Shown in pieces: positions 1 to 36,467 of a DNA stretch of 36,467 nt. The stretch covers positions 1 through 36,467 of the forward strand of contig NZ_JAQOSP010000107.1 of the NCBI RefSeq assembly GCF_030068475.1. The letters are read 5' to 3'. The stretch's first letter is position 1. The number at the start of each line of letters is the position of its first letter. The notes beneath the pieces were generated by a model. It did no database searches, was not told the origin of the DNA, and worked only from the letters and a program-made list of their open reading frames with translations. A program made the position numbers and the translations under genes. The stretch comes from Roseofilum acuticapitatum BLCC-M154. GTDB lineage: Bacteria > Cyanobacteriota > Cyanobacteriia > Cyanobacteriales > Desertifilaceae.

Positions 1-140
1 AGTAGTGGGAATTGGCATCCCCTATCGCGCAACACTGGTATTCGACTAAAAACGGTATTGGGAGTTGTGGTTCGAGCAATGTCCAACGGTGGATATCTCC
101 TTTTAAAGAATCCTCGTACCTTTAGGTCGAGGAGTGTCAA
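1..140 (+). mobile_element. Candidate IS200/IS605 (tnpB-type) right end, truncated by window edge
   Basis: Positions 111-133 form a hairpin: TCCTCG (111-116) pairs with CGAGGA (128-133), T117 is bulged, and ACC (118-120) pairs with GGT (125-127) around a TTTA loop. GTGTCAA follows at 134-140. A subterminal hairpin followed by GTGTCAA is the layout of many cyanobacterial IS200/IS605 and IS1341 right ends, where the 3' part of tnpB overlaps the TnpB guide (omega) RNA. No TnpB zinc ribbon or RuvC motif is visible in the 177 bases open in frame 1, so the gene is outside the window or lost. This is a resemblance from memory. Positions 141-240 hold nothing recognisable. Confidence 0.4.
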
Positions 141-240
141 CAGAGCCTTTTCAACCTTACTGTATTGCCCTGCATAGGGAATGATCCCCATTGTACCAAG
201 AACTTGTCCCTGGACTATTCAGAGAGATCGACCTACCCAA

Positions 241-816
241 TTAATTTTTCGGAGAAAATCGTTCCCAAAACAAATTCATGGGTACATAGATCACCGGGGC
301 CCACAGACTACTGAGAATCGCCGAACACAAAGCAATTTGTTGATGGGCAATCCAAATACTAGAAAAATCGCGATCGCCAATTAAGACCAATTGCAGAGCA
401 ATTATAGTCTCAGCCAACAGCGTCATGCCAAAGGTCAGTAGCGCTACAGAAATAAAATCCTCCTGCAAATACTTATCCTTTTGGAATCTGCCCGTCAAAA
501 AGCCCACCAATACCAACCCCAACATATGGGTGGGGGAAGCATTCACTACCCCATTTTCCAACAGGGGATAGGGAGAAGTCAGGGCATCTTGGAGTAATCC
601 CAAGACTAAACCGGCGATCGCCCCTTGCCAAGCATCACGCTTGAGACTCCAAACCACCACCCAAACCAAGGGCCAATTCACCCCAACTCCGAGTAATTCC
701 ATCCCCGGAAACCGGGTAAACACAATCAGACTACACAACAGCACAGAAAAGGTCGTCAGGCTAATATTAACCAGACGACTCAAAGAAGCCAGGATTTCAA
801 GGAACTGTTTTACCAC
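241..816 (-). CDS. mreD: Rod shape-determining protein MreD
   Basis: 191 residues, almost entirely hydrophobic, with about five predicted membrane helices; length is usual for MreD. It is an inner-membrane partner of MreC and MreB in the elongasome that directs lateral cell-wall synthesis. The family is poorly conserved, so the call rests on the helix pattern and on being the last gene of an mreB-mreC-mreD order. Only 9 bases separate it from the mreC stop, which indicates cotranscription. The N-terminus starts MVKQFLEILASL, and helices run through about 20-35, 45-75, 95-110, 122-146 and 156-182. No terminator is evident downstream. Confidence 0.85.
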   Translation of the reverse strand: MVKQFLEILASLSRLVNISLTTFSVLLCSLIVFTRFPGMELLGVGVNWPLVWVVVWSLKRDAWQGAIAGLVLGLLQDALTSPYPLLENGVVNASPTHMLGLVLVGFLTGRFQKDKYLQEDFISVALLTFGMTLLAETIIALQLVLIGDRDFSSIWIAHQQIALCSAILSSLWAPVIYVPMNLFWERFSPKN

Positions 817-825
817 GGTCTCTTT

Positions 826-1614
826 CTACTCATTCAACTCATTGATCTCCACATCCATCGCTGGTTTACCCTCAGAAACCATCACCCACTCTAAATGACC
901 GATAGGAGCTGAAAAATTAACCACCGCTTCCGGAGCCGGACTCTTTTTCAAATCCACCGACTCCACGATTCCAATCAACAAACCCGCTTGAAACCGAGGA
1001 GAATAGGGAGAGGTAAACACCTTGTATCCCGGCTTTACTTCCGGAACCTTATCAAAAAACTCCATCACCGCCTTACTTTGCCCTCTCCCATGCAAGATGC
1101 CCATAAAACTGCGGTCTTTCCCCACCCGAATGGTTGCCCCCACCCGACTGGTGGGATCGCTTAAGAGCAAGACGCGAGAAGTATTTTCAGTTACACTAAT
1201 GACACGACCGACCAAGCCTCCTGTACCAGCAACAATATAATCCTTTTCAATGCCATCCCGACTGCCTCGGCCCAGAGTAATTTGTTTCCACCAATGATCC
1301 GCACTACGGCCAATGATGGGCGCAATCACCCCTTCCTGTTTTGACTGTTCCTGATAATCAATTAACTGCTTCAGGCGGCTATTTTGCTGTTCGAGTTCTT
1401 CCACTTTCGCTTCTAACTCCAGCATCCGAGCCGTCATTAATTGTTCTTGTTGAGGCGGATTTCCTTGGAAAGGTTCTACCAAACGGCCATAGAGTTCAAA
1501 GACCAAGGTTCCTTGGGTTTGTCGCACATAGACCGCCAAACCTAGGGCTGCAATCATCAGCACTAAGTTTAACCAATTTCTTTCCCACCATCGACGAATT
1601 TGACGTATATACAT
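826..1614 (-). CDS. mreC: Rod shape-determining protein MreC
   Basis: 262 residues with the classical MreC plan: a short basic cytoplasmic N-terminus, one membrane helix at about 14-32, a coiled coil at about 62-95 (heptads around ARMLELEAKVEELEQQ), then the periplasmic beta domain (GLVGRVISV, VLLLSDPTSRVGA, MGILHGRG). MreC bridges cytoplasmic MreB to periplasmic penicillin-binding proteins. The gene lies 16 bases after mreB and 9 before mreD. Start chosen at the ATG giving MYIRQIRRWWERN, which leaves a normal positive-inside n-region before the helix. No odd features. Confidence 0.93.
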   Translation of the reverse strand: MYIRQIRRWWERNWLNLVLMIAALGLAVYVRQTQGTLVFELYGRLVEPFQGNPPQQEQLMTARMLELEAKVEELEQQNSRLKQLIDYQEQSKQEGVIAPIIGRSADHWWKQITLGRGSRDGIEKDYIVAGTGGLVGRVISVTENTSRVLLLSDPTSRVGATIRVGKDRSFMGILHGRGQSKAVMEFFDKVPEVKPGYKVFTSPYSPRFQAGLLIGIVESVDLKKSPAPEAVVNFSAPIGHLEWVMVSEGKPAMDVEINELNE

Positions 1615-1630
1615 TCACTTTACATCCACC

Positions 1631-2668
1631 TTACATCCGCGATCGAGCGCTGAAAACCCGTTCTAACTGCTTGAAGTTTTCCAAAACCCGGCCCGTTCCC
1701 AAAACCACACAACTCAAAGGATCGGCCGCCACATGGGTAACAATGCCAGTTTCATGGCTCACCAGAGTATCCAAACCCTGAAGCAGCGCCCCACCACCAG
1801 CCAACATAATCCCCCGGTCGATAATATCCGCCGCCAATTCAGGAGGAGTCCGTTCTAAAGTCCGCTTCACCGCATCAATAATCATCGATAACGGCTCTAA
1901 CATACTTTCCCGAATCTCACCCGCCTTAATGCTAACCGTTCTGGGCAAACCAGATAGCAAATGCAACCCCCGAACATCCATCGCACCCTCATCAATTTCT
2001 GGAGTCGGATAGGCTGAACCAATCTGAATCTTGATATCCTCAGCCGTCCGTTCCCCAATCGTTAAGTTATGGACTTTTTTCATATACTGAATGATAGAGT
2101 CATTCAGCTCATCCCCCGCCACCCGGACGGACTCACTAATTACCGTACCTTGTAAACTCAAAACCGCAACTTCTGTAGTTCCACCGCCGATATCAATAAT
2201 CATATTCCCTGTCGGTTCGGCTACCGGTAAGCCTGCTCCGATCGCCGCCGCTACCGGTTCATCAATCAGATACACTTCTCCCGCTCCCGCTTGGGTAGCT
2301 GCTTCCATCACCGCTCGACGCTCCACCCCTGTCACCCCCGAAGGAATACCGATCACCATTCTTGGGGGGACTAACCCCTGTTTTCCTTCATGCACCCGTT
2401 CGATAAAATGCTTAAGCATCAATTCTGCGGTGTCAAAATCGGCGATCACGCCATCCCGAAGAGGGCGAAATGTGGTCACATTCCCCGGAGTCCGACCCAG
2501 CATTTTCTTGGCATCATCCCCAACTGCTAAGGGAGCTTTGGTTTCTGTGTCGATCGCCACCACAGACGGCTCTTGCAACACAATTCCCTTCCCCGATACA
2601 TACACCAATGTATTGGCTGTACCGAGATCGATACCCATATCTTTTGAAAATCGACTAAATATACCCAC
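1631..2668 (-). CDS. mreB: Rod shape-determining protein MreB (bacterial actin)
   Basis: 345 residues, standard for MreB. The actin-fold phosphate-1 motif is MGIDLGTANTLVYV near residue 11, phosphate-2 is IIDIGGGTTEVAVLS near 160, and the adenosine motif is IMLAGGGALLQGLD near 290. It polymerises under the membrane and positions the wall-synthesis machinery. The first codon is GTG (GTG GGT ATA TTT), with GGGAG about 11 bases upstream; an internal ATG ten codons later would delete part of the amphipathic N-terminus usual in the family, so the GTG is preferred. It heads mreBCD and diverges from ssb. Confidence 0.97.
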   Translation of the reverse strand: MGIFSRFSKDMGIDLGTANTLVYVSGKGIVLQEPSVVAIDTETKAPLAVGDDAKKMLGRTPGNVTTFRPLRDGVIADFDTAELMLKHFIERVHEGKQGLVPPRMVIGIPSGVTGVERRAVMEAATQAGAGEVYLIDEPVAAAIGAGLPVAEPTGNMIIDIGGGTTEVAVLSLQGTVISESVRVAGDELNDSIIQYMKKVHNLTIGERTAEDIKIQIGSAYPTPEIDEGAMDVRGLHLLSGLPRTVSIKAGEIRESMLEPLSMIIDAVKRTLERTPPELAADIIDRGIMLAGGGALLQGLDTLVSHETGIVTHVAADPLSCVVLGTGRVLENFKQLERVFSARSRM

Positions 2669-2976
2669 TGTATTGCTCTCCCGACTTTTAGGTTATGTCC
2701 AAATGTCTAGAATTGTAAAAATATATAACTGACGTGGATTTTATTATGTTTTTGAGTTAGCGTCCAGTCAGTTGCCTAAATCGAGCCTGTAATCCCTATT
2801 TCCTCTGACTTTACCCCAATGTCAGGATCGGAGAGGGGGATGGGGATATGGGGGGATAGGATTAAAAGCTGACTGCCCACCAAAGAAGTAGAATTTTGCC
2901 CAGAACGGTCTCCTCATTCCTCCTTCGATTCGCTAAAGTAGATTAATTGTTCATCATTTGGATGTAGGAATTCAAC
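2669..2976. promoter_or_regulatory. Divergent intergenic region between mreB and ssb
   Basis: 308 bases that must hold promoters for both mreB (minus) and ssb (plus). An AT-rich tract at about 2716-2760 is on the mreB side. A G-rich low-complexity tract lies at about 2830-2862 (GGGGATGGGGATATGGGG). AGGA sits 8 bases before the ssb ATG. I see no convincing paired -35/-10 boxes and no ORF. Confidence 0.4.
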
Positions 2977-3324
2977 ATGGAGCTGAACGTGGTACATTTA
3001 GTCGGTCGCGTCGGTATCGACCCAGACGTGAAGTATTTTGAGTCAGGCGCGGTCAAGTGTAGGCTGACTTTAGCGGTCAATCGTCCCACTCGACGGACAG
3101 ATGAACCGGATTGGTTTAACCTCGAAATTTGGGGGAAAACGGCTGAAATTGCGGCTAACTACGTCCGTAAGGGCAGACAAATTGGAGTTATGGGTCGCTT
3201 AGAGATTAATCAGTGGGAAGATTATAATACTCAAGCCCAGCGATCGAGTCCCAGAATTAAAGTCGATCGCTTAGACTTATTAGGCTCTAAGCGAGATGAA
3301 CAAATGGAGGAATTTGACAACTAA
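2977..3324 (+). CDS. ssb: Single-stranded DNA-binding protein, short form
   Basis: 115 residues with the SSB OB fold: NVVHLVGRVGIDPDVKYFESG at the N-terminus, then FNLEIWGKTAEIAANYV and KGRQIGVMGRLEINQW. It binds ssDNA in replication and repair. The protein stops soon after the OB fold and ends EQMEEFDN, lacking the long linker and DDDIPF-like tip of E. coli SSB; short cyanobacterial SSBs are common, so this need not be a truncation. Start supported by AGGA upstream. It is divergent from mreB and convergent with the SIMPL gene 30 bases downstream. Confidence 0.92.
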   Translation: MELNVVHLVGRVGIDPDVKYFESGAVKCRLTLAVNRPTRRTDEPDWFNLEIWGKTAEIAANYVRKGRQIGVMGRLEINQWEDYNTQAQRSSPRIKVDRLDLLGSKRDEQMEEFDN

Positions 3325-3353
3325 TTCTCATCTCCTGCTTACTCCCTAGCCAC

Positions 3354-4121
3354 TTAATACCGAATTTGCAAGGTAACCGAGGCTTCAACCTGTTGCTCGC
3401 CTCCCATAACTGGGCTTGGGGCAGATTCTGCTCGTGCGAAGTTTGCCCCATCCAAGCGGATAGGAGAGGGGGCGCTGGCGTGGTTAATCTGAATACTGAC
3501 AATGCTACGAGAGCTAAGATTGAGGGCATCTAATACCGTTTGGGCTTGTTTTTGGGCATCAGCAGTGGCTTGGCGCAGAGCCACCTGTTGAGCCTCGGCA
3601 ATGGCTTCATCCGTGGCAATAAAACTAATGCCATCAATGCGAGTGGCTCCCGCTTGTACGGCTTCATCGATGAGGCTACCGGCTTTAGAAGTCTCGATGC
3701 GGAAGCTGACGGTATTGGTAGCCGTGTAACCGGTGAGGCGTTGAGTGTCATTGCTATAACTATAATTGGGCGTTAAGCGAATTCCCGTAGTTTCCAGTTG
3801 CTCCACTTGACGCTCTTGCAGTAATTTCACTACGGCTGAAGACTGACGAGCCACTTGGGCTTGTACCTCTTGGGCGGTTTTTCCCTGAACTTCTACCCCT
3901 AAATTAACCAGGGTGAGAGTCGTCGGAATCCGTTCTATCCCTCTCCCCGTCACGGTCAAGGTTTGCAACAGTTGCTGTTGTTCCTGAGCGTTGACGGGTT
4001 TGGGGCTATACCAATTTCCCATTAATACGGAAAACCCCATTACGCCGATGGCTAGAGGTAATATCGATAAACGTCCCCAAGCAGGGTGTGCAGTAGAACG
4101 AGTGGTTTGGATTGGATGCAT
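3354..4121 (-). CDS. SIMPL-domain (DUF541/YggE-like) exported protein
   Basis: 255 residues. An N-terminal hydrophobic segment at about 20-36 (LSILPLAIGVMGFSVLMG) is a signal peptide or anchor. Residues about 50-255 match the SIMPL fold: TLTVTGRGIERIPTTLTLVNLGVE, then GYTATNTVSFRIE, IDEAVQAGATRIDGISF, QQVALRQATADAQKQA and a C-terminal strand ending SVTLQIRY. Relatives include YggE of E. coli, tied to oxidative-stress resistance, but the biochemical role is not settled. Probably periplasmic. No operon partner. Confidence 0.85.
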   Translation of the reverse strand: MHPIQTTRSTAHPAWGRLSILPLAIGVMGFSVLMGNWYSPKPVNAQEQQQLLQTLTVTGRGIERIPTTLTLVNLGVEVQGKTAQEVQAQVARQSSAVVKLLQERQVEQLETTGIRLTPNYSYSNDTQRLTGYTATNTVSFRIETSKAGSLIDEAVQAGATRIDGISFIATDEAIAEAQQVALRQATADAQKQAQTVLDALNLSSRSIVSIQINHASAPSPIRLDGANFARAESAPSPVMGGEQQVEASVTLQIRY

Positions 4122-4482
4122 AAACTAGAGTCAATCTCCTAAGCGTAGGTCTATAATTCTCTTAGTTTGCCTGACCCGTGCTGCTGTGAGGATACGGTTA
4201 CGGTTTTGGTAACTATGAGGTTTCTCAGCTTTACACAAGCTTTATAAACGCTCTGTTTTGATAAACTTTTAATGAAGTAAGGGGGCTTAGACTTGCATCA
4301 GAGAATAAAAAGGTTTATAAATAGTAAATAAGGTACTGAAAGCGTAACCAACTGAAACCTAGTTTGGGGGTTCTCCAGTGGGATAGGAAGGTTGGGTGAA
4401 AGGAATCAATCGTCGCTATAGTAGCTGATTGGCGGGTTTCTGTTCAGTAGAATTGTTAAATATAAACTCCTAGAACTTTTCC

Positions 4483-4518
4483 ATACGGTTGTGCAGCGAG
4501 TGCATGACCGTATTTTTT
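4483..4518 (+). terminator. Strong intrinsic terminator without an upstream gene
   Basis: ATACGGT (4483-4489) pairs with ACCGTAT (4507-4513). After a T/G mismatch the stem continues GTGCA (4491-4495) with TGCAT (4501-4505, one G-T pair) around loop GCGAG. Six T residues run 4513-4518. The T-tract is only on the plus strand, so it ends a plus-strand transcript, yet no plus-strand ORF precedes it. A small RNA is the simplest explanation. Confidence 0.7.
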
Positions 4519-4554
4519 GCTCTGGGTTTGCCTTCAAGGAACGGGGAACCCTGG

Positions 4555-4660
4555 TTGATGGTTGAAGAAGTAGACAAGATGCCCGCATTCCTGTTTCGTG
4601 TGGGAGCATCTCACCCCCTAGCTCCTGAATTAGGGTTAGTTTTCCGGACTTGATATGATA
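4555..4660. repeat. Dispersed GCGGGCATCTTG repeat
   Basis: Contains CAAGATGCCCGCATTCCTG and, further on, CCGGACTTGATATGA. The same two modules recur at 22911-22965, where the first is in the opposite orientation (CAGGAGTGCGGGCATCTTG), so module order is kept but one module is flipped. Non-coding. Confidence 0.55.
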
Positions 4661-4928
4661 AATATGACTTGACAAAAAGTATAGTATGTGTATTTAAAGG
4701 GAGATCGATCTAAGGGTTAGTATGACTCTAGTGATATTACCGTGAGGGCGATCTCTCTACTTTAAAGGTTTCATAAAAACCAAAAGAAACTATAGACCAA
4801 TTTACGGAAACTGACCTAAACTCCTGGGGTAGCTGATTGTATGACCTTTGGATATGTTCATTGACTCCTCAATCTGCCATGCTAGAGCTATGGAAACAAC
4901 ACAGAAAGATTTATAGGAGTCCTTACCA

Positions 4929-5693
4929 ATGAATACAACCAAAACCTTAGTGATTACGGCTGCAACCTCTATTTTTGCTCTCGTTGCCACTCAGCCTTCT
5001 GCTCAAGCTTATCGCCTCTTCTTCGGAGAAGATTTAAACAATAGTAGCTATATCCCCTTATCCGAAACACCTAACGCTTCAGCCGCTCAAGATGACTTTC
5101 TCTCTGGGTTAGTAGGAGTGGGAGTAGAAACCTTTGAAGGATTTTCAGATGGTACAACAGGGCCAGTGGATCTCGATTTTGGTGTAGCGGGAGTAGCGAC
5201 CTTACAAGGTAATGGAGAGATTGAACACCAGGCATCTGGCACATCTGCCGCAGGTCGTTATGGTGTGTCAGGAGACAAGTTTTGGGAAGGTGCAGCCCGT
5301 TCTGGTGCGTTTTCCATTGACTTTAGTCAAGAGGTGGCAGCCTTTGGGTTTAATGGGGTAGATATTGGTGACTTTGGCGGTCAACTGTCCCTGATTCTAG
5401 ATTTGGTCAATGGGGGTCAAACCACAGTCACCGTTCCCAATACTGTAGGTAGCTCTGGGAGTACGGATGGTTCTGTTCTCTACTTTGGACTGATTGCCGA
5501 AAATGATGATGAGCTGTTTAATGGTCTCTCGTTCAGCATGACGACTGGACAAGGGGATTGGTTTGCTTTTGATAATATGACCATTGGTAGCAAGGAACAA
5601 GTGGCTAGTACCCCAGAACCCGCTTCTATGCTTGGATTATTGGCGGTAGGTGCTATGGGTGTAGTGGCTGGACTCAAGCGTAAAGCGAACTAG
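4929..5693 (+). CDS. PEP-CTERM sorting-domain surface protein
   Basis: 254 residues. Signal peptide 1-27, cleaved after a SAQA motif. Body of about 195 residues rich in Gly, Asp, Ser and Phe (FSIDFSQEVAAFGFNG, GDWFAFDNMTIGS), fitting an extracellular beta-rich domain. The C-terminus is a textbook PEP-CTERM tripartite signal: TPEPAS, hydrophobic helix MLGLLAVGAMGVVAGL, basic tail KRKAN. Such proteins are processed by exosortase and usually end on the surface or in the extracellular matrix. AGGAG lies 9 bases before the ATG. Monocistronic. The specific role is unknown. Confidence 0.88.
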   Translation: MNTTKTLVITAATSIFALVATQPSAQAYRLFFGEDLNNSSYIPLSETPNASAAQDDFLSGLVGVGVETFEGFSDGTTGPVDLDFGVAGVATLQGNGEIEHQASGTSAAGRYGVSGDKFWEGAARSGAFSIDFSQEVAAFGFNGVDIGDFGGQLSLILDLVNGGQTTVTVPNTVGSSGSTDGSVLYFGLIAENDDELFNGLSFSMTTGQGDWFAFDNMTIGSKEQVASTPEPASMLGLLAVGAMGVVAGLKRKAN

Positions 5694-5749
5694 CTCCTTT
5701 GATCCTTTGAGTTGAGTAAACAGATGTAACATTATCAATCCTACCCATG

Positions 5750-5790
5750 GGTGCGTATTATACTGAGGGACAGTAAACTCAATACGCACC
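5750..5790. promoter_or_regulatory. Long inverted repeat immediately before the AAA gene start
   Basis: GGTGCGTATT (5750-5759) and AATACGCACC (5781-5790) are perfect 10-bp arms; inside them TACTG and CAGTA form a second 5-bp stem around AGGGA. The right arm ends one base before the ATG at 5792, and no Shine-Dalgarno is seen apart from AGGGA in the hairpin loop. It could be an operator over the promoter (TATACT overlaps the left arm) or an RNA hairpin controlling translation. Confidence 0.6.
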
Positions 5791-5791
5791 G

Positions 5792-7108
5792 ATGGCTAAT
5801 CTTGAGAGAGCTTTACATTTTATTGAACAACAGTGGATAGGAAAGACCGGTAAACCTCTAAGTCCTATTCAAAAAGCGATTCTCCAGGGTTCCTGGGGAG
5901 AGAAAGCAATCCCATATCATCAGATTGCGACTCAAGAAAACTATTCCTGCCAGTATATTCGACAAGTTGCCGCTCCCCATTTATGGCATACCTTGTCTGG
6001 AGTATTGGGGGAAAAAGTGAGTAAAAAAAGTTTTACTTCTGTGGTAAAGAAGTATCTGGTGACTAGAAATCTAGACGGTGGTTTCCTAGATCTTCCTGGC
6101 GATCGCCTTTCCCTTGACTCTAAGTTGTATATTAGCAGACCCAGTATAGAGCAACTGGGTTTTCAAGTCTTGTCTCAGCCAGGAGGGATTCTGAGTCTTG
6201 TGGGGCCTCGAAAAATGGGTAAAACTTCTCTGATGATTCGACTGTTGCATCAAGCTAGGCAAGAAAATATGACGGTCATTCCTTTAAGCCTAGAACAGGT
6301 TGACACAGAGTTTTTACAAAATATAGATCAACTTTTACAATGGCTAATTTATGAGTTATATTATCGATTAAGTTGGTCACCTCCTGAATGGAATTGTGCT
6401 ACGGATGGTTTAGGATGTAAGAGTTTAGCTACCCGTTACCTAGAAAATGTACTCAACCAAATTGAGTCATCTTTAGTAGTCGCTATTGACGAATTCAATC
6501 TATTATTTAATCATCATTCAATTGCTATTGATTTCTTACGCTTACTGCATTCTTGGCATGAATTTTCAGGATATGGAAGTCCAGAAACTAGGTCTTGGAA
6601 AAAATTACGATTTATATTAGTGACCCGTACAGATATTTATGCTGAACTCAATATTAAAAGCGCTCCTATCCGCATTGGTAAATCGATGAAACTTCCTTAC
6701 TTTACCACCCTAGAGATAGACGAGTTGGCCAACTATTATCGGGTGAAACTTACCTATTCTGAAATTGAGGAACTCATGTGGTTTACAGGAGGACACCCTT
6801 ATTTAGTAAGCTTGAGTTTATACACAATTTATCAAAACAATGCCACTTTAAAGACTGTCTTAAATGCTAACATTGAGGGAGATCCTATTTTCAAGAAATA
6901 CTTGAATGCCTATGGGCAAATTTTGCAAAGAAATGCTATCCTCCTGGGTGGATTTGAAGATGCGATCCAAGCTGAAGGAGCGGTGAGATTACCGCCGTTC
7001 CTGGAATTTCAGCTTGAAAGTTTGGGTTTAGTCCAGTCAGGAAAGAATGGGGTAAGGGTGGCAAATGGGCTATACCGTTGGTATTTTGGCGATCGCTTTA
7101 TGACCTAG
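5792..7108 (+). CDS. AAA-like ATPase with N-terminal vMAP-type helical domain
   Basis: 438 residues. Residues about 1-90 form a helical domain (LSPIQKAILQGSWGEK, YHQIATQENYSCQYIRQ) like the vWA-MoxR-associated N-terminal domain of cyanobacterial multidomain regulators. Residues about 110-430 are an AAA-like (PF14516 type) P-loop domain: Walker A GPRKMGKTS at 138-146, Walker B VVAIDE at 229-234, a sensor-like FILVTRTD near 275, and WFTGGHPYLVSLSLY, typical of STAND-type ATPases. In relatives this pair is often fused to WD40, TIR or CHAT effectors; here nothing follows, so it is a stand-alone module. Function unknown. Lone gene with an unusual hairpin at its start. Confidence 0.8.
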   Translation: MANLERALHFIEQQWIGKTGKPLSPIQKAILQGSWGEKAIPYHQIATQENYSCQYIRQVAAPHLWHTLSGVLGEKVSKKSFTSVVKKYLVTRNLDGGFLDLPGDRLSLDSKLYISRPSIEQLGFQVLSQPGGILSLVGPRKMGKTSLMIRLLHQARQENMTVIPLSLEQVDTEFLQNIDQLLQWLIYELYYRLSWSPPEWNCATDGLGCKSLATRYLENVLNQIESSLVVAIDEFNLLFNHHSIAIDFLRLLHSWHEFSGYGSPETRSWKKLRFILVTRTDIYAELNIKSAPIRIGKSMKLPYFTTLEIDELANYYRVKLTYSEIEELMWFTGGHPYLVSLSLYTIYQNNATLKTVLNANIEGDPIFKKYLNAYGQILQRNAILLGGFEDAIQAEGAVRLPPFLEFQLESLGLVQSGKNGVRVANGLYRWYFGDRFMT

Positions 7109-7157
7109 TTACAGTTGGATCGTTCTTGAGGATATCACCCATCGGTAGTGCTATCCG

Positions 7158-7322
7158 TTATTTTTCTGATATACTTTCTAAAGAATTGACCAAATCTAGG
7201 ATATAATTACGGTCTAATACAAATTCTTGCGATCGCCGCGTTTGCGATCTTCGGCGACTGCTTTGCCATGCAGAAGAACTGTTGGAGCGGGAACCTGTAG
7301 GATGAGAAGTTGTACCAGTCAT
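7158..7322 (-). CDS. Small Ser/Arg-rich protein, 54 residues
   Basis: An ATG-initiated frame of 54 codons and a TAA stop, with AAGGA 6-7 bases upstream of the ATG. The N-terminal half is low complexity and basic (SSSAWQSSRRRSQTRRSQ), the C-terminal half is amphipathic (EFVLDRNYILDLVNSLESI). The likely short helix and the good ribosome site argue for a real gene. It is convergent with the AAA gene, 49 bases apart. TATAAC about 20 bases before the start could be a -10 box. I do not recognise the family. Confidence 0.55.
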   Translation of the reverse strand: MTGTTSHPTGSRSNSSSAWQSSRRRSQTRRSQEFVLDRNYILDLVNSLESISEK

Positions 7323-7550
7323 GATGATGTCCTTAAATCTTTTGTTATAGGGGAGTTTTAAACGAATCAGGCATCCTCGTTGAAAACCTTCCTATTTATT
7401 AGTCTGACTGATTTGGGGAACGAATGAGCAAACTTGTAAAATAGATTTACGCGATCGCCAGATTGTACCGGAGACTAATGGTCATCTTTCGGTCATAATC
7501 TTATTCTAGGGTAAAGGCTAGTTCAGCAAAAACCCATTCATCCTTGTTTT

Positions 7551-7832
7551 ATGTCTAACCTAAAGTCGTCCAATTTCCTCCTCGCTTGTCTATTGAGTGG
7601 TAAAGCCAGCCTACTGTTAATGGCTCCGGTACAAGCCATCTCTAGCTCTCCTTCCCCAGAAACTTCCCTAAAAACTGCCATAGAAGTCGAAGTAGTGAAC
7701 CTAAAGGTAAACTCCACCGAGAGAAGTGGGGAAGTCAGATTAGTGGCTAATGCAGATAACGATCAAAATGTAGATCAGAATGTAGATCAAAATCAGGATG
7801 TGAATAATAGTAATCGCAATTGGCGAGCATAG
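7551..7832 (+). CDS. Small exported Asp/Asn/Gln-rich peptide, putative oxygenase substrate
   Basis: 93 residues. Residues 1-29 look like a Sec signal peptide (NFLLACLLSGKASLLLMAPVQA, cleavage after VQA). A short polar middle follows, then a repetitive acidic-amide tail (NADNDQNVDQNVDQNQDVNN) ending SNRNWRA. No known fold. It lies 75 bases upstream of a JmjC/cupin oxygenase on the same strand. Short leader-bearing peptides with repetitive, modifiable cores beside a modifying enzyme recall ribosomal peptide natural products; that is inference. The start is the only ATG before the hydrophobic core; no strong ribosome site is visible. Confidence 0.6.
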   Translation: MSNLKSSNFLLACLLSGKASLLLMAPVQAISSSPSPETSLKTAIEVEVVNLKVNSTERSGEVRLVANADNDQNVDQNVDQNQDVNNSNRNWRA

Positions 7833-7907
7833 GTAGCCCTGGAGACACAGGGGAACAGGGTGAAGCACAGATATCCTGTTTCCTGTTCCCTCTTTCCCAT
7901 TCCCATT

Positions 7908-9101
7908 ATGACTGTTTTATCTTCTCTCCTCTCTCCCTATTCCCTAGAGCAATTCTGGGCCGAAAACTGGACGAAGCGAGCGATACTCATTCCCGGAAAA
8001 ACGGGGGATAAATTCGCCCATTTATTCAGTTGGCAGGATCTCAACCATTTATTAAACTATCACCAGATCCCTTATCCCGATCTGCGCTTTGCCCAAGATG
8101 GTTCATCTTTACCGGCAGCTAAAACCGAAAAATGGCTAGAGTTGCTTGAGCAAGGAGCAACTTTAATTATCAATAGTGTCCATAGTCGGATGCCAAAATT
8201 AGAGCAATTGGTAGCCCAAATTCGGGAAGAAACAGGACATCGCAGCCATATTAATCTCTACTGCTCGCCGCGCTCCGAACAGGGATTTAATTGCCATTAT
8301 GATAGCCATGAGGTGCTAATTTTACAAATTGCTGGGGATAAAGAATGGTTTGTGTTTCCAGAAACGATCGCCACTCCCATTTCTAGTATGCGATCGTCCG
8401 ATCAAATTCCTCCGGATGTTCCTCCCTATCTGCAATGCATCCTGAAACCGGGAGATTTATTATACATTCCTAGGGGCCATTGGCATTATGCGATCGCCTG
8501 TGGGACTCCCTCTGACGATGACTTTTCCCCCTCCCTCCATTTAACATTAGGCATTAGCTGTCAAACTGGATTAGATTGGATCGGTTGGCTGCAAGAAGAA
8601 TTACAGGAATCTCCGGAATGGCGCGAAAACTTACCCGTAATCACTCCAGAGGACAAAAGCACCGTTGAAACCCATTTACAGCAATTACGCGATCGCCTAA
8701 TCACCTGGTTACAAACCCCAGAAGCGATCCAAAAGTATCTTCATTATCTCGGATATTGCGATCGGCCCCCGCTCCCCCTTTCCCTTCCCCATCAACTCGG
8801 TAGCCAGATTTTCGCTCAAGGACTCGAAACCCGCTTCATTTCCTCCCCCTTACATCCCGTGCAAATTGTTGCCACCACAGATCAGCAAACTCAAATCATT
8901 ATCGGCACAAAACAAGCCACGGTTAAAGGATTACCCACAGAGTTAGTCGAAAAACTCTTCCGTCCAAAAGGCTTTACCCTCCTAGATTTAGCCGAATGGT
9001 CACCCAATCTCGATGTAGAAACCGCAGTCATTCCCCTACTCACTCAACTCGTCACCCAAGGACTCTTACAAGTAGATCCTTCCGGTGAAATAGAAGCCTA
9101 A
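7908..9101 (+). CDS. JmjC/cupin-4 domain 2-oxoglutarate oxygenase
   Basis: 397 residues from the ATG giving MTVLSSLLSPYSLEQFW. A GTG 48 bases earlier stays open but adds residues read from simple-sequence spacer, so it is rejected. JmjC fold: Fe(II) ligands H130 and D132 (NCHYDSHE) and H193 (GDLLYIPRGHWHYA); K145 or K180 are candidate 2-oxoglutarate contacts. Family members (bacterial RoxA, human NO66 and MINA53) hydroxylate Arg or His on proteins; others act on peptides. A C-terminal winged-helix-like part (about 310-397) fits RoxA-like architecture. The gene follows a small exported peptide, a candidate substrate, and is convergent with the nucleotidyltransferase. Confidence 0.85.
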   Translation: MTVLSSLLSPYSLEQFWAENWTKRAILIPGKTGDKFAHLFSWQDLNHLLNYHQIPYPDLRFAQDGSSLPAAKTEKWLELLEQGATLIINSVHSRMPKLEQLVAQIREETGHRSHINLYCSPRSEQGFNCHYDSHEVLILQIAGDKEWFVFPETIATPISSMRSSDQIPPDVPPYLQCILKPGDLLYIPRGHWHYAIACGTPSDDDFSPSLHLTLGISCQTGLDWIGWLQEELQESPEWRENLPVITPEDKSTVETHLQQLRDRLITWLQTPEAIQKYLHYLGYCDRPPLPLSLPHQLGSQIFAQGLETRFISSPLHPVQIVATTDQQTQIIIGTKQATVKGLPTELVEKLFRPKGFTLLDLAEWSPNLDVETAVIPLLTQLVTQGLLQVDPSGEIEA

Positions 9102-9151
9102 AATTGTGCATTTAAGCCCAGTTAATCGGTTAAGAAGGGGTCAAGATCTAT

Positions 9152-9225
9152 CCCCCCATCCCCCCATCTCCCCATCTCCCCATCTCCCCATCTCCCCATC
9201 TCCCCATCTCCCCATCACCCCATCA
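9152..9225. repeat. 8-bp tandem repeat (CCATCTCC)n
   Basis: The octamer CCATCTCC recurs about nine times with an exact period of 8, degrading to CCATCACC at the right end. It fills the spacer between the convergent oxygenase and nucleotidyltransferase genes and touches the latter's stop codon. The complementary octamer occurs inside cobN at 19374-19411. Confidence 0.85.
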
Positions 9226-10038
9226 CAGCGCAAAGCGCTGTATCACCTGCTCCACCAACCACCCACCAAAACCCCGCAAAAACACCATTAAACCCGGACG
9301 ATTCCCTGAAGGAAAAAGGGCCAATTGTAAAGCCTTAGCCATCTCTCTCTGTTGCTCCGGAAAATAGAGCGCAAACCGTTGATAACAATAATATAAATCA
9401 GGGGTATAACTTTGGTCTTGCTCCATCACCAATTCAAACCCCGTTCTCACCATCCGTCGCATGATCCAACGGCATTGTTTTTTCACCTGAGCCGAAAATT
9501 GGATATCCTGCGGGGACAATTGGGATAAAATATCTAGGGTTTGGGCTAAATCTTTTTCCCAAGTATAGGCATAGTTTATCAGAGCATATCCTGGCTTAAC
9601 GTTGGGCAAAATAATGGGCAAATCTTCGCCAGCAATCTTTACACTTTTAATTTGCACAATTGCCGGCCAAATTGAGTTAGGATGCTCAATATCTTTCTGA
9701 TTTAAGAGAATCAGTTCTACTTTTTGGCAAAACAGATATCGCTTTTGGAGTTGGCTGCAAATCTGGCGGGCAAGGGAGCAATCTGTATCGGAAATTTCTC
9801 CAAATAAAATAGCAAAACTATCGAGATCGGAGACTTGGGGAAGGGCTAAACCGCGAGGAACAGAACCGCGTAAATAGAGAGTTTTTAAGCGAGTTGACCA
9901 AGTATGTTGAACGCTCTGGCTCAGTTCTTCTACTAAGAGAGTCCAGGGGGGTGAAATCTTATCGATATGGCAATCATTGATTAAATATCCAGTAGCATCT
10001 TGAGCCAAGAGTTTACCCCAAGGGATGATTTGGGTCAT
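9223..10038 (-). CDS. Pol-beta-type nucleotidyltransferase domain protein
   Basis: 271 residues. The hallmark GS-x(4)-G-x(n)-SDLDSF appears as [20 protein letters not shown] near residues 54-73, so the two metal-binding Asp (SDLD) are kept; KVELILL near 100 could give the third carboxylate. The rest is helical. The substrate (nucleotide transfer to protein, RNA or small molecule) is not predictable. Its ATG overlaps the histidine-kinase stop by 4 bases (ATGA), so the two are translationally coupled. Its last residues (IQRFAL) and the stop are encoded by an ATACAGCGC palindrome that is a module of the mobile repeat of this window. Confidence 0.75.
9225..9241. repeat. Internal palindrome module of the dispersed repeat
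   Basis: ACAGCGC-aaa-GCGCTGT, a perfect 7-bp palindrome around a 3-base loop. The same palindrome in the opposite orientation is at 36330-36346 inside the right-edge repeat copy, and degenerate versions sit in both cobN copies (GATACAGCACTTTCCACTGT, GATACAGCCCTTCGCAATGT). Here it stands alone and forms the 3' end of the nucleotidyltransferase gene. Confidence 0.7.
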
Positions 10039-11486
10039 TTTTCCTCCATGACTGATAACGGTAAGGAAATTTGAAAGGTCGAACCTTGGTTGAGGGTACT
10101 GAATACGGTGATGGTTCCCCCATGAAACTCTACAATTTGTTGGGTAATGGCTAATCCTAAACCAAAGTGTTTAACCGAAGAGCGATCGCCGGATGCATTA
10201 ACGCGATAAAATCGCTCAAAGATGTGGGGAATCTCTGTTTCTGGAATACCCATTCCTGTATCTTTGATGCTAATAATTGCCCAGTTATTTTCAGTAAATA
10301 AACTGAACTCAATTGTACCACCTTTGGGGGTATATTGGCAAGCATTATTAACCAGATTCGCGATCGCTTGCCGGAGTAAATGAACCTCTCCCTTCACCCA
10401 AACCCCAGGCTCAATCACATCCTGCTCCAATTGTAAGGCATTTCGCTCAACTTCCAGAGAAAAATCAACCGATAAACTGATCATCAATTCAGTTAAATTA
10501 ATATCTTGTAAAGATTGGGAATCTAGCCCCCCTTCATGGCGAGCTAAAAATAGTAACTGAGCAATTAAATCACTCATGGTTTTAGCTAATTTTACTATCT
10601 TCCCAAATCGGGGACGTAGATCGACTATAACTGCTTGTAAATCGCCTGATTCTGACCAATCATCTAACATCATTAATCCGACTTGAGCCTGACTCAAAAT
10701 GGCGGCTAAGGGTGTTCGCAATTCATGAGATGCATTAGCTGTAAAGCGTTGAAGTTGTTGATTGCTTTTGTGTAAATTTTGCTCTCGACTAGCTAACTCT
10801 CGATCCAGTTGATAAAATAAATGTATGGAAGCCAAAAAACCCATCCCTCCTAACCCCGCAGAAACCAACAAAATTGTCCAGGTAATCCGCCGATATAAAT
10901 TCTGATGCCGTTGCCTTTCTTTGAGCAGTATTTCTTCCGTTTCTGCAAATTGATTAATTAAATATCGCCCGCGATCCATAGTTGCTTTTCCTTCATCTAA
11001 CCAATCGGAGAGAGAAGCCATAGAAACCCATTGATCGGTGGTTAAATCCATCCGTTTTAATTCGCTTTTGAGGGTGATTTTTTTATCAAAGATTTCTAGA
11101 TTTTTATTCGTAATCTCTTTGATCTCTTGCAACCGTTTAGTTTGTTCTGGATTGTCAGAAACTAGAAATTCTAGTTTTTCTACAGAGTCTGGAATAATTT
11201 TGATCGCGTTTTTATAAGGTTCTAAAAACTCTGGATTTAAGGTCAATCCATAACCCCTGACTCCAGTTTCAGCATCAATTAAGCCATTGAGTAACTGTTT
11301 TGTTTCTAGGCGCACATTTTGCGTATGTTGTACCCATTTTTCATCTTCAACTAAACTGGCATTTAACCAAGCAAAGGCAGATATGGCGGTAAACAGACAA
11401 GACACGGGAATAGCAATAATTAGAGTGCCTCGAATCCGAATGGGCAGTTGATGCCAGGGAGAAAAAAATCGCCTAGGGTTACTCAT
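10035..11486 (-). CDS. CHASE3-domain sensor histidine kinase
   Basis: 483 residues. Membrane helices at about 19-42 and 201-226 flank an extracytoplasmic helical CHASE3 domain with the diagnostic [12 protein letters not shown] at 71-82. HisKA has [10 protein letters not shown] with phospho-acceptor H254. The HATPase domain shows [13 protein letters not shown] (N box), DTGMGIPE (G1), FERFYR (F box) and FGLGLAI (G2). It should autophosphorylate on H254 and pass phosphate to the response regulator encoded 9 bases upstream. The ligand is unknown. The downstream nucleotidyltransferase overlaps by 4 bases, making a three-gene unit. Confidence 0.93.
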
Positions 11487-11495
11487 AAGATCAGG

Positions 11496-12173
11496 TTAAT
11501 TTTTGCAAATTTCGAGACGATAACCCATACCATAAACGGTTTCTATCCAGTGGTCTACCTGAATTTTTTGTAATTGCTTTCGCAGTCGTTTAACGCGGGC
11601 GGCAACCGCATTACTTTCGGGTTCTGCGCCCCATTCCCAAAGGGCTTGTTCTAGTCGATCGCGGCTGAGGATTTGTCCGGGATTTCGCATCAAGATTTCT
11701 AACAGTTGAAAGTCACGACTGGACAGTTTTAGGCTCTGTTCGCCTCGCGTTAAGTATAGGGTATCGAGATTTAGGGATAAATCGCCCACTTGTAGGATAT
11801 CGCCTATCCAAAGGGGCGATCGCCGTCGCAGAGCGCGTACTCTGGCAAAAAATTCTTCAAGATCGACAGGTTTAACTAAGTAATCATCGGCTCCAGCATC
11901 TAAAGCTTCTACTTTATTAGCAGTGGTATCTTTAGCCGTGAGCATTAAAATGGGGGCGCTTTTCCCCAACTGGCGATAAAATTGGCAAAGGGCAACCCCG
12001 TCTTTTCCCGGTAACATCCAATCTAAAATCAGTAAATCATACTCTTTTTCGCCGATTAACCATTGAGCATCAATGCCATCTTCCACTGCATCGACAATGT
12101 GCCCCACGCGAGTTAAGGCAAAATGTAAGGGTTCGAGTTGTTCGGGATCATCTTCAACTAATAGAATTCGCAT
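11496..12173 (-). CDS. OmpR-family response regulator
   Basis: 225 residues. Complete receiver: acidic pocket E7-D8, phospho-acceptor D51 (LLILDWMLPG), conserved Thr in LMLTAKD, K101 in YLVKPVD. The C-terminal winged helix (about 125-225) has LKLSSRDFQLLEILMRNPG and ends WIETVYGMGYRLE. A DNA-binding regulator, presumably phosphorylated by the CHASE3 kinase. It is the first gene of the three-gene unit and resembles the RppA/NrsR group of cyanobacterial regulators, but the sensor is not RppB-like enough to claim that name. Confidence 0.92.
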   Translation of the reverse strand: MRILLVEDDPEQLEPLHFALTRVGHIVDAVEDGIDAQWLIGEKEYDLLILDWMLPGKDGVALCQFYRQLGKSAPILMLTAKDTTANKVEALDAGADDYLVKPVDLEEFFARVRALRRRSPLWIGDILQVGDLSLNLDTLYLTRGEQSLKLSSRDFQLLEILMRNPGQILSRDRLEQALWEWGAEPESNAVAARVKRLRKQLQKIQVDHWIETVYGMGYRLEICKN

Positions 12174-12212
12174 CAGTTCAATGACAGCTACTTAGGCTTA
12201 GTATCGGGTTCA

Positions 12213-13052
12213 TCACTCCCCAAAAAACCATTGTGTACCCACATGAGCTTCTATGCAGCGATCGCCTAAATCATGCCATAAAACACCGATCGCCTTCATT
12301 CCCGTACAATGATTTGCGCCAATTCGTTGCACCTGATAACGCTTCAGAGTGTCCACCGTCGCTTGCACGCGCTGCTCATTAGCGTTTAAGAGATGCATTC
12401 CTCCCATGACGGCATAAACCTGTTCAACTTCAGCAATCTGGGTAACATAATTCAGGGTATTGATTACTCCTGCATGGGCGCAACCGAACAGAACAACTAA
12501 CCCCTCCGGACTATACAAATATAACGCTTGATCGTCCCAAAGGGGATCGACCCGATTGTGTTCAACATCTTGCCAAAATGATCCCCCGGTATTTTCTAGG
12601 GGATGGGTGCGGGGAATGGTTCCCGTTGCATAGACTCCCGGACAAATTTCTGTAGGGTTTTGAGTCCAGACGATGCGATCGCCATAATCCGCTAAAAGTT
12701 GCTCAGAGTCAAGCAAGCCGATATTACCTCTGGGGCTATATTTTGGGGAAATTGCCTGGGGATGGAGAAACAAAACCGGGCCATTTTCCTGGAAAGTCCC
12801 TAAACTGGGCAATCCACCCGTATGATCGTAATGGCCATGGCTCAGAACAATCGCATCGAGATCCCATAAGGCAATGCCTAAATGTTCCGCATTATGGCGT
12901 AATGCCATCCCCTGTCCCGTATCAAACAGAATCTTATAGCCATCTGCTTCAATGAAAAACGAGATGCCATGCTCTCCGAGTAACCCTCGACCTCTGGCAC
13001 AATTTTCAACTAAGACGGTTATTTTCAGTTGGCTGAGATGATCTGAAGACAT
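12213..13052 (-). CDS. MBL-fold metallo-hydrolase, COG1237 type
   Basis: 279 residues from the ATG giving MSSDHLSQLKITVLVEN. Metal-binding motif SHGHYDHTGG at 71-80, further ligands in FGCAHAGV and GGMHLL, and a terminal H in IGANHCTG. This pattern, with LVENCARGRGLLGEHGISF at the N-terminus, fits COG1237, which includes the dihydropterin-aminobenzene-phosphate synthase-like proteins of archaea; the bacterial substrate is unknown. The frame stays open 123 bases further upstream, but that part translates a common non-coding repeat, so the shorter start is used. It shares strand with petC upstream. Confidence 0.85.
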   Translation of the reverse strand: MSSDHLSQLKITVLVENCARGRGLLGEHGISFFIEADGYKILFDTGQGMALRHNAEHLGIALWDLDAIVLSHGHYDHTGGLPSLGTFQENGPVLFLHPQAISPKYSPRGNIGLLDSEQLLADYGDRIVWTQNPTEICPGVYATGTIPRTHPLENTGGSFWQDVEHNRVDPLWDDQALYLYSPEGLVVLFGCAHAGVINTLNYVTQIAEVEQVYAVMGGMHLLNANEQRVQATVDTLKRYQVQRIGANHCTGMKAIGVLWHDLGDRCIEAHVGTQWFFGE

Positions 13053-13080
13053 GAGTTTTACTTTACGATTTCTGTGCCTT

Positions 13081-13122
13081 CGTGGCAAGGAACCACAAAG
13101 ACACAAAGGACACAGAGAGATT
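13081..13122. repeat. CACAAAGACACAAAGGACAC-type dispersed repeat
   Basis: Lies in the 74-base spacer between the MBL hydrolase start and the petC stop. It has the CCACAAAGACACAAAGGACA signature that I recall as a frequent intergenic repeat in cyanobacteria; CTTCGTGG just before could pair with the CCACAAAG part. Single copy in this window. Confidence 0.45.
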
Positions 13123-13126
13123 TTCC

Positions 13127-13648
13127 CTAAACCCACCAAGGCGTTTTCCCAGTCCGGGGATCGGTTTCTGTCCAAGGAGAAAGCCGAATATAGTCCCCTT
13201 CAATCTTCGCATGGGTTAGACGCAAAGGTAAGGGAGCTGGGCCCCGTAGCACTCGACCTTCAGCATCATAGAGAGAGCCATGGCAGGGACATTGAAATTG
13301 ATTGGCATTACCATTCCAAGGGAATGTACAACCTAAGTGGGTACAGTTATCCACAATGCCCCAGGGATGTAATTCACCCTGTTCGGTAACCGTTAAATAG
13401 GTCGGTTCTCCACTCAAACCAGCCACCAAAGCACGACTGTGGGCAGGAGCCGCTAAAATTTGGCTCCCAGGGATGAGCTTTCCATGGATATCCTTGGCCA
13501 AAATTCCACCCTGCTCATCGGTTTCTGGACGGGGAAGGAAAAATTGACCCGCAGGATAAAGGCCAGCAACCACAGTGCTGGCAACCGTTGCTCCTGTCAG
13601 AAAGTTCAGGAACTGTCTGCGAGACATTGAGGGATAAGCCTCTTCCAT
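13127..13648 (-). CDS. petC: Rieske iron-sulfur protein of cytochrome b6f type
   Basis: 173 residues. Tat-type N-terminus [12 protein letters not shown] followed by a membrane helix (about 15-37) that stays as anchor. The 2Fe-2S ligands are C102 and H104 (CTHLGC) and C120 and H123 (CPCHGS); the disulfide cysteines are C107 and C122. The C-terminus [17 protein letters not shown] matches cytochrome b6f Rieske proteins. It carries electrons from plastoquinol to cytochrome f. No petA follows, and the body is shorter and more divergent than the main PetC as I recall it, so this is probably one of the extra paralogues many cyanobacteria carry. Start supported by AGGAGGG upstream. Confidence 0.9.
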
Positions 13649-13804
13649 CTGATTTTCCCTCCTTGGATCGTAATCAGGACTCTTTGGTTATAGCATAACT
13701 TTATAGAAATTTACTCATTTAATTTTCTTCTTCTCTTTTTTGATCCCTAGATTTCTTCCAGAACAATGGCTTTTACATCCTATGCTCTAGATCTATACCA
13801 AAAT

Positions 13805-13836
13805 AATATAGCATTTTTGCTTAAATATGCTATATT
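13805..13836. repeat. 10-bp perfect inverted repeat
   Basis: AATATAGCAT (13805-13814) and ATGCTATATT (13827-13836) around a 12-base AT-rich spacer. It lies about 157 bases upstream of the petC start. Operator or hairpin; no T-tract follows on either strand. Confidence 0.6.
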
Positions 13837-13979
13837 GCCATTTAGTGATGCTTGTGTCCCGATTAAACCCAGTTGTCAAAAACTGGGTAGGGAATGCCCC
13901 CTGAAAGCAGGTTATGGAATGGGTTACTCCTTTCCATGCCTACTTTTAAGGGAGCTTTCTTAAGCTAAATGTTGTTAGG

Positions 13980-14000
13980 AAAGGGGAAAATCGCCCCTTT
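13980..14000 (-). terminator. Candidate terminator of terD
   Basis: AAAGGGG (13980-13986) and CCCCTTT (13994-14000) form a 7-bp stem with a 7-base loop, 5 bases after the terD stop on its strand. The following bases are only mildly T-rich, so it may be a weak terminator or an RNA-stabilising 3' hairpin. Confidence 0.5.
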
Positions 14001-14005
14001 TCAGA

Positions 14006-14575
14006 CTAACTATAGCGGTCTAAAAGGGCTTGCAGTCCACCACCATACCCTGCGCCTACCGCATTCATCCGCCATTCTCCATCTTTGCGATATAACTCGG
14101 TGATAATCATCGCTGTTTCGATGGAATAATCCTCATCTAAGTCATAGCGTATAGCCTCTTCTTTCGTCTTCACATTCACTAGACGAACATAAGCATTACT
14201 AACTTGGCCAAAATTTTGTTTGCGTTGTTCCGCATCATAAATGGTTACGGTAAACACAAGTTTCATCACTTCTGGGGCAATTTTCCGCAAGTCAAGAATA
14301 ATGACTTCATCATCTCCTTCACCCGCACCGGTTCGGTTATCCCCCATATACTCTACCGCACCCTCTGGACTTTTTTTGTTATTGTAAAAGATCAGATGCT
14401 TCTCAGAAACCAATTTTTCATTGGCTCCTAAAAGAAAAACCGAGGCATCGAGATCGAAATCCACCCCCGTATCTGTCGCTTTAATATCCCAGCCTAAACC
14501 AATAAAAGCGGCTTCAATACCTGGGGATGCTTTTTCCAGAGAAACTTTTTGTCCTTTCGCTAGAGAAATGGTCAT
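14006..14575 (-). CDS. TerD-family stress protein
   Basis: 189 residues, usual length for TerD. N-terminus MTISLAKGQKVSLEK, then GLGWDIKATDTGVDFDLDAS, GDNRTGAGEGDDEVI and YDLDEDYSIETAMIITELYR, the conserved acidic Ca2+-binding motifs of the family. Such proteins accompany tellurite, phage and general stress resistance and are cytoplasmic Ca2+ binders; the mechanism is unclear. It lies 25 bases after nanE on the same strand, suggesting readthrough from cikA-nanE. No other ter genes are near, so this is not a complete ter operon. Confidence 0.93.
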   Translation of the reverse strand: MTISLAKGQKVSLEKASPGIEAAFIGLGWDIKATDTGVDFDLDASVFLLGANEKLVSEKHLIFYNNKKSPEGAVEYMGDNRTGAGEGDDEVIILDLRKIAPEVMKLVFTVTIYDAEQRKQNFGQVSNAYVRLVNVKTKEEAIRYDLDEDYSIETAMIITELYRKDGEWRMNAVGAGYGGGLQALLDRYS

Positions 14576-14600
14576 AATTATTTAAGTCAATTGACGACAT

Positions 14601-15305
14601 TTATTCAGCATATCTCACGGATTTGGGAGTGGCCAAAAATTGTTGATAAGATTTAACTTTCTGGTCAATTCCCGTAATATCTGTACCAACCACCACAGCC
14701 ATTGCCCCTAAATCTAAGGCTTTCTGGGCCATTTCTGGGGAACTAATCCCCCCTTCACAGATAATGGGACAACTGAATTGTTGCACCAGTTGCGCGAGGA
14801 GGTCGTAGCCTGGGGGGGTAAGGTGTTGGGTTTGGGGGGTATATCCGTATAATGTGGTAGCGAGCAGATCGGCTCCGGCATCAAAAGCGACTTTTGCAGA
14901 CTCTAGGCTATCGACATCCGCAAAGACGGGTTTATTGAGCTGCTGATGAATTCGATCAATTAGGGTGTGTAGGGTTTCGCCTCCTGGCCGGGGGCGGTTC
15001 GTGGCATCAATAGCGATCCAATCTGCACCCGCTTGTGCTAGTTCTAGGGCTTGGTCAAATTGGGGGGTAATGTAGACCTCAGAATCGGGAAATTGGCGCT
15101 TCCACAGACCAATAATGGGCTTGTCCGTTTGTTCTCTAACGGCTTGGAGGTGGGCTGGGGTATCAATACGAACAGCGATCGCCCCTTGATTGAGGGCCGC
15201 TTTGGCCATGGCTGCAATGACCGAGGGGTGATGGAGAGGAGAGGCGGCTGGCGCTTGGCAAGATACAATTAATCCCTGTAGGGGGAAGGGTTTGGGTAGC
15301 TGCAT
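14601..15305 (-). CDS. nanE: Putative N-acetylmannosamine-6-phosphate 2-epimerase
   Basis: 234 residues, a TIM barrel of NanE type: GLIVSCQAPAASPLHHPSV at the N-terminus, PIIGLWKRQFPDSEVYITP, ADWIAIDATNRPRPGG, KPVFADVDSLESAKVAFDAG, PIICEGGISSPEMAQKALD and AVVVGTDITG. It interconverts N-acetylmannosamine-6-P and N-acetylglucosamine-6-P. No nanA or nanK is nearby, so a role in amino-sugar or wall-sugar metabolism is more likely than sialate catabolism. Its ATG overlaps the kinase stop by one base (TAATG), a sign of translational coupling. Confidence 0.88.
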   Translation of the reverse strand: MQLPKPFPLQGLIVSCQAPAASPLHHPSVIAAMAKAALNQGAIAVRIDTPAHLQAVREQTDKPIIGLWKRQFPDSEVYITPQFDQALELAQAGADWIAIDATNRPRPGGETLHTLIDRIHQQLNKPVFADVDSLESAKVAFDAGADLLATTLYGYTPQTQHLTPPGYDLLAQLVQQFSCPIICEGGISSPEMAQKALDLGAMAVVVGTDITGIDQKVKSYQQFLATPKSVRYAE

Positions 15306-17572
15306 TACTTTGGCGAGAGGATTCGGCTAAGGGTTTGTAGGAGTTCTTCGAGTTGCAAGGGTTTATTCAGATACACATCTGGTTCAGTAAGGGGATCTTG
15401 AGATAACTCGTGTTGCTCAGAAGCATCGGCGATCGCCAACACTTTAATTTTATAAGTGGTGGTCGAATTTCGCAAAATAGTAATTAATTCTTGAACCCTC
15501 ATATCCGGCAACTGAGTTTCTGTAATAATCGCCAAAGGTCGCAACACTTCAATTTGCTGAGTCACCGTTGAGCCATCCAATAACCAAATCGCTTGATATC
15601 CGGCTGCGGTGAGCAAATCACAAATTTCCCAAGCCATTTGTTCATTTTCTTGAATTAAAACCAAGCGTCCGAGAGGAATATTAGATGCCCAGGAATTTAA
15701 GGGCGTATGTACAGCATTTTTTAAGGACGTACCTTGGGGTTGAGAAGGTAAACTAACCGTAAAAATCGATCCTACTCCTGGAGTCGAATCCACTTCAATG
15801 ATTCCACCATGTAATTCCACCAACTGCCGCGTCAGAGCCAATCCTAACCCCATACCCGGATATTGGCGCTCATAGGCGGTTTCCAACTGCTGAAATTTTT
15901 CAAATAAGAAAGAAAACGCATTTTTCTGAATCCCAATCCCCGTATCTTCCACCCTAAAAATCGCCATATCCTCTTCTCGCCAAACCGTTAAGGTGACTGT
16001 CCCCTCTTCCTCTGTAAATTTGATTGCATTATTCAATAAATTAAGTAAAACTTGTTGTACCCTATATTGATCGGCAAAAAAGATATCTTCATCTTCATTA
16101 ACATAAATATTAACCACCAAGTTTAGTCCTTTATCTTGAGATAAGCTTTGCAGGTTACTTTGGCAATTTCGCACCAAAGTAGTCAAAGAAAACTTACGAA
16201 TATTCAGTACCGCCTTACCCGCTTCTAACTGGGATAAATCCAGTAAATTATTAATTAGAGATAAGAGGTGTCTACCACTATCTTGAATTTTTTGTAAATA
16301 TCTTCTCTGTTTATCAACACTTAAATTTTTACCGGATAGATCCGCAGAAAAAGCCAATCTAAGCAAGGTAGCAGACATACCGATGATATACGTCAATGGA
16401 GTGCGAAGTTCATGGCTAATCGCGGCTAAAAACTCACTCTTGATCCGATTTTGAATCTGGCTATTTAACAGATCGGACTGGAGATCTAAGATATTCATTT
16501 CCGCTTCTTGAGCCATAGATTCAGAAGCAGCAGAAACCAGACTCAGATCCTTTTCTGACTGCGATCGCTCAATGGCGATCGCCAAATAATCCGCTAATCG
16601 TTTTACGCTCTGTTTTTCCCATTCGAGCCAGCGTCGAGGATAGTGACATTGATGGGCAATAATTAATCCCCAGATTTGTTTGCGAACCAGAATCGGAACA
16701 ACCAATTTAGAACGAACATTATAATGACGCAAGAGGTCTAACAAGCAAGGAGAATCACGATAGCTTGACTCCACATCTGAAATAACAGCAACCCATCCTT
16801 GTTGATATTTTTCCCGACTTTGACATCCATAAACAAAGCAAGATTTTTCTTCAGTCAGATGAAGAACCGGAGAAATAGAATTCCCTCCCTTGGCTTCATA
16901 GGTAATACAACCCCATTTTTTATCTAGCGGATCGTCCTGATGTTCACTGCTAGAAAAAACATCAAATTGATAAATTAAAAGTCGATCGACTTGCAGTAAA
17001 CTTCGTCCTTCCTCGATCGCAGTCGATAAGATCGTTGGTAAATCGACTTCCTGCTGCATTTGGGCAATAATTTGATAAAACAGCCTTTCTTGCCGAGCAG
17101 GATGGACAAAAGCGCCAGTCCAAGCATCTTGCAAGCCGGATTCTGACTCGTCAGCACGGCTTAAAACTTGCAGCATCAACTCTCCTTGCAAATAGGCAGA
17201 ATTGACTTGAGGCGTGCGAATCACTTTTCTTAAAGCTTGTGTAGCAACAGAAGGATCGGATAATTCCCGAACCAGTTGTTTAAGAAAGACGGCGATCGGT
17301 TGAGGGTCAAACGTTAACTCGACTTGAAGATAAGGCAATTCATGGACAGAGGACTGACCCAGAGGCGTACCAATTAACAGCACTCTCAAAGCTGGAGAGA
17401 CTAAAAGCAAAAACTGCGATCGCCCATAATTCCAAGAGGACTCGGAATCTGTCTGATTTAAAATCCTCTCCGTGATACAGATTGCAGCCTCTCCCAACGT
17501 ATCGGCCTTACCCTGTAACAAGACATAAAGCTGTTTAAAGGTCTTGTAATCTAAAATTCGATGAGGTAGCAT
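15305..17572 (-). CDS. cikA: CikA-like circadian input histidine kinase with pseudo-receiver
   Basis: 755 residues, close to the 754 of S. elongatus CikA, with the same plan: N-terminal domain about 1-180, GAF about 183-340, HisKA with H387 ([11 protein letters not shown]), HATPase (LLNNAIKFT, EDTGIGI, GMGLGLAL) to about 610, and a C-terminal receiver-like domain about 635-755. That domain lacks the phospho-acceptor Asp: the LxLPD region reads IITETQLPD, with Glu at 685, and the acidic pocket reads IQENEQ; K737 is kept. The GAF domain keeps a Cys at the bilin position (C276 in DSPCLLDLL), followed by Leu instead of the usual His. CikA relays redox or light input to the Kai clock and dephosphorylates RpaA. 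No other clock gene is in the window. Confidence 0.8.
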   Translation of the reverse strand: MLPHRILDYKTFKQLYVLLQGKADTLGEAAICITERILNQTDSESSWNYGRSQFLLLVSPALRVLLIGTPLGQSSVHELPYLQVELTFDPQPIAVFLKQLVRELSDPSVATQALRKVIRTPQVNSAYLQGELMLQVLSRADESESGLQDAWTGAFVHPARQERLFYQIIAQMQQEVDLPTILSTAIEEGRSLLQVDRLLIYQFDVFSSSEHQDDPLDKKWGCITYEAKGGNSISPVLHLTEEKSCFVYGCQSREKYQQGWVAVISDVESSYRDSPCLLDLLRHYNVRSKLVVPILVRKQIWGLIIAHQCHYPRRWLEWEKQSVKRLADYLAIAIERSQSEKDLSLVSAASESMAQEAEMNILDLQSDLLNSQIQNRIKSEFLAAISHELRTPLTYIIGMSATLLRLAFSADLSGKNLSVDKQRRYLQKIQDSGRHLLSLINNLLDLSQLEAGKAVLNIRKFSLTTLVRNCQSNLQSLSQDKGLNLVVNIYVNEDEDIFFADQYRVQQVLLNLLNNAIKFTEEEGTVTLTVWREEDMAIFRVEDTGIGIQKNAFSFLFEKFQQLETAYERQYPGMGLGLALTRQLVELHGGIIEVDSTPGVGSIFTVSLPSQPQGTSLKNAVHTPLNSWASNIPLGRLVLIQENEQMAWEICDLLTAAGYQAIWLLDGSTVTQQIEVLRPLAIITETQLPDMRVQELITILRNSTTTYKIKVLAIADASEQHELSQDPLTEPDVYLNKPLQLEELLQTLSRILSPK

Positions 17573-17794
17573 TACTATTGCTTGGCAGGAGGATTCTCAG
17601 GATACATGAAGATACGGCAAATAATGCAGGAGTATCGGACTCCACAGTAAATGAATCCTACTCCCGACTCTGAGTCAGAGGGCTTGCCATTCTTCGGTTT
17701 ACATATCCTATGCCCTTTTCGATCCCCACCCCCCTGAAACGTTGGGAAAGTTTTAGGTTTTGACCGTTTAGCTTAATATAGGTTTATACTCACA

Positions 17795-20700
17795 ATGCAT
17801 CGAATCGCCGCAACTCCGGGAGGATGGAACCCTCAAGATGAAGGAGTGGTTATCCTCGAACAAACTCCAGCCCCTATCGTTATTCTCACCGCAGCCGATA
17901 CAGATATCCAAACCTTAGCGGCAACTCTCCCCCATCTTCCGCCCCAGTTTCCCGATATTCGGGTGGCGAATCTGTTGCACTTGGTGCAGCAACTGTCGAT
18001 TGATGATTACACAGAGCGGGTATTGCAGCACGCCCAGGTGATTGTGGTTCGCTTGTTGGGCGGACGGGCTTATTGGTCTTATGGCTTGGAAGTGGTAAAG
18101 GAGTTGGCTGAAAATCAGGGTATTGCCTTGGTGGTGATGCCTGGTGATGATGCTCCAGATATGGAGTTGATGAGCCATTCGACGGTTTCTTTGCAGCAGG
18201 TTAACCAATTATGGCGCTATTGGAGCGAGGGGGGCGTGGAGAATATTCGTAATGGGTTGTTGTTTTTAGCGGGTTCTGTAGGGGTGGGTTCCGCTACGGG
18301 GCATCAAACACAAACTATTTCCCCTTCTCACCAAGATACAGCACTTTCCACTGTTATGAGCCAGAAAGATCCCCCTAAATCCCCCTTAAAAAGGGGGACT
18401 GTTCCTGCCCCCCTTTTTAAGGGGGGTTGGGGGGATCAAAAGACCGGGTATAGCAGCGAAAACGGCTCTATTGGTGAACCCGCCCCTACCATTGGGTGGG
18501 AAGGGGACAAATTTCCTGAACCGAAACCCATCCCAAAAGTGGGCGTATTGCCGCAAAATCAGGATTTAGGGCAAAATTGGCCAAAAGTGGGAATTCTCTT
18601 CTATCGTGCCCATTATTGCGCCGGAAATACGGCTCCAATTGAGGCGCTGTGTCAGGCTTTAGTGCAGCGCCAGTTAACACCGGTTCCTGTTTTTGTTTCT
18701 TCGTTGCGCGATAATGCTCCGCATCGTTGGCGCGATCGCCACTGCCAAGAAGAAATTCTACAGCTTTTCCAACCTCCAGACAACCCACCCATCCAAGTTC
18801 TGCTTAATACCACCAGCTTCGCCATCCAATCCCTACAAACCAAGGAATCAACCCCCTTATTTTTCTCCATGTTGGATGTCCCCACCCTGCAAGTCATCCT
18901 CAGCAGCTCCACCGTCGAGCAATGGCAACAAGGCAACCGGGGACTCCTACCCAGAGATGTAGCCATGAATATCGCCCTACCGGAAGTAGACGGCAGAATT
19001 ATCACTCGCGCCATTTCTTTCAAGGCGACACAAACTTACAATGAGCGCCTAGAAACCGATGTGGTGCAATATGAACCCGTTGCTGACCGGGTTAACTTTG
19101 TGGCTGATTTGGCTGCTAACTGGGTGAAACTGCGGCAAAAGCCGGCCCCAGAGCGCAAAATTGCGGTGATTTTGGCCAATTATCCCACCCGTGACGGACG
19201 GCTGGCCAATGGTGTCGGGTTGGATACTCCCGCCAGTTGTGTGGAGATTCTGGCGGCTTTGCAACAGGCAGGATATCAGTTAGAGGATATTCCGGAAACG
19301 GGGGATGATTTAATTACTCGCTTAACCGCAGGAGTGACGAATGACTGGGAGGGGAATGAGATACGGTTGAATCGTGGGGGAATGGGGGAATGGGGAGATG
19401 GGGAGATGGGGTTATCTCTGTCTCAAGATGATTATGAACGCATGTTTGAGCAGTTGCCGGTTGAGGTGCAACAGGGTATTAATAACCGATGGGGTGGTAT
19501 CGGGGATGGTGGTGTAGGGGCGGGTTCACCCATATCTGGATGGCAAGACGATAGGACTCGTGAACCCGCCCTCCCGGAACGTTGGGTTACACAACCGATG
19601 ACTTCTTCTTCGTACCCAGATGTAAGGGCGGGTTCACAAACATCTGGGTGGGAAGACCAAAATTTGGGTGAACCCGCCCCTACGGGAGGCGAAAATGTGG
19701 GTGAACCCGCCCCTACGGGGTTTGCTATTGCGGGGTTAAATTTGGGCAATGTGTTTGTGGGAATCCAACCGTCGCGGGGATATGATCTAGACCCAAGCTT
19801 AAATTACCATGCGCCAGATTTAGAGCCTACGCCCCATTATTTAGCCTTTTATCAGTGGATTAAAGACATCTTTCAAGCGGATGCGGTGATTCATGTGGGC
19901 AAACATGGGAATTTGGAATGGTTACCCGGCAAGAGTTTAGCCCTGTCTGAGTGCTGTTATCCGGAGGTGGCGTTAGGGACAATGCCGCACTTGTACCCCT
20001 TTATTGTGAATGATCCGGGGGAAGGTTCGCAAGCGAAACGGCGATCGCAAGCCGTTATCCTCGATCATCTTACCCCACCCCTGACTCGCGCCGAACTCTA
20101 CGGCCCCCTGCAACAGCTCGAAAACCTAGTTGATGAATATTATGAAGCCGATAGTTTAGACCCCTCCAGACTACCCGCTATCCAATCTCGAATCACAGCG
20201 CTTATCCGCCAAGAACATCTCGACCAAGATTTAGGCTTAACTCCAGAAGACTTAACTGGGATTACCTGCCAACTTTCCACCCGCATTGATGGCTATCTGT
20301 GCGAACTCAAAGAAGCGCAAATTCGCGATGGTCTACATATTTTCGGTCAATGTCCCCAAGGGCGACAACTGCGAGATTTGATCATTGCCATCTCCCGCTC
20401 CCGTCCCCAGGGAATTACCCGTGCTTTAGCGGAAGATTTGGGTTTAGACTTTGACCCCCTGACCACTGACCCCACGACCCAGTTAGCGCCCCCCGTGGTG
20501 ATTGAAAACAAAACCTATCACCAAGTCGGAGATGTCGTGGAGCAACTAGAAACATTAGCGGCAAATTATGTAGACCAATTATTGGTAGGGGCGGGTTTCG
20601 CTTCGCGACATGAAACACCAACCATCTTGTCTTCCCACCCAGATACAGCCCTTCGCAATGTTGTGACGAGCCAGACAGATCCCCCTAAATCCCCCTTAAA

Positions 20701-22159
20701 AAGGGGGACTTTTACTACCCCCCTTAAAAAGGGGGGTTGGGGGGATCGAGATGTACCGCATAGCAGCGAAAATTGCTGTATTGGTGAACCCGCCCCTACA
20801 ACGGAAAAGGAACTCACCTGGATCGCCGAAACCCTGTATCCTCAACTACAGGCTACCCAGCAAGAAATCACCAACCTCTTGCGCGGACTAGACGGGCGCT
20901 ACATTGCCAGTGGGCCATCGGGCGCTCCGACGCGGGGACGGGCAGAAGTGCTACCGACTGGACGCAATTTTTACTCGGTTGATATTCGAGCAATTCCCAC
21001 GGAAACGGCTTGGGGAATGGCGCGGAAGGCTGCGGAAGCGTTGATTGAACGGTATACCCAGGAAAATGGGGAGTATCCGAAAACACTGGGTTTATCCATG
21101 TGGGGAACTTCAGCCATGCGGACGGGAGGAGAAGATTTGGCAGAGGCTTTATGGTTGTTGGGAGTGCAACCAGTTTGGGATGGCCCATCTCGTCGCGTGG
21201 TGGATTTTGAGGTGGTTCCGGTGTCGGTTTTGGGACGGCCGAGGGTGGATGTGACGTTGCGAATTTCGGGATTTTTCCGGGATGGGTTCCCGAATTTGAT
21301 CGATTTGTTTAATCAGGTGGTGGAGAAGGTTGCAGCATTGGATGAGCCGGAAGAGGAGAACCCATTAGCGGGGACGGTGCGCCGGGAAACGGAGAAATGG
21401 CGAGAGTTGGGCTTAAGTGAAGAGCAAGCAAAGGGGCGATCGCTCTATCGCATGTTTGGATCGAAACCGGGCGCGTATGGTGCAGGGTTACAGGGTTTGA
21501 TTGAGTCGCAAAATTGGCGCTCCGATGAGGATTTAGCCCGCGCTTATCTCAATTGGAGCAGTTACGCTTACACGGGGCAAGGGGACGGTCAAAGTGCGCC
21601 GGAAGTTTTTGCCCAACGCTTACAAGATTTACAGGTGGTTTTGCACAATCAAGATAACCGGGAACATGATTTGTTAGATTCGGATGATTACTATCAGTTT
21701 CAAGGGGGATTAACGGCGGCGGTGCGGTCATTAAAGGGAGAAAATCCTACGGTTTATTTTGGCGATCATGCGGTAATGAATCATCCGAGAATTCGCACAT
21801 TGCAAGAGGAAATTAACCGGGTTTATCGATCGCGAGTCATCAACCCTAAATGGATAGCCGGTGTGATGCGACACGGGTATAAAGGAGCCTTTGAAATGGC
21901 GGCAACGGTAGATTATCTGTTTGCCTATGATGCCACCACCCATTGTGTAGCCGATCATATTTATGAGGGCGTAAGTGATGCGTATTTACTCGATCCGAAG
22001 GTACAGGAGTTTGTGGAAAAGCACAATCCTTGGGCGCTGCGAGATATGGCAGAACGCTTATTAGAAGCGCATCAGCGCGGTTTGTGGACAAGTGCGAGTC
22101 TGGAAAGGGTGGATCAGTTGAGGGCGATCGTTCATCAAGCGGAGGCGAACATTGAGTAG
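17795..22159 (+). CDS. cobN: Cobaltochelatase subunit CobN-like, expanded by in-frame repeats
   Basis: 1454 residues. CobN/ChlH-family signatures include VIHVGKHGNLEWLPGKS and PFIVNDPGEGSQAKRR (about 700-750), YSVDIRAIPTETAW, LGLSMWGTSAMRTGGED and GVMRHGYKGAFEMAATVDY near the C-terminus. CobN is the large subunit inserting Co2+ into the corrin ring with ATP-driven CobS/CobT-type or ChlI/ChlD partners, none of which is here. The protein is about 200 residues longer than I expect for cyanobacterial CobN. The excess is explained by repeat-derived segments at residues 162-233, about 527-540, 574-641 and 931-1002, all in frame; without the three GTAGGGG-family segments it would be about 1242. Catalytic motifs lie outside them. 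No cobalamin riboswitch was recognised in the 222 bases upstream. Confidence 0.9.
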   Translation: MHRIAATPGGWNPQDEGVVILEQTPAPIVILTAADTDIQTLAATLPHLPPQFPDIRVANLLHLVQQLSIDDYTERVLQHAQVIVVRLLGGRAYWSYGLEVVKELAENQGIALVVMPGDDAPDMELMSHSTVSLQQVNQLWRYWSEGGVENIRNGLLFLAGSVGVGSATGHQTQTISPSHQDTALSTVMSQKDPPKSPLKRGTVPAPLFKGGWGDQKTGYSSENGSIGEPAPTIGWEGDKFPEPKPIPKVGVLPQNQDLGQNWPKVGILFYRAHYCAGNTAPIEALCQALVQRQLTPVPVFVSSLRDNAPHRWRDRHCQEEILQLFQPPDNPPIQVLLNTTSFAIQSLQTKESTPLFFSMLDVPTLQVILSSSTVEQWQQGNRGLLPRDVAMNIALPEVDGRIITRAISFKATQTYNERLETDVVQYEPVADRVNFVADLAANWVKLRQKPAPERKIAVILANYPTRDGRLANGVGLDTPASCVEILAALQQAGYQLEDIPETGDDLITRLTAGVTNDWEGNEIRLNRGGMGEWGDGEMGLSLSQDDYERMFEQLPVEVQQGINNRWGGIGDGGVGAGSPISGWQDDRTREPALPERWVTQPMTSSSYPDVRAGSQTSGWEDQNLGEPAPTGGENVGEPAPTGFAIAGLNLGNVFVGIQPSRGYDLDPSLNYHAPDLEPTPHYLAFYQWIKDIFQADAVIHVGKHGNLEWLPGKSLALSECCYPEVALGTMPHLYPFIVNDPGEGSQAKRRSQAVILDHLTPPLTRAELYGPLQQLENLVDEYYEADSLDPSRLPAIQSRITALIRQEHLDQDLGLTPEDLTGITCQLSTRIDGYLCELKEAQIRDGLHIFGQCPQGRQLRDLIIAISRSRPQGITRALAEDLGLDFDPLTTDPTTQLAPPVVIENKTYHQVGDVVEQLETLAANYVDQLLVGAGFASRHETPTILSSHPDTALRNVVTSQTDPPKSPLKRGTFTTPLKKGGWGDRDVPHSSENCCIGEPAPTTEKELTWIAETLYPQLQATQQEITNLLRGLDGRYIASGPSGAPTRGRAEVLPTGRNFYSVDIRAIPTETAWGMARKAAEALIERYTQENGEYPKTLGLSMWGTSAMRTGGEDLAEALWLLGVQPVWDGPSRRVVDFEVVPVSVLGRPRVDVTLRISGFFRDGFPNLIDLFNQVVEKVAALDEPEEENPLAGTVRRETEKWRELGLSEEQAKGRSLYRMFGSKPGAYGAGLQGLIESQNWRSDEDLARAYLNWSSYAYTGQGDGQSAPEVFAQRLQDLQVVLHNQDNREHDLLDSDDYYQFQGGLTAAVRSLKGENPTVYFGDHAVMNHPRIRTLQEEINRVYRSRVINPKWIAGVMRHGYKGAFEMAATVDYLFAYDATTHCVADHIYEGVSDAYLLDPKVQEFVEKHNPWALRDMAERLLEAHQRGLWTSASLERVDQLRAIVHQAEANIE
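18278..18489 (+). repeat. Palindromic mobile repeat, full copy 1, in frame inside cobN
   Basis: 212 bp. Left terminus GTAGGGGTGGGTTCC, right terminus GGTGAACCCGCCCCTAC: terminal inverted repeats. Inside, in order: a degenerate ATACAGC palindrome, a ~70-bp core palindrome starting GATCCCCCTAAATCCCCC and ending GGGGTTGGGGGGATC, then ATAGCAGCGAAAACGGC. It is read in frame as cobN residues 162-233 (VGVGS ... PLFKGGWGDQ ... GEPAP). No clear target-site duplication. Confidence 0.85.
19374..19411 (+). repeat. 8-bp G-rich tandem repeat inside cobN
   Basis: GGGGGAAT and GGGGAGAT octamers, the complement of the (CCATCTCC)n array at 9152-9225. Translated in frame as GGMGEWGDGEMG, a low-complexity insertion with no counterpart expected in CobN. 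Confidence 0.75.
19514..19716 (+). repeat. Cluster of short mobile-repeat copies inside cobN
   Basis: Two short copies and one half copy. 19514-19573 runs from GTAGGGGCGGGTTCAC to GTGAACCCGCCCTCC. 19622-19683 runs from GTAAGGGCGGGTTCAC through ATCTGGGTGG to GGGTGAACCCGCCCCTAC. A further right end finishes at 19716. Both left ends start exactly on a codon boundary in the same frame as the full copies, giving VGAGS or VRAGS and GEPAPT. Confidence 0.85.
20585..20799 (+). repeat. Palindromic mobile repeat, full copy 2, in frame inside cobN
   Basis: 215 bp, GTAGGGGCGGGTTTCG to GGTGAACCCGCCCCTAC, with the same internal order as copy 1: ATACAGCCCTTCGC, core GATCCCCCTAAATCCCCC ... GGTTGGGGGGATC, ATAGCAGCGAAAATTGC. 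Cobn residues 931-1002 (VGAGF ... KGGWGDRD ... GEPAPT). The copy differs from copy 1 by substitutions and 3 extra bases, so the frame was kept. Confidence 0.85.
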
Positions 22160-22269
22160 AAGGTGAGTAGAAGGGGCGATCGCTACAATTTGACCAGTAT
22201 TTCTAAATGTGTTACTCTTAGCGATATATCGAAAAAGACTAGCCCACAAAAGTAAAATCAGTAAAAACA

Positions 22270-22896
22270 ATGAGACCTTTGGAGTATCCCACCTACTTTT
22301 GGGAAGACTTAGAGAATAAGGAAAAAGGAATTATTCGGGTTTTTGCTTCAGATGAGTTTAAAGAGTTTGGGCAGATAGAAAGCGATCTCGAATTCTCTCT
22401 GAAATATTGGAAGCTTCTCCGAAAATATCGCACCTATAAGAAATGGTTCGCCATCTATTCAGATGAAATTCAATATCCATTTCAGGTTGGTGGTAATCTC
22501 TCAAAGAAACTTGTAGCTTCCATTGTGTCTAGATGGGGAAATCCACCCCCTAAACTAAAGTTGAAAAATAAACCAGTTTTCACGGTAGCAGACTTAAAGA
22601 CGGATACATCGAGTTGTGTCTATTTTGTAGAATTACTAACGTTTTATCCAACACAAGATGGAAAAGCTTACTACAAAATTGGCAAAGCGAAGTCCATTCC
22701 CAACCGAATCAAACAATTTGGCCCCTGTCGCTTAGTGGACTCTATCCGTCTACCCACAGAAGAAAAAAGTTATGAAGTCGAATCTGTGCTGCACAAAAAA
22801 TTTGACTCCTATCGTCGTCCTGATACGGAAATTTTCCACTTGAGCTTAGACGAGTTGCAGCTTGTACGCACTGCGTTTAAGGAACTCAGAGATTAA
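22270..22896 (+). CDS. T5orf172 / MUG113-like (GIY-YIG superfamily) protein
   Basis: 208 residues. The C-terminal ~95 residues match the T5orf172 domain: CVYFVELLTFYP (first strand, Y replacing GIY), YYKIGKAKSIPNRIKQF (YIG-like second strand with basic helix), then YEVESVLHKKFDSYRRPDTEIFHL, where Glu in EVESVLH is the expected metal-binding residue. The N-terminal half is helical and unassigned. Such proteins are putative nucleases, frequent in phages and restriction loci; the activity is unproven. Lone gene 110 bases after cobN, with no phage gene near. Confidence 0.7.
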   Translation: MRPLEYPTYFWEDLENKEKGIIRVFASDEFKEFGQIESDLEFSLKYWKLLRKYRTYKKWFAIYSDEIQYPFQVGGNLSKKLVASIVSRWGNPPPKLKLKNKPVFTVADLKTDTSSCVYFVELLTFYPTQDGKAYYKIGKAKSIPNRIKQFGPCRLVDSIRLPTEEKSYEVESVLHKKFDSYRRPDTEIFHLSLDELQLVRTAFKELRD

Positions 22897-22910
22897 GATC
22901 AAGAGATTTC

Positions 22911-22965
22911 AGGAGTGCGGGCATCTTGCCCGCTTCTTAACAAATTAACCGGACTTGATATGACG
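22911..22965. repeat. Second copy of the GCGGGCATCTTG repeat
   Basis: Has CAGGAGTGCGGGCATCTTG followed by CCGGACTTGATATGA, the two modules seen at 4555-4660, with the first inverted. GCGGGCA (22917-22923) and TGCCCGC (22927-22933) form a 7-bp hairpin followed by TTCTT, 20 bases after the T5orf172 gene, so the repeat may act as its terminator. Confidence 0.55.
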
Positions 22966-22995
22966 CGCCACTACGATCCACTCTGGCTGAACAAA

Positions 22996-23028
22996 TAGGG
23001 TGCGTTACGCTGTTGCTAACACACCCTA
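22996..23028 (-). terminator. Repeat-derived hairpin after the glycosyltransferase gene
   Basis: TAGGGTGCGTTA (22996-23007) pairs with TAACACACCCTA (23017-23028) over 12 bp with one wobble, 13 bases after the stop on the minus strand and followed by TTTG. It is a short member of the GTGCGTTACGC repeat family found as 51-bp copies at 34440 and 34943. Confidence 0.5.
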
Positions 23029-23041
23029 CGATGCTGTAGCT

Positions 23042-23722
23042 TTAACGCCTCTGTCGATACCAATGGGCAATTTGATGGAGATCGACACCCAAAAAATGGG
23101 CAATTAATACGCCTTGGTTAATCATCGTTGTACGCCAGATGCCCAAGTGCTGCCAACGTCGAGCAGAGGTGATTACGGGTAGGGGGGCGATCGCAATTTT
23201 TCCCAAGGATTTCAGCCTTTGCATTAACTGCCAATCCTCTAAAATCGGTAACTCTGGAAATCCTCCCACCTGCTCAAACACTGCACGGGATAAAAAAATG
23301 GCTTGATCTCCGTAGGGCAATTGGAAAAGATGCGATCGCCACTTCACCCCCCATTCCACCACCCGATACCCCCAGTTTTCCCCCTCTATCGCCAACTCAA
23401 ACGCTCCCGCAACCACTCCCGGTTGCGACAAAATCTCCCGCACCCATCGGTCATACTCCCCCGGCAGTTGCGTATCCCCATGCAAAAATAACAAATACTC
23501 TCCCGTCGCCTGACGAGCGCCTTCATTCATCTGATATCCCCTTCCCGGAGTCGTTTGAATAAACTCAACTCCTGCCTGTCTTAAGCGCTCCACCGTACCA
23601 TCGGTCGATCCCCCATCCACCACAAGAATCTCTACATCTGTTCCTTGCTGAACTGTTGCCACAGTAGACAAAATCCGATCCGCTTCATTAAGAACGGGAA
23701 TAATCACTGAAATCAAACCCAT
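23042..23722 (-). CDS. Family 2 glycosyltransferase, TIGR04283-like
   Basis: 226 residues. GT-A fold: SVIIPVLNEADRI at the N-terminus, VEILVVDGGSTDGTVE, TPGRGYQMNEGARQATGEYLLFLHGDT (HGDT is the DxD-like metal site), LPYGDQAIFLSRAVFEQVGG and LPILEDWQLMQRL. The pattern fits TIGR04283, annotated as arsenosugar-biosynthesis glycosyltransferases, although many members sit away from arsenic genes, as here. It starts 3 bases after the permease stop, implying translational coupling, which is an unexplained pairing. Confidence 0.85.
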   Translation of the reverse strand: MGLISVIIPVLNEADRILSTVATVQQGTDVEILVVDGGSTDGTVERLRQAGVEFIQTTPGRGYQMNEGARQATGEYLLFLHGDTQLPGEYDRWVREILSQPGVVAGAFELAIEGENWGYRVVEWGVKWRSHLFQLPYGDQAIFLSRAVFEQVGGFPELPILEDWQLMQRLKSLGKIAIAPLPVITSARRWQHLGIWRTTMINQGVLIAHFLGVDLHQIAHWYRQRR

Positions 23723-23725
23723 GAT

Positions 23726-24796
23726 TTAATTGAATTCTCGTAAACTCCTGGGATCGAGAGCATCCCGCAACCCATCCCCCAACAGATTAAACGAGAGAAC
23801 CGTCAAAATAATCAAAATAGCTGGAGGCCAAACTAGCCAGGGTTGCAAGACCAAAATTGAGGCATTGGTTCCGGCAGATAAGAGATTACCCCAAGAGGGA
23901 TCGGGTTCCTGAATACCTAAGCCAATCAGACTTAACACCGATTCAGCCACGATAAACCCAGGAATGGCCAGAGTTGCAGAGATAATCACATAGGTCGCGG
24001 TTTGGGGCAAGACATGGCGGACAATAATATAAACTGGATTGGCTCCCATGGCTTTAGCGGCTTGCACAAATTGTTGCTCTTTAATCGATAGCACTTGACC
24101 TCGGATCACCCGCGCAAGTCCTGACCAACTGACAAAGGACGTAATCATCACAATTAGCAGAAACCGTTGAGCGCTGGTGAGTTGGGGGGGAATCACCGCA
24201 GCGAGGGCAACCAAGAGATAGATACCGGGAATGGTCATTAACACTTCGACTAAGCGCATCAGGATGGCATCCACCCAGCCCCCAAAATAGCCCGATAGAC
24301 CACCGACAAACATGCCTAGGGGAAAAGAAACCGAAATTCCCACTAAACCGATACTGAGGCTAATTTGACCGCCGTAGAGCAGACGACTAAACTGGTCTCT
24401 AGCTTGGCTATCTGTGCCCAAAAGATTGATCCGCCCTACTCCTGCTGTGCCAAAGAGATGGAGATTCGCGGGAATGATGCCGAGGATTTTGTAGTCTTCA
24501 CCCTGGACAAATAGGCGTAGGGGAGAGGGCTGGCTACGGTCTATAATTAGGGGGCGATCGCCTGTATCTAAGTCTGTTGCTCCCTGAGTTACCGGATAAA
24601 CTCGCGGAGCCAACTGTCCTTGCTCATTAAACCATTCAATGGGCGTAGGTGGGAGCAGAGAACCGTCGAGTTGAGAGCTGTAGGGAGTATAGGGGGCAAA
24701 AAAACCCGCCCCAATCACCACAATATAGAAAATTATCAGAATCACCGCTCCCACCTGAGCGAGGGGATTTTTGCGTAGTTTCTGCCACCAATCCAC
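23726..24796 (-). CDS. Dpp/Opp-type ABC transporter permease
   Basis: 356 residues. N-terminal helix about 14-33, then a ~100-residue periplasmic segment unusually long for DppC (FFAPYTPYSS ... LGTDSQARDQFSRLLYGG, the family's LGTD-x-GRD region), followed by five helices. EAA loop: QFVQAAKAMGANPVYIIVRHVLPQ. The C-terminus WPPAILIILTVLSFNLLGDGLRDALDPR is classical. It imports peptides, nickel or similar solutes with a partner permease, ATPases and a binding protein that are not in the window. GTG start with AGAGGT 5 bases upstream. Confidence 0.92.
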   Translation of the reverse strand: MDWWQKLRKNPLAQVGAVILIIFYIVVIGAGFFAPYTPYSSQLDGSLLPPTPIEWFNEQGQLAPRVYPVTQGATDLDTGDRPLIIDRSQPSPLRLFVQGEDYKILGIIPANLHLFGTAGVGRINLLGTDSQARDQFSRLLYGGQISLSIGLVGISVSFPLGMFVGGLSGYFGGWVDAILMRLVEVLMTIPGIYLLVALAAVIPPQLTSAQRFLLIVMITSFVSWSGLARVIRGQVLSIKEQQFVQAAKAMGANPVYIIVRHVLPQTATYVIISATLAIPGFIVAESVLSLIGLGIQEPDPSWGNLLSAGTNASILVLQPWLVWPPAILIILTVLSFNLLGDGLRDALDPRSLREFN

Positions 24797-24967
24797 GGCT
24801 GTACCTCTTGACCTCTGGGATTCTTATTGTTCTATGATGCCATGGATTGACTCAAGATTGACTCCTCTAAGTACGTTGACCATTGGCGTGGTGAAATATG
24901 TGTGAGCGCACCTCTGGGTATGAGGGTAAAAGTCGCGAACCGCTTATGCCTTATTTGATTTGAGGTA

Positions 24968-25049
24968 TGGGCGGAGAGAGACTCGAACTCTCATACCCGG
25001 AGGTGCCACATTTTGAGTGTGGTGCGTCTACCAATTTCGCCATCCGCCC
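24968..25049 (-). tRNA. tRNA-Leu(CAA)
   Basis: 82 nt. Acceptor stem GGGCGGA (5' end at 25049) pairs with TCCGCCC (24969-24975), discriminator A at 24968. D arm GGCGAAATTGGTAGACGC, anticodon stem CCACACT/AATGTGG with CAA in the loop, class II variable arm, T arm GAGAGTTCGAGTCTCTC. CCA is not encoded. The 5' 22 bases overlap the end of the M48 protease gene on the same strand. Confidence 0.93.
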
Positions 25050-25903
25050 TTGGGGTCAACTTTGCTATTATAGCCTATTTTCAGATTTTGTAAAAGGTTT
25101 TGATAATCTTGGGTTCTGGCCCATCGATCCACTTCTCTTGCCCGGAGGACGGGGACGGGATGGGTGAGTTCAGCACTTTGGGCTTGTTTGAGCAGTTGAC
25201 CGATTTCGCTCTCATCGATGCGATCGTAGGCGCGAGCTTGGTCAATGAAAGCATCTAGGTTGAGTTGGGGGGCAAGAGAGGGCGATCCACCGGCGAGTTT
25301 CATGAGGACGGACATGACGACTCTGGGATTTTGACTCACTAATAGGGCGGATCGATCGCAGGAAAACTCCGCACATCTGACCCATTCCATTAACTGGCTT
25401 TGCAGTTGTTGAGCCACGAGAGTTCCCCAGTTGGGCACTAAACTAGCTCCGAGTACCATCAGATTAGCTAAGGTCAGGTATACCCCATGGTCGCATTTGA
25501 GATGGCCTAATTCATGGGCAATGACGGCTTGAATTTCTTCGGGGGTAAGCAGCTCGATCAGGGAAGTATGCACCACCATAAAGGGTTGCTTTCCCCGCAT
25601 GGCAAAGGTATAGGCGTTGGGAACCGGATGCTGCTTGATGTAGAGTTGGGGCGGTTCTAGGTCTAAGATCTGACAAGCTTCTAGGAGCAATTGGTTTAAA
25701 TGGGGCAGTTGGCGATCGCTCACCAAAATACTAGAAGCAATATTCTCTAAATAGAAATATTGTTCTGCCACTGGAGCCAGTAAATTACGAATGACCATAT
25801 CCAGTCCAGGCAACTGCTTCAGGGCTTGCGTTGCCTCTCGATCCAGGGGATGGCGGAAATGATCGGCTTTCAGCCCCCTTAAAATCAGTTTTGATAACTC
25901 CAT
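25028..25903 (-). CDS. M48-family zinc metalloprotease
   Basis: 291 residues from the ATG giving MELSKLILRGLKADHF; a TTG 12 bases earlier is less likely. Zinc motif HELGHLKCDHG (HExxH), with a second Glu expected in the EFSCDR segment; both match M48 peptidases (HtpX/Ste24 group). TM content is low: one hydrophobic stretch, LTLANLMVLGASLVPNWG. Probably a membrane-associated quality-control protease. The last eight codons (KGGWRNW stop) lie mostly within the tRNA-Leu sequence, and the TAG stop is the D-loop TAG of the tRNA. Confidence 0.9.
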   Translation of the reverse strand: MELSKLILRGLKADHFRHPLDREATQALKQLPGLDMVIRNLLAPVAEQYFYLENIASSILVSDRQLPHLNQLLLEACQILDLEPPQLYIKQHPVPNAYTFAMRGKQPFMVVHTSLIELLTPEEIQAVIAHELGHLKCDHGVYLTLANLMVLGASLVPNWGTLVAQQLQSQLMEWVRCAEFSCDRSALLVSQNPRVVMSVLMKLAGGSPSLAPQLNLDAFIDQARAYDRIDESEIGQLLKQAQSAELTHPVPVLRAREVDRWARTQDYQNLLQNLKIGYNSKVDPKGGWRNW

Positions 25904-25983
25904 AGAACACTTCAAAGGAAACGATTAGGACAATGAACTGAATCCAGACAGTCAATTCCCAACTGATTGTAGCAACAATTGCC

Positions 25984-26013
25984 AGAAGCGGGTTGAATTG
26001 TCAACCCGCTTCT
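25984..26013. terminator. 13-bp perfect hairpin after the DUF2949 gene
   Basis: AGAAGCGGGTTGA (25984-25996) and TCAACCCGCTTCT (26001-26013) with loop ATTG. It lies 118 bases after the DUF2949 stop and 81 bases before the protease start on the minus strand. No T-tract, so it may be a processing site or a 5' UTR hairpin of the protease mRNA. Confidence 0.5.
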
Positions 26014-26130
26014 CGATGTTTAACTTGTTAATAATCGCCGGATAGAGGATCATCCAGGCCCTAATTAGAATCCGTTTCAGAGAAATGATAAACCCTAGCC
26101 TCCATAATCTGATTCAACCGATTCCGAGAG

Positions 26131-26322
26131 CTAGGCTGTTTCCAACCAATCAAATATTTTATCAAGCTGCTCTAAAGTCACTAAGCCGTATTGCCACAAA
26201 ACCATGGGTAAGGGGCCGGGATCGTGTTCGCACTGTCTCATCGCTAAAGAGATCGAAGAAGAAGAGATAGATAACTCATCTTGTAAAAACCGAATTAATT
26301 TGGCGTAGCTTCCGGGGGACAT
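26131..26322 (-). CDS. DUF2949 small protein
   Basis: 63 residues. The motif LIRFLQDELSIS followed by PLPMVLWQYGLVTLEQLDKIF is the signature of DUF2949, a small family I know almost only from cyanobacteria. Helical, no catalytic residues evident. ATG chosen because AGGTG precedes it; a GTG 15 bases upstream would add MKNLI. Function unknown. Confidence 0.8.
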   Translation of the reverse strand: MSPGSYAKLIRFLQDELSISSSSISLAMRQCEHDPGPLPMVLWQYGLVTLEQLDKIFDWLETA

Positions 26323-26337
26323 AATCAAATTTTTCAC

Positions 26338-26730
26338 CTCATTGTCTTAAAAGCTTATTTTGAAATCAGGATTTGTTAAGTGGGTGGTGGGGGAGTCAGT
26401 TTATATTCTGTCCCCGTTGTACAAGCATAAATCAAGCGATTTAATACCTGATGTGATCTTCTCCCCTCTTAAAAGAGGATCTCGATCACAACTTGACCCC
26501 TAATAAGGGTCTGATGAACAGGATGTAAAGTTCCAGAAGATCTTAAGGCGCTCTGAATCGCAGGTTTACCTGTTTTACTCGATCTTGAGGAGATTAACAA
26601 TAACTTTATTATGCTTCAAGTTTTTCAGCCTATCAAATCTTTCAGGTTTTGTAAAGGCTTGTACAGATTTTTAATCCGTTTTCTTGAGAGGGATCAACTC
26701 TGTGGCTTAGAGATTGGAGGCTAAAATAGC
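26338..26730. other. Non-coding spacer with nested hairpins
   Basis: About 390 bases with no credible ORF. GTGATC (26453-26458) pairs with GATCAC (26484-26489), enclosing CCTCTT/AAGAGG. Directly after, GACCC (26495-26499) pairs with GGGTC (26507-26511). The two stacked hairpins suggest a structured RNA or a repeat remnant. The left ~60 bases are the DUF2949 leader. Confidence 0.4.
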
Positions 26731-26752
26731 GAAAACCCTTAAGCAGTAAGGG
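26731..26752 (-). terminator. Terminator of the DUF192 gene
   Basis: On the minus strand CCCTTA-CTGCT-TAAGGG is followed by TTTTCG: a 6-bp stem, 5-base loop and a short T-run, 35 bases after the DUF192 stop. Confidence 0.55.
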
Positions 26753-26786
26753 ATCTAGAAAGAGAGTCCAGGGGGTGAGATTCTCC

Positions 26787-27428
26787 CTAATCTAAAAACT
26801 GAATCTCCAGGCGATCGCCCACTTGCAAGCCTAACTCGGCTGCACGTCCAGAGCGCAATTCTATCACTTGATTCACCGCTTCATCTGGCCCATAAACGGG
26901 ACAAGAAGGAGTGGTACAAGGGGGAACAGAACTGGCGATCGCCTTCACTTCTCCATCAAGCAAAAAGACCATATCTAAGGGAACCGGGACATTTCTCATC
27001 CAAAACGTTACCACTCTCGGATCGGGAAAGGGAAAGAGCATCCCCCGATTATCCGGTAATTGGGGTCGATACATTAATCCTAAAGCCTGTTGCTCTGGAG
27101 TGCGAGCGACCTCTAATTCAATGATTGCTCCAGAAATGTCCACTCGTGCTGACACTTCTAACTGCTGTCCCTTAGCACTCTCCTGAGCAATCGGATCGAC
27201 AGAAGCAGCAGGAGGAGTCGAGCCGACACATCCGATCATTCCCAAGCTCAAGAATAAAAACAACCCTAATACAGCGAAATTCCCCCTCTTTTGAGATAGA
27301 TTTTGATCCCCCCAACCCCCCTTAAAAAAGGGGGGCAGTAAAACTCCCTTTTGGAAAAGAGGATTTCGGAGGATTGAAATATACCCTATAGCAGAGGAAT
27401 TTTTTTTCATTTCTTTCTTCTTTACCAT
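26787..27428 (-). CDS. DUF192 lipoprotein with repeat-extended signal peptide
   Basis: 213 residues from ATG at 27428; ATG at 27407 (MKKNSSAIGY) is also plausible. Lipobox LGMIGC after the hydrophobic core FAVLGLFLFLSLGM. The mature part carries DUF192: ARTPEQQALGLMYRPQLPDNRGMLFPF, FWMRNVPVPLDMVFL, and VIELRSGRAAELGLQVGD. Function unknown; members are exported or anchored. Between MKKN and the hydrophobic core, about 33 residues (RNPLFQKG ... FFKGGWGDQ) come from the window's mobile palindromic repeat, giving an abnormally long n-region. The start overlaps the upstream regulator's coding end by at most a few bases or abuts it. Confidence 0.8.
   Translation of the reverse strand: MVKKKEMKKNSSAIGYISILRNPLFQKGVLLPPFFKGGWGDQNLSQKRGNFAVLGLFLFLSLGMIGCVGSTPPAASVDPIAQESAKGQQLEVSARVDISGAIIELEVARTPEQQALGLMYRPQLPDNRGMLFPFPDPRVVTFWMRNVPVPLDMVFLLDGEVKAIASSVPPCTTPSCPVYGPDEAVNQVIELRSGRAAELGLQVGDRLEIQFLD
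27305..27399 (-). repeat. Core-only copy of the palindromic mobile repeat in a signal peptide
   Basis: On the plus strand GATCCCCCCAACCCCCC ... GGAGGATT ... ATAGCAGAGGAA: the core palindrome and the AGCAG module, without GTAGGGG termini. The core faces the other way relative to AGCAG than in the cobN copies. Read from the minus strand it encodes FFKGGWGDQ, nearly identical to PLFKGGWGDQ in CobN. Confidence 0.8.
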
Positions 27429-27429
27429 C

Positions 27430-28125
27430 TCAAGGTTCCCGCAAAACATATCCTACTCCGCGCACTGTCTGAATCAGGCGCTTTTCACCCTCATGTTCAA
27501 TCTTCAGTCTTAAGTACCGGATATAAACCTCAATCACATTGGATTCTCCCATAAAGTCATATCCCCAAACTTGCTCTAAAATTTGTTCGCGGGTTAACAC
27601 ATCACGGGGATGTTCCATCAAACACTTGAGCAGTTCAAACTCCTTCATGGTTAACTCAATCGCTCGTCCATCGCGAAAAGCCTTCCGAGTACCCAGATCC
27701 AAAATCAAGTCACTAAAGCGCAACTGTTCATGATTTTCCGGATCGGGTTTCAGATAAAGTCGTAATCGTTCTAAAAACTCTTCTGTCCGGTAGGGTTTAA
27801 TAAAATAATCGTCAGCTCCCGACTCTAAACAAGCTACCCGGTCTTCTACCGTATCTTTGGCCATTAACATTAAAATTGGGGCCACAATTCCCTGACCCCT
27901 AATTTTCTCACAAATACTTAATCCAGAATCCCCGACCAACATGCGATCGATAATAATTAAATCCGGTTTAATCCGATCCACTTGAGTTACAGAGAGTTTT
28001 GGATCGCTTTCGACTACTGGATCGTAACCCGACTCTTGTAAGTCCAGACTCATTTTTTCAGCTAAGTTGGTATCACTCTCAATCACCAGGATACAAGGGT
28101 GAGACTCAAGGACAACGGTGTTCAT
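27430..28125 (-). CDS. OmpR-type response regulator with atypical receiver, NblR-like
   Basis: 231 residues. Receiver about 10-120, winged helix about 135-231 (ELTMKEFELLKCLMEHPRDVLTREQ, VIEVYIRYLRLKI, TVRGVGYVL). D60 (LIIIDRML) and K110 (FIKPY) are kept, but the acidic pocket reads VIESD, with Ser17 where Asp is expected, and the switch Thr is Met88 (LMLMAKD). Such non-canonical receivers are known for NblR, the nutrient-stress and phycobilisome-degradation regulator, which can act without phosphorylation; overall length also fits. No kinase is adjacent, as for NblR elsewhere. Identity as NblR is likely but not certain. Confidence 0.85.
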   Translation of the reverse strand: MNTVVLESHPCILVIESDTNLAEKMSLDLQESGYDPVVESDPKLSVTQVDRIKPDLIIIDRMLVGDSGLSICEKIRGQGIVAPILMLMAKDTVEDRVACLESGADDYFIKPYRTEEFLERLRLYLKPDPENHEQLRFSDLILDLGTRKAFRDGRAIELTMKEFELLKCLMEHPRDVLTREQILEQVWGYDFMGESNVIEVYIRYLRLKIEHEGEKRLIQTVRGVGYVLREP

Positions 28126-28170
28126 AATATTCGAGTTTACCCGGTAAGGATGCCTAGGTTATCAGGGATT

Positions 28171-28992
28171 TTAGGGATTCAGAACTCTCAGCGATCGCCT
28201 TCTAAGCCAAAAGCCAATCCCACTGAGAAATAATATCCCCATCATACCCGCTAGGGGATTTTGATCAATACCAGTGACCCAAGCAGGAACACTTTGGGTA
28301 TACTCAACCAGTTGACCCACATTGAGGACATAAAATGTGGCCACTAATCCCGTATGCAGACCAATAGATAACCCCAAGCGTCCATAGGTTGCGTACTTTG
28401 CCCAAACCAGAGTTAGACCTAAAATCACCAAACCGGGAAACTGAACCCAGGTTCGCAGAATTTCCCCTAGGGGTTTAATAAAGTGCAAGATAGCAAAAAT
28501 CAGAGTATTAATCCAAGCACTGCGGTTAGAAGAATAATCCCGTTGTAGCTCACTGAGGAACCACCCGCGAAAAAATAGCTCTTCTGCACAACCGACTCCG
28601 AAACCCACGAGAACAGCTTCGAGTAGCACTTGGGTTATGGAGGGAGGGAGTCGTCTCCAGTTTACCCAACCCATCCGTTCTTCTAGGGTAAATAAGCCCA
28701 AAAGTCCCGCCACTGCAATGCACAAACCGGCTAAAAACTCTAGGCGGTTGGCTTGGGTTAACCTCACCCCATAATATTTGAAGAGATGGGGAATGGGGTC
28801 AACCCAGCGAGACCAGAGATAAACGAGCAACAGGAACTCTATATATAAGATCCCCATGGCTAAAATACTTTGCCAATTGGGGTCTGCTACCCAGAGATAA
28901 ATCGGCAATGCAATGGGTAACCAAACACAGAGCAGCACCACCAAAAATAGGATGATTCTTTGAACTGCGGGTGCTTGCTGTGCCTTCCTCAT
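28171..28992 (-). CDS. CPBP-family intramembrane glutamic endopeptidase
   Basis: 273 residues from ATG giving MRKAQQAPAVQ; a TTG 30 bases upstream inside clpS is possible. About seven or eight helices. Motif 1 EELFFRGWFLSEL supplies the EExxxR glutamates, motif 2 FAILHF the histidine, and a later GLHTGL the second. The family (Rce1/MroQ type) cleaves inside membranes; bacterial members mature peptides or give immunity to them. It lies 13 bases after clpS on the same strand, so it is probably cotranscribed with it. Confidence 0.88.
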   Translation of the reverse strand: MRKAQQAPAVQRIILFLVVLLCVWLPIALPIYLWVADPNWQSILAMGILYIEFLLLVYLWSRWVDPIPHLFKYYGVRLTQANRLEFLAGLCIAVAGLLGLFTLEERMGWVNWRRLPPSITQVLLEAVLVGFGVGCAEELFFRGWFLSELQRDYSSNRSAWINTLIFAILHFIKPLGEILRTWVQFPGLVILGLTLVWAKYATYGRLGLSIGLHTGLVATFYVLNVGQLVEYTQSVPAWVTGIDQNPLAGMMGILFLSGIGFWLRRRSLRVLNP

Positions 28993-29005
28993 TGAGTTAG
29001 AGGTC

Positions 29006-29287
29006 TTATTCCTCTGGTTCAATGGTACTGGTCAGCCCGTGATTATTCAGAGTTTCGCTGTAAAACTCCGCATGTTCCTGAGCGCAGGTAATCACCAAGG
29101 CTATACCACTATTGTGCGCTTCCATCATAATACTGACGGCTTGGGGCTGAGTTAAGCTCGATACGGTTTTGAGCAGGGTTTCGACGACATATTCCATGCT
29201 GTTGAAGTCGTCATTATGGAGTAGCACCCGATAACGAGGGGCTATTTTGCGAGTGGTTGACCGTTTTTCAATGGTTTCTACAGACAT
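29006..29287 (-). CDS. clpS: ATP-dependent Clp protease adaptor ClpS
   Basis: 93 residues from the ATG giving MSVETIEKRS; AGAGG lies 8-10 bases upstream. The frame stays open 171 bases further, but the extension is not ClpS-like. Core: PRYRVLLHNDDFNSMEYVVETL (HNDD is part of the N-degron pocket), then MMEAHNSGIALVITCAQEHAE. It delivers N-degron substrates to ClpAP/ClpCP. Cyanobacteria have more than one ClpS; this looks like the canonical ClpS1. Confidence 0.95.
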   Translation of the reverse strand: MSVETIEKRSTTRKIAPRYRVLLHNDDFNSMEYVVETLLKTVSSLTQPQAVSIMMEAHNSGIALVITCAQEHAEFYSETLNNHGLTSTIEPEE

Positions 29288-29458
29288 AGCTTTATACCTC
29301 TGGTTAATGGAGCAAAGGAAAGCATTTGTATTTGAGTGATTAAATGCTAAGAACTCTGATTGGCTTGATACAGCGCTCTTTTGTAAACCTAAAGTGAAAT
29401 TATAGCATTCCCTGTTCCGATTGTTATTATGTATGGACGATCGCTTGAGGTTAGTCAC

Positions 29459-30040
29459 ATGGTTATCACTCCATCATCAATAGAAGCCAACCCAAACGCG
29501 GTTTTGGTGGGTAATCTCACTTGGGACAAATTAGAAACACTCGATGCAGGGTTTGTCGGAACGGGAGCGCGTTTAACCTATTTAGATGGATATTTACAGA
29601 TTATGTCTCCTTTATCAGAGGCTCATGAAGAACCGAAAAAAACCTTGAGTCAGCTTTTGGAAGCTTATCTGCGCGTAAAAAACATTCGTTTTTACGCCCG
29701 TGGGAGTACCACACTGGGTTCTCAAGACTTGGGAGGTCGAAAAGAGCCGGATGAGTCCTATTGTTTGCATGAGAAAAAATCAATTCCAGATTTGGCAATT
29801 GAGATAGTGTTGACCAGTGGTGGTATTGATTCGTTGGAAGTGTATCGTCGGGTAGGAGTACCAGAGGTATGGTTTTGGGAAGATGGCGCGATCGCGGTTT
29901 ATTCTTTGCAGTCTACGGAATATCGGTTGGTAAAAAATAGCGAACTGTTGCCCGATTTGGATTTGCGATCGCTGGAATTGCATTCGCGCATGGCCGATCA
30001 GTATGATGCCGTGAATGAATTTGTGAGATTGCTGATGTAA
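29459..30040 (+). CDS. Uma2 / DUF820 family putative endonuclease
   Basis: 193 residues from ATG (MVITPSSIEA); ATG 30 bases upstream is alternative. PD-(D/E)xK-like core: LDGYLQIMSPLSEAHE, GRKEPDESYCL, IPDLAIEIVLTSGG (the D and ExV pair) and LEVYRRVGVPEVWFW. Very frequent in cyanobacteria, often in many copies; nuclease function predicted only. The clpS side is divergent. A shared leader of about 170 bases probably holds both promoters. Confidence 0.85.
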   Translation: MVITPSSIEANPNAVLVGNLTWDKLETLDAGFVGTGARLTYLDGYLQIMSPLSEAHEEPKKTLSQLLEAYLRVKNIRFYARGSTTLGSQDLGGRKEPDESYCLHEKKSIPDLAIEIVLTSGGIDSLEVYRRVGVPEVWFWEDGAIAVYSLQSTEYRLVKNSELLPDLDLRSLELHSRMADQYDAVNEFVRLLM

Positions 30041-30085
30041 TATCAATGAACAACGAACAATGAACAATGATATTCTGTCTGTTGC

Positions 30086-30466
30086 ATGGAGAACCTGGAT
30101 AACATCCAACCTTGTCAAATTGTCTACTTAGAGGTTAACGGCGATCGCCTCTACAGTGAAGTGATTCAGATTGTCACCGCTAGAAGTCTGGCTTGGGTGC
30201 GTCCCTTAATGTTGGTGGAGTTAGCCGCTCAAGACTACTCACTCCCACCAGAGTTGCCCATTTATTATGATTTACGTCAGGGGCCCGACCTATTATGGCC
30301 ACTCAATGCATTTCATCCGGCCTTAGATACCGATGTGATTCCGATTATTGCCCAATTCGGCCCAATGCACCCCAATAGTTCTAAGGGAAGTGAACATCAT
30401 CAGCATTTGCGATCGTTTATCGATCGCCTCTGGAGTCTGAATCAAAACCCAGAATCAGAACCCTAG
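30086..30466 (+). CDS. Conserved-looking cyanobacterial protein of unknown function
   Basis: 126 residues. Begins MENLDNIQPCQIVYLEVNGDRLYSEVIQI, suggesting a short beta barrel; middle LMLVELAAQDYSLPPELPIYYDLRQGPDLLWP; C-terminus charged. No catalytic pattern or signal. Starts 45 bases after the Uma2 gene, likely cotranscribed. Its TAG is 4 bases past the stop of the convergent small gene. Confidence 0.65.
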   Translation: MENLDNIQPCQIVYLEVNGDRLYSEVIQIVTARSLAWVRPLMLVELAAQDYSLPPELPIYYDLRQGPDLLWPLNAFHPALDTDVIPIIAQFGPMHPNSSKGSEHHQHLRSFIDRLWSLNQNPESEP

Positions 30467-30657
30467 GGGTTAGAAACCAGTTGAATACGCCCTTCATCCA
30501 TTTCGCTCATCAACAGTTCGAGGGCTTCATAATCTACATCAGAAATATGGCCTAAGCGCGTTAATTCCGCATTAATGGCATTTTCCAATTCGGGGGTGAG
30601 CCGTTTTAAGTAGAGGATCTGCTCTACCAACCGACGGATTAAACTGGTGGGCATCAT
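30463..30657 (-). CDS. Small helical protein of unknown function
   Basis: 64 residues: LIRRLVEQILYLKRLTPELENAINAELTRLG, then ISDVDYEALELLMSEMDEGRI. All-helical, acidic C-terminus, GAGGT before the ATG. The 3' end overlaps the preceding plus-strand gene by 4 bases. The pattern resembles short cyanobacterial proteins of unassigned role. Confidence 0.65.
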   Translation of the reverse strand: MMPTSLIRRLVEQILYLKRLTPELENAINAELTRLGHISDVDYEALELLMSEMDEGRIQLVSNP

Positions 30658-30854
30658 AATTGAACCTCACGTTCTGAATATATCTCTAGTTAACCGGCAA
30701 TTTCTAGGCTCAGATGTGATCGAATTAGCGAAATTGAAGTGATAGAGATCACTACGTGGCGGGGATCGCGGGAGGATAGAGACTTGGGCTGATTCATTGG
30801 ATGAATTGATTAACGTAATGATACCTATAAGGTTAGTCCTCCAGATCGGGGATT

Positions 30855-31616
30855 CTAAAGAGAATCGGGATCGATATTTAACTGTCGTAGTTTTTCTCGT
30901 AGCTGTTGTAAATCGGATTCAGCACTTTCGGCTCGCTGTTGTTGGCGATCGGCTCTGTCTCGTTCGAGTTCTTTTTCTTGACGTTCGCGATCGCGTTCAA
31001 GTTCAGCACTCTCGGCTCTTTCCTCTGGTGTCAGATAGCGCTTTCCCTGTTCATCATACCAATAGAGCCATTCTCTCTCTATCCCTTGATAGGTTCCTTG
31101 CCCTCGACCTATGCCTAAATTGAGTTCAGATAACCATACCGGTTCCCCTGATAATAATTCATATTCACCCCCCTTAAGTTGATAAACCTCTAATGGCTGT
31201 TGCTGTGTCCGCACAGGATTATAAATAACATAGTAGGGAATTCCCAGTTGGGCATAGTGTTGTTTTTTCTGGCTATACTCTCCTCTTCTGGTTTTTGAGA
31301 CGACTTCTAAGACTAAAGTCGGAATTTGTTCCTCTTCCCAGAGAACATAGGATAAGCGTAAGCCCTCATCAATAATTCTGGGGACACCGATACTCAAAAA
31401 CCCATCCGGGACAATGGCCGGTTGGTTGGGGTCATAGTATACTCCCATGTCTACCCCAAAAAACCAATCCATGCGCTCTGACCAAATTAAAGCCAGCACT
31501 GCTTCAAGAAGTCCGGGAATTAGATGTTGCAGTTGATTATCCACAGGAGTCTCGTCCGAGTCGGGTAAATCTTTTGCCGAGGGGAGGTAATCTCTAGGAG
31601 TATATTGGAGGTACAT
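30855..31616 (-). CDS. Uma2 family protein with charged C-terminal coiled coil
   Basis: 253 residues from ATG (MYLQYTPRDYLPS); a TTG 15 bases earlier is ignored. Uma2 core: MGVYYDPNQPAIVPDGFLSIG, PTLVLEVVSKTRRGEY, KKQHYAQLGIPYYVIYN. After about 195 a charged coiled coil (ERAESAELERDRERQEKELE) ends DSL. This extension is common in cyanobacterial Uma2 proteins. Paralogous to the protein at 29459. Predicted nuclease only. Confidence 0.85.
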   Translation of the reverse strand: MYLQYTPRDYLPSAKDLPDSDETPVDNQLQHLIPGLLEAVLALIWSERMDWFFGVDMGVYYDPNQPAIVPDGFLSIGVPRIIDEGLRLSYVLWEEEQIPTLVLEVVSKTRRGEYSQKKQHYAQLGIPYYVIYNPVRTQQQPLEVYQLKGGEYELLSGEPVWLSELNLGIGRGQGTYQGIEREWLYWYDEQGKRYLTPEERAESAELERDRERQEKELERDRADRQQQRAESAESDLQQLREKLRQLNIDPDSL

Positions 31617-31777
31617 AAGTTCACTTGGCAAGTTTTTCTTGATTTTATCGCGATCGCACTTCGTCGAATATCAAAGACAGGGGAATGGCTCCTACGGTAT
31701 CCTAGAAGTCTGTGCGATCGCCCCAACTCTGGCCAGATCGTTACAGGGAGAACACAGAGTATACGAGAGGTGAACCT

Positions 31778-34384
31778 ATGGTTATTGCCATCGATCAATT
31801 ATTGACCCCCGATATCCATAAACCTGCTCGTTATATCGGTAAGGAATTAGGGGCAGCGTATAAATCCTGGTCAGAGACATCTGTGCATTGGGTATTGAGC
31901 TATCCGGAATTGTATGAATTAGGTTCATCGAATTTAGGGCATCAAATTCTATACAATATTATTAATGCCCAGCCGCGCCAACTGTGCGATCGCACCTATT
32001 TACCTGGCCCCGATATGAGCGCTAAACTGCGGGAGACCCAAACTCCCCTATTTGCCCTCGAATCTCGTCGCCCTCTCTCAGAATTTGACATTATTGGCTT
32101 TAGTCTTAGCTACGAACTCGGAGCCACCAATATCCTAGAAATGCTCGATCTTGCCGGTATTCCCCTCACCTGGGAAGAGCGCAAAGAGGGCAATTTTCCC
32201 CTGATCTTTGCTGGGGGACAAACCGCTACCTCCAACCCGGAACCCTATTCCCAATTCTTTGATTTTATGGCCCTCGGAGATGGGGAAGAAGTGCTGCCAG
32301 AAATTGGCTTAGTTGTGGAAGAAGGCTTAAAAAACAACTTGAGTCGTGTGGATTTACTCTTAGATCTGGCCCAAGTTCCTGGCGTTTATGTGCCCCAGTT
32401 TTATCAACCCACACCAGACGGTAGGGTGGTTCCGGTGCGCGAGGATGTACCCGATCGCATTTTACGCCGAACAGCCCCCCCCATGCCCGCCTATTCCGTC
32501 GCTCTCGTGCCCTATATTGAGACCATCCACGACCGGTTAACGATGGAAATTCGGCGCGGATGCACCAGGGGTTGCCGGTTTTGCCAACCAGGAATGCTCA
32601 CCCGTCCAGCGCGGGATGTTGACCCGGAGGAGGTGATCGAGGCGATCGCCGACGGCATTCAAGCCACCGGTTATAATGAAATCTCCCTGCTCTCTCTCAG
32701 TTGCTCCGACTATCTTGCCCTTCCTGCGGTGGGTTTAGAACTGAGAAACCAACTGCAAGACCAAAAAATTTCCATCTCCCTCCCCAGTCAACGGGTAGAC
32801 CGGTTTGATGAAAACATTGGTAACATTGTGGGCGGTACGCGCAAAAGTTCCCTCACCTTTGCACCCGAAGCCGGAACCCAACGGATGCGCGACATTATTA
32901 ACAAAGGGTTGACCAATGAGGAACTCTTGCGGGGCGTGAAAAGTGCCTATGACCAAGGATGGGATCGGGTCAAACTTTACTTTATGATTGGCTTACCCGG
33001 AGAAACCGATGCAGATGTTTTGGGCATTGCCGAAACCGTCCACTGGCTCCAGCAAGAATGTTATACTCGCGGCCGTAAACGGTTGGGCGTGACCCTGACT
33101 ATCTCCAACTTTACCCCCAAACCCCATACCCCTTTCCAATGGCATAGTGTGGCGACAGCAGAATTTGAGCGGAAACAGGAATTGCTGCGGGAACAGTTTC
33201 GGCAAATGCGGGGAGTCAAGGCCAACTTTACCGATATTCGATTATCGGCCATGGAGGATTTTCTTTCAAGAGGCGATCGCCAACTCGGCCCCGTTATTCT
33301 CGAAGCTTGGAAGCGCGGCGCGGGCATGGATGCCTGGTGGGAGAGCCTCGATACAGCCTATAATGCTTGGGAAGAGGCGATCGAGCAAGCCGGACTCACC
33401 TGGAAATATCGGCAAATTACCGAAGGAACCTGGCACGCCATCCCCAATCATCTTTCCAACCCTACCTCATCTGAATCCCTCTTAGATCAACCCCTCCCCT
33501 GGGATCATATCGACACCGGAATCAGCAAAACCTGGCTCAAAGACGACCTCAAACGCGCCCTCCAAGAAACCACCGTCCCCGACTGCTCCTTTGACACCTG
33601 TTCCCACTGCGGAGTCTGCGGCACTGACTTTGGCCATAACATCATCGTCACCCCGCCCCCCATTCCCAAACTAGAAGCCCACGACAACACCAAAGTGCCG
33701 CCGGTTCAACGCCTGCGCGTCAAATGGGGCAAACAAGGAGAAATGGGGCAAATTAGTCATTTAGACTGGCTGCGACTGCTTGACCGGGCAGTACGTCGCG
33801 CTGGCTTACCTGTTGCCTATACCGGAGGATATCATCCCGGCCCCCGAATCATGGTCGCCAGTGCCCTCTCATTAGGCATCACCAGCAGTGGCGAGTTAGT
33901 CGATTTTGAATTAACCCAGTCAGTCGCACCAGAAAACTTTTTACAGCGTCTTCGCGCCCAACTGCCTGCCGAATGTCCGCTTTACGAAGCCCAAGAAGTC
34001 CCCTTAAAAGGGAAAAGCAGCGCCCAGTTATTAGACAAAGCTGAATACCAAATTACCCTAGACTCTTCCCAGTCCGTGACTTGCCAACAGTGGCAAGATT
34101 GGATTCAGGCTATTTTAGACCGTGAGGAAATCATCAAAGAAGGAAAAACCAAATCCGGCAAACCCAAACGAGTTAACCTGCGCGAGCAGTTATTTGAATT
34201 AGAATTAGACTCCATTTCTGCTGAAGGTTTGGCACACATTAGCTATCTCGGCAGTTGCCGCAATGATGGAACCCTATTGCGTCCCACCGATGTGGTTTAT
34301 CTGTTTGAATTTATTGCTGCTCATTCAGTCCAATTTTCCTTACGCCAGACTCACCGGAAGCAGTTGATTTTATCCGATGAATAA
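31778..34384 (+). CDS. TIGR03960 radical SAM protein fused to TIGR03936/DUF2344
   Basis: 868 residues from ATG (MVIAIDQLLTPDIHKPARY); AGAGGTG upstream supports it over an ATG 66 bases earlier. N-terminal B12-binding-like region (about 1-230), then radical SAM with C262, C266 and C269 (RGCTRGCRFCQPG) binding the 4Fe-4S cluster, then about 600-625 a second cysteine cluster (FDTCSHCGVCG), then the DUF2344 domain (about 640-868). Relatives are implicated in an unassigned modification; the fusion is the usual cyanobacterial form. Its usual partner, a ribonuclease E/G gene, is not downstream here; repeats follow instead. Confidence 0.9.
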   Translation: MVIAIDQLLTPDIHKPARYIGKELGAAYKSWSETSVHWVLSYPELYELGSSNLGHQILYNIINAQPRQLCDRTYLPGPDMSAKLRETQTPLFALESRRPLSEFDIIGFSLSYELGATNILEMLDLAGIPLTWEERKEGNFPLIFAGGQTATSNPEPYSQFFDFMALGDGEEVLPEIGLVVEEGLKNNLSRVDLLLDLAQVPGVYVPQFYQPTPDGRVVPVREDVPDRILRRTAPPMPAYSVALVPYIETIHDRLTMEIRRGCTRGCRFCQPGMLTRPARDVDPEEVIEAIADGIQATGYNEISLLSLSCSDYLALPAVGLELRNQLQDQKISISLPSQRVDRFDENIGNIVGGTRKSSLTFAPEAGTQRMRDIINKGLTNEELLRGVKSAYDQGWDRVKLYFMIGLPGETDADVLGIAETVHWLQQECYTRGRKRLGVTLTISNFTPKPHTPFQWHSVATAEFERKQELLREQFRQMRGVKANFTDIRLSAMEDFLSRGDRQLGPVILEAWKRGAGMDAWWESLDTAYNAWEEAIEQAGLTWKYRQITEGTWHAIPNHLSNPTSSESLLDQPLPWDHIDTGISKTWLKDDLKRALQETTVPDCSFDTCSHCGVCGTDFGHNIIVTPPPIPKLEAHDNTKVPPVQRLRVKWGKQGEMGQISHLDWLRLLDRAVRRAGLPVAYTGGYHPGPRIMVASALSLGITSSGELVDFELTQSVAPENFLQRLRAQLPAECPLYEAQEVPLKGKSSAQLLDKAEYQITLDSSQSVTCQQWQDWIQAILDREEIIKEGKTKSGKPKRVNLREQLFELELDSISAEGLAHISYLGSCRNDGTLLRPTDVVYLFEFIAAHSVQFSLRQTHRKQLILSDE

Positions 34385-34415
34385 TGGGGCAAGTTTGTCC
34401 ATCACCCGGTACAGA
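34349..34415 (+). repeat. Direct duplication of the radical SAM gene 3' end, copy A
   Basis: ACTCACCGGAAGCAGTTGAT to GGTACAGA, 67 bp covering the last codons and 31 bases after the stop. Copy B is at 34504-34570 and matches at 57 of 67 positions. Confidence 0.75.
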
Positions 34416-34439
34416 GTAATCTTTTGGATGTGGGTTTGG

Positions 34440-34490
34440 GTGCGTTACGCTGTCGCTTTTCATGTCCGCTTGCGGAAACGCACCCTACGA
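34440..34490. repeat. 51-bp repeat, left arm of an inverted pair
   Basis: GTGCGTTACGCTGTCGCTTT ... CACCCTACGA. Perfect inverse complement of 34943-34993. GGGTGCGTT (34438-34446) and AACGCACCC (34478-34486) make each unit itself a hairpin. Confidence 0.9.
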
Positions 34491-34503
34491 ATACTTGCGT
34501 CAT

Positions 34504-34570
34504 ACTCACCGCAAGCAGTTGATTTTATTGGATGAGTCATAGGGCAAGTTCACCCATCACGCGGTACAGA
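34504..34570 (+). repeat. Direct duplication of the radical SAM gene 3' end, copy B
   Basis: Same 67-bp segment as 34349-34415. Read in the gene's frame it gives THRKQLILLDES and a stop, against THRKQLILSDE in copy A; two of the three codon differences before the stop are silent. Confidence 0.75.
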
Positions 34571-34600
34571 ACCCCGGTTTCTTGAAGAAACCGGGGTTCT
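34568..34600. repeat. 33-bp perfect palindrome, CCGGTTTCTTGAAG family
   Basis: Arms AGAACCCCGGTTTCTT and its complement around one G. A sister copy at 36255-36287 has AGAAGCCCGG. The outer pair differs C-G versus G-C in both arms. Confidence 0.9.
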
Positions 34601-34640
34601 CCGCTACAGGGGAATTATAATGATCCCCAACCCATACCCA

Positions 34641-34670
34641 TTTTTAATTTTTAATTTTTAATTTTTAATT
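34641..34670. repeat. TTTTTAA tandem repeat
   Basis: About four units of TTTTTAA at the 3' end of the small membrane-protein gene; a common AT microsatellite, possibly acting as a terminator tail for plus-strand transcripts. Confidence 0.6.
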
Positions 34671-34674
34671 GATA

Positions 34675-34836
34675 TTAGCCATCCCAGGTTTTCCATACAT
34701 GATAAGCCACAACGATCGCGCTCATGCTAAACCCCAAAGAAGCATCTAGGATGAACCCAACCATATTCGGCAGCACAAACTCCGAAATCAGAATCAAAAC
34801 TTGTCGTTGTCGTTGTCGGTTTAGAGAACTCATCAT
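34675..34836 (-). CDS. Small membrane protein, 53 residues
   Basis: Starts MMSSLNRQRQRQ; GGAG lies 7 bases before the first ATG. One or two hydrophobic segments (VLILISEFVLPNMVGFIL and FSMSAIVVAYHVW) follow a basic N-terminus. Open frame continues 135 bases upstream but that part is read from a 51-bp repeat, so it is excluded. Unknown function. It lies between the arms of the perfect 51-bp inverted repeat. Confidence 0.6.
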   Translation of the reverse strand: MMSSLNRQRQRQVLILISEFVLPNMVGFILDASLGFSMSAIVVAYHVWKTWDG

Positions 34837-34942
34837 CCTTAATCTCCTACGTCCATACTTCCGTTTTATCTCCCTATTTTTCATCTGAAAATGGCGATAA
34901 AATATGGAAAAAATAAATCGATATAAATCTCGTACACAAACC

Positions 34943-34993
34943 TCGTAGGGTGCGTTTCCGCAAGCGGACATGAAAAGCGACAGCGTAACGCAC
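34943..34993. repeat. 51-bp repeat, right arm of the inverted pair
   Basis: TCGTAGGGTGCGTTTCCGCA ... GCGTAACGCAC, the exact inverse complement of 34440-34490; 452 bases separate the arms. The remaining bases to 35136 are AT-rich leader of the downstream gene, without further recognisable elements. Confidence 0.9.
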
Positions 34994-35136
34994 CGCCCAA
35001 GACCCGCATTAAATCAACAAAAATAAACCAAAATATAGGGAAATAAAACAAAATAAAACTCAAAAAAAACTCTTTTCATCTACCAGCAACCTGTGCTAGT
35101 GTAGAAGAATAACTACAGCAGTGGTAGGGCAAAACC

Positions 35137-36033
35137 ATGGCGTATTCTCAACCGCAGCCCCTGCAAGACCAATTCCTCTTGCACATGGGGCAGCAGATTT
35201 TTAACCATAATCGCAATAGTGAAGCGCAAAAACGTTGCTTCTGGCATCGGTGGCATCCAGATAACTTCAAGGAGCAACATCCAGCCATTAAAGTTAAGAT
35301 AACCAAGGACTTAAACAGCAATTCTGCTCTGAGTAACATCAACAAGACTATTCAGGAAGTGGTCGAAAAAATCAAAACTACTTTTGGTCAACAAATGGAA
35401 CTTGATGGGGTTAACCTTGACGATTTGAAGCACAAAAAAACTGGTGCGCCGAGTGAGTCCGATGTTGGCCCCTGGAAAGTCTGTTATGATTGGCTGTGGG
35501 ATAAAGCCTTTCCTCGGTGGGCATTTGGGAAATTGCAGAAACAGCAGCAAGTGGCTGCAAAACCGGGATGGTTGGAGCTAGTTCCCAAGGAGCTAGTTCC
35601 CAATCAGGAAGACCACCGTATTGCCGTGGGGAGACCGAATAATCCACCCCAAGAATTACGAGTGAATCAGGGATATCAATTGCAATTGCAAGTCCCGGTT
35701 CCGGGGTATTTGCTGTTGTTGCTTCGGGAAAAAGATGGCAGTTATTCCCTTTGTCCTTCTGGGGCATTTTCCAAGCAGTATGAACTCTCGGAGTCGGTGG
35801 AGTGGATACCCAGAGTTAATGCTGACTATCAGGATATGACTTTTAATGTGGGAGAGGCGGAATTTTTGGCGATTGTTTTGCGCGACGGTTGGCCGTTTTC
35901 CGATTTTCCAGAGGACGAAATACCGGAATTAACGGGAGCGCAAATGGTCGAGGTTTGGGAGACATTACAAACAGTAGAATGGCAAGGATTTTATCGCCGG
36001 TATACGGTGGTGGGGGCAGGTTCACAGGATTGA
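35137..36033 (+). CDS. DUF4384-like C-terminal domain protein
   Basis: 298 residues. N-terminal ~150 residues helical and unassigned (QQIFNHNRNSEAQKRCFWHR, INKTIQEVVEKIKTTFGQQ). From about 185, LRVNQGYQLQLQVPVPGYLLLLLREKDGSYSLCPSG and NVGEAEFLAIVLRD resemble the DUF4384 beta domain often attached to caspase-like or kinase proteins in cyanobacteria. The final residues VVGAGSQD are read from the mobile-repeat terminus GTGGGGGCAGGTTCAC, and the TGA lies inside the repeat, so the natural 3' end has probably been replaced. Start at ATG preceded by a GTAGGG-type site. Confidence 0.6.
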   Translation: MAYSQPQPLQDQFLLHMGQQIFNHNRNSEAQKRCFWHRWHPDNFKEQHPAIKVKITKDLNSNSALSNINKTIQEVVEKIKTTFGQQMELDGVNLDDLKHKKTGAPSESDVGPWKVCYDWLWDKAFPRWAFGKLQKQQQVAAKPGWLELVPKELVPNQEDHRIAVGRPNNPPQELRVNQGYQLQLQVPVPGYLLLLLREKDGSYSLCPSGAFSKQYELSESVEWIPRVNADYQDMTFNVGEAEFLAIVLRDGWPFSDFPEDEIPELTGAQMVEVWETLQTVEWQGFYRRYTVVGAGSQD

Positions 36034-36072
36034 TGTTTGGGTGTCCAAAATCTGGGTGAAACCTGCCCCTAC
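36010..36072 (+). repeat. Short mobile-repeat copy at a gene end
   Basis: 63 bp, GTGGGGGCAGGTTCAC to GGGTGAAACCTGCCCCTAC, homologous to 19622-19683 in cobN. It supplies the last seven residues and stop of the DUF4384-like gene. GTG sits on a codon boundary in the same frame as in cobN. Confidence 0.8.
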
Positions 36073-36091
36073 GGGATCGTGGAATTGATGG

Positions 36092-36154
36092 GTAGGGGCG
36101 GGTTATACCACAATCTAGAATACCTATCGATAACTTTGCTGAACCCGCCCCCCC
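36092..36154. repeat. Second short mobile-repeat copy, intergenic
   Basis: GTAGGGGCGGGTT at the left, GAACCCGCCCCCCC at the right, ~63 bp, interior unrelated to the other short copies. Confidence 0.65.
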
Positions 36155-36254
36155 AACGGTTGGGCTAAATTGGATCAATGCAATACGCGGCGACTACTTT
36201 GTATGAAAGTGAGGAAGCCATGAATGACCTTTAAGCCAGGAACCCTAGTCTCGG

Positions 36255-36287
36255 AGAAGCCCGGTTTCTTGAAGAAACCGGGCTTCT
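36255..36287. repeat. 33-bp perfect palindrome, sister of 34568-34600
   Basis: AGAAGCCCGGTTTCTT, central G, complementary arm. Shares CCGGTTTCTTGAAGAAACCGG with the other copy except the compensated pair. Confidence 0.9.
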
Positions 36288-36310
36288 GGCTCCCGGCAAT
36301 AGCGCCAGGG

Positions 36311-36467
36311 GTGGGGGCAGGTTTACAATACAGCGCTTTGCGCTGTATCGGTGGACAGTAGGAAAAGATCCCCCCTTGCCCCCCTTAAAAAGGGGGGAAT
36401 AGGAAAGTCCCCCTTTTTAAGGGGGATTTAGGGGGATCAAGATGTCCCACATAACAGCGAAAACTGC
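36311..36467. repeat. Full mobile repeat, cut by the window edge
   Basis: Left terminus GTGGGGGCAGGTTTAC, perfect ATACAGCGC palindrome at 36330-36346, core from GATCCCCCCTTGCCCCCC to GGGATTTAGGGGGATC, then ATAACAGCGAAAACTGC at the last base. The right terminus should lie just beyond. The core is flipped relative to the cobN copies. No ORF in 36034-36467. Confidence 0.8.

Follow-up and report, generated by a model that had tools for sequence, protein, structure and literature searches.

The repeats that interrupt cobN in the window analysed here, a stretch of 36,467 nucleotides, probably belong to a family of 62-bp palindromes (type B) that resides mostly within genes in this genus, spreads by transposition and survives in phase as a neutral passenger. 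According to the mechanism that we favour, copies would be spread by RAYT-dependent or hairpin-dependent transposition, selection would spare only those insertions that are in phase and located in permissive loops, and the encoded peptides would enlarge the proteins without being selected. Orthologous inserts are observed to differ, by multiples of three, as a result of tandem growth, collapse to 29 bp, opposite orientation and nesting of another repeat. Type B itself is probably non-autonomous and related to the type A repeats of 63 bp found next to RAYT (REP-associated tyrosine transposase) genes.

The host gene, cobN, encodes the cobaltochelatase subunit CobN in a single open frame of 1454 aa on the plus strand (17795-22159; Pfam CobN-Mg_chel, 1351.6 bits; structural relative 9uk9_A), and repeats occupy three sites in it, 18278-18489, 19514-19716 and 20585-20799. 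The terminus of the repeats is matched 14 times in the window with up to three mismatches, nine of these within cobN, compared to a mean of 0.34 and a maximum of 3 in 100 shuffles. Site 2 holds two type B palindromes of 62 bp on the plus strand, at 19514-19575 (VGAGSPISGWQDDRTREPALP, hairpin of -29.5 kcal/mol) and 19622-19683 (VRAGSQTSGWEDQNLGEPAPT, -31.2 kcal/mol), followed by a tandem piece of 33 bp (19684-19716, plus strand) that repeats the right part of type B and is missing in the relative G005. Sites 1 and 3 hold composite inserts of 212 and 215 bp, respectively, in which sequence comparison identifies type B in minus orientation with 18 bp added and a MITE-like element inserted into it; G005 has the same composite at site 1. 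The initial annotation had described four copies of one repeat inside cobN with the frame kept open. The frame is indeed unbroken across 1454 codons, and the four left ends fall on codon boundaries as proposed (offsets of 483, 1719, 1827 and 2790 from the ATG, each divisible by 3), but the full copies turned out to be nested composites and the 33-bp piece adds a fifth, partial copy. The right ends encode GEPAPT, except for that of the first short copy, which gives REPALP, and the in-frame gain put at about 210 residues includes spacer residues, the repeats proper amounting to 584 nt or about 195 residues.

The type B unit has the ends GTAG...CTAC (GTAGGGGCGGGTT...AACCCGCCCCTAC). The two hairpins of site 2 and that of a third copy (-38.7 kcal/mol) each beat all 200 shuffles, with stems of 15 to 17 pairs and a loop region of about 28 nt, and a folded type A copy also did better than all of its 200 shuffles. 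GTA(G) and (C)TAC are paired in the folds of 19622-19683, of L241:2997-3058 and of the type A copy, while the ends are unpaired in the fold of 19514-19575. The first four bases of type B are conserved in 92, 87, 84 and 67% of 82 in-gene copies. In the genome from which the window comes (G000, 5.22 Mb), the terminus occurs 154 times with at most one mismatch, compared to 3 times for the reversed pattern. Rfam yielded three matches on GC-rich hairpins, far under the gathering scores and judged to be due to chance.

In G000, the census of palindromes covered the regions around all 45 exact terminus places and around the one-mismatch places among those listed, and in the relatives those around type B matches in the genus, six genomes in all; since the relatives' regions were picked by a type B query, ratios of A to B are meaningful only in G000. 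It comprised 202 palindromes of 55-66 bp with ends within 3 mismatches of 13, which were sorted, according to how closely they resembled one type A copy or a hand-made type B consensus, into 71 type A, 102 type B (90 of them at 62 bp) and 29 unclear ones; that consensus was drawn mainly from in-gene copies and may favour such copies in the classification, and three type B entries of G003 each represent an alternative choice of ends for a single element. In the fetched regions of the six genomes, ORFs of at least 300 aa contain 76 of the 90 type B copies of 62 bp, all 76 in phase 0, and 78 of the 102 of any length, 77 of them in phase 0. By contrast, none of the 71 type A copies (63 bp) lies in such an ORF, the longest covering ORF having 184 aa. 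Among the unclear palindromes, 9 of 29 are in long ORFs; six of these use phase 0 and the other three phase 1, a phase otherwise represented by one 61-bp type B copy. In G000 alone, 20 of 23 type B copies of 62 bp are found in long ORFs versus 0 of 56 type A copies (Fisher p = 7e-16). Against a gene-dwelling habit stand the 14 of the 90 62-bp copies outside long ORFs, three of these entries having an alternative 63-bp reading. The genome search suggested in the initial annotation thereby places the family in frame in 14 ORFs of G000, cobN included. Near the contig end, outside ORFs of 300 aa, the window also contains a pair of type A palindromes (36010-36072 and 36092-36154) and an additional single end (36311-36326).

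The common phase follows from the composition of the unit. Among the 76 in-gene copies of 62 bp, 150 of the 152 strand readings are open in phase 0, compared to 12 in phase 1 and 18 in phase 2, which are closed by the TAG of the left end and the TGA or TAA of the right end. As the other phases normally contain stops, a type B insert leaves the gene open only in phase 0, and as the unit is nearly symmetrical, the open phase is identical on both strands and the insert can lie in either direction. Relative to the coding strand, 45 copies are oriented one way, 36 the other, and 2 are unclear (p = 0.37). A frame designed into the repeat is thus unneeded as the cause of the common phase, which is not an independent sign of such design. 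As to the earlier suggestion that a built-in frame lets the repeat spread into genes, types B and A contrast sharply in G000, and an open frame may help the family to spread in this way. The untranslated strand is open in 78 of 82 cases, a value reached in 0 of 200 random-substitution simulations but in 7 of 200 draws of a column-resampled null, and antisense openness was therefore downgraded as evidence, being barely above the latter.

It is plausible, without being likely, that palindromes insert anywhere and that the intragenic type B copies are those that were spared or are hard to delete with the frame, with no preference for genes. The phase is forced by stops, and most of the genome is coding, with ORFs of at least 300 aa covering 55% of the terminus-fetched regions. 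However, the 20 of 23 type B copies exceed this background (p = 0.002) even though roughly two of every three phases are not tolerated, and type A, whose ends are almost identical, is absent from long ORFs in all 56 cases. Since 63-bp type A copies mostly have an open phase 1 (87 of 104 strand readings), an open frame does not by itself account for the contrast between the two types.

In regard to mobility, eight Y1_Tnp matches are present in G000, and type A is directly beside at least three of them, at REPtron-like loci in which Y1 transposase genes have type A upstream or downstream (C36:56355, C76:6182 and C124:27068; L198, L199 and L196). Of the three type A-flanked proteins, two pass the cut-off of 80 bits set by NCBIfam for REP-associated tyrosine transposases, with 82.9 and 83.3 bits, and the remaining one scores 61.6. 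Among the Y1_Tnp loci, within the terminus places listed, none of the type B copies was adjacent to a RAYT gene. A RAYT transposase may be what moves type B. Relatives of the glutamate synthase, QueA and IleRS hosts provided no clean type B empty site, because those without the element also differ around it. Concerning its range, 291 genomes of the order were queried with type B and 27 gave a match at E 1e-5, with up to three candidates scored per genome; six of the 27 are of the same genus. Four members of the family from other genera gave 0 matches, and at 14 loci outside the genus (with 1.5-kb flanks) 0 of 16 elements lay in a stop-to-stop frame of at least 300 aa (longest 203). In this small sample, the gene-dwelling habit seems special to the genus.

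The 14 ORFs of G000 with type B copies (13 and cobN, Pfam-scanned) include Cmr2/Cas10, a glycosyltransferase, TamB, a hydantoinase/oxoprolinase, QueA (which we take to be the tRNA ribosyltransferase-isomerase), two glutamate synthases, a subtilase with DUF4114, an eCIS core protein and a WD40 protein. The host called IleRS is a class I tRNA synthetase with an FPG/IleRS zinc finger and a CAAD domain according to Pfam, and for two host ORFs Pfam gives no match at 1e-5. Five of the enzymes are covered by domains over most of their length; of the six inserts that they carry, 5 are located between Pfam domains, at 467 and 849 in the glutamate synthases, 921 in IleRS and 643 and 722 in the oxoprolinase; the sixth, at 300 in QueA, is within the single Pfam domain of that protein. 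Orthologues of the Cmr2/Cas10 host were represented by weak matches only, in 2 of 5 genomes.

Comparison among the species of the genus indicates that many inserts are old and remodelled, as the 83 in-gene phase-0 copies correspond to 49 sites and 17 of these are common to at least two genomes. Both orientations occur at six of the 17. At three of the six, the element looks as if it was inverted in place: after inverting one sequence of the pair, which improves the match, interior identity is 0.89 for QueA (G001/G000), 0.89 for the TamB-family protein (G001/G003) and 0.81 for IleRS (G001/G003), while among pairs from different sites 0.3% reach 0.89, 2% reach 0.81 and 7% reach 0.75. In QueA, the variant end GTAAGGGC switches sides along with the interior in the alignment as read by eye, which suggests inversion of the whole element. 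The other three sites, with inverted identity of at most 0.72, may represent replacements or separate insertions. A change in orientation gives an unrelated middle peptide, WEDEN versus SSSHQD. In one of the glutamate synthases, G001, G002 and G004 are without the element, G000 and G005 have the 62-bp form, and G003 has a 29-bp palindrome. The latter, GTAGGGGCGGGTTTGAAACCCGCCCCTAC, is near-perfect and stands at a contig break (C118/C129, L379/L383), where G000 has the 62-bp form (L239, around 849). In 104 of 108 comparisons between orthologues, a total that includes reciprocal ones, the length difference was divisible by three.

Substitutions were compared by codon position in orthologous pairs with identities of 85% or more (22 pairs, some of them non-independent). 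Flanking codons differ by 5.7, 2.4 and 15.2% at positions 1, 2 and 3, insert interiors by 8.7, 8.7 and 9.1%, and the 13-bp ends by 1.0, 0 and 2.8%. Since the interior rates are flat across codon positions, the inserted peptide looks neutral, and selection on it is disfavoured. The ends change less than host synonymous sites, a comparison biased by the fact that elements are found by their ends; in 12 equal-length comparisons made regardless of recognition (11 were recognised), ends differ at 3 of 312 positions and interiors at 26 of 432. It is accordingly improbable that the peptide VGAGS...GEPAPT was selected as a protein module, serving as a useful linker and being copied around with coding DNA, and that the palindrome is a by-product. 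The peptide does recur in 14 ORFs of G000, mostly in linkers, and is kept in at least two species at 17 of 49 sites, but, besides the equal interior rates, its two orientations with unrelated middle peptides and the existence of orthologues without the insert speak against such a module.

For the comparison of CobN itself, 20 stretches were fetched and 16 full-length orthologous proteins were aligned with that of the window, leaving out G009, G010 and two G002 pieces, the last because a contig break splits that gene. GTAG-type inserts are present at all three sites, with differing content, in G005 (95% DNA identity to the cobN of the window over aligned columns) and G003. In G001 they are found at sites 1 and 2, with a G-rich tandem repeat at site 3, and in the G002 pieces at sites 1 and 2, while G004, of the same genus, has a cobN without them. 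A G-rich repeat similar to the one in G001 is also present in cobN of the window, composed of GGGGGAAT/GGGGAGAT units (19375-19412, residues 513-538, modelled as disordered). The GTAG-type peptide occurs at the three sites in 0 of the 12 aligned proteins of other genera. Residues 1-157, 263-567, 642-926 and 1003-1438 align to the solved CobN 9uk9_A, the inserts being the three gaps. The orthologue alignment proposed in the initial annotation, in which the segments differ or are missing in relatives, thus agrees with these gaps in presenting them as in-frame acquisitions. In a model of residues 1-700 (25 sequences, mean pLDDT 66.6), residues 165-238 (except residue 193) and 571-639 have values below 50 and no secondary structure; for the expected location in surface loops, this means that sites 1 and 2, which the model covers, are predicted to be disordered.

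Loops 1 or 2 of CobN contain unrelated low-complexity sequence in G006, G012, G019 and G022 (L100, L106, L107 and L108). Such low-complexity repeats in other genera, together with the tandem units seen here (the 33-bp piece, and a repeated GWEIQNIAEPQPAPT at site 1 of G003), are what would be expected if the inserts had grown in place through slippage and tandem duplication of low-complexity linkers, with no mobility. This origin is very improbable, as 14 ORFs of G000 share the 62-bp unit although most of them are unrelated by Pfam. Finally, an assembly error or a dead cobN is hardly credible: the G002 cobN is on two contigs and the G003 glutamate synthase is split at the element, but the separate genome G005 independently keeps the same frame at sites 1 and 2 at the mentioned DNA identity, contrary to the frame-breaking sequencing error considered earlier, 1454 codons are open with the conserved CobN segments retained, and the other family hit of G000 aligns to this CobN at 34% over the C-terminal part.

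The composite inserts at sites 1 and 3 are built on a scaffold of 80 bp rather than 62. The 18-bp extra segment of site 3 is TTCGCTTCGCGACATGAA (20597-20614, borders approximate), and a segment like it is also found in two 82-bp type A-like copies. The MITE-like element of site 1 (18337-18470, TA counted at each end) was recognised by a match to the CCCCCTAAATCCCCC family, which has 87 matches in the genome with palindromic hits counted on both strands. Its right end, GCTCTA, is degenerate, no empty MITE site was seen for site 1, and it contains an inner inverted repeat with two 26-nt arms that are 88% complementary (18372-18434). The element of site 3 (20644-20780, TA counted at each end) has the ends TACAGC/GCTGTA and was delimited by alignment to the G005 site, where the scaffold alone is present; the version with the MITE is longer by 135 nt (45 codons), with TA on both sides. 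MITEs with TA duplication are IS630/Tc1-like. In view of the terminal inverted repeats and TA duplication at site 3 relative to G005, insertion of a TA-duplicating MITE into an already in-frame insert would explain the two states, a precise loss of the MITE in G005 being conceivable as well. While its ends, TA borders and the G005 empty site are those of such MITEs, the inner element differs from them in being nested in another repeat inside a gene, where it adds its codons in frame. The composites of sites 1 and 3 are only 85% alike over 138 nt, so neither was recently copied from the other. Two more copies of the inner repeat are present in long stop-to-stop frames (L006 around 1504, 871 codons; L020 around 1503, 442 codons). 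The repeat also occurs about 35 bases from the starts of G000 contigs C22, C3, C130, C105 and C74 and from the ends of C46, C37 and C72, as if it were part of a longer repeat that broke the assembly. At CobN site 2 of L111 (G020, from another family), an in-frame piece resembles the right half of the inner repeat (CCCCCCTT..AAGGGGGGGTGGGGGGATC).

Several known systems resemble type B in part. Rickettsia palindromic elements (RPEs, such as eRPE-4) are described in the excerpted text of PMC3767692 as inserted in frame, at solvent-exposed sites common to species, with table lengths of 68-192 bp. Type B is likewise palindromic and in frame in many unrelated genes, at sites shared by species, but has 62 bp, and the excerpts contain no description of the in-place inversion with the frame kept that is apparent in type B. 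Type B works like an RPE in its behaviour, but we do not file it as such. Isoleucyl-tRNA synthetase and tRNA ribosyltransferase-isomerase are among the R. japonica RPE hosts in Table 1 of the same source, and thus appear in both systems (L238 and L345 here), which hints that some loops might be landing places more generally. Di Nocera et al. (2013, PMC3733652, in excerpt) described GTAG REPs, including the cyanobacterial GTAG-12, -15 and -16, and their association with RAYTs; most are intergenic and some intragenic, for which flexible linkers were proposed. Type B shares the terminal GTAG, but its GTAG pairs with CTAC, whereas the tag is unpaired in GTAG REPs, and its stem and loop exceed the 5-13 bp and 2-20 nt given in those excerpts, limits that the 29-bp form of G003 would fit. 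These differences concern the GTAG REPs as a group; type B might still correspond to GTAG-12, -15 or -16. REPINs of P. fluorescens are extragenic, with 14 of 1,067 occurrences of the most abundant 16-mers overlapping genes (PMC3116915, in excerpt). Inverted pairs of ends are a shared feature, and the clusters beside RAYT genes, for which that source gives Nostoc punctiforme examples, have a counterpart in type A. Type A resembles REPINs, being intergenic as GTAG REPs and REPINs mainly are, while type B does not as to location. In open-licence literature, judged by titles and the starts of abstracts and with most subscription journals outside its scope, no gene-dwelling palindrome family of cyanobacteria was recognised, and the type B sequence and peptide strings had no on-topic match by title and abstract in open-licence papers. 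Since intragenic REP linkers and RPEs were already described in the cited excerpts, the principle is known, and the new part is a coding-biased, reversible subfamily in cyanobacteria.

Bacterial palindromic repeats have mostly been described as intergenic, and type B runs the other way. As sister subfamilies with near-identical ends have opposite habits in one genome, the entry of a selfish repeat into coding DNA becomes testable. The apparent inversion in place with the frame kept, and the nested MITE, are comparable events in housekeeping enzymes. Tentatively, type B could be regarded as a palindromic lineage specialised for life inside genes, which its length, its ends and the absence of stops from one phase of either strand would turn into a reversible coding cassette. 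Such a cassette would enter, flip and be exchanged in essential enzymes with the frame intact, switching their linkers and acting as an in-frame landing pad for other mobile elements. The inserts described here show how junk-like DNA can become part of essential enzymes.
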